Shown: positions 1-64,000 of the stretch, piece by piece | Numbering within the stretch: position 1 is the first letter of the stretch | Layout: every line of letters begins with the position of its first letter | DNA from: Undibacterium hunanense | GTDB lineage: Bacteria; Pseudomonadota; Gammaproteobacteria; Burkholderiales; Burkholderiaceae_D | DNA length: 64,000 nt | Assembly (NCBI RefSeq): GCF_014284335.1 | Contig: NZ_JACOGF010000007.1 | Coordinates: 124,001-188,000 of the forward strand | Reading direction: 5' to 3' | Notes under the pieces: generated by a model | Database searches by the model: none | Seen by the model: the letters and a program-made list of their open reading frames with translations, nothing else | Told to the model about the DNA's origin: nothing | Made by a program: the position numbers and the translations under genes

Positions 1-1034
1 GTGCATTGTTACGCATCGTGATGGGTATCCTGGTCGATCATCTGAAACCCAAAAAAGCCGGTCTTATTGGTCAGGTCGTGGTGCTGGCAGGCCTGTGCTG
101 GGCATGGCTGGGCAATATACATACGTATGAACAGTTATTATTTCTGGGTGTGATTTTAGGTGTGGCCGGCTCTGCCTTTGCGGTTGCACTGCCACTGGCG
201 TCGCGCTGGTATCCGCCAGAGCATCAGGGCACGGCGCTGGGTATTGCCGGTGCGGGTAATTCCGGCACTGCTTTTGCTGCCCTGTTTGCACCAGCACTGG
301 CGATTGCCTACGGCTGGTCGAATGTGTTTGGACTGGCCCTGATCCCATTGATAGTGGCACTGATTGTCTACCTGATTTTTGCCAAGGATGCGCCGGGTGA
401 AACACCCAGCAAATCACTGGGTGAATACCTGGCCGTACTGAAGGATAAGGATGCCTGGTGGTTCATGTTCTTCTATAGTGTGACCTTCGGTGGTTTTTCT
501 GGCCTGGCATCGTCACTGACCATTTATTTCAATACGCAATATGGTCTGTCGCCTGTCCACGCTGGTTATTTCACTGCGGCCTGTGTATTTGCTGGTTCAC
601 TGGTGCGTCCGTTCGGTGGCCGCATTGCAGACCGTATCGGTGGTATCAAGACACTGTCGGTGATGTACACCGTTGCTGCGGCCTTCCTGTTTATAGCTGC
701 GACTGGCTTGCAGTCATCCGTGGCTGCCGTGGTCGTCTTTGTGATCGCCATGCTGGCACTGGGTACCGGTAATGGGGCAGTGTTCCAGCTGGTACCGCAA
801 CGCTTCCGCAAAGAGATGGGCGTCATGACCGGTCTGGTGGGTATGGCCGGTGGTGTCGGTGGTTTTTATCTGGCGGCCAGTATGGGTTATTCACGCCAGA
901 TCACCGGCAGCTATCAACTGGGTCTGTCAATTTTTGCCGGTCTGGCGATTGTCGCCCTGCTCGGTTTATCATTGGTGAAGAAGCGCTGGCGCACCACCTG
1001 GGGTTCTGCTGCCATGACCACTGCAAAAATCTGA
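1..1034 (+). CDS. NarK/NasA-family nitrate/nitrite MFS transporter, C-terminal part
   Basis: This inner-membrane MFS transporter most likely imports nitrate (or exchanges nitrate for nitrite). Only the C-terminal ~343 residues are in the window; the frame is open to the left edge, so the TTG near base 6 is not the true start. The first visible residues (RIVMGILVD) match the conserved MFS loop between helices 2 and 3, and about ten hydrophobic helices follow. GTGNGAVFQLVP at about residue 250 is the second nitrate-signature motif of the NarK/NasA family, and an earlier glycine-rich stretch (GIAGAGNSGT) is the first. The next gene, 23 bases on, is a phosphatase/kinase fusion, an arrangement known beside assimilatory nasA genes in Pseudomonas and Burkholderiales. 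That favours an assimilatory rather than a respiratory role, but this is inference. Confidence 0.88.
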   Translation, partial: ALLRIVMGILVDHLKPKKAGLIGQVVVLAGLCWAWLGNIHTYEQLLFLGVILGVAGSAFAVALPLASRWYPPEHQGTALGIAGAGNSGTAFAALFAPALAIAYGWSNVFGLALIPLIVALIVYLIFAKDAPGETPSKSLGEYLAVLKDKDAWWFMFFYSVTFGGFSGLASSLTIYFNTQYGLSPVHAGYFTAACVFAGSLVRPFGGRIADRIGGIKTLSVMYTVAAAFLFIAATGLQSSVAAVVVFVIAMLALGTGNGAVFQLVPQRFRKEMGVMTGLVGMAGGVGGFYLAASMGYSRQITGSYQLGLSIFAGLAIVALLGLSLVKKRWRTTWGSAAMTTAKI

Positions 1035-1057
1035 TCAACTGAGAGCTATCCCACACC

Positions 1058-2770
1058 ATGCCACTCATCGTCACCACCGGCTATCAGTCTGTCGCAGGCG
1101 TGCGTAGCCGCAATGAAGATTTTGTCGGCATGGTGACACCCGGTGAGCCGGAACTGTCAAGCAAGGGCATGATACTGGCCGTCGCCGACGGCGTATCCGG
1201 CAGTGAAGGCGGGCGCGAGGCGGCAGAATATGTCGTGCGCGGTTTACTGACTGATTATTACGCCACCCCGGATACCTGGGAAGTCACCACGGCACTGGAA
1301 AAAGTCGTGGTCGCCATGAATAGCTGGGTACAGCAGCAAGGCTCGGTCAGGCGCGAGCTGGCTGGCATGGCCACCACTCTGACTACCCTGGTATTGCGTG
1401 GACGCATGTATTACAGCGCCCATGTCGGCGATACCCGCTGCTATCTGCTGCGTAATGGCAACTTGCAGAAGTTGACCCAGGACCATGTCTGGGACAGACC
1501 GGAAATGCAGCATGTGCTGACGCGGGCGATAGGCCTGGATTCGCACCTGGTCATCGACCATGGCATGGGTGAACTGCGTGCCGGTGATGTGTTCTTGCTG
1601 GCCAGTGACGGTGTCTGGGCTGCCATCAGCGAATATGACCTGAATGATTTTCTGCAACAAGTCAGCGCCCAAAGCCTGAGCCCGGACCTGGCCTGCACTG
1701 GCCTGTGTGAAGCCGCCATGAAGGCCGGCTCACAAGACAATTGCAGTGCCCTGGTCGTGCGTGTCAATGAATTGCCGGAAGGTGATTTGCGCGATGCCAT
1801 TACCGAATTACATGTCCTGCCCGTACCACCCCGCATGAAACCTGGCCAGACGCTGGATGGCTATGTGATAGATGAAGTCATGCATACCTCGCAGACCACG
1901 CTGCTGTACCGGGTGACCGATCCAGTCCATCACCGCAAGCTGGTGCTGAAGACCCTGCACCCCGACCGCGCCACAGACGCCCAGGAACGTTCTGCCTTTG
2001 CGCATGAAGCCTGGCTGGCGAAACGCGTGGTCGCCCGCTTCTTTCCCCAGGTGATCACGCCAGAACAAAGAAATTACCTGTATTACCTGTCTACCTGGCA
2101 CGCTGGTGATTCGCTGCAAAGACGGCTGGATGCCGGGCAGCATTTTACCGTACCCGAAGCCGTCGTCTGCGGTGGCAAACTGGTGCGTGCGGTCGGTGCG
2201 CTACACAGGCGCAGCATCTTGCACAGGGACATCAAACCTGCGAATGTACATCTGGGCGACGATGATGAAATCCGCATCCTCGATCTGGGTGTGGCGCAGT
2301 CCGGCTTTGACAGCAAGGACAGCTCACCAGCCAGCAACTTCAATCTGGCAGGCACGCCCTCTTTTCTGGCACCGGAACAATTCCAGGGGGAACCACCATC
2401 CAGGGCGACGGATATCTACGCCACTGGCGTGACCCTGTATTACCTGCTGACCCGGCATTATCCCTATGGAGAGGTAGAACCTTTCCAGCGCCCCAAGTTC
2501 GGTGAGCCGGTGACGCCGGGTCGTTATCGCCCTGACTTGCCACACTGGCTGGAAAATGTCTTGCTGAAAGCGGTTGCCCGTGACCCGCAAGATCGCTTTG
2601 AAACAGCAGAAGAATTTCTGCTGGCACTAGAACGCGGTGCCGCCCATCCCCTGCCTGCCCCCAGCATCAAGCCACTGGCCCAGCGCGACCCGCTGTCGCT
2701 GTGGCGTGCGCTGGCCGTCATCTCCATCGTCGCCAACCTCTTGCTGGTATATCTGCTGATCGCACGTTAA
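1058..2770 (+). CDS. Bifunctional PP2C phosphatase / Ser-Thr protein kinase with C-terminal membrane anchor
   Basis: A 570-residue fusion. Residues ~5-240 form a PP2C phosphatase with the metal-binding motifs RNEDF (18-22), ADGVSG (43-48), HVGDTR (122-127), SDGVW (183-187) and SQDN (225-228). Residues ~265-530 form a Hanks-type kinase: Lys298 in VLKTL, catalytic loop HRDIKPAN (389-396), DLG (409-411) replacing DFG, and APEQF in the activation segment. No glycine-rich loop is recognisable near residues 272-286 (MHTSQTTLLYRV), so ATP binding may be unusual. A hydrophobic helix at ~548-568 probably anchors it in the inner membrane facing the cytoplasm. It lies 23 bases after the nitrate transporter and is probably co-transcribed with it. 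The role in nitrate uptake is inferred from context; the substrate is unknown. Confidence 0.9.
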   Translation: MPLIVTTGYQSVAGVRSRNEDFVGMVTPGEPELSSKGMILAVADGVSGSEGGREAAEYVVRGLLTDYYATPDTWEVTTALEKVVVAMNSWVQQQGSVRRELAGMATTLTTLVLRGRMYYSAHVGDTRCYLLRNGNLQKLTQDHVWDRPEMQHVLTRAIGLDSHLVIDHGMGELRAGDVFLLASDGVWAAISEYDLNDFLQQVSAQSLSPDLACTGLCEAAMKAGSQDNCSALVVRVNELPEGDLRDAITELHVLPVPPRMKPGQTLDGYVIDEVMHTSQTTLLYRVTDPVHHRKLVLKTLHPDRATDAQERSAFAHEAWLAKRVVARFFPQVITPEQRNYLYYLSTWHAGDSLQRRLDAGQHFTVPEAVVCGGKLVRAVGALHRRSILHRDIKPANVHLGDDDEIRILDLGVAQSGFDSKDSSPASNFNLAGTPSFLAPEQFQGEPPSRATDIYATGVTLYYLLTRHYPYGEVEPFQRPKFGEPVTPGRYRPDLPHWLENVLLKAVARDPQDRFETAEEFLLALERGAAHPLPAPSIKPLAQRDPLSLWRALAVISIVANLLLVYLLIAR

Positions 2771-2847
2771 GCAAAACCCGCTTGCACCCGTGGCATGATG
2801 CATACTGCAACTGTTTGTAGATACTCAGTTCATAAATAAGGCTGAGT

Positions 2848-5031
2848 GTGAATAATGATATTGCCCTCATAATTAATAGTGTATTAACATTGGGCAGATA
2901 TTCACTTGTAGACTGCTTTGCCATGCGTAACAGCTTTGACCGCCTGATACATATACTGCGCTTGCGCCGCATAGGGGTAAGACTGGCGCTCAGCTATGCC
3001 TTGTTGCTGGGCTTGTTTACCATCGTCCTGTTGTTGCCAATCTCACAAATTCGCAAAATGACGGCGCAGAGTAATAAATTTGCCACCAAGGAAATACAAA
3101 GCCTGCTGTATGTACAGGAACTCAGTTTATCCACAGAAAATGTCGGACGTGCTCTGCTGCAACTGCTGACCGTACCCTATGAACAGCGCATACCCGAATA
3201 TGCCGCCGTAGACGAGAAAAATCGCCAGATCGACAAACTCATCAGCGCCCTGGAAGCTTCACTCAGCGATGACGAACAATTGCAGACCCTGAAGAATCTC
3301 AAGGAAAAACGCAATATTTACCAGCAAAACTATATTGTCACCGTCAACCAGCTCGAAGATGAAGGACAGGAAGCTGCCAAATCCACTTTTCTGAAACAGG
3401 TGCAGCCGGCATTGGGTAACCTGCTGCAGGAATCAAAAACTTTCCTCGACCGTGAACAAAAGCTGATACAGCAACACCAAGCCGAAGCCCAGCAAGACTT
3501 TGAACGCACAGGCATGATGGTGGCGCTGCTGTCAGGCTTTGCGGTATTGGTAGCAGCGGTTCTGGCCTGGCTGACAACCCGAAGTGTGGTGCGGCCACTG
3601 GCGCGACTTCAGGCCAGCGCACTGCGAATCGCCAACGGTGATTACCAGACACGTCTGACACCCGGCAAGACAGAAGAAGTGGCACGTGTAGGCGAAGCCC
3701 TGAATGCGATGGCCACTGCCATCGGCATACGCGAGCAAACCGTCGAGCACCTGGCTTACTATGACCCACTGACCGATCTGCCGAATCGCACCTTCATGCT
3801 GAAAACCCATGACGGCAAAGGTGAGCCACACCAGGGGCTGATACTGATGGATCTGGCGCGCCTTAAAATCATCAATGAGACCCTGGGTTTTGATACCGGA
3901 GATACCGTCATCTATGATGTGGCCACGCGTCTCAAATCGGTAGTCAGCCAGGACGATGGCGAGCGCAAACCCTGGCTGGCAAGACTGGCTGGCGGTGCCT
4001 TTGCCATACTGTGCTTTGATACCAGCAAAAGCACCATGGAAAACCTGCATCAGCGTATTGATGCTGTCATGGCCGAACCGGTCAAGTGTGCCCAGCACTC
4101 TGTCGACGTCAGCCTGGTGTACGGCCTGGCCATCACCATCGACACTGCATTGCCCTTGATGACCCTGATACGCAATGCCGAAGTGGCCCTGTATGCGGCC
4201 AAGCGCAGTGCCAGTGCAGCAGCCTGGTATACCGATGCGCAAGAAGCCTCACGTCTCAGTCATTTAAGCCTGCTGTCTGATCTGCGTTCTGCCGTCAGGG
4301 ATTCAGAACTGCAAATGTGGCTGCAGCCCAAACTGCATCTGGTCGATGGCAAGGCCTATGGCTTTGAAGCGCTGGTACGCTGGCAACATCCGACCCGTGG
4401 CTTTATTTCACCGGCCGAATTTGTCCCCTTTGCCGAACGCACCGGCTATATCAGCATGCTGACCATGTGGATGCTGGAAAAAGCCATCACCACCCTGCTG
4501 GGCTGGCAACAGAATTATCCGCAGCAAACCATTGCCGTCAATGTCAGCACCCATGATTTGCGGGATACCAGTTTTCCAGACCAGATCGCCGCACTGTTGC
4601 AGCGCCATGCCGTCAACCCGGCCTTGCTGAAACTGGAAATCACCGAAAGCGGCATCATGGAAGACCCCGACAGCACCATACTGCTGCTCAAGCGCTTGCG
4701 CGATATCGGGCTGGATCTGTCGATTGATGATTTTGGTACCGGCTACTCTTCGCTATCTTATTTACAGCGCCTGCCGGTGAGTGAGTTGAAGATAGACCGC
4801 AGCTTTGTGACCAATATCGATGCCCTGCCCAGCACCCAGAGTCTGGTCAAGGCCATCATTGCCATGGGTCATGGTCTGGGGCTGAGCGTGATTGCAGAAG
4901 GCATAGAAACTGCCGCAGAACGCGAAACCTTGCGTATGTTAGGCTGCGATTCCATGCAGGGCTATTTTGCCAGCAAGCCGCTGTACGGCGAAGCCCTGCA
5001 AACATGGTTGACCAATTTACCGGCGAACTGA
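2848..5031 (+). CDS. HAMP-GGDEF-EAL membrane protein, probable c-di-GMP phosphodiesterase
   Basis: Membrane signalling protein of up to 727 residues. A transmembrane helix (~42-64) is followed by a helical periplasmic sensor domain (~65-220), a second helix (~222-244), HAMP (~245-297), GGDEF (~300-465) and EAL (~475-720). The GGDEF active site is replaced by AGGAF (381-385), so cyclase activity is not expected. The EAL domain keeps FEALVRW (506-512), the Asn in VNVS, ITES and DDFGTGYSS, so it should hydrolyse c-di-GMP. The GTG start has AAGG six bases upstream; an in-frame ATG at 2923 gives a tidier N-terminus but lacks a clear Shine-Dalgarno sequence. The stop is immediately followed by the start of the histidine kinase gene, so the two are probably one transcript. 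Confidence 0.9.
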   Translation: MNNDIALIINSVLTLGRYSLVDCFAMRNSFDRLIHILRLRRIGVRLALSYALLLGLFTIVLLLPISQIRKMTAQSNKFATKEIQSLLYVQELSLSTENVGRALLQLLTVPYEQRIPEYAAVDEKNRQIDKLISALEASLSDDEQLQTLKNLKEKRNIYQQNYIVTVNQLEDEGQEAAKSTFLKQVQPALGNLLQESKTFLDREQKLIQQHQAEAQQDFERTGMMVALLSGFAVLVAAVLAWLTTRSVVRPLARLQASALRIANGDYQTRLTPGKTEEVARVGEALNAMATAIGIREQTVEHLAYYDPLTDLPNRTFMLKTHDGKGEPHQGLILMDLARLKIINETLGFDTGDTVIYDVATRLKSVVSQDDGERKPWLARLAGGAFAILCFDTSKSTMENLHQRIDAVMAEPVKCAQHSVDVSLVYGLAITIDTALPLMTLIRNAEVALYAAKRSASAAAWYTDAQEASRLSHLSLLSDLRSAVRDSELQMWLQPKLHLVDGKAYGFEALVRWQHPTRGFISPAEFVPFAERTGYISMLTMWMLEKAITTLLGWQQNYPQQTIAVNVSTHDLRDTSFPDQIAALLQRHAVNPALLKLEITESGIMEDPDSTILLLKRLRDIGLDLSIDDFGTGYSSLSYLQRLPVSELKIDRSFVTNIDALPSTQSLVKAIIAMGHGLGLSVIAEGIETAAERETLRMLGCDSMQGYFASKPLYGEALQTWLTNLPAN

Positions 5032-8000
5032 GTGATTCTCATGCAAGCACCAGCCCTCCCAAGCGATGAAACCCTACGCCTGCAGACGCTACAGGCATGT
5101 GCCATCCTCGATACCCCGGCAGAAGAGCGCTTTGACCGGCTGACGCGGCTGGCAAGACATCTGTTCCAGACACCGATTGCCCTGGTGTCGCTGATAGATA
5201 CTGACCGCCAGTGGTTCAAATCACGTCAGGGGCTGGATGCCACACAGACACCCAGGGATATCTCATTTTGCGGCCACGCCATCTTGTCGCAAGATGTCTT
5301 GTATGTGCCGGACGCCAGGCTGGATTTGCGTTTTTCTGATAACCCGCTGGTCACTACCGGTCCCAATATACGTTTTTATGCCGGCGCACCACTGCGTGCC
5401 AGAAACGGCCAGCGGCTGGGTACACTGTGCATCATAGACAGCGTGCCAAGAACCCTGAGCCAGGATGACATCATCGCGCTGCGCGATCTTGCCGATTGCG
5501 TAGAGCATGAATTTTCAAGGGAAGAACAGCAACGCCAGCATCATGCCTTGCTAGCCCTGACCGAAATTACCTCGCTGTCCTATCAGCACCCCGAAAACCT
5601 GTTGCGACAGGCACTGGAAATGGCCTGTGATTACCTGGGTATCGGTACCGGGCACATCGTCAAAATAAAGGATGGGATATGTGAAATCGTCCTGCGGCAA
5701 TCCGGTGACGAGCGTTTTCATGAGGGCGAGAAAGTCCCACTATCCCATTCGTTTGCATCACTGACTGTAGCCAGCAATACCGTCTTTCATATCGCTGACG
5801 TATTTGACAGCCCGTATCTGCGCCACCCCGGCTATACGCAACTGGGCGTGGCCAGCTATATCTCGGTCACCCTGTACATGAATGAGCACCAATATGGGAC
5901 TCTGAATTTTTCAGATGTGCATGCACGCCTGTTCCCATTTTCAGATGTGGAAATTGAATTCGTGCGTTTGCTGGGTGACTGGGTAAGCGGTGTACTGAAA
6001 CGCCAGGAACTGGACAGCCAGTTGCAACAACAGCGTATGCTGAGTGATGCCATCGCCCAAACCCAGGCCTTGTTTATCAGCGAAAGCGATCAGGAAAAAG
6101 GCTTTGAATCCCTGCTCGCAGCAACCCTGAACCTGACCGGCAGCGAATGTGGCTTCATCAGTGAAGTCTTGCGCGGCAAGCAGGGTGAAATCGTCCTGAA
6201 ATCAACCGTACTGGCCTGGAATACCAATAAGGAGCTGACCGTAGGTACACCTCTGGGGCAAGACGTGCAAGATCAGGTAGCACAGTATCTGACGACACTG
6301 TTTGGTGTCCAGGACAATACCTTGCAAGCCAGGCTGCTGCATACACCAGAGCTGGCAGAACTGGATATCATTTTTCCAGAACATCTGAGGCCGATTGAAA
6401 ATTTCCTTGGCATTCCAGTTCATTACGATGGTGAACTGATTGCCATCGTCGGCATTGCCAATCGCCAGCATGACGCAAGCGCAGATGATGCATTGATCGC
6501 CTTTCTCAAACCACTGTTCAGTACATTGGGACAATTGATCAGCGCGGCCCGTGTGCAAAAGCACAGATATGAAACCGAACGTCAGTTGGCGAACGTGATC
6601 AAGGGTACCAATATCGGTACCTGGGAATGCAATATCGTCACCGGTGAAACCATCTACAACGAACGCTGGGCAGAAATGCTGGGGTATACCCTGGCTGAAC
6701 TCAGCCCCACGACGGTGGATACCTGGCTGAAACTGTGTCACCCGGAAGACTTGAAGATGACCAGTGCCTTGATTGATCAGCACTTCCGTGGCGAGGTAGA
6801 GTATTTCGATCTCAAAAGCCGCATGCGGCACAAGGATGGCCGCTGGATCTGGATACATGATCGCGGTTGTGTAGTCAGTTGGGGCCCCGATGGCCAGCCG
6901 CTGATCATGTCCGGCAGCCACGCCGACATCACCACGCAAAAAGAAGCCGAAGCAGAACTGGAACACGCGCTTGAGTTACTGGAAAAATCAAATGCAGCAG
7001 CCCGCATAGGTACCTGGGAACTGGATGCACAGACCCGGGAACTGCACTGGAGTAAGGTCACGCGGCAAATCCATGAAGTGGATGAAGATTTCAGTTGTAC
7101 CGTAGAACATGCCATCAGTTTCTACAAGAATGAACTCTACCAGCAAAAGATAACCCAGATGGTGGGTGACGCACTGCGTGAAGGCAAGGCCTTTGATACC
7201 GAATTGTGCATCATTACCGCGCGCGGTAATGAACGTTGCGTGCATGTCATCGGCTTTCCGCAGTTTGAAAACGATGTCTGTCTGCGTCTGTACGGTACCT
7301 TCCAGGACATCAGCGAAAGAAAGGCTGCCGAAGAATCCCTGCGCGATCACGCGACCCACACCAGCACCATCGTTGACAATGTACTGGATGGCATCATCAC
7401 GCTGAATGAAGATGAATACATACTCAGCCTCAACAATGCCGCTGCCAATATTTTTGGTTATGACATTGATGACCTGCCCGGCCAGCACATACGCCAATTG
7501 ATGCCACAGGCATTTATCGATCTGGCAGGGGAACCCGCAGCATCAACAACAGCAACAGGTGACGACACACTGGCACAGGACAAAGAAGAATCAGTCGCTA
7601 AGGTGACCGGCGTCAGCGGTGTCAAAGACATCATTGGCATAGGCCGTGAAATCACCGGGCGCAAACAGGATGGCAGCCTGTTCCCGCTTGATGTATCGAT
7701 GTCTGCCGTCAAACGCCAGGGCAAGCCCCTGTACATAGGCCTGATGCGCGACATCACCGAACGCAAGCGTATTGAACAGATCAAGAATGAATTCATATCT
7801 ACCGTCAGCCATGAGCTGCGCACGCCACTGACATCCATCTCTGGTGCGCTGGGTCTGATATCGGGTGGTGCTCTTGGCAGCTTCCCCGATCGTATACAGC
7901 AGATGCTGGACATCGCCATTAAAAATTGCCTGCGCCTGACTTTCCTCATCAATGATTTGCTGGATATGGAAAAACTGTCGGCGGGTAAAATGGTCTTCCA

Positions 8001-8478
8001 TTTCCAGACTGTGCCACTGTCTGATGTGTTGGTACAGGCCATAGAATCGAATCAGACTTTTGGTGCACAACGTCAGGTATCGCTGCGTCTGGCGCATCCG
8101 GTCCCGGCTGTCAATATATCGGTCGATATACAAAGATTCATGCAGGTACTGTCCAACCTGCTGTCCAACGCCATCAAGTATTCGCCAGAAAACGGTATGG
8201 TAGACATCACCACCATAGCCAGCGAACGCCGCGTGCGCATCAATGTGATTGACCATGGTGCGGGTGTGCCAAACGAATTCAGGGACAGGATATTTCAAAA
8301 GTTTGCCCAGGCAGATTCATCGGATACACGCCAGAACGGCGGTACAGGGCTGGGCCTGGCGATTACCCGTGAACTGGTTGAAAGAATGGATGGCAATATC
8401 GGCTTTGAATCGCGCCCGGGACGCGGAGCCAAGTTTTATATCGACCTGCCCATCTCACCCAAAGATCCAGGCAATTAA
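5032..8478 (+). CDS. Multi-domain GAF/PAS sensor histidine kinase
   Basis: A soluble 1148-residue sensor kinase with no convincing membrane segment. An N-terminal GAF domain of the type preceded by LDTPAEERFDRL (residues ~25-165) is followed by a second GAF (~180-330), a third, more divergent GAF-like region (~345-505) and three PAS/PAC units (~520-900). A HisKA domain (SHELRTPL, phospho-acceptor His near residue 927) and an HATPase domain (N box NLLSNAIKYSP, G1 DHGAGVP, G2 GGTGLGLA) close the protein. No receiver domain and no adjacent response regulator gene are present, so its partner lies elsewhere. It starts directly at the stop of the EAL gene. GTG at 5032 and ATG at 5041 are both possible starts and neither has a good Shine-Dalgarno sequence. 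The signal is unknown. Confidence 0.9.
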   Translation: MILMQAPALPSDETLRLQTLQACAILDTPAEERFDRLTRLARHLFQTPIALVSLIDTDRQWFKSRQGLDATQTPRDISFCGHAILSQDVLYVPDARLDLRFSDNPLVTTGPNIRFYAGAPLRARNGQRLGTLCIIDSVPRTLSQDDIIALRDLADCVEHEFSREEQQRQHHALLALTEITSLSYQHPENLLRQALEMACDYLGIGTGHIVKIKDGICEIVLRQSGDERFHEGEKVPLSHSFASLTVASNTVFHIADVFDSPYLRHPGYTQLGVASYISVTLYMNEHQYGTLNFSDVHARLFPFSDVEIEFVRLLGDWVSGVLKRQELDSQLQQQRMLSDAIAQTQALFISESDQEKGFESLLAATLNLTGSECGFISEVLRGKQGEIVLKSTVLAWNTNKELTVGTPLGQDVQDQVAQYLTTLFGVQDNTLQARLLHTPELAELDIIFPEHLRPIENFLGIPVHYDGELIAIVGIANRQHDASADDALIAFLKPLFSTLGQLISAARVQKHRYETERQLANVIKGTNIGTWECNIVTGETIYNERWAEMLGYTLAELSPTTVDTWLKLCHPEDLKMTSALIDQHFRGEVEYFDLKSRMRHKDGRWIWIHDRGCVVSWGPDGQPLIMSGSHADITTQKEAEAELEHALELLEKSNAAARIGTWELDAQTRELHWSKVTRQIHEVDEDFSCTVEHAISFYKNELYQQKITQMVGDALREGKAFDTELCIITARGNERCVHVIGFPQFENDVCLRLYGTFQDISERKAAEESLRDHATHTSTIVDNVLDGIITLNEDEYILSLNNAAANIFGYDIDDLPGQHIRQLMPQAFIDLAGEPAASTTATGDDTLAQDKEESVAKVTGVSGVKDIIGIGREITGRKQDGSLFPLDVSMSAVKRQGKPLYIGLMRDITERKRIEQIKNEFISTVSHELRTPLTSISGALGLISGGALGSFPDRIQQMLDIAIKNCLRLTFLINDLLDMEKLSAGKMVFHFQTVPLSDVLVQAIESNQTFGAQRQVSLRLAHPVPAVNISVDIQRFMQVLSNLLSNAIKYSPENGMVDITTIASERRVRINVIDHGAGVPNEFRDRIFQKFAQADSSDTRQNGGTGLGLAITRELVERMDGNIGFESRPGRGAKFYIDLPISPKDPGN

Positions 8479-8493
8479 ATCTATTTTGTCAAA

Positions 8494-8524
8494 GCCGCAC
8501 TGAAAGGATGCACTTCAGTGCGGC
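8494..8524. terminator. Perfect 11-bp hairpin after the histidine kinase gene
   Basis: Arms GCCGCACTGAA (8494-8504) and TTCAGTGCGGC (8514-8524) enclose a 9-base loop, 15 bases after the kinase stop. No T-run follows on the plus strand, so it may act as an RNA-stabilising 3' hairpin or a weak terminator rather than a classic intrinsic terminator. Confidence 0.5.
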
Positions 8525-8706
8525 CCCTGCGCTGAACATCGTGCTTTTCGATCAAATAACCGTCGCTGTGGCATCCATGCAAAAAGTTTTCATTTGCGCG
8601 ATGCAAAATAAACCACTACCATAGAACTTGCATTTTAAGCATCTGAATCTATTGACAAAAACAGATGCTCCGTGGTGGCATGACATTACTCTGGGCGGGC
8701 CTGTCG

Positions 8707-11631
8707 ATGAGCATCAAAAAGAACGTTCAATTCTATATCTATATCGCGTATTTTTTTACCGGTCTGATGTTGCTGTTCGCCATCGCCATGGGCACCGTGC
8801 AGTTCACCCGCATGAGTAAAATCATCCTGGCGCAAGCAGACAGCAGCTACACCCTGATAGGCAATGAAGTCGCCAGCAACGTCAAGGACATCTATGAGCC
8901 GGTAAAAAGCCAGACCGAGATACTGGCGCAAGCCCATCCCATTTCTGGCAAGAACCTGAATGAACGCTTAAGCCATGTCAATTACCTGGCCAAGGCCATC
9001 ATCAGTGTCAAATCTGCCACTTCAGCCTATGTCGGTTTTGCTGATGGCGAATTTTTCCTGTTGCGTCAGTACGCCAAGTCAAATGGCAATAAAGATGTCT
9101 TCAAGGCACCAGCCAGAACAGAGTGGATAGTGCAAAGCACCAGCCTGGAAGCGGGTAAGCTGATTGAGCATGTTGTCTATCTGGATGACAGACTCAATGA
9201 AATCAGCCGCCAGCAAATCCCACTGCGCAACTATGATCCGCGCCTGCGTGGCTGGTATGAAAACGCCATGAAAAATCCCAGCCAGGCGAATGTCTCCGAA
9301 CCGTATTACTTCTTCACCACAGGACAGATAGGCGTCACCTACGCACAAAAAATCGTCGATGTGGATGCCGTCGTCGGCATTGATATAGAACTGCCCACCA
9401 TCCATGAAACCATCAAGAACAGCAGCGTCACACCATCGACCAGCATCGCGCTTATAGACCGCAAGGGCCAATTGCTGGCCTGGAAAAATGGCAGGCAAGC
9501 CGCCTACAAACCACAAATCGTCACCAAACTGGATGGCACGCAAAGCATGCCCACCCTGGCTGAACAGGATGCCCCTGTACTGAACAAAGTGCGTGAACTG
9601 GCAAGCGCTGCGGGCAATACCAGCCAGGCGCTGGATGTCGCAGGACAAACCTGGGCCAGTTATCAGGCCAATATACAAATCCCGGGTGGCCAGGATTTGC
9701 ACATCCTGATCGCCAGCCCGCATGATGAACTGCTGGCCGACATCATCAAGATGCGCCAGCAAACCATCATGCTGTTTTTGGTAATGCTGGCGATAGGCAT
9801 AGGTGTGACCATTTATTTTTCACGCCTGGCATCCAAACCGCTGAAACAATTGAACGACGAAGCCAGCAAGATCGCCCGCTTCGATTTCAAAAGCCCCATC
9901 AATATCCAGTCACGCATCAAGGAGATTGCCGACCTCACACATTCCATGCGCGGCATGAAAGCGACCATACGTTCCTTCCTTGATATTGCCAGCAGCCTGG
10001 CATCAGAAACCAATTATGACAAATTGCTCGCGCGGGTATTGAAAGAAATGTCGGAAATCACCGATGCCAAATCCGGCATCCTCTATCTGTACCAGCCACA
10101 GGACCAATCCATGCAAGTGGTGCAAGTCTATGTAGACCACCAGGTACTGGAAAGCGATGCCCAGCACATTGCCATGACAGATGGAGAACACCCCGTCATC
10201 CAGGCATGCAAATCACGCAGCAGCAGCATCTGCCAGTTGCAGGCGACAGACTTGCCGCGCTTCTTCAGCGCCCTGCCCACCACCAACCACGTCACCACCC
10301 TGATTGCCATTCCTTTAAAGGATCGCAATAATATCCTGGTCGGTGCAATTGCCTTGGTGATTGATGATGCTGATATCGACCCCGGCAGGCAAGCCATGGC
10401 CGAAGCCGTATCTGGTGCCGCCGCCGTCGCCATAGAAAACCAGCGCCTGATACAGGAACAAAAAGCCTTGCTGGAAGCCTTCATACAACTGATCGCCAGC
10501 GCCATCGATGCCAAAAGCCCCTATACCGGCGGCCACTGCCAGCGTGTACCTGTGCTGACCAAACTATTGGCCCAGGCTGCCTGCAAGGAAACCGAAGGCC
10601 CGTTTGCCGGTTTCCAGCTTAGTGATACAGAATGGGAAGAATTGCATATCGCCGCCTGGCTGCATGACTGCGGCAAAGTCACCACCCCCGAATACATCGT
10701 CGACAAGGCAACCAAACTGGAAACCCTGTACGACCGCATCCATGAAATACGCATGCGCTTTGAAGTCTTGAAACGCGATGCACAAATCGACTACTGGCAA
10801 GCAGTGGCGAATGACAGTGCCGGCAATGACGCAACAGAACTCAAGAAAAAACTGGACGACACCATCGCCCAGCTGGATAGCGATTTTGCCTTCCTGGCGG
10901 AATGCAACGAGGGCGGCGAATTCATGGCCCCCGACAAAATCGCCCGCATACAAGATATTGCTGGACGCCATTGGCTAAGAACCCTGTCTGATCGCATCGG
11001 CATTTCTCACGATGAAAAAGAACGCAAGAACCGCACAACTGAACCCGCACTGCCTGTGCAGGAACAACTGCTGAGCGACAAAACCGAACACATTTTCACC
11101 AGATCACCGCGCGACACAATCGCCCCAGATAACCCATGGGGCTTCAAGGTCAAGGTGCCAGAACACCTGTACAACCGCGGCGAAGTGTATAACCTGACCG
11201 TGGCACGCGGCACCCTGTCAGAAGAAGAACGCTACAAGATCAACGAACACATGATACAAACCATCATGATGCTGGAAAAACTGCCCTTCCCGCGCCACCT
11301 GGCCAAAGTGCCAGAAATCGCTGGTGGTCACCACGAAAAAATGGATGGCACCGGTTACCCCAAACGTCTTAGCGCCACCGACATGAGCATCCCCGCCCGC
11401 ATGATGGCCATAGCCGACATCTTCGAAGCCCTGACCGCTGCCGATCGCCCCTACAAAAAAGGCAAAACCCTGTCAGAAGCCATCAAGATCATGAGCTTCA
11501 TGAAAAAAGACCAGCACATCGATGCAGAATTGTTTGGGCTGTTTTTGAAATCAGGTGCTTATCTGGAATACGGAAAACAGTTCATGAATGCCGAACAGAT
11601 TGATGAATTTGATATACATGCGTATTTGTAA
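8707..11631 (+). CDS. Cache-HAMP-GAF-HD-GYP cyclic-di-GMP phosphodiesterase
   Basis: A membrane protein of about 974 residues from the chosen ATG. An N-terminal helix is followed by a periplasmic Cache-type sensor region (~40-345), a second transmembrane helix (IMLFLVMLAIGIGV), HAMP, a GAF domain (~425-595) and a C-terminal HD-GYP domain. The metal-binding WLHDCGK and the signature HHEKMDGTGYP are intact, so c-di-GMP hydrolysis is expected. About 229 residues separate the HD and GYP motifs, much more than in minimal HD-GYP domains, showing a large charged insertion. In-frame ATGs at 8665 and 8680 would add 14 or 9 residues; I prefer 8707 because it leaves a short basic tail before the helix. 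It follows the EAL and kinase genes in the same direction. Confidence 0.9.
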   Translation: MSIKKNVQFYIYIAYFFTGLMLLFAIAMGTVQFTRMSKIILAQADSSYTLIGNEVASNVKDIYEPVKSQTEILAQAHPISGKNLNERLSHVNYLAKAIISVKSATSAYVGFADGEFFLLRQYAKSNGNKDVFKAPARTEWIVQSTSLEAGKLIEHVVYLDDRLNEISRQQIPLRNYDPRLRGWYENAMKNPSQANVSEPYYFFTTGQIGVTYAQKIVDVDAVVGIDIELPTIHETIKNSSVTPSTSIALIDRKGQLLAWKNGRQAAYKPQIVTKLDGTQSMPTLAEQDAPVLNKVRELASAAGNTSQALDVAGQTWASYQANIQIPGGQDLHILIASPHDELLADIIKMRQQTIMLFLVMLAIGIGVTIYFSRLASKPLKQLNDEASKIARFDFKSPINIQSRIKEIADLTHSMRGMKATIRSFLDIASSLASETNYDKLLARVLKEMSEITDAKSGILYLYQPQDQSMQVVQVYVDHQVLESDAQHIAMTDGEHPVIQACKSRSSSICQLQATDLPRFFSALPTTNHVTTLIAIPLKDRNNILVGAIALVIDDADIDPGRQAMAEAVSGAAAVAIENQRLIQEQKALLEAFIQLIASAIDAKSPYTGGHCQRVPVLTKLLAQAACKETEGPFAGFQLSDTEWEELHIAAWLHDCGKVTTPEYIVDKATKLETLYDRIHEIRMRFEVLKRDAQIDYWQAVANDSAGNDATELKKKLDDTIAQLDSDFAFLAECNEGGEFMAPDKIARIQDIAGRHWLRTLSDRIGISHDEKERKNRTTEPALPVQEQLLSDKTEHIFTRSPRDTIAPDNPWGFKVKVPEHLYNRGEVYNLTVARGTLSEEERYKINEHMIQTIMMLEKLPFPRHLAKVPEIAGGHHEKMDGTGYPKRLSATDMSIPARMMAIADIFEALTAADRPYKKGKTLSEAIKIMSFMKKDQHIDAELFGLFLKSGAYLEYGKQFMNAEQIDEFDIHAYL

Positions 11632-11711
11632 ACCAGGCGATCACTATACGTGTCATCACACATGGCAATTCAAGAACGCTTTACCTAAATACCCGCATTC
11701 ATTGTTGCCCT

Positions 11712-12788
11712 CTAATGTAAAAATGCATCCAGAGCCTCTGTAGGTTTGCCTGTGCTATCAAAAGCACCGAAGGAATAGCCTTTCCAGTTTTTATAGGCTT
11801 GCGCTTCCCAGTAGATCACTCCCAGGCCTCGGTTCTGACTAACCGAACGGACCTTGGCGATAACATCGCTCAAAATAGCTTTCGCCTGCGGGTGATCCCA
11901 GGGTGTGCCGACTTCGGTCACCATGACCGGTACTTGATAACGGTCTGTCATATCATTCAAATTGGCAAGGCAGGCATTGTTTGCTGATTGCCAAGTGTGA
12001 CCAGGGGCTTCCAGTGGATATGACGACGCACCGATGACATCAAACTTGCCGCCATGTTTTTTCAAACCATCAAAAATCCAGCGAAACCCTTCGTTATTAT
12101 GGCAATTGGCAAGATGCACGATGACCAGGGTCGCAGGAAAAACCTGCTTGACGGCATCGTAGGCTGATGTCGTCAACTCCGCGTAATTTTTCATGTTGTC
12201 GGCAGATTTGGAGGGCCGTGCACTGTCCCACAGCATGCCGTCATTGGTTTCGTTGCCGACCTGTACCCATTCGGGTGTAATGCCTGCATCACGCAGGGCT
12301 AGCAGGGTCGCAGAGGTGTGTTGCGCGATGTCTGTACGCAGTTCAGCAATACTATGCTGACTCCATGCGGCTGGTTTGGTCTGGTGTGCTGGGTCCGCCC
12401 AGGTATCGCTATAATGGAAATCGATCATAATGCGCATACCGGCCTGTTTTGCCCGTTGCGCTTTGGCCAGTACATCTGGCAAGCCATTCCAGCCATCGAC
12501 AGGGTTCACCCATACCCGCAAACGCATGGCATTCATACCCTGTTCTTTTAAAGTCAGGAAAATATCCTGTCTGACACCTGCCTTATTAAAAAATTCATAG
12601 CCGGATGCTTCCATTTCTGACAGCCAGCTAATGTCTGATCCTTTGGCAAAGCCTTGTGTCGTTCCTGCTTGCGCAGGATAATCAGGCACATTTTTTATCT
12701 TGCCTGCAGCTGACAAACTTTGTGCGCTGGCGTTGCTACAAATCATCAGCGCCAAACATATTCCAGAAAAAAAATGATCGAATTTCAT
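11712..12788 (-). CDS. GH53 arabinogalactan endo-beta-1,4-galactanase
   Basis: Secreted or periplasmic glycoside hydrolase family 53 enzyme, which cuts beta-1,4-galactan side chains of pectic arabinogalactan. Family marks are RLRVWVNP, DFHYSDTWADP, VQVGNETNDGM (the Glu is the expected acid/base) and MVTEVGTPW (the Glu is the expected nucleophile). The ATG at 12788 gives a typical signal peptide (MKFDHFFSGICLALMICSNA, cleaved after ASA). A longer in-frame start at 12857 would run through an intrinsic terminator that ends the TonB receptor gene, so I reject it. The gene is last in the minus-strand galactan locus; part of its expression may depend on read-through or on its own promoter in the short gap. 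Length (~358 residues) is normal for the family. Confidence 0.9.
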   Translation of the reverse strand: MKFDHFFSGICLALMICSNASAQSLSAAGKIKNVPDYPAQAGTTQGFAKGSDISWLSEMEASGYEFFNKAGVRQDIFLTLKEQGMNAMRLRVWVNPVDGWNGLPDVLAKAQRAKQAGMRIMIDFHYSDTWADPAHQTKPAAWSQHSIAELRTDIAQHTSATLLALRDAGITPEWVQVGNETNDGMLWDSARPSKSADNMKNYAELTTSAYDAVKQVFPATLVIVHLANCHNNEGFRWIFDGLKKHGGKFDVIGASSYPLEAPGHTWQSANNACLANLNDMTDRYQVPVMVTEVGTPWDHPQAKAILSDVIAKVRSVSQNRGLGVIYWEAQAYKNWKGYSFGAFDSTGKPTEALDAFLH

Positions 12789-12821
12789 GAATTGATAAAA
12801 ATGATATAAATGCAAATCTGT

Positions 12822-12851
12822 CAAAAAGAAAGGGCGATTTGCATCGCCCTT
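12822..12851 (-). terminator. Intrinsic terminator after the TonB-dependent receptor gene
   Basis: On the minus strand a perfect 9-bp stem (AAGGGCGAT/ATCGCCCTT, 12830-12851) with a GCAA tetraloop is followed by TTCTTTTTG. It begins 12 bases after the receptor stop and precedes the GH53 start at 12788. Confidence 0.85.
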
Positions 12852-12863
12852 CTTCATCAGAAA

Positions 12864-15470
12864 TTACATCTTGTAAGTAAGTCCAAAATTAAAACGACGG
12901 CCAAATTCAGTGACTTCTTGTTGATATGGATTATTTGCGCTGGTATACACGACTTTCTGGTTAGTCATGTTGTCGATACCAAATCGCACTTGCAACTGCG
13001 GTGTGATCTGTTTGGACAGATTCAGGGTCAGGTAAGTCTCGGCACCATTCAATATCAACTGACCGGCAGCCCAGGTGGGATTGCGTACGAAGGCGCTATG
13101 GTAATTGGCAGAAAGCCGCGCTTCATATCCGGCTTTTTCGTACCAGACAGTGATGCCGCCATTGTGCTTCATCAAACCTTCGATAGGGAAAGGATTCACG
13201 GAAGGCATATTTTCCTTGATGTCACTTTCTGTGTAGGCATAATTACCATGCACACCCAGGCCATCAAATGGCGCAGGCAAGCCGGTAAATGCCTGCTGAT
13301 ACACAAGTTCCAGACCCTTGACATTGCCACCGCCACCATTCACCGAACGCGTGATCACCGCACTGCGACCATTGATGCTGGTCTTGTCTTCCGTAATGCC
13401 TATATAGCGTGAGACCTGTTTATAGAACACGCCAGCCGATGCCAAACCGCCTTTGGCAAAATACCATTGATAAGCCAGGTCCAGTTGATTCGACATCATT
13501 GGTTTCAATTCCGGATTACCGGCATTGCCTGTCAAAGGCTGTACAGGATTGGGGTCGACATTCAAATTACGTGAAGCACGCATTTCATCCAGTGGCGCAC
13601 GTGACATGGCACGTGCCAAACTGAAACGCACCTGCTTTTCCTGTTTGTCATCCATCGCAAATATCAGGTTCAGGCTGGGCAATACCTCGGTATAAGAAGT
13701 GCCACCCTGCACTGGTGTCGGCGCTGCACCACTCAATGACTGCATGCCTTCGCCAGTCTGGCTGGTATGTACTACACGCACGCCGGCATTACCGCGATAT
13801 CCTGTTCCCAGGAACGTACCATCAAGGTCAGCCTGTGCATAGAGTGACGAACTGCGCTCTTTGACTTTCCAGCCCGACAGTAAATCATTCTGCGTTTGCG
13901 GACGACCGTTAGCACTGAATACATTGGGACCAAAAGCAGCGAAAGAAGACGCATCAAAATTTTTCAGCGCAATGAATGGCAAAAAACCGTCAACGCGTAT
14001 GGTTTCATAGGCCGAATCGGGTATCGTTCCCGTTGGCGATACACTCCATGTTGTTTGGTTATATGATTTTTCGCGGTCAGTAAAACGGGCACCAAACTTG
14101 ATACGGCTTACCGCACCCCAATCAACACCACGGGCAGCATTCAGGTGGATGCCATTCAATTCATCCCTCAGGTGACCATCCGTATCCACATACATCGTAG
14201 GCGCACCAAACGCTGCCGGATTTCCAGAATCCTGTCCCAGGCTGTAAACCTGACGGTCATCCCCGGTAAACGACCAGGTGAGTGTGCTATTGTTTTTTGC
14301 AAACAGGCGCAAGTCACGCCACTGGCTGTCACGTTTCGCGCGCGATGTTGACAAGTCTGTCTCTACCTTCCAGTCGCCTATCGTAAATTTGCCATTGATA
14401 CCGCCAGCCACATTGCTATTGTCCTGCACCCACTTATAGTCATTGGTGGTCAGGCCAACGTCTTTTACTGTCGCGCCCACCACATAGCCATTGCGGATAT
14501 CGACGTTGCTGTAATTGGCTTTTTGCCAGCCATCCCAGTTACCGACATCGCCGGTCCAGTGCTGTAAACCCGGTTCATTAATGGCTGCTTTTGCATAATA
14601 AACGTCACCGGTAATCAAGGCGTTGGGACTGGCCTTCCATTCGACTTTGCCGAGTAGGCTGGTACGTTTATCTGTACCGCGTTTGACATCGTCACCAAAA
14701 CCCCAGGGTGTTTTGTCAACCTTGCCGTCACCATTCAAATCTGCTGAATGATCTTCGTTAAAACCCCAATGTTTTATATTTTTTTGGAGTGAAGGCTGGT
14801 CCTGATAACTGAAAGCCAGCGCAACGCCCAAGGTATTATTATTGAACTGGTCGATATACACGCCACCCACACGTGGTGTTTTACTTTTTGCACCGGGGAT
14901 TTGATCGCCCATAGGATAATACAAGGCATCTGCCCTCAAAGAAATCTGGCGATCCTTGAATTTCAGTGGCTGCACTGTCTGCAAATCAATCGTTGTCGCA
15001 ATACCGCCTTCTGTAATTTCAGCAGATTGTGTTTTGTAGACGGTTGCACCGCTTAAAGATTCTGATGGGAATTGTTCAAAACGCACGGCACGGGCCGGTT
15101 CAGTGGATGCCAATTCACGACCATTGAGTGTCGCACCAATAAAGCGCGGGCCCATGCCACGCGCCACGATCTGGCTTGCATTGCCACGATCCAATCCTGA
15201 CGACAGGCCAGGCAGGCGCGCCAGCGATTCTGCGATGGTGGTATCCGGCAATTTACCTATATCTTCTGAAGCAATGGCTTCTATCATGCTGTTGGATGCT
15301 TCTTTGCTTGCAAGCGCATTGCGCACCGAGGCACGGATGCCGCTCACTGTAACCTGCTGCACTTCATCGGTTGCTGGTGTTGCTGGTTTTTCCTGGGCAA
15401 AGGCTGTGGCGCTGATTGCTGGCATCACGAACAAGGCGTGAATCATCCAGCTGATTTTCTTTTGCTTCAT
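12864..15470 (-). CDS. TonB-dependent outer-membrane receptor, probable galacto-oligosaccharide uptake
   Basis: An 868-residue outer-membrane transporter. A signal peptide (cleaved near AFA-QE) is followed by the TonB box region VQQVTVSGIRAS, a plug domain (~45-165, with LARLPGLS and VARGMGP) and a long beta-barrel ending in the aromatic FGRRFNFGLTYKM. The VSGIR..VRNAL..K start is typical of carbohydrate-type TonB receptors of Proteobacteria rather than of siderophore receptors. Start choice is firm: AGGAGA lies six bases upstream of the ATG. The neighbours (GH53, GH35 and an AraF-like binding protein, all on the same strand) suggest it imports galactan or arabinogalactan fragments. A strong intrinsic terminator follows the stop. 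The substrate is inferred from context only. Confidence 0.9.
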   Translation of the reverse strand: MKQKKISWMIHALFVMPAISATAFAQEKPATPATDEVQQVTVSGIRASVRNALASKEASNSMIEAIASEDIGKLPDTTIAESLARLPGLSSGLDRGNASQIVARGMGPRFIGATLNGRELASTEPARAVRFEQFPSESLSGATVYKTQSAEITEGGIATTIDLQTVQPLKFKDRQISLRADALYYPMGDQIPGAKSKTPRVGGVYIDQFNNNTLGVALAFSYQDQPSLQKNIKHWGFNEDHSADLNGDGKVDKTPWGFGDDVKRGTDKRTSLLGKVEWKASPNALITGDVYYAKAAINEPGLQHWTGDVGNWDGWQKANYSNVDIRNGYVVGATVKDVGLTTNDYKWVQDNSNVAGGINGKFTIGDWKVETDLSTSRAKRDSQWRDLRLFAKNNSTLTWSFTGDDRQVYSLGQDSGNPAAFGAPTMYVDTDGHLRDELNGIHLNAARGVDWGAVSRIKFGARFTDREKSYNQTTWSVSPTGTIPDSAYETIRVDGFLPFIALKNFDASSFAAFGPNVFSANGRPQTQNDLLSGWKVKERSSSLYAQADLDGTFLGTGYRGNAGVRVVHTSQTGEGMQSLSGAAPTPVQGGTSYTEVLPSLNLIFAMDDKQEKQVRFSLARAMSRAPLDEMRASRNLNVDPNPVQPLTGNAGNPELKPMMSNQLDLAYQWYFAKGGLASAGVFYKQVSRYIGITEDKTSINGRSAVITRSVNGGGGNVKGLELVYQQAFTGLPAPFDGLGVHGNYAYTESDIKENMPSVNPFPIEGLMKHNGGITVWYEKAGYEARLSANYHSAFVRNPTWAAGQLILNGAETYLTLNLSKQITPQLQVRFGIDNMTNQKVVYTSANNPYQQEVTEFGRRFNFGLTYKM

Positions 15471-15699
15471 TTTGTCTCCTGATTTTTTTATAACACTGCC
15501 GGGTTAGTGGCAGGATGTAACTCTTTCTAAGTTCCAGAGTTTTTTAACTCGCTTCATCCATCCGAATAAATAAGGCCCCTATTGATGAAATGAGTTTCAA
15601 TCATCTTATTGATCGAATTCATTGCAAGCTAATGAATTATTTCGCGAATACTATGTGAAATTCATATACCTGATTTTGCAGCTATGAATTCGTTTGAAA

Positions 15700-15713
15700 T
15701 GGTCGTACGACCA
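15700..15713. promoter_or_regulatory. 14-bp perfect palindrome upstream of the TonB receptor
   Basis: TGGTCGTACGACCA lies 230 bases upstream of the receptor start, in the only non-repeat part of this intergenic region. The TGGTC...GACCA form resembles operators of the GntR family (FadR-like group). The distance is long for a simple repressor site and no GntR gene lies in the locus, so the assignment is tentative. Confidence 0.4.
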
Positions 15714-15742
15714 CTGTTGGGAAAATGCTTAAAATTATTTAG

Positions 15743-15846
15743 TAGGACTTACGCAAAATTGTCCCAGCTGCGTTGCAGCAACTTGCCGTACTAAAGTACT
15801 GTCTACGTCGCTGACGCCTTGCTGGGGCGGTTTTGCGTAAGTCCTA
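15743..15846. repeat. Palindromic repeat element, copy 1 (104 bp)
   Basis: Perfect 16-bp terminal inverted repeats (TAGGACTTACGCAAAA and its complement) enclose a core with the palindrome GTACTAAAGTAC. The inner arm on the left is the T type (TTGTCCCAGC), and on the right the C type (GCTGGGGCGG). It lies between the AraF-like gene and the TonB receptor. There is no coding content. Copies 2-4 are at 16946, 35985 and 38240. Confidence 0.92.
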
Positions 15847-15909
15847 TTTAGAAATCATTTCAACGCGGGCAAATGAAAACCAACGAGCATGGCCCGGACA
15901 TCCTTGCTT

Positions 15910-16923
15910 TCAAAGTCCGAAATCAGCGCGCACGGCGGCCTGATTTTGGCGCGTCATCAACACGCCATTGGTGAGCGTCACCGGTGGTGGCAATTTGTTT
16001 TCTGTAATCCATTTATACATATTCATTGTCGTTTCATAGCCATGGCGTTTGGAACTGATCAGGACGCTGCCATAAAACGCAGTGGGGTTGGGTTTGGCAA
16101 ATTCATTCAGGGCAGCCTTGCTGCCACCAATGCCGATACCAATCACGGCGTCGTTGCGTAATCCCCGGCCTTCGGCTGCACGTACCGTGCCCAGCACGGC
16201 TTCATCATTCAGCCCAAAGACCACCCAGTGTTTGAATCTGGTCTGTTTTGTGAACACGATGTTGGCAGCATTGAAGGCGCTTTCTGTATCTGTCTTTGCC
16301 TGTGCAGCGTCGAAGACATTAGCGGCCGGAAGCCCTGCTGCCTTGAGTGCATCTGCCGCACCCATCGTGCGTTGTTGCGCAGTCGGCAATTGATCAAATG
16401 CCAGACGCATAGCACCAACTTCAGACAGCACCCAGCCACGCGCCTTGATTTCATTGAGCAACCCTTGTCCAACCTGCTTGCCAATGTCGTAGCCAGAGAT
16501 ACCCATGTGCGGGATAGAGCTGATCGCTTTTCCACTGCCGTCTATAAGCTGATCATCAACCGAGATCACTTTCAGGTTATGGCGCTTGGCCGTGCGCTCC
16601 ACCGCCATACCCAGTTTGACATCTGGTGCGCAAATGACAAAACCCTGTGCCTTTTGCGCAGCAAGATTGTCAATCGCAGCCATCATTTTTTCACCATTGG
16701 GAACACCGATCTTGACCAGGGTAAAACCCTTTTCGCGGGCAGCCTGTTCTGCATAGTGCCATTCGTCCTGAAACCACGGCTCTTCTGCCTGCTTGACCAG
16801 AAAACCGATTTTTACCGGATCAGCAGCAAGTACTGGTGAACTAGCAGCAAGCGAGCAGAAAGCAGTTGTCAGCACGCTGCCAAGCAGACGGAACCAGATA
16901 GTTCGTGCCATGTGTTTTTTCAT
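15910..16923 (-). CDS. araF: AraF-like periplasmic L-arabinose/D-galactose-binding protein
   Basis: A 337-residue periplasmic sugar-binding protein with a signal peptide ending near VLA-ADP. From residue ~36 it follows E. coli AraF closely: IGFLVKQAEEPWFQDEW, PNGEKMMAAIDNLAA, GFVICAPDVKLG, KVISVDDQ and GIGIGGSKAA. AraF binds L-arabinose and, more weakly, D-galactose, which fits the surrounding galactan enzymes. The start has GAGAC upstream of the ATG. No araG (ATPase) or araH (permease) gene is adjacent: the gene is flanked on both sides by palindromic repeats. It must work with a transporter encoded elsewhere, or act as a sensor. Family identity is confident; the exact ligand is inferred. 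Confidence 0.85.
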   Translation of the reverse strand: MKKHMARTIWFRLLGSVLTTAFCSLAASSPVLAADPVKIGFLVKQAEEPWFQDEWHYAEQAAREKGFTLVKIGVPNGEKMMAAIDNLAAQKAQGFVICAPDVKLGMAVERTAKRHNLKVISVDDQLIDGSGKAISSIPHMGISGYDIGKQVGQGLLNEIKARGWVLSEVGAMRLAFDQLPTAQQRTMGAADALKAAGLPAANVFDAAQAKTDTESAFNAANIVFTKQTRFKHWVVFGLNDEAVLGTVRAAEGRGLRNDAVIGIGIGGSKAALNEFAKPNPTAFYGSVLISSKRHGYETTMNMYKWITENKLPPPVTLTNGVLMTRQNQAAVRADFGL

Positions 16924-16945
16924 GATTGTCTCGTATTTATTTTTT

Positions 16946-17048
16946 TAGGACTTACGCAAAACCGCCCCAACTGCGTTGCCGCTCCTAGCCGTACTAAAGT
17001 ACTGTCTTCGTCGCTGCGCCTTGTTGGGACAATTTTTCGTAAGTCCTA
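16946..17048. repeat. Palindromic repeat element, copy 2 (103 bp)
   Basis: Same family as copy 1, with TAGGACTTACG ends and the GTACTAAAGTAC core. The left arm is the C type (AAAACCGCCCCAAC) and the right arm the T type (GTTGGGACAATTTT). Relative to the other copies, both arms carry a matched change (AGC to AAC on the left, GCT to GTT on the right) that keeps the pairing. It starts 23 bases upstream of the AraF-like start codon. Confidence 0.92.
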
Positions 17049-17108
17049 TTTTCAAATTTTTTGAATCGCTGAAGCACTACCATTATCACCATCATCAGGA
17101 AGCTTGTC

Positions 17109-17142
17109 AGGCACGCCAATAACAATAGTTATTGACGCGCCT
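17109..17142 (-). terminator. 15-bp hairpin after the GH35 gene
   Basis: Arms at 17109-17123 and 17128-17142 form a 15-bp stem around a 4-base loop. The two mismatches on the plus strand become G.U pairs in a minus-strand transcript, which is the direction of the GH35 gene ending 8 bases away. No T-run follows, so it may be a 3' stabiliser or a rho-assisted terminator. Confidence 0.5.
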
Positions 17143-17149
17143 CGCTTAT

Positions 17150-19660
17150 TTACTTAGTACTCAAACGCAGTTGATAAACAGGGATAACACGCAAATTGCG
17201 CAGGCTTGCGATTTGTGCCTGCTCATCAAACTGAGGACGGTGCTCTTTGGGTAAATAAATCGGCGCATCAGAGCGCAATGGCAGCACGTTCAGCGTCAGC
17301 CCCTGATCCAGGGACGCGCCAAGCGACTTCAAATTGATTTGCCATTTCTGGCCGTTGTAATACCAGTCATCCAGCATGCGGGTGCCAGAAAACAATCGTC
17401 CGATATCACCTACAAAATCAATTTCCAGCAAGGCATCATCCAAACCTTTTAGTTGTGCTTTTGGTGCCGATATCTGCCAAGTCGCAGCATGACTGAAATG
17501 TTCAGGAATGGGCTGCATGGCTGCCTTGGCCAGGCCACCTATCATTACCGCAGGCATTTTTCGTGCTGCCCTGGTCTGCTTGATACTGACATCAGCATTC
17601 AATTTTGGAAAATGCGCTTCAAATACCTGAAACACACCGTCATTCGCTGCGGCAGTCAGTGTCTGATTGGCTGCAGGTTTTTTGGCAAGAGCGGGGTAAA
17701 TCGCTACCCTGAAATTTTCCTGTCCGGCAGACCGCAACTGCAAGCTGCCTGCATCAAAATAGGCATCCTGTTCACTCATGACCAGGCGACGCTGACCGCC
17801 CAGCACGCCAATACTCAATTGCTGAACCTGTTCTGGTGCCAATACCAGAATCGTCACTGGCTTGGAGCCGGGGCGATTGATCGTCAGAGTTGATGATGTT
17901 CCTGGAGTGAGCTTATCGAGAACAATGCGACTACCTAGCTTGTTCAGCCTGGCAGATGGAGCATTCAGATAGGGTGCCACATCAGCATTAAACGCCAGTT
18001 CCACAGGTATGCCCCTGGCGGCAGAAAACACGTAGAGCACGCCATCTTTGCCATTGTCCAGCCGCGCTACCGGCTGCGCTGTAGCGTAGTTCAACAGCGT
18101 GCCATCAAGATCAAAATTAATCGGCCAGATAAAATAACTGCCGTCGGCCACGTCAACACCCTGCTGCGGGAAAACCAGTGTTTCATGCGGCAACTTGACA
18201 GAAAACTGCAAGCCGGATTGCAAGGGCATTGCATATTGGCGCACGTGGTTGTTCACGAACAGGAAAGCGCTGTCGCCCTTGCTTCTTACCGAGAAACGTG
18301 GGGTAGTCAATTCCTGCGCTGATGCAGGTACCAGTTCCGGCTTGCGTACGGTCATCGGTGCCAGGCGTGGGCCGAAATCATGCAAGAAATAATGGAAAGG
18401 ACGCAAGCGCGTCAGTACAGGCCGTTGCTGGCCATCAGGCCCGAGGGGGGCATTAAAGTCATAGGTAATCTTTGGTGTATCGTTATAGCCGCCACTGAGC
18501 GTGCTTTCTTCCATCGAAGGCTGACTGACAGGGTTGCGCCCGCCGTGATACATGTAGTAGCCCATCAGGTTCACACCAGAACCCAGTTGCACCGGTAACA
18601 TGGATGCAATATCGTCTGGCGACACCAGGGTGCGACGACGATACATGGCGGGCAGGCCTGCGCCATATTCGGCCCCCAGGAAAGGTGTGAGTGCAATATC
18701 GGTTTCTGCAGTACCAGGCGCTGTGGCTGCTGTTTGCGCGCCCAGATCACCACTGACACGGCTATCAAAACGGAAAGCATACGTTTCCTTGGGTGGCAAT
18801 TCCTTGGTGCTGACGCCCCAGGGTTCATCCGGGTACCCACCAAATACCGGCGTTACTTCCCCCGACGGATAAACGGTGCCATCCCAGCCTGTCACCGTAT
18901 ATAAGGGAACATCCATTCCCGCTTTCAGCGCCAGACGTTTGAGTGCCAGGATATGCCCTTCCCCTTCGCCTGGCCCACGCAAATTGTATTCGTTTTCCAG
19001 CTGGACACCGATGACAGGGCCACCGTTTTTCCATAACTGCCCCTGTACCTGCTGCCCGATCTGCGCATACAGACGTTCAACAAATTGCATATATTGCGGA
19101 TCGTCACCACGCGTTGGCATGGCATCCACAACCCAGTCCGGTATGCCGCCAAAGCGGGCCTCTGCATGCGCCCATGGGCCAACACGCACCACGACATTCA
19201 AACCAACTTTGCCGCACAACTGAATAAAGTGCCGCAAATCGCGGTTACCCTTCCAGTTGAACTGGCCTTCACGTTCTTCATGATGGTTCCAGATCACATA
19301 GCTGGCGACGATATCAATACCGGATGATTTCATCTTGCGCAGTTCAGCTTCCCAACTGGCTGCCGGGCTGCGTGAATAATGGAACTCTCCCATCACAGGC
19401 AACCAGGCTTGGCCGTTGCGCGTCAGATACTGGTTATTTGCCCCCAGCCGTTCGCCGCCGGGGGATACCGCAGTACCCATTTTAAGATGACCCGATACCG
19501 GGTCCGGCGTCAAACCGCTGGCATCTATCTTCAACAAACTAGCCGCTTGTGCCTGTGAACATGCCAGCCAGAGTGTGCACAAGGCAAGCGCAATTTTTGT
19601 ACGCTTGCCAGCTTTGGAAAATGTTTTTTTGACTTCGTTTTGTCTCGTATTATTTTGCAT
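17150..19660 (-). CDS. GH35 beta-galactosidase, exported
   Basis: Glycoside hydrolase family 35 enzyme releasing terminal beta-galactose, expected in the periplasm. About 836 residues from the ATG at 19660. The basic N-terminus and hydrophobic segment ending ACSQAQA form a signal peptide. The GH35 signature GGPVIGVQLENEYN holds the acid/base Glu, and the Glu in FLGAEYGAG is the likely nucleophile. The N-terminal barrel is followed by beta-rich domains, consistent with an 800-900-residue GH35. I chose 19660 because AGGA lies seven bases upstream. Longer starts at 19747 or 19729 would add an unlikely Asn/Asp-only stretch encoded by a low-complexity leader. It is the first gene of the minus-strand galactan locus and supplies galactose from oligosaccharides made by the GH53 enzyme. 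Confidence 0.9.
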   Translation of the reverse strand: MQNNTRQNEVKKTFSKAGKRTKIALALCTLWLACSQAQAASLLKIDASGLTPDPVSGHLKMGTAVSPGGERLGANNQYLTRNGQAWLPVMGEFHYSRSPAASWEAELRKMKSSGIDIVASYVIWNHHEEREGQFNWKGNRDLRHFIQLCGKVGLNVVVRVGPWAHAEARFGGIPDWVVDAMPTRGDDPQYMQFVERLYAQIGQQVQGQLWKNGGPVIGVQLENEYNLRGPGEGEGHILALKRLALKAGMDVPLYTVTGWDGTVYPSGEVTPVFGGYPDEPWGVSTKELPPKETYAFRFDSRVSGDLGAQTAATAPGTAETDIALTPFLGAEYGAGLPAMYRRRTLVSPDDIASMLPVQLGSGVNLMGYYMYHGGRNPVSQPSMEESTLSGGYNDTPKITYDFNAPLGPDGQQRPVLTRLRPFHYFLHDFGPRLAPMTVRKPELVPASAQELTTPRFSVRSKGDSAFLFVNNHVRQYAMPLQSGLQFSVKLPHETLVFPQQGVDVADGSYFIWPINFDLDGTLLNYATAQPVARLDNGKDGVLYVFSAARGIPVELAFNADVAPYLNAPSARLNKLGSRIVLDKLTPGTSSTLTINRPGSKPVTILVLAPEQVQQLSIGVLGGQRRLVMSEQDAYFDAGSLQLRSAGQENFRVAIYPALAKKPAANQTLTAAANDGVFQVFEAHFPKLNADVSIKQTRAARKMPAVMIGGLAKAAMQPIPEHFSHAATWQISAPKAQLKGLDDALLEIDFVGDIGRLFSGTRMLDDWYYNGQKWQINLKSLGASLDQGLTLNVLPLRSDAPIYLPKEHRPQFDEQAQIASLRNLRVIPVYQLRLSTK

Positions 19661-20175
19661 TACCATTTCCTGGTTGTTATCGTTGTTACTGTCGTTATCG
19701 CCGTTATCGTCGTTATTTTCGGTATTCATGCGTATGTACCAAGCCATTGAAAAGCCCTGGCAAACACAGTTATCAGCGCACCAACCACCACCTCCGGGGC
19801 AGTCGATACATAATCAACTTGATGATTTTCATGACCAAATAACGTAATTATTGAAGTAAAGAGTGTATGGCGGCAGGTCCAATTCAAAATATGAATAAAC
19901 TACGACTAAGTATATGAATTTGGAATATCAATACCGGATACAAATATAATATCTGCATGTATTTCCGGACAACACATTATGAATATGGCTGCCCCTTTGC
20001 TTAAAAAACCACCCCATGTACATTAATCAGTCCTAAAATCGCGAGAAGAATGAGCTGAATTGCAAAGTTGAAACAGCAAGTTGAAACACAGACACGGATC
20101 AAGCTCAGATCAAAACCTGTCGTCATGCATTGATACCTTAGTTGTTACTCAACAATCTGATCTGAAGGGATTGGC
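19661..20175. other. Divergent intergenic region upstream of GH35
   Basis: 515 bases between the GH35 start and the divergent solute-binding gene. The part next to GH35 (19670-19729) is a low-complexity run of GTTATCG-like units. The rest is AT-rich and must hold both promoters, but I could not name a specific site. No gene was seen. Confidence 0.5.
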
Positions 20176-20910
20176 GTGAAAGCAATGTTGACCGCTTTGG
20201 CAATTTTGTTAACACTGGGATTGTGCGCGACTACCTGGGCCCAAACCCCATTGCATATTGCGCGTATTGAAAAAATACCAGATCAGTTCGTCGGTGGTGA
20301 AATTCTCAGGGTCGTCTACAAACGCCTGAACATCCCTATGGAACTGGTTGATCGCCCGGCAAAAAGAGCACTCATGGAATCAAGCGCCGGTGTGCTGGAT
20401 GGCGAAGTACAAAGAAATATCCATGTCGAAAGCCAATACACCACGCTGAAAGCAGTGCACCCCGCCATCAATTATATTGAGCCATCTGTATTCTCAGCGA
20501 AATATCAATTCGAGGTCAAAGCCTGGGACGACATAAAGGACTATCGTATCGGCATCGTACGGGGAGTTGGCACATCAGAAGATGGCACCAAGGGTATGAA
20601 GACCGTATACATGGCAAACAACCTGGAGCAACTCATGATCATGCTGTCAGAAAATCGCATGGATGTTGCCGTATCAGACGCATTTAGTGGTATGGTTGCG
20701 ATCAAAAAACTACACTTGGAAAACAGAATCCACTTACTGACACCACCTTTACAAAAAATCGAGATTTATCATTTTCTGCATGAAAAACATAAAGACCTGA
20801 TACCCAGAGTCGAGCAAGTCATCAGAAGCATGCAAGCCAGCGGTGAACTGGAAAAATTGCGTAAACAAATTATCGAACAATACATCAGCCAGACAGATAC
20901 ACATCCATAA
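20176..20910 (+). CDS. Periplasmic solute-binding protein family 3-like (PBPb fold)
   Basis: A 244-residue exported protein with a clear signal peptide (MKAMLTALAILLTLGLCATTWA). The body has the pattern of extracellular solute-binding family 3 proteins: GEILRVVYKRLNI early on, RPAKRALMES, a hinge region near VRGVGTSEDG, and a C-terminal helix (VEQVIRSMQASGELEKLRKQI) typical of the family. The GTG start is supported by AAGGGA five bases upstream. No ABC permease or ATPase genes are adjacent, so it could be an orphan binding or sensor protein, as often found in Proteobacteria. The ligand is unknown. The next small gene starts 19 bases downstream. Confidence 0.75.
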   Translation: MKAMLTALAILLTLGLCATTWAQTPLHIARIEKIPDQFVGGEILRVVYKRLNIPMELVDRPAKRALMESSAGVLDGEVQRNIHVESQYTTLKAVHPAINYIEPSVFSAKYQFEVKAWDDIKDYRIGIVRGVGTSEDGTKGMKTVYMANNLEQLMIMLSENRMDVAVSDAFSGMVAIKKLHLENRIHLLTPPLQKIEIYHFLHEKHKDLIPRVEQVIRSMQASGELEKLRKQIIEQYISQTDTHP

Positions 20911-20929
20911 TCACTTATTCAGCCCAACA

Positions 20930-21247
20930 ATGAAAAAAAGCATAAAAATCAGCCTCGCTATTGTAGTCATCCTGGCCATCACCATCTACACCCAAATCAC
21001 CATCTTTGTCGTACCGCCGATTGGCTTGCTGCCCGAAGGCAAGACCGTCATCATCACCCGCTTTGAAAAAACAGCATTCATTGACAGCCCCGATGCCATG
21101 TGCGAAAGAATACAGGATGGCGTCAGCCTGTTTTGCCGCGGCATGATGATGGGTAGCGTCATCAAAAATTCCAAAATCCTCTTGCGCCTGCCTTACAGCC
21201 CATGGCTGTACAGCATATCCACCGGTGGTAAAACCTACGACCGCTAG
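20930..21247 (+). CDS. Small single-pass membrane protein, unknown
   Basis: A 105-residue protein that I do not recognise. The ATG at 20930 places an N-terminal hydrophobic helix (IKISLAIVVILAITIYTQITIFVV) after a short basic tail. The remainder should be periplasmic and contains two cysteines (MCERI and LFCRG) that could form a disulfide. The open frame extends upstream into the preceding gene, but the overlap of over 60 bases and the composition argue against that longer start. It is probably co-transcribed with the solute-binding gene. Confidence 0.6.
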   Translation: MKKSIKISLAIVVILAITIYTQITIFVVPPIGLLPEGKTVIITRFEKTAFIDSPDAMCERIQDGVSLFCRGMMMGSVIKNSKILLRLPYSPWLYSISTGGKTYDR

Positions 21248-21257
21248 CAGCATAAAT

Positions 21258-21893
21258 ATGCCACAGGTAAGTGGAACCGAAGGCTATGCAGAAGCCGCCG
21301 ATTTTCTGATCGATAAATGGCAGGCAATTTCTTTTGCAGATCAACATGCGCCAGTCATGCATCTGATACCGGTAAAGCCATGCAAGGTTCTTGATATCGG
21401 CGCAGGCATAGGAACAGACGCTGCCGCACTTGCCGCCATGGGCCACACGGTCATCGCCGTTGAACCGATAAAAAAATTCCGCACAGCAGCCATCGCCCTG
21501 CATGACTCAGACCATATCGAATGGCTGGATGACAGCCTGCCTGATTTATCTGTGCTGCATCGCAGAGATGAGCGCTTCGACCTGATCATGCTCAGCGCAG
21601 TCTGGATGCATCTGGACGAGCAACAGCGGACACAGACCATGCCCAGACTGGCATCGCTATTGAATGAATCCGGCCTGTTGATCATGTCCCTCAGACATGG
21701 CCCCATCCCACATGGGCGACGCATGTTTGAAGTGTCTGCTGTGGAGACTATACGGTTAGCAGCCGCTGAAGGACTGGAGACGATACTGACTGTGCGGACT
21801 GAGTCTGTTCAGGAAGGGAATCGGAATAGCGGGGTGATGTGGACGCGGTTGGGGTTTCGTAAGACGGCAATCACAATTGATTTACTTACATAA
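21258..21893 (+). CDS. Class I SAM-dependent methyltransferase
   Basis: About 211 residues with a Rossmann-type SAM-binding core: motif I VLDIGAGIGTDAAALAAMG, followed by VIAVEP (motif II acidic end) and FDLIMLSAVWMHL (post-motif region typical of Methyltransf_11/23-type enzymes). The start ATG at 21258 lies 10 bases after the preceding stop. An upstream in-frame ATG at 21225 would overlap the previous gene. The substrate is unknown. It is the last ordinary gene before the AT-rich island. Confidence 0.8.
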   Translation: MPQVSGTEGYAEAADFLIDKWQAISFADQHAPVMHLIPVKPCKVLDIGAGIGTDAAALAAMGHTVIAVEPIKKFRTAAIALHDSDHIEWLDDSLPDLSVLHRRDERFDLIMLSAVWMHLDEQQRTQTMPRLASLLNESGLLIMSLRHGPIPHGRRMFEVSAVETIRLAAAEGLETILTVRTESVQEGNRNSGVMWTRLGFRKTAITIDLLT

Positions 21894-22619
21894 CATCTGC
21901 GTCACTTCAAACTTCTCATAAAGAGCGTTCATTAGGGAAACCATTTATTTTCATGTAAACAGATTTTGAGATGTTTAATCAGGTCCACTGATCCTAATGT
22001 GGTAACCCATCACTAGATAAAGTGCAAATGAGGCCCGTTCGCCACCAAATCCTGCGCGAGGAGACATCCGACCTAACCATACAGCAAGAGTTTGGACGGC
22101 CATGGCATCACCACCGACTAACACAGCATTGCACCTCGCCACGCAGAAAAAACTGCAACTACCCCATCGTAGATATCCGCGTCGACATCAGCATAGCAGA
22201 ACTGACTGTTCACCTCGCAGAAAATGCCTCCTTCTGAACGGCCTGTAGGCAGATCACCACGAAAGCTATGATGTAGTCAGTTAAGCAAGGTTATATTGCG
22301 CGTACAACGCGAGTTAAGGTTGTTATTGACGTCATTGCTGAGTATTTCTCCAATAAGAGCTACGCCGAAGCACTAAATAAGAAAACGCTTGAAAGGTCAC
22401 CAAACATGAGCTAAAAGATGTCCATCCTACGCCATGCCCCCCAGTTGGCACAAACTCAGTAATACTGCGAATGCTGTTGTCTGAAAAAAGCTATGTATCA
22501 ACCATATAACCAAGTCTATCCTCTATTTGACGCTGGCGACAATGGGAAATACGGCGCCTGCGACTAGATCAATAAAATTTATTGCCCCATAACATCAAAT
22601 TCTTTTGGAGAGATTAATT
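21894..22619. other. Degenerate intergenic region with a possible LysR-type C-terminal remnant
   Basis: No intact gene was seen in these 726 bases. In the plus frame at about 22293-22415 a short stretch reads RTTRVKVVIDVIAEYF and resembles the RVR.F.DFLAE end of LysR-type regulators, with no intact upstream part. The rest looks like decayed coding DNA. Base composition falls towards the AT-rich genes that follow, so this probably marks the left edge of an island. Confidence 0.3.
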
Positions 22620-23522
22620 TTATTGCAAGACCACAAATTCTGTGTTTCTTGATTTATAGGTAGGAAAAGTTCCTTTAAATTCGAGAAGCCTAAAAATGTA
22701 CTCTCTTATTAGATCGTGACATTCGGCATACACAACCTCTAATTCAGCGGGAGTGTTTGAAGTCGATAGACCGGAATGAATCATTTCATTTCTGAATTTA
22801 ACTATATGCTGTAGCTTCGGCTTCATTTGGTATTCTGCAAACATCATCATTAATAATTCTCTAAATGAATATGCAACGCTAACCATTCTATTTTTAATCA
22901 ACTTTGAAGGCTTCCGAAATGCTCCATCTGTAAATGGAATTTGTTTTTCTTTTGCAAAAGTGTCTTTGAGATTCTCTAATAAAACAAACATTAAAATCAA
23001 TTTAACTTCAGTTGGCTGCCGAGTTCTGTCTGAATGTATTAAGTAGTCGAAAACTACATTAAGTTTTCTTGTGTTACAAATGCCTTGGTATCTATCAAAG
23101 ACTTGTTCTACAAATTTTCTAATATATGATCTATCGCCAATGTCGCTCAAGGATGGAAGATGAAAGTTGGATTCAGCAACTAATGAGATAAATTTCTTTT
23201 TTGTTTCAACTGGAAATTCATAACCAGCACATCCGACACGGCATAGACCTACAAATGACAATAACCAGCATAGTTTTTCAAGTGTTTCAATAACTGGAGT
23301 TAAATCACTTTCTTTCACATCATGAACGAAAACTTCAGATGTTTGACAAACTGTTCCACGATATTTTGCAGGGGCCTTTGCAAATTTCATGTCTTGAATA
23401 AAAGTGAATTTGAATTTCCCACATTCAAAAACTATTTCGTCCATTTGCAATTGTCCATTTTTATCCGTGAAATTTTCACCAATAAACATGAAATTCACTA
23501 CGTAAGCTTTGAGAGTTGGCAT
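22620..23522 (-). CDS. Unknown protein with a HEPN-type RNase motif, AT-rich
   Basis: A 300-residue, cytoplasmic, mostly helical protein that I do not recognise as a named family. Residues 244-249 read RNEMIH, the R-N-x3-H (R-x4-H with a polar first residue) motif of HEPN ribonuclease domains, placed in a C-terminal helical region (~130-285) as expected for HEPN. Residues 1-120 look beta-rich with an acidic DEIVFECGKFKFTF segment, and may be a sensing domain. The gene is much richer in A+T than its surroundings and has different codon use, suggesting transfer. It is divergent from the membrane protein gene at 23642. HEPN genes beside prophage remnants are often defence or abortive-infection factors; that role is inference. 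Confidence 0.7.
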   Translation of the reverse strand: MPTLKAYVVNFMFIGENFTDKNGQLQMDEIVFECGKFKFTFIQDMKFAKAPAKYRGTVCQTSEVFVHDVKESDLTPVIETLEKLCWLLSFVGLCRVGCAGYEFPVETKKKFISLVAESNFHLPSLSDIGDRSYIRKFVEQVFDRYQGICNTRKLNVVFDYLIHSDRTRQPTEVKLILMFVLLENLKDTFAKEKQIPFTDGAFRKPSKLIKNRMVSVAYSFRELLMMMFAEYQMKPKLQHIVKFRNEMIHSGLSTSNTPAELEVVYAECHDLIREYIFRLLEFKGTFPTYKSRNTEFVVLQ

Positions 23523-23561
23523 ATTTACTTTCAGGCGATAATCTTCAATACCATTCTATTG

Positions 23562-23598
23562 CAGTTTTTAATATTATTCTTATTATAATAAAAAACTG
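23562..23598. promoter_or_regulatory. Dyad in the divergent promoter of the HEPN and membrane genes
   Basis: Perfect 8-bp arms CAGTTTTT (23562-23569) and AAAAACTG (23591-23598) surround a second perfect palindrome, TTATTATAATAA (23580-23591). The site is midway in the 119-bp AT-rich gap between the two divergent genes and could be a shared operator or overlapping promoters. Confidence 0.4.
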
Positions 23599-23641
23599 TT
23601 GTTTAAAGTATTAAATAAACATATAAATCTTTGGAGAAATA

Positions 23642-24145
23642 ATGGCTGACAACACTATTTTGGGAGCTGCGTGTGCTTTGGCTGGGGTGGCTTTATCTCA
23701 GGCCGTTTCAGTATTTCAATCACATAGAGAAAGGAAACATAAACACCAAATTCTACTTAGAGAGAAATATGAGGAATTTTCAAATATTTTTCTTGAGTCA
23801 AGAAAGCAAAGTTCAAAATTATATAGTTGCGAAACAAGTTCAGACATCATGGAGATTATGCTTCTCGATGATGCGAACAAGGCAATGTTAATTGCAAAAT
23901 TATACTTCCCTGAACTTTGTGATCCTGTAAAAAAATACATAGATGCTTTTTCTGATTTGATTCAACATACGAATGATTATTATGTTGCATGTGGAACGAG
24001 TGCAGTTCGTGCCATAGCTACTGGTTATTTACAAACTCCAGAGAAGCAAAAAAAATTTGCTAAGATCGGTGAAGTTTACGGAGTAGCAAGTAATTTCTTA
24101 AATGATGAAATTGTTAAAAATTCCCAGCGCTACACTAAGTATTAA
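23642..24145 (+). CDS. Membrane-anchored helical protein, unknown, AT-rich
   Basis: A 167-residue protein of unknown family. An N-terminal hydrophobic helix (~5-24, ILGAACALAGVALSQAVSVF) is followed by a basic stretch (HRERKHKHQ) that should sit on the cytoplasmic side, then an all-helical domain of about 135 residues. GGAGA lies upstream of the ATG. Codon use matches the HEPN gene with which it diverges, so the two may form one module: soluble effector plus membrane component. Its stop overlaps by four bases the frame-corrected end of the convergent phage gene. A helical membrane-tethered protein next to a HEPN gene is compatible with a defence role, but nothing in the sequence proves it. 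Confidence 0.6.
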   Translation: MADNTILGAACALAGVALSQAVSVFQSHRERKHKHQILLREKYEEFSNIFLESRKQSSKLYSCETSSDIMEIMLLDDANKAMLIAKLYFPELCDPVKKYIDAFSDLIQHTNDYYVACGTSAVRAIATGYLQTPEKQKKFAKIGEVYGVASNFLNDEIVKNSQRYTKY

Positions 24146-24607
24146 GGTTGAAAATATTTGAATAATGAAATTCTTATCTGTACTCTTTCTGCCGAGTTGA
24201 ATCCTATTAATTCTCGTCTTGCGTACTTAATTTCTTGACCATTCTTTGCCACGCGGTCATTCAAGCCAAACTGATGCACTCGCGCAATTCTCTCCATGCG
24301 TCCAAAAAAATCCTACTGCAATTTCATTGACGTCTGCCTTCACTTTCAGGTGCGTATAGGTCCGTAGCTTGGTGTACATGGCGGCCTTCTGCCTTTTTAT
24401 GCGCCCCTTCTTACCACGTATATCCTTGCGTGGTTTTCTTGGAGTATAGGTGATACCCTCCGGCGTCATCTGTGATTTGATGCGCTGTTGCTGGCTGCGA
24501 CGCAAGTCCTGGGCGACCTGCAAATTCACTTTACGTCTTTGTGCCGGGTCGAGTTGAGCAAACAGAACGCTTGCCCATTGTTCCAATGCTTTGAGATCGT
24601 CACTCAT
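24142..24607 (-). pseudogene. P2 gpS-type phage tail completion / virion morphogenesis protein, frameshifted
   Basis: The first ~100 residues (MSDDLKALEQWASVLFAQL..., LRRSQQQRI, YTPRKPRKD) match phage virion morphogenesis proteins of the P2 gpS / Mu gpG group. The frame then breaks at a run of seven T on the coding strand (24304-24310). Removing one T continues the protein as FGRMERIARVHQFGLNDRV and onward to RRELIGF, exactly as the family continues, to a stop at 24142 (about 154 residues in all). As it stands the frame ends early at 24257. Start choice: ATG at 24607 overlaps (ATGA) the stop of the upstream fragment. This is evidence for a decayed P2-like prophage; a sequencing error or slippage in the homopolymer is an alternative. 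Confidence 0.85.
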
Positions 24608-24705
24608 TGGTCTGTGTCTATTTTCAGTACCTGCCATTCAGCCAGGAGACTTTCACCAGGTATAGTTGGCATCAGTGTGCGGCGTAGCCAAGGGTTGAGG
24701 GCTAA
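24604..24705 (-). pseudogene. C-terminal stub of the phage gene upstream of gpS (gpR-like)
   Basis: On the minus strand the 33 codons before the gpS start read as an open frame (LNPWLRRTLMPTIPGES, LLAEWQVLKIDTDQ) ending in a TGA that overlaps the gpS ATG. P2-type phages have tail-completion gene R in this position, and GES/GELLAEW endings occur in gpR relatives. A TAG at 24706-24708 and unrelated DNA beyond it mark the truncation, probably the prophage boundary. Confidence 0.5.
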
Positions 24706-25043
24706 CTAGAGTGAGTGAGAAAATGTAAATGCAGCGAATCTAACAGAGGATGATAATCTAAAAAATTTAGCAGTTCAAACATCAAAGAACGAGCCGATTT
24801 TTTAAGAGGCTTAGAAAAAAATTGCAAATTTAAGAGGTAAATAACCGAAACTATCCGACTTACGATATCCAATTAATTGCATGTTACTTATAGCTGAAAA
24901 CAACGGCGCGAACTATAAAATCAGCGAAGCAGCAAAAAAAATATTCTCCAAAAACGATTAATCTGGACAAATCAAATTTGATCCACTTTATAATCAAATT
25001 CATCAGTTCAAAGCCTCAGAAAATAGGTTGGTAACACACAAAA
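24706..25043. other. AT-rich gap with no intact gene
   Basis: These 338 bases hold only short open fragments, such as a 26-codon plus-strand frame from the ATG at about 24881 (MLLIAENNGANYKISEAAKK). No conserved element was recognised. Confidence 0.4.
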
Positions 25044-25382
25044 ATGACTCTTACAGTTACTGTAATATATGTGGATGAGTTAACATGGCGATTTGCAAAC
25101 GAGATACCACTCTCAGCAGGAGCAAAGTTGGCAGGTCCTGAGCAGTGGCGAAACTCAGTTTATGGATCACAGAGAAGTGCCGAACTCGGGCTTTCTTTAC
25201 TATACGCACTCAAGCATCAGAACATTCTTGTACTTGGGAGTGATATTGTCACATTGAAGACAGAAGTCACGGCCTTGCTTGATGCTTTAGATCATGACGA
25301 AACCTATCAGCATAGAATGGGCAATATTATCCGCGCCTGCGAGCTTGCAAGTGCTCAAGGCGCGGCGGTGTGGATTGCATGA
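25044..25382 (+). CDS. Small unknown protein, possibly immunity-like
   Basis: A 112-residue protein that I do not recognise. It is predicted alpha/beta and soluble with no signal peptide. The ending (GNIIRACELASAQGAAVWIA) has the helix-then-strand look of small polymorphic-toxin immunity proteins, but no toxin gene is near. The Shine-Dalgarno sequence is weak. Its position between the prophage scar and the pyrimidine genes suggests it belongs to the same island. It may be real but its function is open. Confidence 0.5.
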   Translation: MTLTVTVIYVDELTWRFANEIPLSAGAKLAGPEQWRNSVYGSQRSAELGLSLLYALKHQNILVLGSDIVTLKTEVTALLDALDHDETYQHRMGNIIRACELASAQGAAVWIA

Positions 25383-25496
25383 AATGATGCAGTTAAAACC
25401 TAAGAAAGATGCTTGCAGTAGAAATCTACAAAGTCAAAAACTTCAAATTAAACAGCAAGCATCCATCACGGCCTATCTGAATTTTTCCAGATAAGC

Positions 25497-26744
25497 TTAC
25501 CCAGCCCTCCCCAGCATCGCATGCAACAACACATTACACCCTGCCTCCAGGTGTTCTGACTTCGCATCTTCAATTTCATTGTGACTGATACCATCCTTGC
25601 AGGGCACGAAGATCATGCCGGATGGAGCCAGTCTGGCGGTGTAGATGGCGTCGTGGCCTGCGCCTGATACTACGTCCATGGTGCTGTAGCCCAGGGTGGC
25701 TGTGGCTTCGCGTACGGCGTTGACGCAGTCCGGGTGGAAGGGGCATGGGGGGTAGTAGGATACGCGTTCTACACTGATGCTCAGGCCACTGTCTTTGCTG
25801 GTTTTATCGACGAAGGCGAGAATTTCATTGTGCATGGTGTCCAGTAATTCGGACGACACGTTGCGCAGGTCTATGCTGAATTTAACTTCGCCGGGGATGA
25901 CGTTGCGGCTGTTGGGGAATACCTGCACCATGCCTACCGTGCCACGGCCATAGGGCGGGTAACGATTGCCGATGTTGACGACTTCCTGCATGATTTTGGT
26001 TGAGATTTGCAGGGCGTCTTTGCGCAGGGCCATGGGTGTGGGGCCGGCGTGGGCTTCCATGCCGGTGACGATGCAGTCGTACCATGAGAGGCCAAGCACA
26101 CCGGGGACGACGCCGATGACCTTGTCGGCATCTTCTAGAACCGGGCCTTGTTCTATATGGGTTTCGAAGTAGGCACCTATTGGGTGCTGGCCTGGTACTT
26201 CTGTGCCTTTGTAGCCTATGCGTTCGAGTTCATCGCCTACGGTTTTGCCTTCGGTGTCTTTGGCGGCATAGGCTGTTTCCAGCGAAAATGCGCCGCAGAA
26301 TACGCCTGAGCCCATCATGACGGGGACGAAGCGTGAGCCTTCTTCATTGGTCCAGAAGGCGACTTCGATTGGTGCTTCGGTTTCTATGTTGTGGTCGTTG
26401 AGGGTGCGCACGACTTCCAGCGCGGCCAGCACGCCGTAGTTGCCGTCGAACTTGCCGCCGGTGGGCTGGGTATCGATATGGCTGCCGGACATGATGGGGG
26501 GCAGCGCCGGGTTCTTGCCTGCCCTGCGCATGAAGACATTGCCTATCTGGTCTATGGTGACGGTAAGGCCAGCCTGTTTGGCCCAGGAGACGACGAGGTC
26601 ACGCCCCTGTTTATCGAGATCAGTCAGGGCCAGGCGTTTGACGCCACCTTTTTGTGTTGCACCGATTTGTGCCAGTTCCATCAGCGATGCCCAGAGACGG
26701 TCACCGTTTATGCGTAAATCCTTGCGTAGATTTGCGGTAGTCAT
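25497..26744 (-). CDS. M20-family N-carbamoyl-beta-alanine / N-carbamoyl-amino-acid hydrolase
   Basis: A 415-residue zinc-dependent amidohydrolase of the AmaB/HyuC/allantoate-amidohydrolase group (peptidase family M20). Metal ligands are visible: His in GSHIDT, Asp in GGKFDGNYG, Glu in TNEEGSRF, His in ETHIEQGP and the C-terminal His in GISHNE. Context defines the job: it is 22 bases downstream of dihydropyrimidinase in a locus holding every other step of reductive pyrimidine degradation. It should therefore hydrolyse N-carbamoyl-beta-alanine to beta-alanine, CO2 and ammonia (beta-ureidopropionase activity). Proteobacterial enzymes of this fold do this in place of the nitrilase-type enzyme of animals. 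An L-carbamoyl-amino-acid specificity is the main alternative. Confidence 0.88.
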   Translation of the reverse strand: MTTANLRKDLRINGDRLWASLMELAQIGATQKGGVKRLALTDLDKQGRDLVVSWAKQAGLTVTIDQIGNVFMRRAGKNPALPPIMSGSHIDTQPTGGKFDGNYGVLAALEVVRTLNDHNIETEAPIEVAFWTNEEGSRFVPVMMGSGVFCGAFSLETAYAAKDTEGKTVGDELERIGYKGTEVPGQHPIGAYFETHIEQGPVLEDADKVIGVVPGVLGLSWYDCIVTGMEAHAGPTPMALRKDALQISTKIMQEVVNIGNRYPPYGRGTVGMVQVFPNSRNVIPGEVKFSIDLRNVSSELLDTMHNEILAFVDKTSKDSGLSISVERVSYYPPCPFHPDCVNAVREATATLGYSTMDVVSGAGHDAIYTARLAPSGMIFVPCKDGISHNEIEDAKSEHLEAGCNVLLHAMLGRAG

Positions 26745-26766
26745 ATAAATCTTTCTTGATAATTTT

Positions 26767-28366
<1,600 letters not shown>

Positions 28367-28397
28367 TTCTTGCAACCTGCTCCGCTATTTTGCACAT

Positions 28398-29846
28398 TCA
28401 AACCTTCTTACCGTTCATCAAACCCATATACACCACACCGGACAAGGCAAGGCCAACGAACCAGGCGTAGGTGTAGATGGTTTTTAATACTTCTGGAATA
28501 GCCGGGAAGCTGGCAGGGAAAGCCGCGTTCAAAAAACCCGGGATATTCGGCAAGACGCCGATCACGAAAGCGATCACGGCGGCCATGTTCCAGCCATTTT
28601 TATAGCTGTACTTGCCTTCATCCTGATACAGGGCGTTGACATCAATTTCTGTCTTGCGGATGAAGTAATAATCAATAATCAAAATACCGGCTATGGGGCC
28701 AAGCAAGGCGGAATAGCCTATCAACCAGGTGAAGATATAGCCCTGGGTAGATTCCAAAATCTTCCACGGCATCATGATGAGAGCAATGGATGCGGTGATG
28801 TAGCCACCGGTTTTATATGAAATCAGTTTAGGGTTCAGGGCCGAGAAATCATACGCCGGGCCAACCAGGTTGGCAGCCAGATTGACGGATACCGTGTCTA
28901 TCAGCAAGATCAGCAAGGCGATCAATACGGCAACGCCAGTCATGCGGCTGGCGAGGTCTACCGGATCCCACAGGGCTTTGCCGTACAGGACAACAGTGGC
29001 AGAGGTGACAATCACTGCCAGCAAGGCCAGCAAGCCCATGGGGGCGGGCAAGCCTATGGTCTGGCCGAGGATCTGGTCTTTTTGTGATTTGGCGAAACGG
29101 GTAAAGTCGGGGATATTCAAGGCCAGGGTAGCCCAAAAGCCAACCATTGCTGTCAGTGAAGGCCAGAAGGTGCTCCAGAATTGCCCGGCTTTTTTACCGC
29201 CTTCGACGAATTGCGATGGTTGATCCAGTAGAGGGCCAAAGCCACCAGCCTTGTTATAGACCCAGCCCAGCAGAACGAAACAGATAAGTATTTTAAGCGG
29301 TGCGGTATAGGTTTCCAGCTTGCGTATGGATTCCATGCCGTGGAAGATATACCAGAACTGTATGCCCCAAAAAATCAGGAAACAGACCAGTTGCGCTGCG
29401 TTAATGCCCAGACCGGCAATATTGTCACCACCCAGAGGATGACCGATCAACACCCCACCCAGGGTATAAATCATTTGCCCGCCAAACCAGGTTTGTATGC
29501 CATACCAGCCACAAGCAACAATGGCACGCATCAAAGCAGGCAGACGTGCACCACGCACGCCAAAGGAAGTACGTGCCAGCACGGCATAGGGAATACCGTA
29601 TTTGGCACCGGCATGGCCTATCAGCAACATGGGGACGAGTACGATGGCATTGGCAATAAATACGGTCACTACCGCCTGGTAACCTGACATGCCGCCTTCG
29701 ATGAGGCTGGCTGCCAGGGTATAGGCCGGGATACACATGACCATACCCACCCACAAAGCGGCAAAGTGATACCAGCGCCAGGTGCGCTGTGCTTCTGAAG
29801 TAGGTGCTAAATCTTCATTCCAAAGTTGCCCGCTTTGTGTCTGCAT
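28398..29846 (-). CDS. NCS1-family nucleobase:cation symporter
   Basis: A ~482-residue inner-membrane permease of the NCS1 family (relatives: PucI, Mhp1/HyuP, CodB), with about twelve hydrophobic helices. Family features include the N-terminal NEDLAPTSEAQRTW.W followed by helix 1, the GARLPALMRAIVACGWYGIQTWFGG segment and FTRFAKSQKDQ after helix 7. Start: ATG 29846 has GGAGAAG just upstream; the open frame to 29999 is not needed. In this locus it most likely imports uracil or thymine, or dihydropyrimidines or hydantoins. The substrate is inferred from the neighbours. Confidence 0.88.
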   Translation of the reverse strand: MQTQSGQLWNEDLAPTSEAQRTWRWYHFAALWVGMVMCIPAYTLAASLIEGGMSGYQAVVTVFIANAIVLVPMLLIGHAGAKYGIPYAVLARTSFGVRGARLPALMRAIVACGWYGIQTWFGGQMIYTLGGVLIGHPLGGDNIAGLGINAAQLVCFLIFWGIQFWYIFHGMESIRKLETYTAPLKILICFVLLGWVYNKAGGFGPLLDQPSQFVEGGKKAGQFWSTFWPSLTAMVGFWATLALNIPDFTRFAKSQKDQILGQTIGLPAPMGLLALLAVIVTSATVVLYGKALWDPVDLASRMTGVAVLIALLILLIDTVSVNLAANLVGPAYDFSALNPKLISYKTGGYITASIALIMMPWKILESTQGYIFTWLIGYSALLGPIAGILIIDYYFIRKTEIDVNALYQDEGKYSYKNGWNMAAVIAFVIGVLPNIPGFLNAAFPASFPAIPEVLKTIYTYAWFVGLALSGVVYMGLMNGKKV

Positions 29847-30012
29847 ATACTCTTCTCCAGGTGGAATATTCGAAAAAATTTCAGGTACAAAAGCTGTAGC
29901 AAACTTTATTCCAGATACTGATGATGTGCAAACGTTGGGGGGAAAATCTAGTCTCTTTTTTTCAAACACGTATGCCTGCATCAATTTTGTGATTATCAAA
30001 CCTTGGCAGATA

Positions 30013-30131
30013 TCCCCTCCCTTTCAAGGGGAGGGCTAGGGTGGGGATGGGTTTCGGTAAAACTCTATCATTCACGCCTTTGCTACAGAACCCCATCCCC
30101 ATCCCAACCTTCCCCTTGAAGGGGAAGGGGC
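30013..30131. repeat. GC-rich inverted repeat between permease and preA
   Basis: A left arm of CCCCTCCCTTTCAAGGGGAG followed by GGGTGGGGATGGG (30014-30051) faces a right arm of CCCCATCCCCATCCC followed by CCTTCCCCTTGAAGGGGAAG (30091-30130). Each half also folds on itself around CTTTCAAGG / CTTGAAG. The family is distinct from the other repeats, but short CCTCCCC...GGGAGG motifs also occur in the insert of repeat copy 4. The rest of the 412-bp gap (29847-30258) holds no gene. Confidence 0.8.
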
Positions 30132-30258
30132 TTATATCGAGCCTTTGCAAATATTTCAGCTAATCCAAAATCTCACATTTTTATACGTCTGCAGGAAATA
30201 ATTTGCGCCATTTATACACAAAGAATTTATACCCCCACTCCCCTCCAAGTACAAGCAA

Positions 30259-31533
30259 TTATTTCAACACAGCACGCGGGTTACGTGGGTCTTGCGTCCA
30301 GTTCATATATGGCTTGCCAGTTGCCTGGGGCACCATGGTGATGCACTGTTCTACCGGGCAGGTGATCTGGCAGAGGTTGCAGCCTACGCATTCTTCCTTG
30401 ATGACTTCGTATTTGCGGGTGCCATTGTCGGCGATCAGTTGCGCGATGGACTGGTGCGATGTGTCTTCGCAGGCAATGTAGCAGCGGCCGCATTGTATGC
30501 ATTTGTCCTGGTCGATCTCGGCAATGACGGCATAGTTCATGTCCAGGTATTTCCAGTCTGTCGTATTGGCGACGGCTTTACCGGCAAAATCGCTGATGCG
30601 CTCATAGCCTTTTTCATCCATCCAGCGCGACAGGCCGTCTGTCATTTCCTTGACGATGCGGAAACCATGCAGCATTGCAGCAGTACAGACCTGCACCGAG
30701 CCTGCACCCAGCGCCAGGAACTCTGCTGCATCGCGCCAGTTACCTATACCGCCTATGCCAGAGATAGGCAGGCCCTTGGTGGCCGGGTCACGGGCGATTT
30801 CTGCCACCATGTTCAAAGCGATAGGCTTGACTGCGCTACCGCAGTAACCGCCATGCGTGCTTTGCGTGCCGACGATGGGGCGGGCGATCATCTGGTCCAG
30901 ATCGATAGACGTGATGGAGTTGATGGTGTTGATCAGCGATACCGCATCAGCGCCGCCATTGAAGGCAGCGCGGGCTGGCACGCGCACATCGGTGATGTTG
31001 GGTGTAAGCTTGACGATTACGGGCAGTGAGCAATACTTTTTGCACCAGCGCGTGATCATCTCCACATATTCTGGCACCTGCCCTACGGCTGCGCCCATGC
31101 CGCGTTCTGGCATGCCGTGCGGGCAGCCAAAGTTGAGTTCTATTCCGTCGGCACCTGTCGCTTCTACCAGTGGCAGGATGCGCGCCCAGCTTTCTTCTTC
31201 GCAGGGGTACATCAGCGATACGATCATGGCGCGGTCTGGCCAGTCTTTTTTGACTTGCGTGATTTCACGCAGATTGATTTCCAGACTGCGGTCAGTGATG
31301 AGCTCTATATTATTAAAGCCAATGACTTCACGGTTCTTGCCAAAGTGGGCGGAGTAACGCGAAGAGACGTTGACCGGTGGTGGGTCTTCACCCAGGGTTT
31401 TCCAGACCACGCCGCCCCAGCCTGCTTCAAAAGCGCGGATGACGTTGTAGGCCTTGTCAGTCGGTGGTGCAGAAGCCAGCCAGAATGGGTTCGGTGCCTT
31501 GATGCCGGCAAAGTTAATCGAGAGGTCAGCCAT
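30259..31533 (-). CDS. preA: NAD-dependent dihydropyrimidine dehydrogenase, PreA subunit
   Basis: A 424-residue FMN/iron-sulfur subunit that reduces uracil and thymine, step one of the pathway. Residues ~1-310 form a dihydroorotate-dehydrogenase-like barrel (NPFWLASAPPT, ELNFGCPHGM with the substrate loop, GIGGIGNW). The C-terminus has two 4Fe-4S motifs, CIQCGRCYIAC and CVGCNLCQITCP. The catalytic cysteine region CPHGMPERGMG is intact. It starts one base after the preT stop, so the two subunits are co-translated. The length matches proteobacterial PreA. Confidence 0.95.
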   Translation of the reverse strand: MADLSINFAGIKAPNPFWLASAPPTDKAYNVIRAFEAGWGGVVWKTLGEDPPPVNVSSRYSAHFGKNREVIGFNNIELITDRSLEINLREITQVKKDWPDRAMIVSLMYPCEEESWARILPLVEATGADGIELNFGCPHGMPERGMGAAVGQVPEYVEMITRWCKKYCSLPVIVKLTPNITDVRVPARAAFNGGADAVSLINTINSITSIDLDQMIARPIVGTQSTHGGYCGSAVKPIALNMVAEIARDPATKGLPISGIGGIGNWRDAAEFLALGAGSVQVCTAAMLHGFRIVKEMTDGLSRWMDEKGYERISDFAGKAVANTTDWKYLDMNYAVIAEIDQDKCIQCGRCYIACEDTSHQSIAQLIADNGTRKYEVIKEECVGCNLCQITCPVEQCITMVPQATGKPYMNWTQDPRNPRAVLK

Positions 31534-31534
31534 A

Positions 31535-32893
31535 TTACACCTTCGCTTTCAAATCATTATCAATCGCCAGCGCTGCCAGCTTGCCATGTTGGACTGCCTG
31601 CACGGTCAGGTCCTGCCCGTCAGCGATACAATCACCACCGGCATAAATGCCGGATACGCTGGTGCGGTACTGCGCATCCACATGGATTTTGTCATTCTGC
31701 TTTTGCAGGTCTTTTGCCAGATCATCAGACAGGCTGCTGTTGTCCATGCTTTGGCCGATGGCCTTGAAAATGGCTTGTGCGGGAATATCGATAGTGGCGC
31801 CACTGGCTTGCAATTTGCCGCCCACTTCTTTGGTGCGGGCAAAGCGCATGCCGCTGACCTTGCCTTCGGCATCACACAAGACTTCTTGCGGTTGCGCCCA
31901 GGTGACGATACGCACCTGATTGGCTTTGGCGATGTCCTGTTCATGATGGGTGGCAGACATATGTTCTGCACCACGGCGATACACCAGCGTAACCTGCTCC
32001 GCACCAAGGCGGGCGATTTGCACTGCCATATCGATAGCGGTATTACCGGCACCGATGACCACGCATTGTTTGGGCACGGGTAATTTGCTCAGGTCTTCTG
32101 CCTGACGCAGCTCGGCGATGTAATCAACCGCTGCCATCAGACCAGGTGCATCTTCACCTGTCAGGCCCAACTGGCGGCTGGCACCAAGACCCAAGCCAAG
32201 GAAGACTGCATCGTAATCACGGCGCAAGTCTGCCAGGTGCAGGTTTTGACCCAGTACCTGCTCATGCTTGACGGTGATACCGCCAATTTGCAGCAGGAAT
32301 TCCACCTCGCGTTGAGCACTGTCTTCTGTCAGTTTGTACTTGGCGATACCGTATTCATTGAGGCCGCCGGATTTTTGTTTGGCTTCAAAAACCACGACAT
32401 CATGGCCTAATGTTGCCAGCCTGTGCGCACAGGATAAACCTGCGGGTCCACCACCGACGATGGCGATTTTTTTGCCGCTGCTGGCAGCGCGCTGGAAAGG
32501 ATGTTGTTCAAATTTTGCATTGTCGAGTGCAAAGCGTTGCAGCAGACCGATCTTGACTGGTGCACCTTCTGCATCATGATTGCGCACGCAGGCATGCTCG
32601 CACAAAATTTCGGTCGGACAAACGCGCGAGCAGCTTGCACCGAGTATGTTTTGATCGAGAATAACTTTGGCTGCACCATTGATATTGCCGACAGCAATAT
32701 TCTGGATGAAGCTGGGTACGTCAATTTCTGACGGACAGATGCGTGTGCAGGGAGCGTCGTAACAATAGAGGCAGCGGTAACTTTCTATCGCTGCCTGGCG
32801 CTTGTTCAGTGCCGGATTCAAATCAGTGAAATGCGAACGCAGCGTTTCCTGACTTTCTTCTGCCTGGGGTAAATGCTTAAGGGCTTCCAACAT
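31535..32893 (-). CDS. preT: NAD-dependent dihydropyrimidine dehydrogenase, PreT subunit
   Basis: A 452-residue flavoprotein subunit of the GltD / glutamate-synthase-small-subunit type. It passes electrons from NAD(P)H through FAD and iron-sulfur centres to PreA. N-terminal cysteines CYDAPCTRICP and CSRVCPTEILCEHAC bind Fe-S clusters. The FAD site GGGPAGLSCAHRLA and the NAD(P) site IGAGNTAIDMA are intact. It is the first gene of the preTA pair on the minus strand. The upstream 85 bases contain no clear operator; a repeat-derived terminator separates it from mmsA. Confidence 0.95.
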   Translation of the reverse strand: MLEALKHLPQAEESQETLRSHFTDLNPALNKRQAAIESYRCLYCYDAPCTRICPSEIDVPSFIQNIAVGNINGAAKVILDQNILGASCSRVCPTEILCEHACVRNHDAEGAPVKIGLLQRFALDNAKFEQHPFQRAASSGKKIAIVGGGPAGLSCAHRLATLGHDVVVFEAKQKSGGLNEYGIAKYKLTEDSAQREVEFLLQIGGITVKHEQVLGQNLHLADLRRDYDAVFLGLGLGASRQLGLTGEDAPGLMAAVDYIAELRQAEDLSKLPVPKQCVVIGAGNTAIDMAVQIARLGAEQVTLVYRRGAEHMSATHHEQDIAKANQVRIVTWAQPQEVLCDAEGKVSGMRFARTKEVGGKLQASGATIDIPAQAIFKAIGQSMDNSSLSDDLAKDLQKQNDKIHVDAQYRTSVSGIYAGGDCIADGQDLTVQAVQHGKLAALAIDNDLKAKV

Positions 32894-32973
32894 GGTGGCT
32901 CCAATCGATCTCTAATTACTAAATTCGTTTTTACTGCATTTATCTAAGCAAGTTTCGTGACAGCTAAACCTCT

Positions 32974-33022
32974 CAAAAAACTTACGCAATTGGTGCAGAA
33001 TTGGTGCAGGCTTGCGTAAGTT
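32974..33022 (-). terminator. Mini palindromic repeat acting as an intrinsic terminator for mmsA
   Basis: Arms AACTTACGCAA (32979-32989) and TTGCGTAAGTT (33012-33022) surround a tandem AATTGGTGCAG doublet. Read on the minus strand, it begins six bases after the mmsA stop and ends with TTTTTT. The arms match the ends of the 104-bp repeat family, so this looks like an internally deleted copy. Confidence 0.7.
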
Positions 33023-33027
33023 CATCT

Positions 33028-34527
33028 CTATTTATTTTGCGGGAAAGAAAACTCCGCGCCCTTACTGATGCTGTCTGGCCAGCGCTGCATGACGGCTTTG
33101 ACGCGCGTATAAAAGCGCACACCTTCTGGTCCATAGATATGATGATCACCAAACAGGCTGCGCTTCCAGCCACCAAAACTATGGAAAGCCATAGGCACAG
33201 GCAAAGGTACGTTCACGCCGACCATGCCGACCTGTATCATGCGCACGAATTCACGCGCCGTGCCGCCGTCGCGGGTGAATACAGCAACGCCATTGCCGTA
33301 TTCATGCTTGTTGATGAGGTCTGCCGCCGCTGCCATATCTGGCACACGCACTACGCACAGAACAGGGCCGAAAATCTCTTGCTTGTAGACTGTCATTTCT
33401 GGCGTGACGTGATCGAACAGACTACCGCCGCAGAAAAAACCTTCTTCGTGACCTGGCACGGTGAAGTTGCGTCCATCAACGACCAGTTTTGCGCCTTCTG
33501 TCACGCCTTCGCCGATCAGGCTTTCTATGCGTTCTTTGGCGGCATGGGTAATGACCGGGCCCATTTCTGCATCCGGTGCCAGACCGTTATTGATCTTGAG
33601 AGATTTAACACGTGCTGCCATGGCATCAACCAGGGCATCTGCGGCAGAACCAACGGCAACTGCGACCGAGATGGCCATGCAGCGTTCGCCGGCAGAGCCA
33701 TAGGCTGCGCCCATGAGTGCATCGACTGCCATGTCCAGATCAGCATCCGGCATGACAACCATGTGATTTTTTGCGCCGCCCAGTGCCTGCACGCGCTTGC
33801 CGTTGGCGCAGCCACGGGCATAAATTGCCTGCGCAATCGGGGTGGAACCAACGAAGCTGATGGCCTGTACTTCCGGATGATCAAGCAGCGCATCGACGAC
33901 CGTTTTATCACCTTGCACGACATTGAAAACACCGTCAGGCAAACCCGCCTGCTTGAGCAGTTTGGCATGCAGCAAGGATGCGGATGGATCACGCTCTGAC
34001 GGTTTCAACACAAAAGTATTGCCACATGCAATAGCGATAGGGAACATCCACATCGGCACCATGACGGGGAAGTTGAATGGCGTGATACCGGCGACTACAC
34101 CCAGCGGCTGGCGCATGCTGCAGGCATCAATGCCACGGGCGATCTGTTCGGAATATTCGCCCTTCAACAGTTGTGGTATACCAATGGCAAACTCCACCAC
34201 TTCTATACCGCGTGCGACTTCGCCCTTGGCATCAGCCAGGGTTTTGCCGTGTTCCTGCGTCAGCAGATTCGCAAATTCATCGGTGTGCTGTTGCAGCAGG
34301 TTCAGGTAAGCCATGAGCACGCGGGCGCGTGACAGGGCTGGCGTATTTGACCACGACGGAAATGCCTTGCTGGCAGCGGCCACGGCCATGTCCACGTCTT
34401 GCGTGGTGCCCAGTGCGACCTGCCCCTGCACGGAACCCAGTGCCGGATTATAGATGTCGGCATAGCGTGGCTGCACGCTTTGATGCAGTTCGCCGTTGAT
34501 GTAATGATTGACTTGATAGTGGGTCAT
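33028..34527 (-). CDS. mmsA: CoA-acylating (methyl)malonate-semialdehyde dehydrogenase
   Basis: A 499-residue ALDH-superfamily enzyme that turns malonate semialdehyde into acetyl-CoA and methylmalonate semialdehyde into propionyl-CoA, using NAD and CoA. MmsA-specific motifs are [37 protein letters not shown] and the catalytic Cys in [19 protein letters not shown] near the C-terminus is also typical. It lies 13 bases downstream of the aminotransferase gene and finishes the catabolism of beta-alanine and beta-aminoisobutyrate made by the pyrimidine pathway. A role in valine or inositol breakdown is possible, but the context favours pyrimidines. Confidence 0.93.
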
Positions 34528-34540
34528 GATGGTCGCCAGA

Positions 34541-35851
34541 TTAATCCAGGTGTTTCAGGATGTCGGTCAGTTTGCCGAACAGTTGATCGATATGTTTTTT
34601 CTCCAGTATCAATGGAGGTGACATGGCGATGATGTCGCCGGTCGTGCGCACCAGCACACCTTCAGCAAAGGCTTTCTTGTAGGCGGCCATGGCGCGTGCA
34701 CCGACCTTGCCTGGCATGGATTCGAGCTCTATCGCACCGATCAGGCCGACATTGCGCAAATCTATGACGTGTGGCAGGCCTTTCAGGGAATGCAGGGCAT
34801 CTTCCCAATAGGCGGTCATGCTTTGTGCATGTTCCAGCACTTTTTCTTCCTTGAAGACTTTCAGCGAAGCCAGGCCAGCGGCACAGGCCAGCGGGTGACC
34901 AGAATAGGTGTAGCCATGGAACAGTTCTATGCCTGCCGGGCCATCCATCAGGGTGTCGTAGATTTTTTGATTGCTGAACACCGCGCCCATAGGCACGACA
35001 CCATTGGTCAGGCCTTTGGCAGTGGTCATGAAGTCTGGTGTCACACCAAAATAATCAGACGCAAACGGCGTGCCCATGCGGCCAAAGCCGGTGATGACTT
35101 CATCAAATATGAGCAGGATGCCATGCTTGTCACACAGTTCACGCAGGCGTTTCAGATAGCCTTTTGATGGAAGGATGACGCCGGCAGAGCCAGCCAGTGG
35201 TTCAACGATGACGGCAGCGATGGTGGAAATGTCGTGTAGGGCAATCAGGCGTTCGAGTTCATCTGCCAGATGTGTGCCATATTCTGGCAAGCCGCGTGTG
35301 AAGGCATTTTTTTCCAGGTTATGCGTATGCGGCAGGTAATCAACACCGGCCAGCAAAGTGCCAAACTGTTTGCGGTTGGCTGGCAAACCACCGAGTGACA
35401 TGCCGCCAAAGCCTACACCGTGATAAGCGCGTTCGCGGCTGATGAAGCGGGTACGTTGTGCTTCGCCACGGCTGCGATGATAAGCCAGGACCATTTTCAT
35501 GGCTGTATCGACGGCTTCTGAGCCGGAATTGGTGTAAAACACCTGGCCGAATTTGTTGCCGGTATATTCAATCAACTGTGCGGCCAGTTCAAATGCATCC
35601 GGATGTGCCATCTGGAAAGCCGGTGCGTAATCCAGTGTCGCGACGGCATCTTGCACCGCTTTCACCACAGTCGGGTGAGAATGCCCCAGCGGCACGCACC
35701 ACAGGCCTGCCGTACCGTCGAGTATCTCGCGGCCGTTCTGGTCGCGGTAGTACATGCCAGAGGCAGACGCCACCAGGCGCGGTGCCTCTTTATAGTCACG
35801 GTTAGCCGTGAAAGGCATCCAGTAGGAATTGAGTTGTTGTTTGCTGAGCAT
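34541..35851 (-). CDS. Beta-alanine (omega-amino acid):pyruvate aminotransferase, class III
   Basis: A ~436-residue PLP enzyme that moves the amino group of beta-alanine (or beta-aminoisobutyrate) to pyruvate, giving the semialdehyde for MmsA. The opening [19 protein letters not shown] is characteristic of omega-amino acid:pyruvate aminotransferases. The PLP Lys lies in [14 protein letters not shown], with [13 protein letters not shown] before it and [13 protein letters not shown] earlier. ATG 35851 has AGGAGAAG upstream. It is the first gene of the aminotransferase-mmsA unit, and a RutR-type operator sits 20 bases upstream of its start codon, suggesting direct pyrimidine control. Confidence 0.93.
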
Positions 35852-35870
35852 GGGCTTCTCCTGAAAACAA

Positions 35871-35886
35871 TTTACCAAGTGGTAAA
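35871..35886. promoter_or_regulatory. RutR-type operator upstream of the aminotransferase
   Basis: TTTACCA-AG-TGGTAAA is a perfect 7+2+7 dyad. The RutR consensus is TTGACCA-NN-TGGTCAA; this site differs by one symmetric change (G to T in each arm). It lies 20 bases upstream of the aminotransferase start, overlapping the region where repression would act. A rutR-like gene is present 1.7 kb away. Confidence 0.7.
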
Positions 35887-35984
35887 AATATGCTGAAATG
35901 CTAAATAAGCATATGCAGTAATGACATATACAGCCAGTTTAATTTCATCCAACCGTATTGGTAGCCAGAACAACACAGTTACGT

Positions 35985-36087
35985 TGGAACTTGCAAAAAA
36001 CCGCCCCAGCTGCGTTGTAGCTCCTAGCCGTACTAAAGTACTGTCTTCGTCGCTACGCCTTGCTGGGACGATTTTGTGCAAGTTCCA
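35985..36087. repeat. Palindromic repeat element, copy 3 (103 bp)
   Basis: Same core as copies 1, 2 and 4 (CTAGCCGTACTAAAGTACTG, then CTTCGTCGCTACGCC), but the outer arms are TGGAACTTGCA/TGCAAGTTCCA rather than TAGGACTTACGC. The two arms changed together. It lies between the divergent aminotransferase and mocR-like genes, 33 bases upstream of the latter. Confidence 0.9.
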
Positions 36088-36120
36088 TTAGATTGAGTAT
36101 GTTCAGCGAGGAGTAAAAGC

Positions 36121-37563
36121 ATGGACGCCGTAAAAGAACAGCAGGCAGTAGAACAAAGCCCGGTCTGGCCGCAACTGGCGCTGGAGCGTAGCCGTCAGGC
36201 CAGTCTGGTCGACCAGATTGTGCAAGAGGTAACGCGGCTGGTACGCCAGAATCACTTGCCGCTGGGCAGCAAGATGCCTTCGGTGCGTCAGTTTGCCAAA
36301 TGCAATGCGGTCAGCACCTTTACAGTTGTGGAATCTTACGAGCGGCTGATTACCCTGGGCTTGCTCAGTTCTCGCCGTGGTTCTGGTTATTTTGTCACCA
36401 AACCGGCCTGTACACCACAGCCGCTGGCGCAGGTGGCGGTACCCAGCGCTTTGGATGCGTTGAGCCCGGATCTGTATTCTGGCGTATCCAGCGCCCTGCC
36501 CGTGGGTTCAGGCTGGTTGCCACCGGAATGGTATGGCGATGATATTTTGCTGGATGCGCTGAAACAATCGATGCGCATCCCTACCCAGCGCCTGCGCGGT
36601 TATGGCAACCCTCTGGGCTTTCCCAGCCTGCGCCAGCACCTTGCCAGCAGTTTGTCGCAGGAACTGTTCAGTGTGGATTCAGAACAGATTTTGCTGACCC
36701 ATGGTGCTACCCATGGTTTTGACCTGATCTTGCGCACGCTATGCAAGCCGGGTGACACTGTACTGGTCGAAGACCCCGGTTACAGCAATCTGTTGTCCCT
36801 CATACGCCATCACGGTTGCATACCGATAGGCATCGCCCGCGATGAACAGGGGCTGAACCTCGATAGCCTGCTGGAAAAAGCCCTGCTGCACCAGCCCAAG
36901 TTGATGTTTGTCAACACTGTGCTGCAAAACCCCCTGGGCACCAGCCTGACACCCAGCCAGGCGCACCGTCTGCTTGCGCTGGCGGAGCAGTTTGATTTCT
37001 GGCTGGTCGAAGATGATATCTATCGTGAACTGTGCCCACGGCCAGAACCTTCGCTGGCGGCGCTGGATGGCTTGCGCCGCGTGATACGGGTAGGCAGTTT
37101 TTCCAAGACACTGTCACCTACCCTGCGCGTAGGCTCAGTCTGTGCATCGCATTCACTGATAGGTGAATTGCTGAGGGTGAAGATGCTGGCCGGCCTAACC
37201 ACTTCCGAAATCAATGAACGTGCGGTACTGCATGCGATCAGTTCACGCCTGTACCGGCGTATGCTGGAAAAACTCAAACGCCAGTTGGAAACATCACGCA
37301 ATGCCAGCATGGACATGTTGCTGGCCGCCGGTTTGACACCTTTGGCCGTACCACGTGGCGGCATGTTCATCAGCGCTGGCTGGAAGGACAGCAAGGCGAA
37401 TGCCAGCGATATCGCACGCCAGGCTTTGCAGGAGGGCATTTTGCTGGCACCGGATGAATTTTTTAGTCTGCATGCGAATGAACACCCGTGGTTCCGTTTC
37501 AATATCGCCTACAGCGATGCGGATGTACTGAAAAACTTTTTGATGAAGCAGCGTCATGGATAG
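36121..37563 (+). CDS. MocR/PdxR-type GntR regulator with aminotransferase domain
   Basis: A 480-residue transcription regulator. Residues ~25-95 form a GntR winged helix (LPLGSKMPSVRQFAK, VVESYERLITLGLL, RRGSGYFV). Residues ~120-475 resemble class I aminotransferases, with the PLP Lys in VGSFSKTLSPTLRVG and VEDPGYSN/LVEDDIYREL. GAGGAG lies seven bases upstream of the ATG. It is divergent from the aminotransferase-mmsA operon and overlaps the rutR-like gene by 8 bases. MocR proteins often sense amino compounds through PLP, so beta-alanine or a related amine is a plausible ligand (inference). Confidence 0.9.
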   Translation: MDAVKEQQAVEQSPVWPQLALERSRQASLVDQIVQEVTRLVRQNHLPLGSKMPSVRQFAKCNAVSTFTVVESYERLITLGLLSSRRGSGYFVTKPACTPQPLAQVAVPSALDALSPDLYSGVSSALPVGSGWLPPEWYGDDILLDALKQSMRIPTQRLRGYGNPLGFPSLRQHLASSLSQELFSVDSEQILLTHGATHGFDLILRTLCKPGDTVLVEDPGYSNLLSLIRHHGCIPIGIARDEQGLNLDSLLEKALLHQPKLMFVNTVLQNPLGTSLTPSQAHRLLALAEQFDFWLVEDDIYRELCPRPEPSLAALDGLRRVIRVGSFSKTLSPTLRVGSVCASHSLIGELLRVKMLAGLTTSEINERAVLHAISSRLYRRMLEKLKRQLETSRNASMDMLLAAGLTPLAVPRGGMFISAGWKDSKANASDIARQALQEGILLAPDEFFSLHANEHPWFRFNIAYSDADVLKNFLMKQRHG

Positions 37564-38179
37564 GGCGCCAGACAAACTGACGCGCTCGCGCGATGCACTG
37601 GAAGCACGCATTGTGCAGGCTGCGGTGGAGGTATTTGCCGAAGCCGGATATGCCGGTAGTTCGCTGGCGTCCATCGCTGAACGGGCGGGTCTTTCCAAGC
37701 AGAATTTGCTGTATTACTTTTCTACCAAGCAGATCCTTTATGAAAAGGTATTGGACCAGGTGCTGGATCAGTGGCTGGAACGCATGAATATCCTGGCCGA
37801 CCCGGACCAGGACCCGGCGCAGCTATTGCGCAACTATATAGCTGCCAAGCTGCGCTTTTCGCGTGAACAGCCGCAGGCTTCGCGCGTGTATGCGATGGAA
37901 GTCATCAGTGGTGCACCGGTGTATGCAGAAACCATGCGGAATAAAATTTTGCCACTGCTGCAAAAAGATATCGCGGTGTTTGAAGCCTGGATAGCCGCTG
38001 GCAAGATCGCTGCCGTCAATACCACGCACCTGCTGTTTGCGATCTGGGCCATGACACAATCATATGCCGATTTTTCTGCCCAGATGAGCCTGGTGCTGGG
38101 TCACAGCCCTTTGAATGAACATGATTTCCAGGAAGCAGAGAAAATGATCGTGGAAATGGTACTCAATCACGTTTGCTGA
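37556..38179 (+). CDS. rutR: TetR-family regulator, RutR-like
   Basis: A 207-residue TetR-type repressor. The N-terminal helix-turn-helix (~15-65) reads VEVFAEAGYAGSSLASIAERAGLSKQ followed by NLLYYFSTKQILYE. The SKQNLLYYF recognition helix and the C-terminal domain (LRFSREQPQASRVYAMEVI, FAIWAMTQSYADF) are those of RutR, the regulator that in E. coli releases DNA on binding uracil or thymine. Translation starts within the last codons of the mocR-like gene. A matching RutR-type dyad lies at 35871 and a strong intrinsic terminator follows. Regulation of the pyrimidine operons here is therefore well supported, though not proven. Confidence 0.87.
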   Translation: MDRAPDKLTRSRDALEARIVQAAVEVFAEAGYAGSSLASIAERAGLSKQNLLYYFSTKQILYEKVLDQVLDQWLERMNILADPDQDPAQLLRNYIAAKLRFSREQPQASRVYAMEVISGAPVYAETMRNKILPLLQKDIAVFEAWIAAGKIAAVNTTHLLFAIWAMTQSYADFSAQMSLVLGHSPLNEHDFQEAEKMIVEMVLNHVC

Positions 38180-38208
38180 TCCTGAAAAATTATATTTTCC
38201 CCATCCGG

Positions 38209-38240
38209 ATGTCTGCTTGCCCAAGCAGACATTTTTATTT
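38209..38240 (+). terminator. Intrinsic terminator of the mocR-rutR unit
   Basis: A perfect 11-bp stem (ATGTCTGCTTG/CAAGCAGACAT) with a two-base formal loop is followed by TTTTTATTT, 29 bases after the rutR-like stop. It directly abuts repeat copy 4. Confidence 0.88.
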
Positions 38241-38433
38241 AGGACTTACGCAAAACCGCCCCAGCTGCGTTGCAGCTCCTCTCCTAGGAGCCGCGTACTA
38301 AAGTACTGTCTTCGTCGCTACGGTGTAGTCGGGGTTTCAGACAACATGTTGTCTGCCGACGTAACTAACCTCCCCTGCAAGGGAGGTTTCCTAAAAGCGT
38401 TAGCCTTGCTGGGACAATTTTGCGTAAGTCCTA
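38240..38433. repeat. Palindromic repeat element, copy 4 (194 bp), with a nested insertion
   Basis: TAGGACTTACGCAAAA ends, a C-type left arm, a T-type right arm and the GTACTAAAGTAC core define the same family. Compared with the 103-bp copies it has about 81 extra bases at ~38322-38402. The insert holds an 18-bp perfect palindrome, CAGACAACATGTTGTCTG (38338-38355), flanked by GTCGG/CCGAC, and a hairpin AACCTCCC/GGGAGGTT (38367-38388). A smaller CTCTCCTAGGAG insertion lies on the left side of the core. Confidence 0.88.
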
Positions 38434-38661
38434 TTATTTTAAAAAGAGATATTTACAACACGGTCAACAATTGTGAACAAGACTTGCCAGCCATCAACAA
38501 GAGTGGCAGGATGTTAGCAGTCACCTATGGTCGCCCGCAACGTCACGCACGCAACGTCACGCACCGTCAGTAGCGCAGCAGGTCCATATTCAATACAGGT
38601 TCAGCACAGATTCAAATTAGCAGGTTCAGCAGCAAGCAACAAACCATGACCGGGGGAGTGT

Positions 38662-40296
38662 ATGAATCACGAACAGGGATCAGAAGAAGACTGGATCATC
38701 GAAGATGATACGCATGACAAGTCGCAGGAACAGCTTGATGCTTCTTTTGAAAACCGACCCTGGCGCCTGCTGATTGTTGATGACGAAGAAGACATCCACG
38801 CCGTCACCCGCCTTGCCCTGAACAATATCGTCTTCAAGGGACGTCATCTAGACATTCTGTCTGCCCACAGTGCGGCCCAGGCCTTTGAAATACTCAGCAG
38901 AGAAATCGACATCAACCTGATCTTGCTGGACGTGGTAATGGAAACCGAAGACGCCGGTCTGCGTCTGGTAAAACGCATACGCGAAGAACTCAAGAATCAG
39001 ATGGTGCGCATCGTATTGCGTACCGGCCAGCCAGGCCAGGCACCAGAAAAAAGTGTCATCGTCGATTACGATATCAACGACTATAAAACCAAGACCGAAC
39101 TGACGACGCAACGCCTGTTCACCACCGTGATTGCCTCGCTGCGTGCATATGAGGGCCTGCTGTCGATAGAACGCAGCCGCGTGGGCCTGACCCGCATCTT
39201 GCAGGCATCGGCCAATCTGTATGAATTGAAATCGCTGAAGGAATTTGCATCTGGCGTGTTGAACCAGATCGGTGCCATTCTGGATGTGGGGGCAGACGGG
39301 GTGTTGTGCCTGTCGCGCAATTCGGCCTGCGCTAGCCCGGGCAGTATTCCTGCCGGCAGCAATGGTACGTCGCTGAACACCAGCATCATTGCTGCCACCG
39401 GCAGTTACAGCGACTGGGCTGGCCTTGATCGCCTGCCACCTGATTGCGAATGGACAGCCATCGTTGAAAAAGCCTTTTTCGAAAAGAAAAGCCAGTTCCA
39501 GCATCCTGTTGATGTATTGTTCATCCACACCCGGCAGGGACATGAATTCGCCATCCTGGTGACACCACCATGGCCATTGGGACAAATGCAGCGCGACCTG
39601 CTGGAATTATTCTGCGACCGCATTGCCGCTGCCTTTGATAATCGTTACCTGAACGAGCAATTGCAAAGAGCCCAGGAAGCATCGGTGGTGGCCCTGACCG
39701 ACCTGGCAGAATCACGCGATACCGATACCGGTGGCCATGTGCAGCGCGTCTGCAAGCTGACCAATGCCATCGCGGCAGAATTGAAACGGCGTGACAGTTT
39801 TCCGTCCGACCTGACGCCGCAGTTCATGGAGATGGTGGGTATCGCCAGCATTCTGCATGATGTCGGCAAGGTAGCAACGCCGGATGCCGTATTGCTGAAA
39901 GCTGGCAGCCATGACAGCAGTGAAAGAAAAATCATGGAATACCATGCGCTGGCTGGCGAAACAGTACTGGCACGCGCCGCCACGATGGTGGATGGCGTCA
40001 GTTACCTGACGTATGGCTCACAGATAGCCGGCAGCCATCATGAGCATTTTGACGGGCAGGGCTATCCTCGCCACCTGAAAGGCGCGGATATCCCGCTGTC
40101 AGCCCGTATTGTTGCGGTGGTGGATGTGTTTGACGCCCTGCTGCACCGCCGCCCCTACAAGGAACCTTGGTCGCTCAAGGACACCATCGAATACATCAAA
40201 TCCCGCAGCGGCAAGCAGTTTGACCCGGCCGTGGTGGATGCCCTGATCCATTACATCAGCACCGAACAGCCTGACTGGGTCGCTGACGGCGAGTAA
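38662..40296 (+). CDS. Response regulator with HD-GYP domain (REC-DUF3369-HD-GYP)
   Basis: A 544-residue cytoplasmic c-di-GMP phosphodiesterase controlled by phosphorylation. The receiver domain (~33-160) has the acidic DDEED pair, phospho-acceptor Asp in LILLDVVM and the Lys in DYKTKTELT. A GAF-like DUF3369 linker (~175-340) follows, then an HD-GYP domain with SRDTDTGGH, ILHDVGKVATPD and HHEHFDGQGYP. All catalytic motifs are intact. The start is preceded by GGGGGAG. No histidine kinase gene is adjacent. The stop is 4 bases from the convergent MerR gene. Confidence 0.93.
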   Translation: MNHEQGSEEDWIIEDDTHDKSQEQLDASFENRPWRLLIVDDEEDIHAVTRLALNNIVFKGRHLDILSAHSAAQAFEILSREIDINLILLDVVMETEDAGLRLVKRIREELKNQMVRIVLRTGQPGQAPEKSVIVDYDINDYKTKTELTTQRLFTTVIASLRAYEGLLSIERSRVGLTRILQASANLYELKSLKEFASGVLNQIGAILDVGADGVLCLSRNSACASPGSIPAGSNGTSLNTSIIAATGSYSDWAGLDRLPPDCEWTAIVEKAFFEKKSQFQHPVDVLFIHTRQGHEFAILVTPPWPLGQMQRDLLELFCDRIAAAFDNRYLNEQLQRAQEASVVALTDLAESRDTDTGGHVQRVCKLTNAIAAELKRRDSFPSDLTPQFMEMVGIASILHDVGKVATPDAVLLKAGSHDSSERKIMEYHALAGETVLARAATMVDGVSYLTYGSQIAGSHHEHFDGQGYPRHLKGADIPLSARIVAVVDVFDALLHRRPYKEPWSLKDTIEYIKSRSGKQFDPAVVDALIHYISTEQPDWVADGE

Positions 40297-40300
40297 TTAC

Positions 40301-40753
40301 TCACAAGTCCTGGCTATGGCATGCCATGCCGTCAGTTGGTTTTCTGCTGGCCAGCGCCTGTATGATGGGGCACTGCGCTTGCTGATCCGATGAAGCACAT
40401 TGCCGTATCAAACCAGTCAGCATATCTTCCATGCGATGCAGGTCAGCCAGTTTGGCTTGCACCTGCGTCAAACGTTCTTGCGCCACATCGCGTATCGCCT
40501 GCCTGTCATTACCATCTTCCAGCGTCAGCAGATTGGCGATTTCATCCAGGCTGAAACCCAGTTCCTGCGCCCGCTTGATAAACCGTATGCGTTCGGCCAG
40601 ATTGGCTGGATAAGTCCGGAAACCAGTGGCAACCTCGGGCACCGGCAACAGATTACGACGCTGGTAATAGCGTATGGTTTCCACGCCGACACCGGCCGCT
40701 TTAGCCAATTGCCCTATCGTATATTGATCTGCATCATGATCTGTATCAAACAT
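40301..40753 (-). CDS. MerR-family metal-responsive regulator
   Basis: A 150-residue MerR-type activator. The DNA-binding region (~10-75) is [26 protein letters not shown], followed by [25 protein letters not shown] and the dimer helix. The metal loop has two Cys in [10 protein letters not shown] (C-x8-C), the spacing of MerR/ZntR/PbrR rather than the C-x7-C of CueR. The third Cys that divalent-metal sensors carry at the start of the dimer helix is absent (EDGNDRQ). The ATG at 40753 fits the family length. It is divergent from the copper-type ATPase gene, whose MerR-type promoter lies in the 82-bp gap, so that gene is the likely target. The metal is probably Cu(I) or Ag(I) from context. Confidence 0.88.
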
Positions 40754-40766
40754 CGCTGAAAAGTCC

Positions 40767-40798
40767 TTGACTCTGTTCCTGGGTACGGAGTCTATGAT
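40767..40798 (+). promoter_or_regulatory. MerR-type promoter of the metal ATPase gene
   Basis: A -35 box TTGACT (40767-40772) and a -10 box TATGAT (40793-40798) are 20 bases apart, the overlong spacing typical of MerR-activated promoters. A dyad, GACTC...GAGTC (40769-40773 and 40788-40792), spans the spacer as a MerR operator should. It is 38 bases upstream of the chosen ATPase start. Confidence 0.8.
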
Positions 40799-40835
40799 AA
40801 GGCAATCAAACAAATTATGTAGTGGAGGACTGGAA

Positions 40836-43517
40836 ATGACGCAAGATCATCAAGAGCACCAGCATGGTGATAGTTGCTGTGGACACAAGCATAGCGCAGA
40901 ACCCGCAGCAGAAAAGAAGTACACAGACCCGGTCTGCGGTATGCAAGTCAGCAAGAATCCAGAGAAAACGGCCCGTTTCCAGGGTATTGCCTACTATTTT
41001 TGCAGTAATTCCTGCGTCAGCAAGTTCAATGCGACGCCGGAAAACTATATCAAGGCAAAAAAGATCATAGCCATGGGTAGCGTAGGTACGGCTACAGTCG
41101 CTACTGCTGTATCGACCAGCACCAAAGAAGCAGCATCCTGCTGTGGCGCTGGCGCAGATGTTGGTGCAGATGTTGGCGCTGATGCTGGCGATACTATGCA
41201 AAGCGACGCCCAGGGCGAGCACCAAGACCCTGTGTGTGGCATGCGCGTGAATGCTGACAGCAAGCACCAGTTGGTGCATGAAGGCCAAAGCTATTATTTT
41301 TGCTGTAATTCTTGCCTGGAAAAATTCCGCAAAGACCCTGCTGCCTGGCTGGACCCGGCCAAACGCCCTGCGCCCAAGGCGGTGGCAAAAGATGCGATAT
41401 TCACCTGTCCCATGCATCTGGAAATTGAACAGATCGGCCCAGGCACCTGCCCCCTGTGCGGCATGGCACTGGAACCAAAAGAAGCCAGCATGGAAGAAGA
41501 CACCAGCGAGCTTGATGACATGCGGCGTCGCTTCAAGTTCAGTCTGGTGCTGAGCGTGCCACTGCTGATCATGACCATGGGTGATATGTTGCCTGGCGTG
41601 TCTTTTCACGGGCTATTGGGTATGACGGTCTACAACTGGCTGCAGTTCCTGCTGGCGACACCTGTCGTGCTGTGGGCTGGTCTGCCATTTTTTGAGCGGG
41701 CGCTGGCGTCCTTCAAGAGCATGCATCTGAACATGTTCAGCCTGATCGGTGTAGGTACGGCAGCAGCTTATCTGTTCAGCCTGGTCGCATTATTATTGCC
41801 GGATGCCTTGCCAGCCGCCTTCAAGATGGATGGCATGGCACCGCTGTATTTTGAGGCGGCTGCGGTCATCATTTGCCTGGTCTTGCTGGGCCAGGTACTG
41901 GAACTGCGTGCGCGTTCACAAACCAATGCAGCCATCAAGGCATTGCTGGGCCTGACACCGGCGACAGCAATACGGATTGCTGATGATGGCAGCGAGGCTG
42001 AAATCACGCTTGATCAGGTGCTGGTCGGTGACCGTTTGCGCGTCAAACCGGGCGCCCATATCCCGGTTGACGGGGTATTGCTGGATGGTCATAGCAATGT
42101 GGATGAAGCCATGCTGACCGGGGAACCGCTGCCAGTCAGTAAACAAGTCGGGGACAAGCTCAGCGCTGGCACCATCAACCAGCAAGGTAGTTTCAGCATG
42201 CAGGCGCAGCGCATAGGCAAAGATACTTTGCTGGCCAGTATTATTGATCTGGTCAATCAGGCCGGGCGTTCACGCGCACCAATACAGAAACTGGCCGACC
42301 AGGTATCGGGCTGGTTTGTGCCGGGTGTGATAGCTGCTGCCGTGCTGGCATTTGCTGGCTGGGCTGCGTGGGGACCAGCACCGGCACTGGCGAATGGTTT
42401 GATGGCCGCCGTATCGGTACTGATCATTGCCTGCCCTTGTGCACTGGGCCTGGCGACACCGATATCAGTCACGGTAGGTATAGGCCGCGGCGCGCATGAT
42501 GGCGTATTGATCAAGGATGCTGAAGCACTGGAGAGGCTGGAAAAAATCGATACCCTGGTGATAGATAAAACCGGCACGCTGACCGAGGGCAAGCCAAGCA
42601 TGCAAAACTTTAAAGTTGTAGCGGGTGAAGTTGTAGCGGGTGAACCGGAAGCTGATTTGCTGGCACTGGCAATGACGCTGGAACAGCGCAGTGAACATCC
42701 GGTCGCGCATGCCATCGTCAGCTATGCAGAAGCACGTGGCAGCAAAGCAGTCAGCATCAGCGATTTCATGTCCGTCACTGGCAAGGGTGTCAGTGCCAAT
42801 ATTGATGGCAAAGCAGTATTGCTGGGTAATCCGGCGCTGCTGAAAGAGCATGCAATAGCCATGCAGGAATTTGAACCACAAGTTGCGGCATGGCAGGCAC
42901 TGGGCCATACGGTCATGCTGATGGCCGTTGATCAAAAAGTGGTGGCCTTGCTGAGTGTGGCCGACAAGATCAAGGCCAACAGCAAGGAAGCCATCGCACA
43001 ATTACAGCAACAGGGCATGCATATCATCGTGCTGACAGGTGACAATGCCATCTCGGCACAGGCGGTAGCCAAACAACTGGGGCTGGATGATGTACGGGCC
43101 GACCTGCTGCCAGCTGACAAGTTCCGCATCGTTCAGGAACTTCAGGCCCAGGGTCGCGTGGTTGCCATGGCAGGTGATGGCATCAATGATGCCCCGGCAC
43201 TGGCCCAGGCTGATGTCGGCATTGCCATGGGCAGTGGCACCGATGTCGCCATGCACAGCGCCCATGTGGTGCTGGTGAAAGGCGATTTACGCGGCATTGT
43301 GAAAGCACGCTCCCTCAGCCAGCAAGCCATGAAGAATATACGGCAAAACCTGTTCTTTGCCTTTGCCTATAATTTTGTCGGTGTGCCTGTCGCTGCCGGG
43401 CTCCTGTATCCGTGGTTCGACATTTTGCTCAGCCCCATGATCGCCAGTGCCGCGATGAGCCTGAGTTCGGTATCGGTGATCAGCAATGCGCTGCGTCTGC
43501 GCAAGGCAAAATTGTAG
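40836..43517 (+). CDS. P1B-type copper-transporting ATPase with two YHS domains
   Basis: An ~893-residue inner-membrane pump that exports Cu(I), possibly Ag(I). A His/Cys-rich N-terminus ([15 protein letters not shown]) precedes two YHS domains (TDPVCGM...YYFCSNSC and DPVCGM...YYFCCNSC), a Cys-rich linker ([18 protein letters not shown]) and a heavy-metal-binding module (TCPMHLEI...CPLCGM). The ATPase follows, with membrane motif [10 protein letters not shown], phosphorylation site DKTGTLTEG and [10 protein letters not shown]. There is no classic HMA (GMxCxxC) domain. ATG 40836 has GGAGG ten bases upstream; an upstream in-frame start at 40767 lies inside the promoter. Two YHS domains in tandem are less usual than one. 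The MerR regulator is divergent. Confidence 0.92.
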
Positions 43518-43664
43518 GCAAGTTCAGGGGGATATCTGGAAACAGTGAAGGAGTCATGTCGCTATTTTCATGCCACAAGTTTCGTGCGACAAGTCAGGCA
43601 TTGCGGCAGGAACAGGTAAAATACGCGCCTGTCCCTGTTATTGCCTACCTAACAAGAAAAATTC

Positions 43665-44585
43665 ATGCGTCTTTCCATCCTGGCTTTTTGTATCCCTGCC
43701 CTGCTCTTCTGTTCTGCCCACGCTACCGATAATACGAAGCAAGCTGGCAAAAAACCGCCGATAAAACCCGTCAGCGTGACAGTGTATGTGGCCGGTGATA
43801 TAGCTGATTGCAGAAAAAAACCTGCTGAAGAAAGCATGGCGGCAAGGACCGCAGAGCTGATCGCTGCCGGGCTGGATAAGGATAAGACTGCCCGGGCCAT
43901 CACCCTGGGTGATAACACTTATCCTGTCGGTAACCCCAGTGAATTCACCAAATGTTATGACCCGACCTGGGGTCGTTTCAAGGACAAGACCCTGCCTTCT
44001 CCCGGCAACCATGATTACGGCATGCCCAAGGCTTTGGGCTATTACAATTATTTCGGTGACCTGGCCGGGCCGGATCGGCGCGGCTATTATGCGACGCGAC
44101 TGGGCAAATGGCAGATACTGTCACTCAACAGCAATCTGGACCAACCACAGATGCAGGCACAACTAAGCTGGCTGAAAGAAGAACTGGCCAACAACAAACA
44201 AAGCTGCACGCTGGCATTCTGGCATCATCCGGTCTATAGCTCAGGTGGCCACGGCAACAATGAAAACATGCAAGCTGCCTGGAAAATGCTCGCGGCAGCC
44301 AAAGCGGATATTGTACTGACTTCGCATGACCATGATTACGAACGCTTTGCGCCGCTGGATGCCAATGGCGACCGCGACGACAAGCAAGGCATACGCAGCT
44401 TTGTAGTCGGCACTGGCGGTGCCAAACTGACGCCCATGTTTTTACCCAAGGGGTCAACTGAAATCCGCGACAATTCCACCCATGGGGTACTGAAGCTGAG
44501 CCTGCATGACAAGTCTTACGAATGGGAATTTTTGCCAGTACCAGGACAGAGTTTCACCGACAAGGGTAAGGGTAGCTGTCATTAG
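43665..44585 (+). CDS. Exported metallophosphoesterase (purple-acid-phosphatase-like)
   Basis: A 306-residue periplasmic or secreted phosphatase. The signal peptide (MRLSILAFCIPALLFCSAHA) is followed by the metallophosphatase motifs GDIADC, GDNTYPVG, PSPGNHDYG, FWHHPVYSSGGHG and SHDHDYERF, giving a complete two-metal site. The substrate is unknown; relatives act on phosphomonoesters. It stands alone, 147 bases after the ATPase gene, with no clear operon partner. Confidence 0.9.
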   Translation: MRLSILAFCIPALLFCSAHATDNTKQAGKKPPIKPVSVTVYVAGDIADCRKKPAEESMAARTAELIAAGLDKDKTARAITLGDNTYPVGNPSEFTKCYDPTWGRFKDKTLPSPGNHDYGMPKALGYYNYFGDLAGPDRRGYYATRLGKWQILSLNSNLDQPQMQAQLSWLKEELANNKQSCTLAFWHHPVYSSGGHGNNENMQAAWKMLAAAKADIVLTSHDHDYERFAPLDANGDRDDKQGIRSFVVGTGGAKLTPMFLPKGSTEIRDNSTHGVLKLSLHDKSYEWEFLPVPGQSFTDKGKGSCH

Positions 44586-44763
44586 GCCTGGTAAGTGCTA
44601 CTCGCAGGTTTCAGTATACGTCTTGTGTGATAAGCCTCATTTACGAATTGGATCAGGCTAAAGAAAATTTTTGAACTATACTCAAGTACGGCTCAACGAC
44701 TTGATTGCATGACTGCAGCAGGTCGTCGTTTCCCGCGTCCGCCAGGCGCATACAGGGGTCGTC

Positions 44764-45804
44764 ATGCATATAGAAGAAACACTCAGGCTGGATTTCAAGG
44801 ATGTGTTGATACGTCCTAAACGTTCCACCCTTACCTCCCGTTCCCAGGTCAATCTGGAACGCGAATTCATATTCCATCATTCGCGCAAGACTTATCACGG
44901 CATTCCCATCATTGCAGCAAACATGGATTCCACCGGCACCATGGAAATGGCAGAGGCACTGGAACAGCACCAGTTATCGGTAGCGCTGCACAAGCATTAT
45001 GATGAAGACGTGCTGGTCGATTATTTTTCTGCGCTGCAAAAGAAATCCACGGCCTTTTATTCCATGGGCATCACGCAATCCGATTTTGAGAAATTTTCAG
45101 CAGTCATGGCACGGGCGCGCAATGCCATCGAATATGTCTGCATCGATGTGGCGAATGGCTACACGGAAGGCTTTATCAATTTCGTGAAAAAAGTCCGCAC
45201 CACCTACCCGCACCTGACCATCATGGCTGGCAATGTGGTGACTGGTGATATTACCGAAGAACTGATACTCGCTGGTGCCGATATCGTCAAGGTGGGCATA
45301 GGACCAGGCTCGGTCTGTACCACACGCAAGATGACGGGTGTAGGCTATCCGCAATTGTCTGCTGTCATAGAATGCGCCGATGCAGCACATGGCCTGGGCG
45401 GGCAGATTTGTGCCGATGGCGGCTGTGTCGTACCGGGTGACCTGGCCAAGGCTTTTGGCGCCGGTGCCGACTTCATCATGCTGGGCGGCATGCTGGCCGG
45501 ACATGACGAATGTGCAGGTGATCTGGTGGAACGTGATGGTCAGCAGTTCAAACGCTTTTACGGCATGAGCAGCCGCGCAGCCATGGATAAATATGCGGGC
45601 GGTGTGGCCAAATACCGCGCGTCAGAAGGCAAGGAAGTGCTGATCCCTTATCGCGGTGCGGTGGAAAACACCCTACAGGATATTTTGGGTGGTGTGCGTT
45701 CGGCCTGCACCTATGTAGGTGCACACAAATTGAAGGAGCTGACCAAGCGCACTACCTTCATACGCGTAACTCAGCAATTGAATGAAGTCTTCGGGAAATC
45801 CTGA
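44764..45804 (+). CDS. guaC: GMP reductase
   Basis: A 346-residue cytoplasmic enzyme that converts GMP to IMP with NADPH for purine salvage. It follows E. coli GuaC along its length: [25 protein letters not shown], the catalytic Cys in [21 protein letters not shown] and FYGMSS. No CBS domains are present, which separates it from IMP dehydrogenase. The 178-bp upstream region shows no riboswitch that I recognise. An intrinsic terminator follows 67 bases after the stop. Confidence 0.96.
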
Positions 45805-45870
45805 TGCTCCAGGAATGCAGTCGCATCCTGCGCTGAATTATTTATATCATTTCATCTCATTTTTACAGAC

Positions 45871-45904
45871 AAAAGCCAGGCTGAATAAAGCTTGGCTTTT
45901 TTAC
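45871..45904. terminator. Intrinsic terminator after guaC
   Basis: AAAAGCCAGGCT and AAGCTTGGCTTTT form a ~12-bp stem with one G.U pair and a short loop, followed by TTTTTT. The A-run on the other side means it could also work in reverse. Confidence 0.85.
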
Positions 45905-46028
45905 ATTATTTTCCAGGTCCGGCCAGACTCATAATATGCAGTTAAAACAATTTACGCAGTTTTTGGCACAGTTCCTGCATGGAAATGAACAAAACTGTGA
46001 TTTTGATGCCTGAATTTTCACATTTTCC

Positions 46029-46157
46029 AATCACTTCCGTGATTTGATTATTGCCATGGAGTTACTTCCATGGCAGCATAGCCACTCACATTAGTGAAAA
46101 TTTTCTTGGCACCTGGCCAATTGGCCTTGCACTGCAAGATGGCAAGAATGTCTGCCA
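46029..46157. other. Noncoding leader packed with short dyads
   Basis: Upstream of the TonB-domain gene, seven inverted repeats lie within 130 bases: AATCAC/GTGATT (46029-46044), TGCCATGGA/TCCATGGCA (46052-46075), CACT/AGTG (46083-46096), GAAAATTTTC (46096-46105), GGCCAATTGGCC (46115-46126), CTTGCA/TGCAAG (46126-46138) and TGGCA/TGCCA (46140-46157). No convincing coding frame exists. It may be a structured 5' leader or a small RNA. Confidence 0.45.
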
Positions 46158-46247
46158 TGCACCATTTCATTGCAAGCAAATTGGGTCGGCAGGTGCTCTC
46201 GATTGCTCTTTTAACTTTAGCTTAAAAATCGCGTTGTCTGGAGTGAT

Positions 46248-46997
46248 ATGAAAACAGTAGTCAATAATAAAAGAGGGAAGTTATCAGTTCTGGCTTTGAG
46301 TCTGCTGGCTGGCGTGCTGCTGAATACAGCATGTCAAAAAAGCCCTTCAGAGACAGCCGCGAGTACACCAGAAACACCGGCCTCCACTGCGCCCATGCCT
46401 ACAGGTCTGGTAAAAAATCCGGTAAAACACTCTGACACGGCAGACGTCACCAAGTGGATGGACATGGCGTCAAACAAAACGCCAGCACAGATAGCTAAAG
46501 AAGAAAAAGCAGCGAAGGATGCCAAAGAAGCGAAGGCAGCAGCAGATGCAAAAGCTGCAGCAGACGCGAAAGCGGCAGCGGATGCCAAATTACTGGCAGC
46601 CAAAGCGCGTGAACCTGTGAGGGTGGCACCGGCTGTGGTAGCAGCACCGGTTGCGACCAAACCTGTTGATATCCCTGCCCCCGTTGTCGCAGCTGCGGCA
46701 CCCAAGCCTGCTGCGCCAGCACCGGCACCAGTAGAAAACAATGTGTTGAAAGTCGTTTCCAGTGTTCAGCCCAAATACCCTAACGGCGCAGTACGTGCCG
46801 GTGTCACTTCCGGTGTGGTGAGTGCCCGTGTACATATCGATGCCGACGGCAAAGTGTCACAAGTGGATATTGTAAAAGCGAATCCACCCAAGCATTTTGA
46901 CAAGGAAGTGATTGCTGCTGCATCGCAGTGGAAATATGCACCCATTTCCAAACCGCAAACGACCATGCTGGAATTTAATTTCAAGCTGGATAATTAA
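46248..46997 (+). CDS. TonB C-terminal-domain protein (energy-transducer-like)
   Basis: A 249-residue envelope protein. An N-terminal hydrophobic segment (LSVLALSLLAGVLLNTAC) follows NNKRGK. It may be an uncleaved inner-membrane anchor as in TonB, or a lipoprotein signal with a non-standard lipobox (Asn at -3). Next come a TolA-like helical run with three AAADAK repeats (~92-112) and a Pro/Ala/Val-rich spacer (~120-162). The last ~90 residues form a TonB C-terminal domain (VQPKYPNGAVRAGVTSG, VHIDADGKV, QWKYAP). No exbB or exbD gene is adjacent. It may energise outer-membrane receptors or have a structural role. Confidence 0.8.
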   Translation: MKTVVNNKRGKLSVLALSLLAGVLLNTACQKSPSETAASTPETPASTAPMPTGLVKNPVKHSDTADVTKWMDMASNKTPAQIAKEEKAAKDAKEAKAAADAKAAADAKAAADAKLLAAKAREPVRVAPAVVAAPVATKPVDIPAPVVAAAAPKPAAPAPAPVENNVLKVVSSVQPKYPNGAVRAGVTSGVVSARVHIDADGKVSQVDIVKANPPKHFDKEVIAAASQWKYAPISKPQTTMLEFNFKLDN

Positions 46998-47075
46998 ACG
47001 CTGAAACGCACAAGATGAGCGCAAAATAATAGCGCATCACTTCTGCAAGCCTGTCTGCTGTTCGTCTTACTATAG

Positions 47076-47094
47076 TCGCCCCTGACCGGGGCGA
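47076..47094. terminator. Hairpin between convergent TonB-domain and tcdA genes
   Basis: TCGCCCC and GGGGCGA (7 bp) enclose a five-base loop, followed by TTATT on the plus strand. It is 79 bases after the TonB-domain gene's stop and 31 bases from the convergent tcdA stop. Confidence 0.6.
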
Positions 47095-47124
47095 TTATTC
47101 ATTCTGCGTTCAGGAATTCTGTGT

Positions 47125-47946
47125 TCAAGGTTCAGTTGTTGCCAGCTTGCGCAAGACCTGGGCTGCAGCCATCAGGCCGAAAGAGGCGGTGACAACGATG
47201 GAAGAACCAAAACCGGCACAGTTAAGGCCGGTAACACCCGGATTGGTGTCAGCACTGGTATTAGTATTGGCATCGGCCCCGACTTCACACACTTCTGCCG
47301 TTTCCGGCATGCTGAGCACTTCCATGGAAAATACGGCATCGATACCGAATTTGCTTTTTGCACCGCGCGGAAAACCGTAATTCTGGCGCAGGCGCTTGCG
47401 CACCAGGGCCAGCAAGGGTTCCTGTTCAGTACGGGACAAATCACGGATTTCGATTTTACCCGGATCAGTCTGGCCACCGGCAGCACCAATGGTAATGAGC
47501 GGTATGGCATGCTGACGGCAATAGGCGATCAGGGCGGTTTTAGCCTTCACATTATCGATGGCATCAATCACGTAATCAAAACCGGGCTTGCCCAGCATGA
47601 CATCCAGATTGTCTGGTGTGACGAAATCTTCTACCTGGTGGACCTGGCAATACGGATTGATCAGGGCGATGCGTTCTGCCAGCGCCGTCACCTTGGCCTT
47701 GCCTATGGTGTCGGTGTTGGCCTGTATCTGGCGGTTGATATTCGATTCGGCGACGTTATCGAGATCAATCATGCTGATCTGGCCTATCGCACTGCGCGCC
47801 AGTGCTTCCACCACCCAGGAGCCGACCCCGCCCACCCCGATGACACAGACATGAGCCTGTCTGAAACGTTCCAGCGCAGCAGCACCATACAGGCGGGCAA
47901 TGCCACCAAAGCGACGGTCAAAATCGATATCTGTTTCTTGTTGCAT
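47125..47946 (-). CDS. tcdA: tRNA threonylcarbamoyladenosine dehydratase TcdA (CsdL)
   Basis: A ~273-residue ThiF/E1-like enzyme that uses ATP to cyclise t6A to ct6A at position 37 of ANN-decoding tRNAs. Visible features are the N-terminal RFGGIARLYG, nucleotide-binding GVGGVGSWVVEALARS, IDLDNVAESNINRQ, DAIDNVKAK and the C-terminal GVTGLNCAGFGSS. A start at 47946 (MQQETDIDFDRRFGG) matches the family. An open frame to 48033 would add 29 residues with no family support. It stands alone, divergent from the hemerythrin gene. Confidence 0.92.
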   Translation of the reverse strand: MQQETDIDFDRRFGGIARLYGAAALERFRQAHVCVIGVGGVGSWVVEALARSAIGQISMIDLDNVAESNINRQIQANTDTIGKAKVTALAERIALINPYCQVHQVEDFVTPDNLDVMLGKPGFDYVIDAIDNVKAKTALIAYCRQHAIPLITIGAAGGQTDPGKIEIRDLSRTEQEPLLALVRKRLRQNYGFPRGAKSKFGIDAVFSMEVLSMPETAEVCEVGADANTNTSADTNPGVTGLNCAGFGSSIVVTASFGLMAAAQVLRKLATTEP

Positions 47947-48157
47947 GTTGAAGAGCTGGCCAATAAGCCTGACAGTAAGAGCAGGCGCTATTTTACTTGA
48001 AGCAGCCTGTCGCCGTTTTACATTCCATACCATTGTTATCTGAAATGAAAGATCTGCCCGGGCATTTGCTCAGCCATGTTGATATGTCGCAAGCGTGTGT
48101 GCCGTGTCTATTGCATAATAAGGGCAGGAAGCACGAGCCGCATTTTTGCCACCCAAC

Positions 48158-48712
48158 ATGGACAACAGCATGAACACCTTATTCGACAGCGCACCAGGAT
48201 TTGATCAGCCCCTGGCAGTTCTCAAGCATTGCCATGACCGCATACGCAAGCAACTGGCAACCCTGAGCAAATTGGGCACGCACCTGGCCGGGCATGGCGC
48301 GGACGAAGAAGCCAGGCAGGCGGCGCAGGCAGTATTGAATTATTTCACCAAAGCCGCCCCTTTGCATCATGATGATGAGGAAGTGAATCTGTTGCCGGAA
48401 CTGAAGCGGACTGCCAAAGAAGACGATGCAGCCCTGCTGGCCAGGCTGGCACCCACGATTCTTGACCAGCATGGCATCATGAATACCCAGTGGCAGCAAC
48501 TGGAAAAACAATTGCGTGTCATCGTCGCAAGCGCAGACTGCGCCCCGGCCAGTCTGTCGGCCACCGATGTGCAGGCATTCAATGCCCTTTATGATGAACA
48601 CATGCAGATTGAAGAAACACATATCGCTCCCATGGCAAAGCGCCTGTTTTCTGCCGCGCAGATGGCAGACCTTGGGGCCGCCATGCAGGCACGCCGGGGT
48701 ATCAAGACCTGA
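48158..48712 (+). CDS. Hemerythrin HHE-domain protein
   Basis: A ~184-residue cytoplasmic protein with a four-helix hemerythrin-like fold. Probable iron ligands lie in LKHCHDRIR, LHHDDEEVNLLP, DQHGIMNTQW and YDEHMQIEETHIAP. Such proteins bind a di-iron centre and are linked to oxygen, NO or iron-sulfur repair, but this one's role is unknown. The ATG at 48158 or 48170 (MNTLFDSAPGF) is possible. The pdxH gene follows after 41 bases. Confidence 0.87.
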   Translation: MDNSMNTLFDSAPGFDQPLAVLKHCHDRIRKQLATLSKLGTHLAGHGADEEARQAAQAVLNYFTKAAPLHHDDEEVNLLPELKRTAKEDDAALLARLAPTILDQHGIMNTQWQQLEKQLRVIVASADCAPASLSATDVQAFNALYDEHMQIEETHIAPMAKRLFSAAQMADLGAAMQARRGIKT

Positions 48713-48753
48713 ATTCTGCTTTGCTCAATTTATCTAAATAATCAAGGAAAAAC

Positions 48754-49398
48754 ATGTCCATCGCTGATATACGTACCGACTACCGCCAGGCCAGCCTGTC
48801 CGAGTCGGATGTGAGTGCCGACCCCTTTACCCAGTTTGCCAACTGGTTCGACCAGGCCCTGAAAGCCGATGTAGCCGAACCGAATGCCATGACTTTGTCT
48901 ACAGTGAATGCAGAGGGTCGTCCCAGTTCACGGATAGTGCTGATCAAGGAATTCGATCAGCGCGGTTTTTCCTGGTTCACCAATTATGAAAGTGCCAAGG
49001 GCCAGGACATGGCACACAATCCGCATGTCGCCCTGCTGTTTTTCTGGACTGCGCTGGAACGGCAGGTGCGTATAGAAGGCCGTATAGAGAAATTGACGGA
49101 TGCCGAAAACGATGCCTACTTCTTCAGCCGCCCGCTGGGTAGTCAGCAGGGTGCGCATGCGTCGCAACAAAGCCAGCCTATTGCCAGCCGCGACGTGCTG
49201 GAACAGCAACTGGCTGCTGTCGTCAGTCAGTTCGGGGATACCCCGCCAAGACCGGCGCATTGGGGTGGCTACCGTCTGGTGCCAGACAGAATCGAATTCT
49301 GGCAAGGCCGCAGCTCGCGCCTGCATGACCGCATCGTCTACACCCGCAATACTGGTGATATCGACGATAACTGGAGTATCGTGCGTCTGCAACCTTAA
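48754..49398 (+). CDS. pdxH: Pyridoxamine 5'-phosphate oxidase
   Basis: A 214-residue FMN enzyme making pyridoxal phosphate from PNP or PMP. Family motifs are [33 protein letters not shown], the R-x-EG block [28 protein letters not shown] and the C-terminal [16 protein letters not shown]...LHDRIVY ending in WSIVRLQP. The length is normal. AAGGAAA lies upstream of the ATG. No functional link with the neighbours is evident. Confidence 0.96.
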
Positions 49399-49479
49399 GA
49401 ACACCCGTCTGCAAGGCCTCGATTTTGGCGGCGGTCTTGCGGAGCATGGTATTCTCGGTGTTTTTTTATCATTTCGCCG

Positions 49480-50616
49480 ATGCCCATGCAGAAGAAAAAA
49501 ATCTTGTTATTAAGCGTTTCCGCTGGTGCCGGTCATAAGCGGGCCGCCGAGGCAATACGGGCAACGGCATTGCAACAGTCTGAAGAACTGGAAGTCAGTC
49601 ACCTTGATGTGATGGATTTTGTGACTGCAGGTTTTCGTAAAGTCTATACGGATTTTTATATCAAGCTGGTCAACAAGGCACCGACCTTGTGGGGCTATCT
49701 TTACCATGCGACGAATGAGGCACAGGCTGACGGCACCATGGAAAAACTCCGGCGTGGCATAGAGCGCCTGAATGCGCGGCCACTGCTACAGGCAATTGCC
49801 GATTTCCAGCCGGATGTGATCATCTGCACGCATTTTTTACCTGCAGAAATGCTGTCGCGCTTGCTGCGCAAGGAAAGACTGCATTGCCCGGTGTGGGTAC
49901 AGGTTACCGATTTTGATCTGCACCGCATGTGGGTGCATGAACACATGGCCGGCTATTTTGCCGCCAGTGAAGAAGTCGCTGACCGCATGCGGGCAAATGG
50001 TATCGCTGCCGGACAGATTCATGTGACCGGCATTCCCATCATGCCCGCCTTCACCCAGCACCTTGACCGGACTGTCTGTGCCCGCGAATTTGGTCTGGAC
50101 CCGGCATGCCAGACCTTCATGCTGATGGGTGGTGGCGCGGGCCTGGGCGGACTGGACAAAGTGGCAGAACGCCTGTTGTCGCTACCAGGACATTTCCAGC
50201 TGATAGTACTGGCCGGTAATAACGCACCTGCCCTGCACGCCTTGCAACAACTGGCACAGCGCTATCCTGGCCGTCTTTTGCCCCAGGGATTTACGGACAA
50301 GGTGGAACGCCTGATGGCTTGCTCTGATCTGGTGATCACCAAGCCGGGTGGCCTGACAACCTCGGAATGCCTGGCCATGGGTTTGCCCATGATAGTCAAT
50401 TCACCGATACCCGGGCAGGAAGAACGCAATGCCGATTTCTTGCTGGAACAGGGTGTGGCAATGAAGGCGTATGATGATGTCAGCCTGACGTACCGGGTCA
50501 ATTATCTGTTGCAGCACCCTGACAAACTCAGGGACATGCATGACAAGGCCAGGGCATTGGGCAAACCCCATGCCGCCAGCCAGGTCTTGCAGCAGATTCT
50601 GGGCCAGGCATCATAA
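49480..50616 (+). CDS. GT28-family glycosyltransferase, MGDG-synthase/UgtP-like
   Basis: A 378-residue peripheral membrane enzyme. The opening ILLLSVSAGAGHKRAAEAI is the MGDG-synthase N-terminal motif, followed by YHATNEAQAD, ICTHFLPAEML and DFDLHRMWVHE. The donor-binding half has MGGGAGLGGLDKVAE and KPGGLTTSECLAMGLPM, typical of UDP-sugar-dependent GT28 enzymes that glycosylate diacylglycerol. It should make a glycolipid at the inner membrane. ATG 49480 and 49486 are both possible. It begins a four-gene run with a membrane protein, a Cys-phosphatase and a START-like protein at short spacings. Confidence 0.87.
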   Translation: MPMQKKKILLLSVSAGAGHKRAAEAIRATALQQSEELEVSHLDVMDFVTAGFRKVYTDFYIKLVNKAPTLWGYLYHATNEAQADGTMEKLRRGIERLNARPLLQAIADFQPDVIICTHFLPAEMLSRLLRKERLHCPVWVQVTDFDLHRMWVHEHMAGYFAASEEVADRMRANGIAAGQIHVTGIPIMPAFTQHLDRTVCAREFGLDPACQTFMLMGGGAGLGGLDKVAERLLSLPGHFQLIVLAGNNAPALHALQQLAQRYPGRLLPQGFTDKVERLMACSDLVITKPGGLTTSECLAMGLPMIVNSPIPGQEERNADFLLEQGVAMKAYDDVSLTYRVNYLLQHPDKLRDMHDKARALGKPHAASQVLQQILGQAS

Positions 50617-50627
50617 GCAGGGACAAG

Positions 50628-51116
50628 ATGATGAAATCTTCATTCAAATCCTTTGTGCTGACATTTGCGTTCGCCGTTTTACTGGCTGTGTTTTTTGCCC
50701 AGGTAGAAATACAGATAGAGGGCAGTGCAGGCTGGGCCGCCAACCTGCCGACCTGGCGCATAGAAAAACACTGGCTGCTGGATATTTTTTGGGGTGGACG
50801 CGCCATGACGGGCTACCATGCCTGGGTGTTTCCCTTCATCGCCCTGTTCTTCCATTTTCCCTTTGTCATGATGCAGCAATGGACGGGGAAGCTGGAATGC
50901 CGTGCCATCGCCAATATCATCACCTTCTGGATAGTCGAAGATTTCATGTGGTTTATCCTGAACCCGGCCTATGGATTTGCCCGCTTTAATCCAGTGGAAG
51001 TGAAATGGCATGTTCACTGGTTGCTGGGCTTTCCGGTTGATTATCTGCTGGGCCTGATCGCAGGTTTTTTTCTTTATCGTTTTTCATACAAGACACATGC
51101 GCAAGTACAAACTTAA
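50628..51116 (+). CDS. Four-helix inner-membrane protein, unknown
   Basis: A 162-residue integral membrane protein that I do not recognise. Four hydrophobic segments are visible: ~8-25 (FVLTFAFAVLLAVFFA), ~62-82 (AWVFPFIALFFHFPFV), ~95-112 (IANIITFWIVEDFMWFIL) and ~130-150 (LLGFPVDYLLGLIAGFFLY). Conserved-looking polar residues within helices (E104, D105, H-x-H in WHVHW) could be functional. It lies 11 bases after the glycosyltransferase gene and overlaps the phosphatase gene by 20 bases, which indicates translational coupling. Confidence 0.75.
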   Translation: MMKSSFKSFVLTFAFAVLLAVFFAQVEIQIEGSAGWAANLPTWRIEKHWLLDIFWGGRAMTGYHAWVFPFIALFFHFPFVMMQQWTGKLECRAIANIITFWIVEDFMWFILNPAYGFARFNPVEVKWHVHWLLGFPVDYLLGLIAGFFLYRFSYKTHAQVQT

Positions 51117-51699
51117 GCCAAAGTCGAAACCTCTACTGCAACTGTTACTGGGATGCATGGCAGCACTCAGCATCAGTTTGTCATCATCCTCCGCCATCGC
51201 TGAAGAGGCCCGCCCTGCCGCATGGGCCAGCCCGGTAGCCGCTACACAGAACCTGTTTCGCGTAACACCGGTGTTTTATCGCAGCGCCCAATTGCAAAGC
51301 AAGGACCTGGCGCTATTGCAGTCTCTGGGTATCAAAACGGTGGTCAGCCTGCGGTCCTTCCACTCTGATGAGGAAGTGCTGAAAAATTCCGGTATCCGCC
51401 TGCAACGCATAGGCATCAATACCTGGGATATCAACGACAAGAATGTGATTGCCGCCCTGCGCGCCTTGCAGGCAGCCGAGAAGGATGGCCCGGTACTATT
51501 GCACTGCATGCATGGTGCCGACCGTACCGGACTGGTGACGGCCATGTACCGCATCCTTAACCAGGGCTGGACCAGGGACCAGGCACTGGAAGAGTTGACC
51601 AAAGGTGGTTATGGCTACCATAGCATGTGGAAAAATATTCCCGATTATCTGCGTAAGGTGGATATCGATAAAATTCGTCAAGCTGTAGTTCAACCATGA
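51097..51699 (+). CDS. Exported dual-specificity / tyrosine-type phosphatase
   Basis: A 200-residue Cys-phosphatase. A long basic N-terminus and hydrophobic stretch (LLQLLLGCMAALSISLSSSSAIA) suggest export to the periplasm. The P-loop HCMHGADRTG (C-x5-R) is intact, with the general-acid region near NTWDINDKN. DSP-like enzymes of this size in bacteria act on phosphoproteins, inositol phosphates or phosphatidylglycerol phosphate. In this lipid-type operon a lipid phosphate is a reasonable guess. It overlaps both neighbours: 20 bases with the membrane protein gene and 4 bases with the START-like gene. Confidence 0.85.
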   Translation: MRKYKLKPKSKPLLQLLLGCMAALSISLSSSSAIAEEARPAAWASPVAATQNLFRVTPVFYRSAQLQSKDLALLQSLGIKTVVSLRSFHSDEEVLKNSGIRLQRIGINTWDINDKNVIAALRALQAAEKDGPVLLHCMHGADRTGLVTAMYRILNQGWTRDQALEELTKGGYGYHSMWKNIPDYLRKVDIDKIRQAVVQP

Positions 51700-52328
51700 G
51701 TTTAATCATGATATCGACCAAGAAGTTTACAAGACATGCGCTGGTATGCAGTCTGCTGGCCATTACACAGATACAGACACAGGCAGGGGCCGCGCAACTG
51801 GATGTCAGCAAATTCAATGACACCGACGTGCAATTGCTGGACCAGAGCAAGCCCGACAGCAACGGCAAAACCTTTGTCGCAGGCACCATCTTGAATGCAC
51901 CAGTCAGCAAGGTATGCGCTATATTGCAGGCGTATGAAGATTATCCCAGCTTCATGCCGAATACCGCCAAAGCCAAAGTCGCACGCCAGCCAGATGAGTC
52001 TGCACTGGTAGATTTCACCCTGAATCTGCCGCTGGGCAAAGTGAAAAAATATCGCCTGAAAATGATGCCAAAGGCCAGCCTGGCCACTTGTTACCTGAGC
52101 TGGAAATTACAGCCATGGGAAGGCTTGAAACAGGAAGAAACCATTGCAGATACCAGCGGCTATTGGGACTTGACGACAGTGGCAGGCAATCCCAATAAAA
52201 CAGTGGTCAGATACCAGGTCTTTACCGACCCGGGCCCGGTACCCATGGGACTGGGCTGGATCGTTGACAGCATGAGCAAGGACAGCATACCCAAGATGAT
52301 GGATGCATTGAGAAACAAGCTGCGCTGA
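51696..52328 (+). CDS. Exported START/SRPBCC-domain protein
   Basis: A 210-residue protein with a signal peptide (LVCSLLAITQIQTQAGA). The rest matches the START/polyketide-cyclase fold: an N-terminal strand (GKTFVAGTILNAP), a helix ending YEDYPSFMPNTAKAK, central strands and a long C-terminal helix (SMSKDSIPKMMDALRNKL). This fold binds hydrophobic ligands such as lipids. The ATGA overlap with the phosphatase gene shows coupling. It completes the operon begun by the glycosyltransferase. The ligand is unknown. Confidence 0.82.
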   Translation: MSLIMISTKKFTRHALVCSLLAITQIQTQAGAAQLDVSKFNDTDVQLLDQSKPDSNGKTFVAGTILNAPVSKVCAILQAYEDYPSFMPNTAKAKVARQPDESALVDFTLNLPLGKVKKYRLKMMPKASLATCYLSWKLQPWEGLKQEETIADTSGYWDLTTVAGNPNKTVVRYQVFTDPGPVPMGLGWIVDSMSKDSIPKMMDALRNKLR

Positions 52329-52360
52329 TCGCCATCCCCTTATCCTCTTCTTCCTGCAAT

Positions 52361-52392
52361 AAAAAAACGGGGAACCCAGGGTTCCCCGTTTT
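52361..52392. terminator. Bidirectional terminator between convergent genes
   Basis: AAAACGGGGAACCC (52364-52377) and GGGTTCCCCGTTTT (52379-52392) form a perfect 14-bp stem around one formal loop base. A-runs and T-runs on both sides let it serve the START-like gene (plus) and the membrane gene at 52418 (minus). Confidence 0.88.
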
Positions 52393-52417
52393 GGCATCTG
52401 CTGCGTATTTTCTGAGC

Positions 52418-53443
52418 TTAAGTCTCCGCAGTATAGCCAGCCTTGGGATCATCGGACGCGACCTTGGCGCCATCCGGCGCAGCCTTGCCCTGTTGCTCAG
52501 GGATTTTGAAGCCTGCGTAAGTACCGGCACTCATCCCCAGCAATGTCAGGATATTGCCATCAAACAAGGGCATATCGAAGTGCTGTATCACGTAGACCAG
52601 GAACAACACGCCAATCAGGACATTGAATACCAGCATCTGGAAACGATGCAGGGTCAGACCCTGGCTGTCGCTGAGGACGTCTTTAAAGAAGCCTTTGCTT
52701 TCACCAAACTGGTTTTGCTTGCTGACATCCACACCAGCCGCTGTCAGGTAAGTAGCGCTGCCTATGCCAAGCAAACCCAGGGCCTGCGGTGAAATAGTAG
52801 GAATGCCTTCAGCCACTATCCACAGCCAGATATACGATACCAGCACAATGAAGAACCACCACGCCATTTGTACCCGCGCCAGACTGAAAGTACGTTCACC
52901 GACCGCGGCAGAGGAGCTGTCACGCAGCAGGCCAGAATCCCGTCCCAGCCGGAACAGGGCATAGCCAACAATAGCGATAAACCCAAAACCAAATAAAACA
53001 CAAATCGGCTTCAGTACCTGGAAACGCAAGACTCCGCTTGTCAGGATGGCGGTGCTGCCACCATTTTTGAAACTGACGTTGAACGGCAAGTCCCGATGGT
53101 AATTGTGCCGCATTTCCTGCCAGGGAGAACCCATCAGGGATTCACGTTCCAGCGCCGAATTACCTGTATCTGCCTGTGGCAAATGAAAAACCAGCTTGTT
53201 CATGACAGGATCAGGATTGCAATCTTTCAGTTTCCGTTGACTGAGTATGCCATTGATACGCAGTTCAACCAGATCGAACTGGTCAGTTGCCAGAGAGGCG
53301 CAAACACCAGCAGCGGGAATGTCGATATCCCCGCTGAGATCAATTTCTATCGGCCCACCAGGTTTGACGGCCTCATTTGCCTGTACCAGTCCCGCGCACA
53401 GAAGCAGCGTACACATCAGCATTTTTTTTAACAGGAGCGGCAT
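52418..53443 (-). CDS. Exported multi-pass membrane protein, unknown, paired with a lysozyme
   Basis: A 341-residue protein with a signal peptide (MLMCTLLLCAGLVQA), a ~125-residue extracytoplasmic region and about five transmembrane helices. The C-terminal half (LARVQMAWWFFIVL, LGLLGIGSATYLTAAGVD, GFFKDVLSDSQGLTLHRFQML, LTLLGMSAGTYAGFK) is a pattern that I have met in bacterial membrane proteins of unknown role. The internal GIGSATY/GMSAGTY similarity suggests a duplicated two-helix unit. It lies 12 bases downstream of the GH24 lysozyme gene on the same strand, which hints at a shared cell-wall or lysis-like job. No function is assigned. Confidence 0.75.
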   Translation of the reverse strand: MPLLLKKMLMCTLLLCAGLVQANEAVKPGGPIEIDLSGDIDIPAAGVCASLATDQFDLVELRINGILSQRKLKDCNPDPVMNKLVFHLPQADTGNSALERESLMGSPWQEMRHNYHRDLPFNVSFKNGGSTAILTSGVLRFQVLKPICVLFGFGFIAIVGYALFRLGRDSGLLRDSSSAAVGERTFSLARVQMAWWFFIVLVSYIWLWIVAEGIPTISPQALGLLGIGSATYLTAAGVDVSKQNQFGESKGFFKDVLSDSQGLTLHRFQMLVFNVLIGVLFLVYVIQHFDMPLFDGNILTLLGMSAGTYAGFKIPEQQGKAAPDGAKVASDDPKAGYTAET

Positions 53444-53455
53444 CTTGTTCTCTCT

Positions 53456-53974
53456 TCAGTTAGTTACTGGCAATACAAACAAAGCGCGTTCAGCGGCGCG
53501 ACGTGTGACCAGTCCTGGCAGTGTCTTGCCGCCGGCCATGGTCCAGCGACCAAACTGGTCAGCGGCCCCTGCCCTGTCATTCGCATTGAGTTTTTTCAGA
53601 AGTGTGGAACTTCTCAGATTGCCTATACCCAGATTAAAAGTAAAACTGGTCAGCGCACCATATTCATTGTCGTTCAGGGCCACCGTCACCACGGACAGCA
53701 CGTCACGACCTGCACTCATCAGATCCGTCTGCAACAGAGTGGTAGCCTGCGCCAGGGTAATGCCGTCCGGATACAGAGCTTTCACTTGCAGACTATCTGC
53801 CTGCCCTTTCAGGAAACGCCCCTGATAGGTGATGGCATGGCCCCAGCCTATGGTCCAGATATTCACGGGGTCGAGATAGGGGTCGATATTGCTGGTGGCT
53901 GGATTGCCGTCTGGTATGCCTTCAAACTGTTTGACCAGATTAACGGTTGCCTGATTCACTTCACGAAGCGCCAT
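53456..53974 (-). CDS. GH24 phage-type lysozyme
   Basis: A 172-residue muramidase of the T4/lambdoid lysozyme family (GH24), cleaving peptidoglycan between MurNAc and GlcNAc. Catalytic Glu is in VKQFEGIPDG, followed by YLDPVNIWTIGWGHA with the usual Asp/Thr pair. FTFNLGIGNLRSSTLL and RRAAERALF are family marks. No signal peptide is seen, so export needs another route. AGGGAG lies upstream of the ATG. The neighbour is a multi-pass membrane protein rather than a holin/spanin set, so it may be a domesticated phage gene. Confidence 0.9.
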   Translation of the reverse strand: MALREVNQATVNLVKQFEGIPDGNPATSNIDPYLDPVNIWTIGWGHAITYQGRFLKGQADSLQVKALYPDGITLAQATTLLQTDLMSAGRDVLSVVTVALNDNEYGALTSFTFNLGIGNLRSSTLLKKLNANDRAGAADQFGRWTMAGGKTLPGLVTRRAAERALFVLPVTN

Positions 53975-54042
53975 TTTTTTCTCCCTGTTATTGGCATGGG
54001 TAAGCCATGCAAGGATGAAAAGCAGAGTGAACCTGATTCTTG

Positions 54043-54180
54043 GAACCTGTTTACGATCTTACTGCGCGAGTGTGATCGGGGCTCATGTGCTGCTCAAAAT
54101 GCTCATGTACTACAAGTACATTCCGCTTTTTGCGCTGCTCTTCACCCCGCTGACGCTCGCTACAGATCGTAAACAGGTTC
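54043..54180. repeat. 138-bp palindromic element of a second, similarly built family
   Basis: Perfect 17-bp ends GAACCTGTTTACGATCT and AGATCGTAAACAGGTTC enclose a core centred on ATGTACT-ACA-AGTACAT. The plan (long terminal inverted repeats around a GTACT..AGTAC palindrome) is that of the TAGGACTTACGC family, but the sequence differs. It lies upstream of the lysozyme gene. The rest of the 371-bp gap (53975-54345) holds nothing recognisable. Confidence 0.85.
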
Positions 54181-54345
54181 TCGGATCAGTAATTACCAAC
54201 TGCATTCAGAACCTATGCACAGACTGGGAGAATAATATCAAATAAACAAACAAGTATGACAATTTTTTAAGTTATCTGTAGCGATACTCAAATGCATGCT
54301 CGTGTGGCAAGGCAAACCCGTGGCGGGCAGGTATCATGCCTGGTT

Positions 54346-54792
54346 TCAGCGATGTGTCGTTGCAATCAGCGCTTGCAAAACATCGCTGTTTTTGATTTTT
54401 TCTGCGTGGCTGTATAAAACTTCCAGCCCGGGTTCCTTGCGCGGCCAGCCCAGGTCGACACCATCGCCCAGATACCTGGGCAGTACATGCAGGTGCAGGT
54501 GCGGCACGGTTTGCCAGCCCGCCTCGCGGTTGGCCTGCAAGACGGTAATGCCTTCAGGTTGATACACATCCTGCACGGCTCTTGCTATATGACGGGCGGC
54601 ACGCATCATCGCCATGGCAGATGCTTCATCAGCATCCATCAGCGTCTGGTAGGGCTGGCGCGTGGCAACCAGTACATGCCCAGGATTGACCTGCCCTGCA
54701 TCCATGAAGGCAAACACCAGTTCATCTTCATAGACGATGGCACAGGGCAAGTCGCCCGACATCAGTCTTTCAAATATCGTGGGCATGAGCAT
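54346..54792 (-). CDS. HIT-family hydrolase
   Basis: A ~148-residue histidine-triad protein that likely hydrolyses adenosine-phosphate conjugates (AMP-NH2-type or dinucleoside polyphosphates). The triad HLHLHVLPR is intact, with IFERLMSGDLPCAIVYEDE at the N-terminus and AFMDAGQVNPGHVLV following, as in HinT/Fhit relatives. ATG 54792 lies 9 bases after the msrA stop, so they are co-transcribed. The open frame to 54870 overlaps msrA and is not needed. A specific role is unknown. Confidence 0.9.
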   Translation of the reverse strand: MLMPTIFERLMSGDLPCAIVYEDELVFAFMDAGQVNPGHVLVATRQPYQTLMDADEASAMAMMRAARHIARAVQDVYQPEGITVLQANREAGWQTVPHLHLHVLPRYLGDGVDLGWPRKEPGLEVLYSHAEKIKNSDVLQALIATTHR

Positions 54793-54800
54793 CCCTGTTT

Positions 54801-55340
54801 TCAGGCAATCAGCTTGCTGGCAAACAGTTTCCTGGCCTTTGCCACTTTGGGGGCCACCACGAACGAACAATAGCCTTGCTGCGGGTTTTGGCGATAATAA
54901 TTCTGGTGATAGGCTTCTGCCAGATAAAACATGGGGGCCGGGCTGATTTCAGTGACGATGGGGTCATCCCAGACTTTGGCCATGTCCGCCACCACCTGTC
55001 TGGCGATTGCCTGTTGCTGTTCATCATGAAAGAAAATGACTGAGCGATATTGCGTACCTGCATCATTGCCCTGGCGATTCAGCGTCGTCGGGTCATGAAT
55101 GGTAAAGAATATCTGCAGCAAATCATGGTAGCTGACAACTGCCGGGTCAAAAGTCAGACGCACAACTTCGGCATGGCCCGTTTTGCCGGTACAGATCTGT
55201 TCATAGCTGGGCTGGTGCACACTACCACCAGCGTAACCGGATTCCACTTTCGATACACCACGGATTTGCTGGAATACTGCCTCGGTACACCAGAAACAGC
55301 CGCCGCCCAATGTGGCAAATTCAGTTGATGTCGTGTTCAT
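54801..55340 (-). CDS. msrA: Peptide methionine sulfoxide reductase MsrA
   Basis: A ~179-residue cytoplasmic repair enzyme reducing (S)-methionine sulfoxide in proteins. The catalytic GGGCFWCTEAVFQ is followed by GYAGGSVHQPSYEQICTG, GHAEVV, FFTIHDPTTLNRQGND and a C-terminal GYC that can provide the resolving cysteine. GGGAGA upstream supports the ATG at 55340. The HIT gene follows in the same transcript. Confidence 0.96.
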   Translation of the reverse strand: MNTTSTEFATLGGGCFWCTEAVFQQIRGVSKVESGYAGGSVHQPSYEQICTGKTGHAEVVRLTFDPAVVSYHDLLQIFFTIHDPTTLNRQGNDAGTQYRSVIFFHDEQQQAIARQVVADMAKVWDDPIVTEISPAPMFYLAEAYHQNYYRQNPQQGYCSFVVAPKVAKARKLFASKLIA

Positions 55341-55433
55341 TACATTCTCCCTGTCAAGACTCATTAGTCGTCATGGGGAGCATTTTCTTACATTTGCGGT
55401 AAGTCTGCCCGCCGTGGCAGCGGATTAATCAAC

Positions 55434-56105
55434 TCAAGCTGTATTACGCGAGACAAGCGCCTGTTCTATCTGCTCAACGAAAAGTCTGCCATCCTGATAG
55501 GCTGCGCTGTGATCCAACCGCAGGAATTGTCCATTGGCTTCCAGAATGAAAGTTGGAAAACCCTGTGCACCCACCTGGCGTAATAACTGGTGAGCCAGCC
55601 TGGTCTGCCCCGGCAAATCTGCCTGCGCCTTGGCGTAGCAATCCTTGAACATTTCTGCCGTGACATCCAGCCCGGCTGCCAGTTGACTGAGTAGCCACAG
55701 GTCGTTGACATCGGCAGCATCGACATAATGGGCGTGCTGTATTTTTTCCAGCATGCCAAGTCCGGCATCCGCCGCGATTTCACCCACCGCAGCCAGGGCA
55801 GCCACGCCGCTTACGGCAGTAGCTGCCGGCACGGAATAATAACTGAGTGAAGCAGTATTCTTTACCTTGCTCAGATAGGCAGAACCAAACAGCACACCGG
55901 ATAACTTGGCAATATGTTGATCAGCAGAAATAATATGCTCACGATAGGCCGCAGGGATGACATTGATTTCGGGGAACAGCAAACCAGGATGAAACACCAT
56001 GGACAGGCGCTCAGAGAAATGTGTTTGTGACTGTCTCAGAAAAGGGCTGGCGGCATAACACCAGCCACAAAGCGGGTCAAACACGATATGTAATCTGGCT
56101 TCCAT
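55434..56105 (-). CDS. DsbA-family thioredoxin-fold protein (FrnE-like)
   Basis: A 223-residue protein with the active-site motif CGWC in FDPLCGWCYAASPF and the typical helical insertion (~60-150). VGAQGFPTFILEANG gives the cis-Pro loop. There is no signal peptide, so it is cytoplasmic and belongs to the FrnE/2-hydroxychromene-isomerase-like group rather than being periplasmic DsbA. It may act in disulfide reduction or isomerisation under stress. It is divergent from the LysR regulator gene at 56228 (122-bp gap), which is a likely regulator. Confidence 0.88.
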   Translation of the reverse strand: MEARLHIVFDPLCGWCYAASPFLRQSQTHFSERLSMVFHPGLLFPEINVIPAAYREHIISADQHIAKLSGVLFGSAYLSKVKNTASLSYYSVPAATAVSGVAALAAVGEIAADAGLGMLEKIQHAHYVDAADVNDLWLLSQLAAGLDVTAEMFKDCYAKAQADLPGQTRLAHQLLRQVGAQGFPTFILEANGQFLRLDHSAAYQDGRLFVEQIEQALVSRNTA

Positions 56106-56227
56106 GCCTGCGTCCTCTAAGTTCGAATGGTGTTGCTATTGTATACATTACCAGATGCAAGAAAAAGCGCGTATGATAAAAATCATCTTTCTGATAAACA
56201 GAACAATCATCATGGATTCTTAGCATA

Positions 56228-57139
56228 ATGCATTTTGATCAACTACGCCGCATGGCCCTGTTTGCCCAGGTTGTGCGGCATGGCTCTTTTTCCGCCGCTG
56301 CCAGGGCAATGAATCTTGCTACTTCGGTCCTCAGTACCGCAGTTTCGCAGCTGGAAGACGAACTGGGCGTGCGCCTGCTGCACCGGACCACGCGCCGCCT
56401 GTCACTGACAGAGCTGGGCCAGGATTTTTATAGCCGCTGCACAGACATGCTGGCATCTGCTGAAGCCGCGCAAAACCTGATTGCAGAAAGCTCGGGCGAC
56501 ATCGCTGGCAGGCTGCGCATTTCTGCGGCTTCCGATGTTGCCGACAATATTCTGCTGCCGGCACTGACACCCCTGACGCTGAAACATCCGAGGTTATTGC
56601 TGGATATACAGGTAGCCGACGATATCGTTGACATGGCAGCACAGCAAATCGACTTGTCGATACGCTCCGGCTGGATGCGCGATTCTTCACTGGTGGCACG
56701 CAAGCTGGCGGACCTGCATGAGGTGCTGGTGGCGGCCCCATCCTATCTGCAAAAACGGGGCATTCCACAGACACCAGATGATTTATCGCAACATCACATG
56801 ATCGGTATGACGAGACTGAATGATCCCTGCACTCTGAACCTGAAAAACGCAGCAGAGCATACAGTCAAAGTCAGCCTGCCTGCTGCCGCCATGACAGACA
56901 GCGTGCGGCTGTCTTCAGAAATGGCAATCAGCGGCTTTGGCCTGGCCCGCTTGCCCTCCTACGCAGCTGCCAACGCCCTGCGTGATGGCAGGCTGATTGC
57001 CGTGCTGAAAGACTGGACACTGCCGCTGGCCGGAGTGTATGCCGTCACACTGAAACGTGCCCTGCAACCGCAAAAAGTACAGGCTGCCATTGAGGCGCTG
57101 GGGGATTTTCTGGGGCCTGCTGCTGACCGAAACCAATAG
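56228..57139 (+). CDS. LysR-family transcriptional regulator
   Basis: A 303-residue regulator. The N-terminal helix-turn-helix (~1-65) reads MALFAQVVRHGSFSAAARAM, then TSVLSTAVSQLEDELGVRLLHRTTRRLSLTE split by the usual turn. The effector domain (~90-295) has ISAASDVADNILLPAL and SEMAISGFGLARLPSY. It belongs to the large CrgA/DsdC-like group with an unknown ligand. As LysR regulators usually control the divergent neighbour, the DsbA-family gene at 55434 is the likely target. Confidence 0.92.
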   Translation: MHFDQLRRMALFAQVVRHGSFSAAARAMNLATSVLSTAVSQLEDELGVRLLHRTTRRLSLTELGQDFYSRCTDMLASAEAAQNLIAESSGDIAGRLRISAASDVADNILLPALTPLTLKHPRLLLDIQVADDIVDMAAQQIDLSIRSGWMRDSSLVARKLADLHEVLVAAPSYLQKRGIPQTPDDLSQHHMIGMTRLNDPCTLNLKNAAEHTVKVSLPAAAMTDSVRLSSEMAISGFGLARLPSYAAANALRDGRLIAVLKDWTLPLAGVYAVTLKRALQPQKVQAAIEALGDFLGPAADRNQ

Positions 57140-57462
57140 CATTTGCAGCGACCAAAATAGTCAGCACAAATCAGCGGAAATCAGTGCAGATCAACGCAAA
57201 AATGTAACTTCAATACCGTTTACTTACAAAAAATTACACAACTATTTATATAGTTAAACTTAATATACGCATAGAATATCGAACCCGATTTTATTGCTTT
57301 TTAGCAAAACTTTTAGAAAATATTTTCGTCATTGCTTCTTCCTCCAGACATCAGCTTGCAGCGTCGCGGAATGAATCACGAAATGAATCACGAAATCGGG
57401 TTTTGTTTCAGGGTCGCTGCCTGCGCAGCATTGATTACTTTTCTGTTATTGAATTAAATGCC
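57140..57462. other. Intergenic region, no gene seen
   Basis: These 323 bases are AT-rich in the middle and contain a near-repeat GAATCACGAAATGAATCACGA at ~57371-57391 just before the next gene. No terminator or recognised operator was found. Confidence 0.4.
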
Positions 57463-57795
57463 ATGCTAATCGACGTCATCAAAAACAGTCTCAGAAATAT
57501 TTTCAGGGTACGCAACCAGCGCGCCGTGACACCCGCCGGCCCCAAACCTGCGTTTGGCAGCACCATCGTGCTCAAGCGATTAAAAATGCAATTAATCGTT
57601 CCCATCGACTATGAGCAATGGGACTGGCTGACCGAAAAAGGCTGGCGCACGCTGGACATGCGCCAAAACCGCCGTCGTTACTTCCGGGTACAAAGAAAAG
57701 CCGTCACCCGCCTGCTGCACGCCAGCCAGGACGACCGCGAAGCATTGCATCAGCAAATCGTGGAATATCGCTACGACAAAAAGCGCCTGCACTGA
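57463..57795 (+). CDS. Small basic protein, unknown
   Basis: A 110-residue, very basic cytoplasmic protein that I do not recognise (many Arg and Lys: RNIFRVRNQR, RQNRRRYFRVQRKAV, YDKKRLH). The core VPIDYEQWDWLTEKGWRTLDM is the best-formed part. The charge could suit nucleic-acid binding. ATG 57463 is preferred to the 57403 start because it removes a cysteine-rich, unlikely leader. Codon use matches the genome. Confidence 0.6.
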   Translation: MLIDVIKNSLRNIFRVRNQRAVTPAGPKPAFGSTIVLKRLKMQLIVPIDYEQWDWLTEKGWRTLDMRQNRRRYFRVQRKAVTRLLHASQDDREALHQQIVEYRYDKKRLH

Positions 57796-57989
57796 GCTAA
57801 CTTTATATAATTTTATTGAAATCCCGTGGCGAGTTTCTTAGTGAAAGCTAAAGCCTGATGCATTGTCGGGGGAGTGCAAATTTGTTGCATTTCATGCCTA
57901 TACAACACTGGCGACAAGCACTGAATCGCTTTGATATAGAATTTGGTGAGCGCATCAGCTCACCAATAGTTCAGTGAAAACTTACGCAG

Positions 57990-58304
57990 TTACTTTAAAG
58001 GCTCAGATAAAACTTTTATTACGTCTATAGGGGGAATAAAATATGCTGCTACACCTCTACATAACGGTGGATCGCAATGATCGACAAAATTCTCAGGTAC
58101 ATGCATTGCACCGGCGTAGCGACAATCAAACTTGTAATATTTCTCTACCTCTTGTTCCTTTACCAACTGCTCCTTTACCTTTGCCATCCCATTATCACCC
58201 ATGGCGCATTTAATGAAATAAAATTTGTTTGCACGCACTTTAGCTTCACCAGCTTTGACGTCCAGATCATAAGCTTGTACCTGTATGACAGCTACTTTTT
58301 CCAT
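57990..58304 (-). CDS. Small unknown protein
   Basis: A 104-residue soluble protein with no family that I recognise. It has a beta-rich start (VAVIQVQAYDLDV), a helical charged middle (MAKVKEQLVKEQEVEKYY) and four cysteines (two in the FDCRY and DHCDPPLC parts). AGGA lies eight bases upstream of the ATG, supporting expression. It is AT-richer than its surroundings and lies next to a broken SRAP gene, suggesting an accessory segment. Confidence 0.5.
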   Translation of the reverse strand: MEKVAVIQVQAYDLDVKAGEAKVRANKFYFIKCAMGDNGMAKVKEQLVKEQEVEKYYKFDCRYAGAMHVPENFVDHCDPPLCRGVAAYFIPPIDVIKVLSEPLK

Positions 58305-58456
58305 TTATAAGTCCTGGTTATCTCTAAAAACAGCACTATGTGCCACGAAATGGACTCTGTTGCTGTCAGAGAAGCTCTCTTGCAAATTAAGTCCAATAAC
58401 TTATTATACGTGGTTGTTATGTCCACTTTTCAATAGCATTTGCATGGAGAGTCCAT

Positions 58457-58705
58457 ATGTGTACCCACTACACTCCTGGTCGCAGTAGCAAGTTTGCCTG
58501 CCTTGAAGCAACGGGTAACGACCTGGACAAGTGACACACAGATACATGGCCTGATTACCATGCTCCAATTATCAAACACGACTTCCAAGGCTCCAGGGTT
58601 GCTGTGTTGAGGAACTACGGCCTGATAGCTAAGACGAAAATCTCTCCAGGAGAGAAACGCTATTATTGCCCACAGAGGCTATCTACCTCGTCCCCAACAG
58701 CTTGA
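58457..58705 (+). pseudogene. Broken SRAP/HMCES-type (YedK) peptidase gene
   Basis: The plus-strand frame from the ATG at 58457 begins MCTHYTPGR, with Cys2 as the catalytic residue of SOS-response-associated peptidases, which crosslink to abasic sites in single-stranded DNA. A TGA at codon 26 (58532-58534) interrupts it. After it, PDYHAPIIKHDFQGSRVAV and RNYGLIAKTKISPGEK continue the family pattern before a second TGA at 58703. The remaining ~130 residues of the family are not recognisable. It is therefore a truncated pseudogene. Confidence 0.7.
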
Positions 58706-59375
58706 AAACGGCTGGAACCACAGCGCCCATAAACAATCATGGGTACAGGAGGCTATGGGAGCAAGACAAGTTATATAGTCGTTTTCGATAAAATGCCGCC
58801 AGATGTAAAAACAACTGGCAAACGCAAAACTTGACTGGATGATGGCTAATCGCCTGCACTACTACACTCGCACCCTGGAAATTAGTAAGTTCCTTCATTC
58901 GTGACAGCTTGCCCCTAAATAGCAATAAAATAAATAATTGTTATATTTATTTAGTTGTGCAACATGCAAAATTTTCCACGTGCTAACGTGATGGATTGTC
59001 ACTTTTAATACCTCTCTCACTATGCCTAAAATTTTTCAAGCTGTACTGATAGCCAATAGTTTTCTCACCTGTGCTTGTGCTCCACCAGAACAGAACAGAA
59101 CAGAACCAAAGAATTCGCTGCATCACAGTTGAAAGACCCTCAGTCTAGAAATAGCGAAGCTAAATAATGCAAGTGTTATGAGTGGTAGGGGCGTAATTAG
59201 CGGGACTCAAATTCAAGAATTAACAAATTCAAAAAGGCTCGCGCTCCTTTGGAATAAATATTGCTAATTTCACATGCACATGTCTTGTTGACTTATTGAG
59301 CCGACGCTTACTCAACGTAAGGTAAAATAAGCGCTAAATATACGAATAAAAAAGCAAGGAATCATTAAATAAAGC
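58706..59375. other. Decayed noncoding region
   Basis: These 670 bases contain no intact gene. A short stretch after 58770 (FDKMPPDVKTTGKRKT) may be more decayed coding DNA. Four CAGAA units occur at ~59086-59106. The promoter of the condensin-like operon should lie near the right end. Confidence 0.4.
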
Positions 59376-60770
59376 ATGCAGAATTTTAGTGACGACGCTC
59401 ACGTCCAGACCGGGGAAGACCTCGCTCTGCAGACGTATTTCAAAACTGGCATCACTCCTGACGACGTTTCCGCTGTATTCCCCCTGAGACGTGCCCAGCC
59501 TGTATTGCAGGCGTTCACGGCGCTGTTTCATGGCGGATTCAACGGTGTATTACTACGCCTGCTGGTCTTGCGTGAACTGACAGCAGACGTGGAAACACCG
59601 TCGCTGAGCCGTGCCGATATCAATACCAAACTGGCCTATCTGGAACCGGACGCGCTGGAAACCGTGCTGTCGCGCCTGCGCACCACCGGTTTGCTGATCT
59701 GGGATGCCAGTCAGTCTGTGTATCGCATCACCCCGACCGCCAGGAATGTGCTGGCGGCGCTGGAATCGCTGCTGCATATCGAAGAGCACAATGACCAGGC
59801 CGAAATGAGCTATATGCTGACCCAGGTCGCCGGTGCGCAGGCAGTGGGTGGCGTATCGGTAGAGCAGTTGCATCATCTGCTGGGACGGCTGATAGAACTG
59901 ACAGAAGAATTTTCGGATGCGATTGCCTCCGGTTCCGAATTCCAGTTGCGCACGGCCCAGCAAAAATGGCATACCGCCTGCGACTGGGTAGAAAAAGGCT
60001 CGCAGATCATTCATGCCATCACCAATGACAGCCGGGCCGATTCGGCCACCCACAAAGCGGCGCAGGCCATAGGCCGTGCCCAGAGTGCGCTGCTGAACAT
60101 GCAGGGCATGTTTTCGCGGGCCCTGAACCAGATCGAACGCCAGCGCGTGCATCTGGGGCAGTCTGGCCTGTCGACAACGGATATCAAGACCTGGCTCTTG
60201 CAAAAAGAAGACCTGGCATCCCTGGCAGACGATGCGCTGGCAAAGCCTGTGACGCCCATGTTTATCACGCCGTCAGAAATGATAGACGTGGCAGAAAGCG
60301 AATTACTGAGCCACCGCGTATCTGCCCTGGCCGGTGCCCTGCCTGCCGGTGAAAATGCACCGTCGGTCGCCAATGAAGACAGCGATGCCCTGCATGAACT
60401 GGATCACTGGCTGGCCTTGCTGACTGAAGCCGATGCCAGCGACAAGCCGATAGTCTTGCAGGATATCTTGCTGCCATCGAGTTTTGCAATTGCTTCTTAC
60501 CGCGCCTCCATGCTGCCCTTGCTGGGCGACGCCAATGAATCTGCCTTGCAGGGTGCCACGGCTATTCTGGCCCGTCTGCCGCTGGTATTCAATTCCAAAG
60601 ACAAAATGCAAAAGGTACATGATGATCATGTGGCCGCGATTTCCATCGCCAGCCTGAGTACCATACCGACTGTGGCCAGCACGCCAGCCACTAGGGTAAA
60701 AACGGCCACCGTCGCTGAACAAGCACCCTTGCCTTCTGCCACCTCAGCACCAACGAGAGAAACACCATGA
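59376..60770 (+). CDS. Kleisin/MukF-like subunit of a condensin-type complex
   Basis: A 464-residue soluble protein that I place by architecture and context. Residues ~40-135 look like an N-terminal winged helix (VLLRLLVLRELTADVETPSLS, LEPDALETVLSRLRTTGLLIWD). A long helical region (~135-290) follows, like the MukF helical bundle. A short C-terminal domain (~335-400, LHELDHWLALL) and an Ala/Pro/Thr tail end the protein. The stop overlaps the next start (ATGA), and an SMC-like ATPase gene comes third. The order matches mukF-mukE-mukB / mksF-E-B and jetA-B-C. Exact family membership needs profile searches. Confidence 0.65.
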   Translation: MQNFSDDAHVQTGEDLALQTYFKTGITPDDVSAVFPLRRAQPVLQAFTALFHGGFNGVLLRLLVLRELTADVETPSLSRADINTKLAYLEPDALETVLSRLRTTGLLIWDASQSVYRITPTARNVLAALESLLHIEEHNDQAEMSYMLTQVAGAQAVGGVSVEQLHHLLGRLIELTEEFSDAIASGSEFQLRTAQQKWHTACDWVEKGSQIIHAITNDSRADSATHKAAQAIGRAQSALLNMQGMFSRALNQIERQRVHLGQSGLSTTDIKTWLLQKEDLASLADDALAKPVTPMFITPSEMIDVAESELLSHRVSALAGALPAGENAPSVANEDSDALHELDHWLALLTEADASDKPIVLQDILLPSSFAIASYRASMLPLLGDANESALQGATAILARLPLVFNSKDKMQKVHDDHVAAISIASLSTIPTVASTPATRVKTATVAEQAPLPSATSAPTRETP

Positions 60771-61549
60771 CCGAAGATGCACAAATCCTGATCGCCCGCT
60801 TGCTGGCGCACCAGACCCTGCGCCGTGAAGACAAGCTGGTCAAACGTGCGCTGTCAGATGAAATATTCCGCACAGAAATCGACACACGTCTGAAAGCCTG
60901 CGGCATGAAGTTTGTTGATAACGTGTATGCCGACTATGTCACCCTGGCACTGACACGCGATAGTGAATCCAAAGTATTCGGCACCAAAGAAACCTGGCAA
61001 AACAATAATTTCGGCCTGGCACGCGACGGTGTGGCCCTGCTGGTCGTGTTGTGGTCGCTGATTATTTTGCCCAAGCGTGAACGCCAGGAAGCCCATCAAC
61101 TGGCAGAAGAAGACCAAAACGATATGTTCGGCAAGGACAAACCCATGCCGCGTGCAGAAGATACCTCGATAGGTATTTCTTACCGTGCCCTGCTGGCAGA
61201 CTTTGGTGAAAAACTGGGCAAGAAAACCCGTATGGACATGAACCTGGGCCAGTTGGCACGCGTCGGTTTTATCGAGCGCAAGGCAGACCTGATACTGGAA
61301 GGGCCGTTGCTGGATTTGCTGATGGATACCGATACCCTGAAAGACCGCATCATCAATGGTGCGCTGTCAGATATTTTCCAGATCCCGGCACCGCGCACAC
61401 CAGCCATCATCGAACCCGCAGATAGCATTGAGCCAGTTGCTGCAGCCGCAGCAGGCGAAGACGACACAACGCAAACTGCCGCAGATATCCAGGTTGATGC
61501 CGCTACTGACAGCAATGCTGATCTCAACATCCATACCGGAAAAGAATAA
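60767..61549 (+). CDS. MukE/JetB-like accessory subunit of a condensin-type complex
   Basis: A 260-residue protein. Residues 1-215 are compact and largely helical with a likely winged-helix pair (ILIARLLAHQTLRREDKLVK, then YRALLADFGEKLGKKTRMDM and LARVGFIERKADLILEG). This fits small subunits such as MukE, MksE or JetB (DUF4194-like). The last 45 residues are an acidic, disordered Ala/Asp/Thr tail. It overlaps the upstream gene by 4 bases and is followed 5 bases later by the SMC-like gene, so all three are translated together. The role, bridging kleisin and ATPase, is inferred. Confidence 0.65.
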   Translation: MTEDAQILIARLLAHQTLRREDKLVKRALSDEIFRTEIDTRLKACGMKFVDNVYADYVTLALTRDSESKVFGTKETWQNNNFGLARDGVALLVVLWSLIILPKRERQEAHQLAEEDQNDMFGKDKPMPRAEDTSIGISYRALLADFGEKLGKKTRMDMNLGQLARVGFIERKADLILEGPLLDLLMDTDTLKDRIINGALSDIFQIPAPRTPAIIEPADSIEPVAAAAAGEDDTTQTAADIQVDAATDSNADLNIHTGKE

Positions 61550-61554
61550 GAACC

Positions 61555-64000
61555 ATGTTTCATATCAAATCGCTGGAACTTGTCCATTGGGATTATTGGC
61601 AACGCATCAAGAACATCCCGCTGGATGCCAAGATCATCACCATCGCCGGGCAAAATGGCTCTGGTAAAACCACCTTGCTGGATGCCTTGCGCACCCTGTT
61701 TGGCCTGGAATGTTCGATGGGACGTTCATATAAACATTATGCCCGTCACTCTGGCCAGCAAACGGCATGGATACGCGCAGTGGTGGATAACAGTGCGGTG
61801 GGCCCGCAGATTTCCAACCGCCCTTTCCGCATGTCGGGCCTGTATGAAGATGAAGTTACGCTGTTCTGCAAGATAGAAAAAAATGGCGGTGACTGGAAGC
61901 GCCAATACCTGATGCGCAGCGGCAAAACCGAAATAGAAGAAGTGCAGGAAGCGAATGACTGGCTGGGTGTGGAAAGCTATCGCAAGCGCCTGTCACATGC
62001 CGGTTTGTCGAATGCCATGGGCAAGGTGCTGGCACTGGAACAGGGGGAGACTGACAAGCTGTGTGAATACGCACCACGCCAGTTGCTGGACCTGGTGTTC
62101 CAGGTATTTGGCGACAAGGAAGTGCTGGATGCCTATGATGATGCGAAACGCCATCAGCGTGATACAGAAACCGAATTGCAGCGTTTTGAAACAGAACTTG
62201 AAGGTGCAAAAACCAACCTCGAAGGCTTGCGCCTGCGCGTTGCCAATTACCATCAATATGAAAGCCTGAGCAAGGAAAAACGCGATCTGCAGGAAGAGAT
62301 ACTGCCCACCCTGCAATACCATGAAGCACTGGAACAGGCTGGCAGCACCAGCCAAACCCTGCGTGCCAGCAAGCGTTTCCTGAAGACGCAAGATCATGCG
62401 CTGTCTGACCGTCGCCAGCACCTGGCGCAACAGGCGCAGCAAGTGTCCGATGCCAAGCAGGCAGAAGCCGCACTGGAAACAGAAGAATCATCCTTGCGTG
62501 AAAAGCTGGGACAGATCAACAGCAAACTGAAGCCGCAAGAAAGCCTGCTGGAACAAAAGGCGCGTTTGCAAAAACTGGCCGCCGAAGCGGATGCCGATGT
62601 CGCCAATATCGCTGACGATCTGGAGAAAAAAGAAGCCGAGCTGTCACGCCAGAAACTGGAACGTGATGCCCTGACCCAGCGTATCGCTGGCGAGATGGAA
62701 ACCATCGCCGCCCTGCAAGGTAAATCTGCCCTGCCCGATCCGGAAAATGTGCGCCAGATGCGCCGTGCCCTGACGGATGCCAATATCCCGCATTGCATGT
62801 TGCCAGAGATCGTCGAAGTCACCGATCCAAAATGGCAGGCCGCAGTGGAAGGTGTATTGCGCGGTTATACCTCAGTCATCTTGTTGGACAAGGCAACTGA
62901 CGCCTCTGCTGCTTACCGCATTGGTGAAAAACAGCGTTACAGCCACTTTATCGTGCCAGACCGCATCAGCGCACCGGTGGTCAAGGACCAGAGCCTGCTG
63001 TCTGTCGTCAACTTCACCGGTCAGGCTCCGGGCTGGCTGATCGAGCAATTGCAGCGCATTGATACCGTAGGTTCGATTGAACTGGGCATGAAGTTGCCGA
63101 AGAACCAGGAATGGATCACGCCTGACGCCTATCATTTCGAGCGCCGTGGTGGCCGTTCGCTGTTCGTTGAAGTGTCGCGCTATCGCTTTGGTAATGCGGG
63201 CCGTACCCAGCGCCTGGAAGCCTTGCTGAAGTCTTTGCCGCGCCTGCAATCGCAAGAAGATGTGCTGACCATGCAGATCAGCAAACTGGCAGGTGAAATC
63301 AGCGCCTACAAGGCACGTCTGGCAGGTGTGGATGCGGCAAAAGAACTGAGTGCCCGTCATGCGGAATTTGAAGAAGCCAGCCGCAATACTCAGCCGCTGA
63401 AACAACAGCGCATGGAAGTCGGCGGCCGTCTTGGAGAAATCGCACCTTTGCTGAAAGCCGCCACCGAACAACGCTCGGTCGCCCATCTGAAATGGGAACA
63501 GGCCAAGGCAGCGATTGCCGATGCGGAAGCACAATTGCGCACATCAGAAAAACGCCATGCCGAAGAACGCAAGGTCCAGTTTGAAACCCTGCGTGCCATG
63601 CGTGATACCTGGCATACCCTGCCGCATAACTGGAAACGTGCCTCGCACCGCAAGGAACTGGTGGCCGAACATGAAAACGTCCATCAGATCGAATTACGCA
63701 TACGCAGCCTGACCAATAACCTGGCGCGCGATGACTGGGAAACCGATTCCACCGTCGTCGATCAGTACACCCGCCTGAATGCCCTGCTGCAAGGCCGCCA
63801 GGCAGAAACCGATGAACGTCGCTACCAGAATAACCGGGCGATAGAAGCCACCGTGAATGCCCGCGCCGCCTATATGGACAGATTGCGCTTCACGATCAAG
63901 TCGTACAGCAAGAACATCAAACAACTCGGTGAATTGGCAGGCATAGAAGTACATACCGACCCGGTCAAGCTGGAAAATGACGACATACAACTGGCCCAGG
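61555..64000 (+). CDS. SMC-like ATPase of a condensin-type complex, N-terminal part
   Basis: Open from the ATG at 61555 to the right edge (at least 815 codons). The head begins FHIKSLELVHWDYWQRIKNI and the Walker A is GQNGSGKTTLLDALR. A coiled coil (~170-395) leads to a globular hinge-like region (~410-520, MLPEIVEVTDPKWQAAVEGV), and a second coil (~555 to the end) returns. The arms are short, as in MksB or JetC rather than canonical SMC. The Walker B half of the head lies outside the window. Such ATPases extrude DNA loops for chromosome organisation (MukB/MksB) or recognise plasmids (Wadjet JetC). Which one applies depends on the next gene: a JetD/MksG-type nuclease would indicate defence. 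Confidence 0.8.
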   Translation, partial: MFHIKSLELVHWDYWQRIKNIPLDAKIITIAGQNGSGKTTLLDALRTLFGLECSMGRSYKHYARHSGQQTAWIRAVVDNSAVGPQISNRPFRMSGLYEDEVTLFCKIEKNGGDWKRQYLMRSGKTEIEEVQEANDWLGVESYRKRLSHAGLSNAMGKVLALEQGETDKLCEYAPRQLLDLVFQVFGDKEVLDAYDDAKRHQRDTETELQRFETELEGAKTNLEGLRLRVANYHQYESLSKEKRDLQEEILPTLQYHEALEQAGSTSQTLRASKRFLKTQDHALSDRRQHLAQQAQQVSDAKQAEAALETEESSLREKLGQINSKLKPQESLLEQKARLQKLAAEADADVANIADDLEKKEAELSRQKLERDALTQRIAGEMETIAALQGKSALPDPENVRQMRRALTDANIPHCMLPEIVEVTDPKWQAAVEGVLRGYTSVILLDKATDASAAYRIGEKQRYSHFIVPDRISAPVVKDQSLLSVVNFTGQAPGWLIEQLQRIDTVGSIELGMKLPKNQEWITPDAYHFERRGGRSLFVEVSRYRFGNAGRTQRLEALLKSLPRLQSQEDVLTMQISKLAGEISAYKARLAGVDAAKELSARHAEFEEASRNTQPLKQQRMEVGGRLGEIAPLLKAATEQRSVAHLKWEQAKAAIADAEAQLRTSEKRHAEERKVQFETLRAMRDTWHTLPHNWKRASHRKELVAEHENVHQIELRIRSLTNNLARDDWETDSTVVDQYTRLNALLQGRQAETDERRYQNNRAIEATVNARAAYMDRLRFTIKSYSKNIKQLGELAGIEVHTDPVKLENDDIQLAQ

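Follow-up and report, generated by a model that had tools for sequence, protein, structure and literature searches.

The window that we analyzed is a stretch of 64,000 nucleotides from Undibacterium hunanense, a soil and water bacterium, and its right end is occupied by three adjacent genes, F, E and B (Table 1). As the sequence-only reading of this DNA had described, with three genes joined by overlapping or 5-base junctions, F and E overlap by 4 nt and B starts 5 nt past the stop of E. The ORF that follows B is on the opposite strand. The order F-E-B was kept in 76 of 80 loci in the named genomes, and the remaining four, in which the contig starts 166–754 nt before B, are without F or without both F and E. 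Four distant loci also hold this order, with the E of one of them (L117) visible by tblastn only. Because the order is kept across loci, the operon is not a chance of reading.

To the left of the operon the G+C content is 0.41–0.44 in most 500-nt steps between positions 58000 and 59499, and 0.51–0.58 in the steps flanking, on both sides, the low stretch that starts at 57000. The suggestion that decayed accessory DNA borders the operon on this side agrees with the low G+C, but sits less well with a small ORF at 57403–57795, which resembles, by eye, a protein clustering beside the operon in 10 relatives.

Table 1. Genes and sequence features of the operon (positions in the window unless another locus is named)
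Feature	Position	Strand	Description
F	59376-60770	+	Kleisin-like subunit, MksF/JetA position; 464 aa
E	60767-61549	+	KITE subunit, MksE/JetB type; 260 aa, of which ~200 conserved
B (window part)	61555-64000	+	SMC ATPase, MksB/JetC type; 815 of 942 residues in the window
B (full length)	L002:3556-6384; G000:C86:185555-188380		942 aa; remainder at L002:6001-6384 (rightward extension)
Walker A of B	61648-61671	+	GQNGSGKT, B residues 32-39
Hinge region of B	62737-63219	+	Residues ~395-555; approximate bounds, read from alignments

The SMC subunit

B matched the Pfam model SMC_N with 48.7 bits (cut-off 40) and SMC_hinge, at residues 417–484, with 15.2 bits, which is below the cut-off of 22.5. The placement of the hinge match indicates that the arms of B are short, and the earlier description of a short-armed SMC with its hinge about 400 residues in therefore held. 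The same was true of the remark that the head start of B is unlike that of canonical MukB, since the PF04310 score, 14.9 bits, falls short of the cut-off of 23. In an alignment of 20 rows, G32 and N34–T39 of the Walker A motif were invariant and position 33 was variable. The signature (DGEASGGQQV, residues 834–843) and the Walker B stretch (FVFIDEP, residues 863–869) both lie past the window end; in this alignment the former was invariant or nearly so except at E836, and the latter was invariant or nearly so. B consequently has the split head, with Walker A, signature and Walker B, and the central hinge of an SMC ATPase.

The closest relationships of B are to JetC. Its hinge region aligned to the genome's own JetC (columns 351–573, E = 3.6e-7, hhalign), and the best solved-structure match of a 20-row B profile was also JetC (8dk2_C, E = 3.3e-10). 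B additionally matched RecF, LmuB, AriA and further ABC ATPase models, as would be expected if these genes formed an ordinary ABC ATPase operon for repair or defence, of the RecF, SbcC or Lamassu kind and unrelated to condensins; we regard this explanation as highly improbable.

The KITE and kleisin-like subunits

The fold of E is JetB-like, with the tandem winged helices of a KITE protein. F comprises an N-terminal winged helix, a long helical middle and a C-terminal mixed segment; the winged helix was the only part matched, and the predicted model is weak (pTM 0.37). Among the best 50 VIA-align matches listed for F, most were winged-helix regulators and neither MukF nor JetA was present, an absence that does not count against either. 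We consider F to be the putative kleisin of the complex.

Neither the F nor the E of the window matched any Pfam model or PADLOC-DB 2.0.0 family at E values up to 1, and F had just two NCBIfam matches, both far below their cut-offs. Sequence searches with F and E, as single sequences or as profiles, found no JetA, JetB, MukE or MukF among solved structures, and hhalign returned nothing for E against the genome's own JetB or for F against its own JetA.

Absence of a nuclease gene

No JetD/MksG gene was found downstream of B at the window locus. As Pfam misses the JetD of one related operon (L118), PF09983 alone would be ill suited to finding an orphan nuclease, and the search was therefore conducted with a profile of the operon family's own JetDs. 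This profile matched all 15 of the genomes taken as JetD-bearing, six of which had supplied profile rows, and none of the 51 taken as JetD-less, the window genome included. The single JetD_C match in the window genome is part of a type I Wadjet locus that this genome encodes separately. The genome also has ScpA, the component of Smc-ScpAB that was searched for.

The operon thus lacks the JetD/MksG TOPRIM nuclease of a Wadjet system. The sequence-only reading had proposed looking for such a gene to the right and had named, as one possibility, a divergent anti-plasmid system of the Mks/Wadjet type; the look to the right was negative, with the opposite-strand ORF next and no JetD of this family in the genome, and the anti-plasmid proposal is unsupported here.

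JetD in related operons

A JetD-like gene follows B in 12 of the 53 loci fetched. The motifs ENxxxFE and KxEQE occur in all of 15 JetDs compared and DxDP in 14 of them (L139 has DxHP), and the operon-family JetDs are 34–47% identical to that of L118 (tblastn). No residue of E or F cleanly splits the JetD-bearing from the JetD-less members, and a JetB-like IFDR motif sought near the start of E provided no clean marker either. In JetD-less operons the same-strand ORFs after B vary by clade, and some read from their starts as what we take to be a 23S rRNA methyltransferase, ProB and a lysyl-tRNA synthetase. Alternative effectors in this position were considered and the idea was dropped, as these ORFs are not alike across clades.

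JetD is scattered over the B tree, in which 51 of 66 rows are JetD-less; L145 and L158, which lack B, and L149, where the frame is open, were left out of it, as were most Oxalobacteraceae loci, for which it has 13 rows when the three of L178–L180 are included with their group, or 12 by the clade count. At least eight changes are needed on this tree, five of them forced by starred (supported) branches, and such parsimony counts are blind to gain versus loss. A midpoint root gives 12 maximal JetD-less clades. Identities of B and JetD are correlated across 14 operons (Mantel r = 0.91, p = 2e-4), and the JetD and B trees are free of conflict within starred clades. The deep order is unresolved both in the JetD tree and in the B tree of JetD-bearing rows, so that JetD may have been recruited once per clade.

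At least one loss of JetD was observed directly. In L025 only a stub of JetD is left, which corresponds to the first 47 residues of the protein, and over the region from upstream up to and including B its DNA is 88.8% identical to that of the JetD-bearing L023. In turn, L023 and L026 have B proteins that are 93% identical versus JetDs that are only 50% identical, which shows that JetD can be exchanged.

These patterns bear on an alternative that concerns history only and is compatible with the window operon being a condensin, namely that the three-gene condensin is ancestral, JetD was recruited one or more times and the JetD-bearing operons are a newer defence. The JetD-less majority of rows, the nesting of the JetDs of L160, L161, L167 and L169 in a mostly JetD-less clade, the JetD difference between L023 and L026, in line with a swap, and the confinement of JetD/B agreement to within clades are all consistent with recruitment. 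On the other hand, the operon JetDs all belong to one family, which would be unexpected from many recruitments out of different sources, the L025 stub is a direct case of loss, and PMC7617805 reports JetD in many members of the Wadjet group as a whole. We therefore consider recruitment to be unlikely. An ancestral JetD gene after B was probably lost in many lineages, including the Oxalobacteraceae, with F, E and B retained; in all clades except that of the stub, this direction of change is one that we infer.

Distribution and selection

Within the wide taxon family, 40 of 97 genomes carry the operon, in one copy each. Sixteen genera have it, in 12 of which all sampled genomes were positive and in four of which it is patchy (6 of 14 genomes). 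The genera with the nuclease-less form include Janthinobacterium, Massilia, Duganella and Undibacterium, which are mostly environmental. A class-wide search with B found it in at least two of 369 genomes, a lower bound since two candidates were scored per genome under a strict limit. Three of the 40 matches to B carry an internal stop. Across six comparisons in Undibacterium, with dS exceeding 1 in several, dN/dS was 0.021–0.048 for B, 0.054–0.107 for F and 0.055–0.234 for E, and the operon is under purifying selection. Relatives of the operon occurred in 2 of 72,556 plasmid records (E 1e-20), and one scan of viral contigs produced 93 pattern matches, none of which was a relative.

Among the outcomes that would count against it, the sequence-only reading had named a strictly conserved, single-copy core gene set that resembles MukBEF to the usual degree. 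The single copy was found and the operon is core in most, not all, genera, but similarity to MukBEF was not found.

These data also speak to whether the operon could still serve in defence, using loop extrusion to sense small circular or foreign DNA, which it would then silence or block, or attack with a borrowed nuclease such as the type I JetD. The JetD-bearing relatives resemble plasmid-cutting systems, the type I JetD of the window genome could in theory be shared, and the patchiness in four genera would suit a defence system. However, that JetD is only 17–22% identical to the operon-family JetDs, and an operon that is single copy, present throughout the sampled genomes of 12 genera, under strong purifying selection, almost absent from plasmid records and, in one scan, absent from viral contigs is not what defence would lead us to expect. 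We judge a continuing defence role to be unlikely.

Proposed role of the operon

Our preferred explanation, to which we assign a probability of about 0.68, is that the operon encodes a Wadjet-group complex that has lost its nuclease and acts as an accessory condensin of the MksBEF type. The gene products would form an SMC-kleisin-KITE complex of the MukBEF/MksBEF/Wadjet group, in which two B proteins are joined at the hinge and bridged by F carrying E. Powered by ATP binding and hydrolysis, the complex would entrap chromosomal DNA and extrude loops, and it may aid chromosome organization or segregation alongside Smc-ScpAB. It is the absence of a JetD/MksG nuclease that makes an accessory condensin the most likely role. 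The other possibility raised from the sequence, a lineage-specific condensin, is the better fit to the single copy, the presence in all sampled genomes of 12 of the 16 genera and the purifying selection.

More broadly, and at about even odds, one SMC core may exist in two states in the Burkholderiales and Tahibacter-like relatives, as a JetD-bearing plasmid cutter and as a JetD-less inherited condensin, with nuclease loss that is repeated and ongoing, one species retaining a stub, and with the whole forming an unrecognized branch of the Wadjet group. A 2023 review described it as unresolved how Wadjet arose and how it relates to the other SMC complexes. In this operon family, nuclease-bearing and nuclease-less forms occur among close relatives, one of them retains a stub, and within clades the SMC tree matches that of JetD, so that a transition from weapon to chromosome organizer could be studied directly. 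In three JetD-bearing operons of this branch, F and E had no PADLOC match at E values up to 0.01, and the PADLOC kleisin and KITE models thus overlook the branch in these cases.

Comparison with known systems

The operon differs from MukBEF in that B, at 942 aa, is shorter than the MukB model (1486) and scores below the MukB cut-off. In addition, MukBEF is said to have displaced Smc-ScpAB (PMC10586767), whereas the window genome keeps ScpA.

The affinity to Mks and Wadjet systems that had been noted from the sequence was upheld. Like Wadjet (JetABCD/MksBEFG, types I–III), the operon has a JetB-type KITE fold in E and a B that is nearest to JetC, and related operons carry a JetD-like gene after B; unlike Wadjet, the window operon has no JetD, and its F and E miss the PADLOC models. 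Nuclease-less members of the Wadjet group are already published: PMC7617805 catalogs Wadjet-group operons, several without MksG/JetD, and lists them in its Data S1, where the family of the window operon may already be included.

The MksBEF condensins described in PMC4255302, PMC7485682 and PMC10586767 (after Petrushenko et al., 2011) offer a close parallel. The window operon probably lies outside the Pseudomonas MksBEF lineage, because a 20-row E profile found no credible match in 298 genomes from 19 genera, its one match (E = 0.0068) spanning 33 positions; this set is the family of genome G119, taken as Pseudomonadaceae from a match over positions 1–183 of 184 of OprF, and may lack P. aeruginosa. 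The two systems are nevertheless alike in gene set, F-E-B with no nuclease, and in having an SMC with short coiled coils, and the P. aeruginosa form, as described in these sources, is likewise without a nuclease and coexists with Smc-ScpAB.

Identity of the operon proteins

The operon at the right end of the window comprises genes for a kleisin-like protein (F), a KITE-type protein (E) and an SMC ATPase (B). Once the contig was extended rightward the full B was found to have 942 aa, and the next sizeable ORF to its right (488 aa) is on the opposite strand. The closest named relatives of B, those of U. pigrum and U. umbellatum, share 98% identity with it, which places this genome (G000; 108 contigs, 6.28 Mb) near Undibacterium. 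To the left of the operon, within a low-G+C stretch, is a small ORF (57403-57795) that by eye resembles a protein clustering beside the operon in 10 relatives.

Genes of the operon at the right end of the window
Gene	Positions	Strand	Remark
F	59376-60770	+	first gene of the run
E	60767-61549	+	second gene of the run
B	from 61555	+	third gene; window ends inside the three-gene run

B passed the SMC_N cut-off (48.7 bits, cut-off 40) and fell below those for MukB and SMC_hinge. Its best match among solved structures, using a 20-row profile, was JetC of the P. aeruginosa PA14 Wadjet (E 3.3e-10), with SMC1 ranking lower, and its hinge region aligned with the JetC of G000 itself (E 3.6e-7). A Pfam search with E alone gave no matches; DUF4194 was matched by four of nine members of an E alignment (best E 1.5e-4) and by five of the 20 members of a larger one (best E 5.7e-4), the two matches seen in full scoring 17.4 and 17.6 bits, under the curated cut-off of 32.7. 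Two listed homologs of E are named "DUF4194 domain-containing protein" in UniRef, and the best folds for the predicted E model (mean pLDDT 65.6) were JetB of two Wadjet structures, with other KITE proteins lower.

No family matches were obtained for F. Its predicted model starts with a winged helix, continues with long helices and ends in a mixed segment. MukF-like kleisins are laid out in this way, and we regard F as a candidate kleisin, short of proof. MksB does not occur in any of the names displayed for the 240 proteins listed, many of which are nameless, the names being truncated.

JetD in the Undibacterium genome and in related operons

The nuclease JetD (MksG) is a requirement for a Wadjet (JetABCD), and no JetD/MksG gene is present 3' of B at the window's operon. 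In a search of 66 whole genomes, a JetD profile built from relatives of the B operon matched none of the 51 taken as JetD-less, G000 among them, and all 15 taken as JetD-bearing, six of which had supplied rows to the profile. Two of the JetD-bearing genomes, G875 and G954, gave a second match. These JetD-family matches lie away from the B locus (G875:C28:29498-30046 and G954:C171:8089-9087), and in G954 a contig end cuts the JetD copy adjoining B. Elsewhere in G000 there is one complete type I Wadjet (contig C64, L120:3362-10065; best PADLOC E-values 4e-94 to 0), and ScpA is also present. The ORFs adjoining that Wadjet read to us like a type I restriction-modification system.

Among the fetched loci, a JetD-like gene lies immediately 3' of B in L118, whose B has its closest named homologs in Tahibacter, in L023 and L026, and in 12 others out of 53 additional loci; those 53 include two without B and one (L149) with an open B frame. 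The L149 frame runs 2117 codons to the stretch end, which points to an error in the frame or the assembly, or else to a fusion, and this row was excluded from the tree. Three JetD queries found no match in 80 Oxalobacteraceae-type loci, eight of which have <600 nt 3' of B. PADLOC assigned the three chromosomal JetDs tested (L118, L150 and L160), along with one on a Variovorax plasmid, to JetD1 (E 1e-10 to 1e-21), and its models gave no matches to F and E of the L118, L150 and L160 operons. All 15 aligned JetDs have ENxxxFE and KxEQE, and 14 have DxDP (DxHP in L139), motifs which we take to be TOPRIM residues.

On each of two Variovorax plasmids (L122:6025-7488 and L123:6010-8561), half of a B-like SMC gene adjoins an IS1071 transposase; on one of the two, the RA8 plasmid, a JetD-like gene comes next, with a 4-nt overlap with the half gene. 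In 14 loci (L010, L012, L013, L022, L061, L075, L077, L083, L085, L089, L091, L096, L103 and L108) the ORF directly 3' of B overlaps the B stop by 4 nt, encodes 333-342 aa and has a signal-like start; it is a candidate coupled partner. The ten named loci among these are Janthinobacterium, and some named and unnamed loci may represent one genome.

History of JetD

Sixty-six B proteins were placed on a tree by a quick search with SH-aLRT support; its 15 JetD-bearing rows require at least eight changes in JetD, five of them forced by starred branches. None of 500 label shuffles gave as few as eight changes (mean 13.7), and JetD is thus clustered yet scattered on this tree, the deep joins of which are unsure because the program warned of long branches meeting. 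Midpoint rooting gave 12 maximal JetD-less clades, one being the window's group of 12 rows. Identities of B and JetD across 14 operons were correlated (Mantel r 0.91, p 2e-4), a value in which the near-identical L160 group weighs. Careful B and JetD trees, with the deep order open in both, have in common the starred clades L139+L150+L152, L172+L176+L177 and the L160 group.

One loss of JetD is seen directly. L025 and L023, of one genus, are 88.8% identical in DNA from upstream through B, and in place of JetD L025 shows a stub that aligns with residues 1-47 of the L026 JetD (46.8%, E 3.9e-9 when searched against only that stretch). The stub lies 3' of an intact B and is followed by a 185-nt repeat in five copies in register (L025:10177-11340). 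The B proteins of L023 and L026 are 93% identical and their JetDs 50%, a divergence indicating that JetD has also been exchanged. Taken together, the tree scatter, the agreement of B and JetD within clades and the L025 stub favor an old JetD that was lost many times, with gains possible in some clades.

Conservation and distribution

B was found, as a single copy in each, in 40 of 97 genomes sampled from a wide taxon family. Thirty-seven of these B proteins are 66-100% identical to that of the window (its own copy counted) and the other three 44-45%. The 40 genomes represent 16 of 44 genera, with B in every sampled genome of 12 genera and in 6/14 of those from the remaining four; three of the 40 B matches contain a stop. 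A scan of named genomes gave 394 stretches encoding relatives, of which 80 were kept (Oxalobacteraceae genera, or MAGs labelled Oxalobacteraceae, Burkholderiaceae or Burkholderiales). The F-E-B set is present in 76 of these, and the contigs of the remaining four begin 166-754 nt 5' of B. E occurred in 62 of 399 genomes (31/158 genera) of an order sample and in 6/398 of a phylum sample. The dN/dS ratios (NG86, six Undibacterium comparisons) spanned 0.021-0.048 (B), 0.054-0.107 (F) and 0.055-0.234 (E), and are rough because several dS values exceed 1. Two of 72,556 plasmid records had B at E 1e-20, and none of the 93 pattern matches from one scan of viral contigs was a relative.

Comparison with known systems

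In our literature searches, with PMC7617805 Data S1 outside their scope, the F-E-B family was not found named and its JetD pattern was not found described. In the Wadjet group, as outlined in PMC12647877 and PMC10586767, JetABC extrudes plasmid DNA and JetD then cuts it, so that a core of the JetABC type that lacks JetD would act solely as a motor for DNA loops. In P. aeruginosa the chromosome is organised by MksBEF alongside Smc-ScpAB (PMC7485682), and PMC10586767 holds it likely that this MksBEF has lost JetD. On both grounds we infer that the window's F-E-B locus is probably an accessory condensin. Wadjet-group members without the nuclease, and the proposal that MksBEF arose from JetABCD through JetD loss, have already been published (PMC7617805, PMC10586767).
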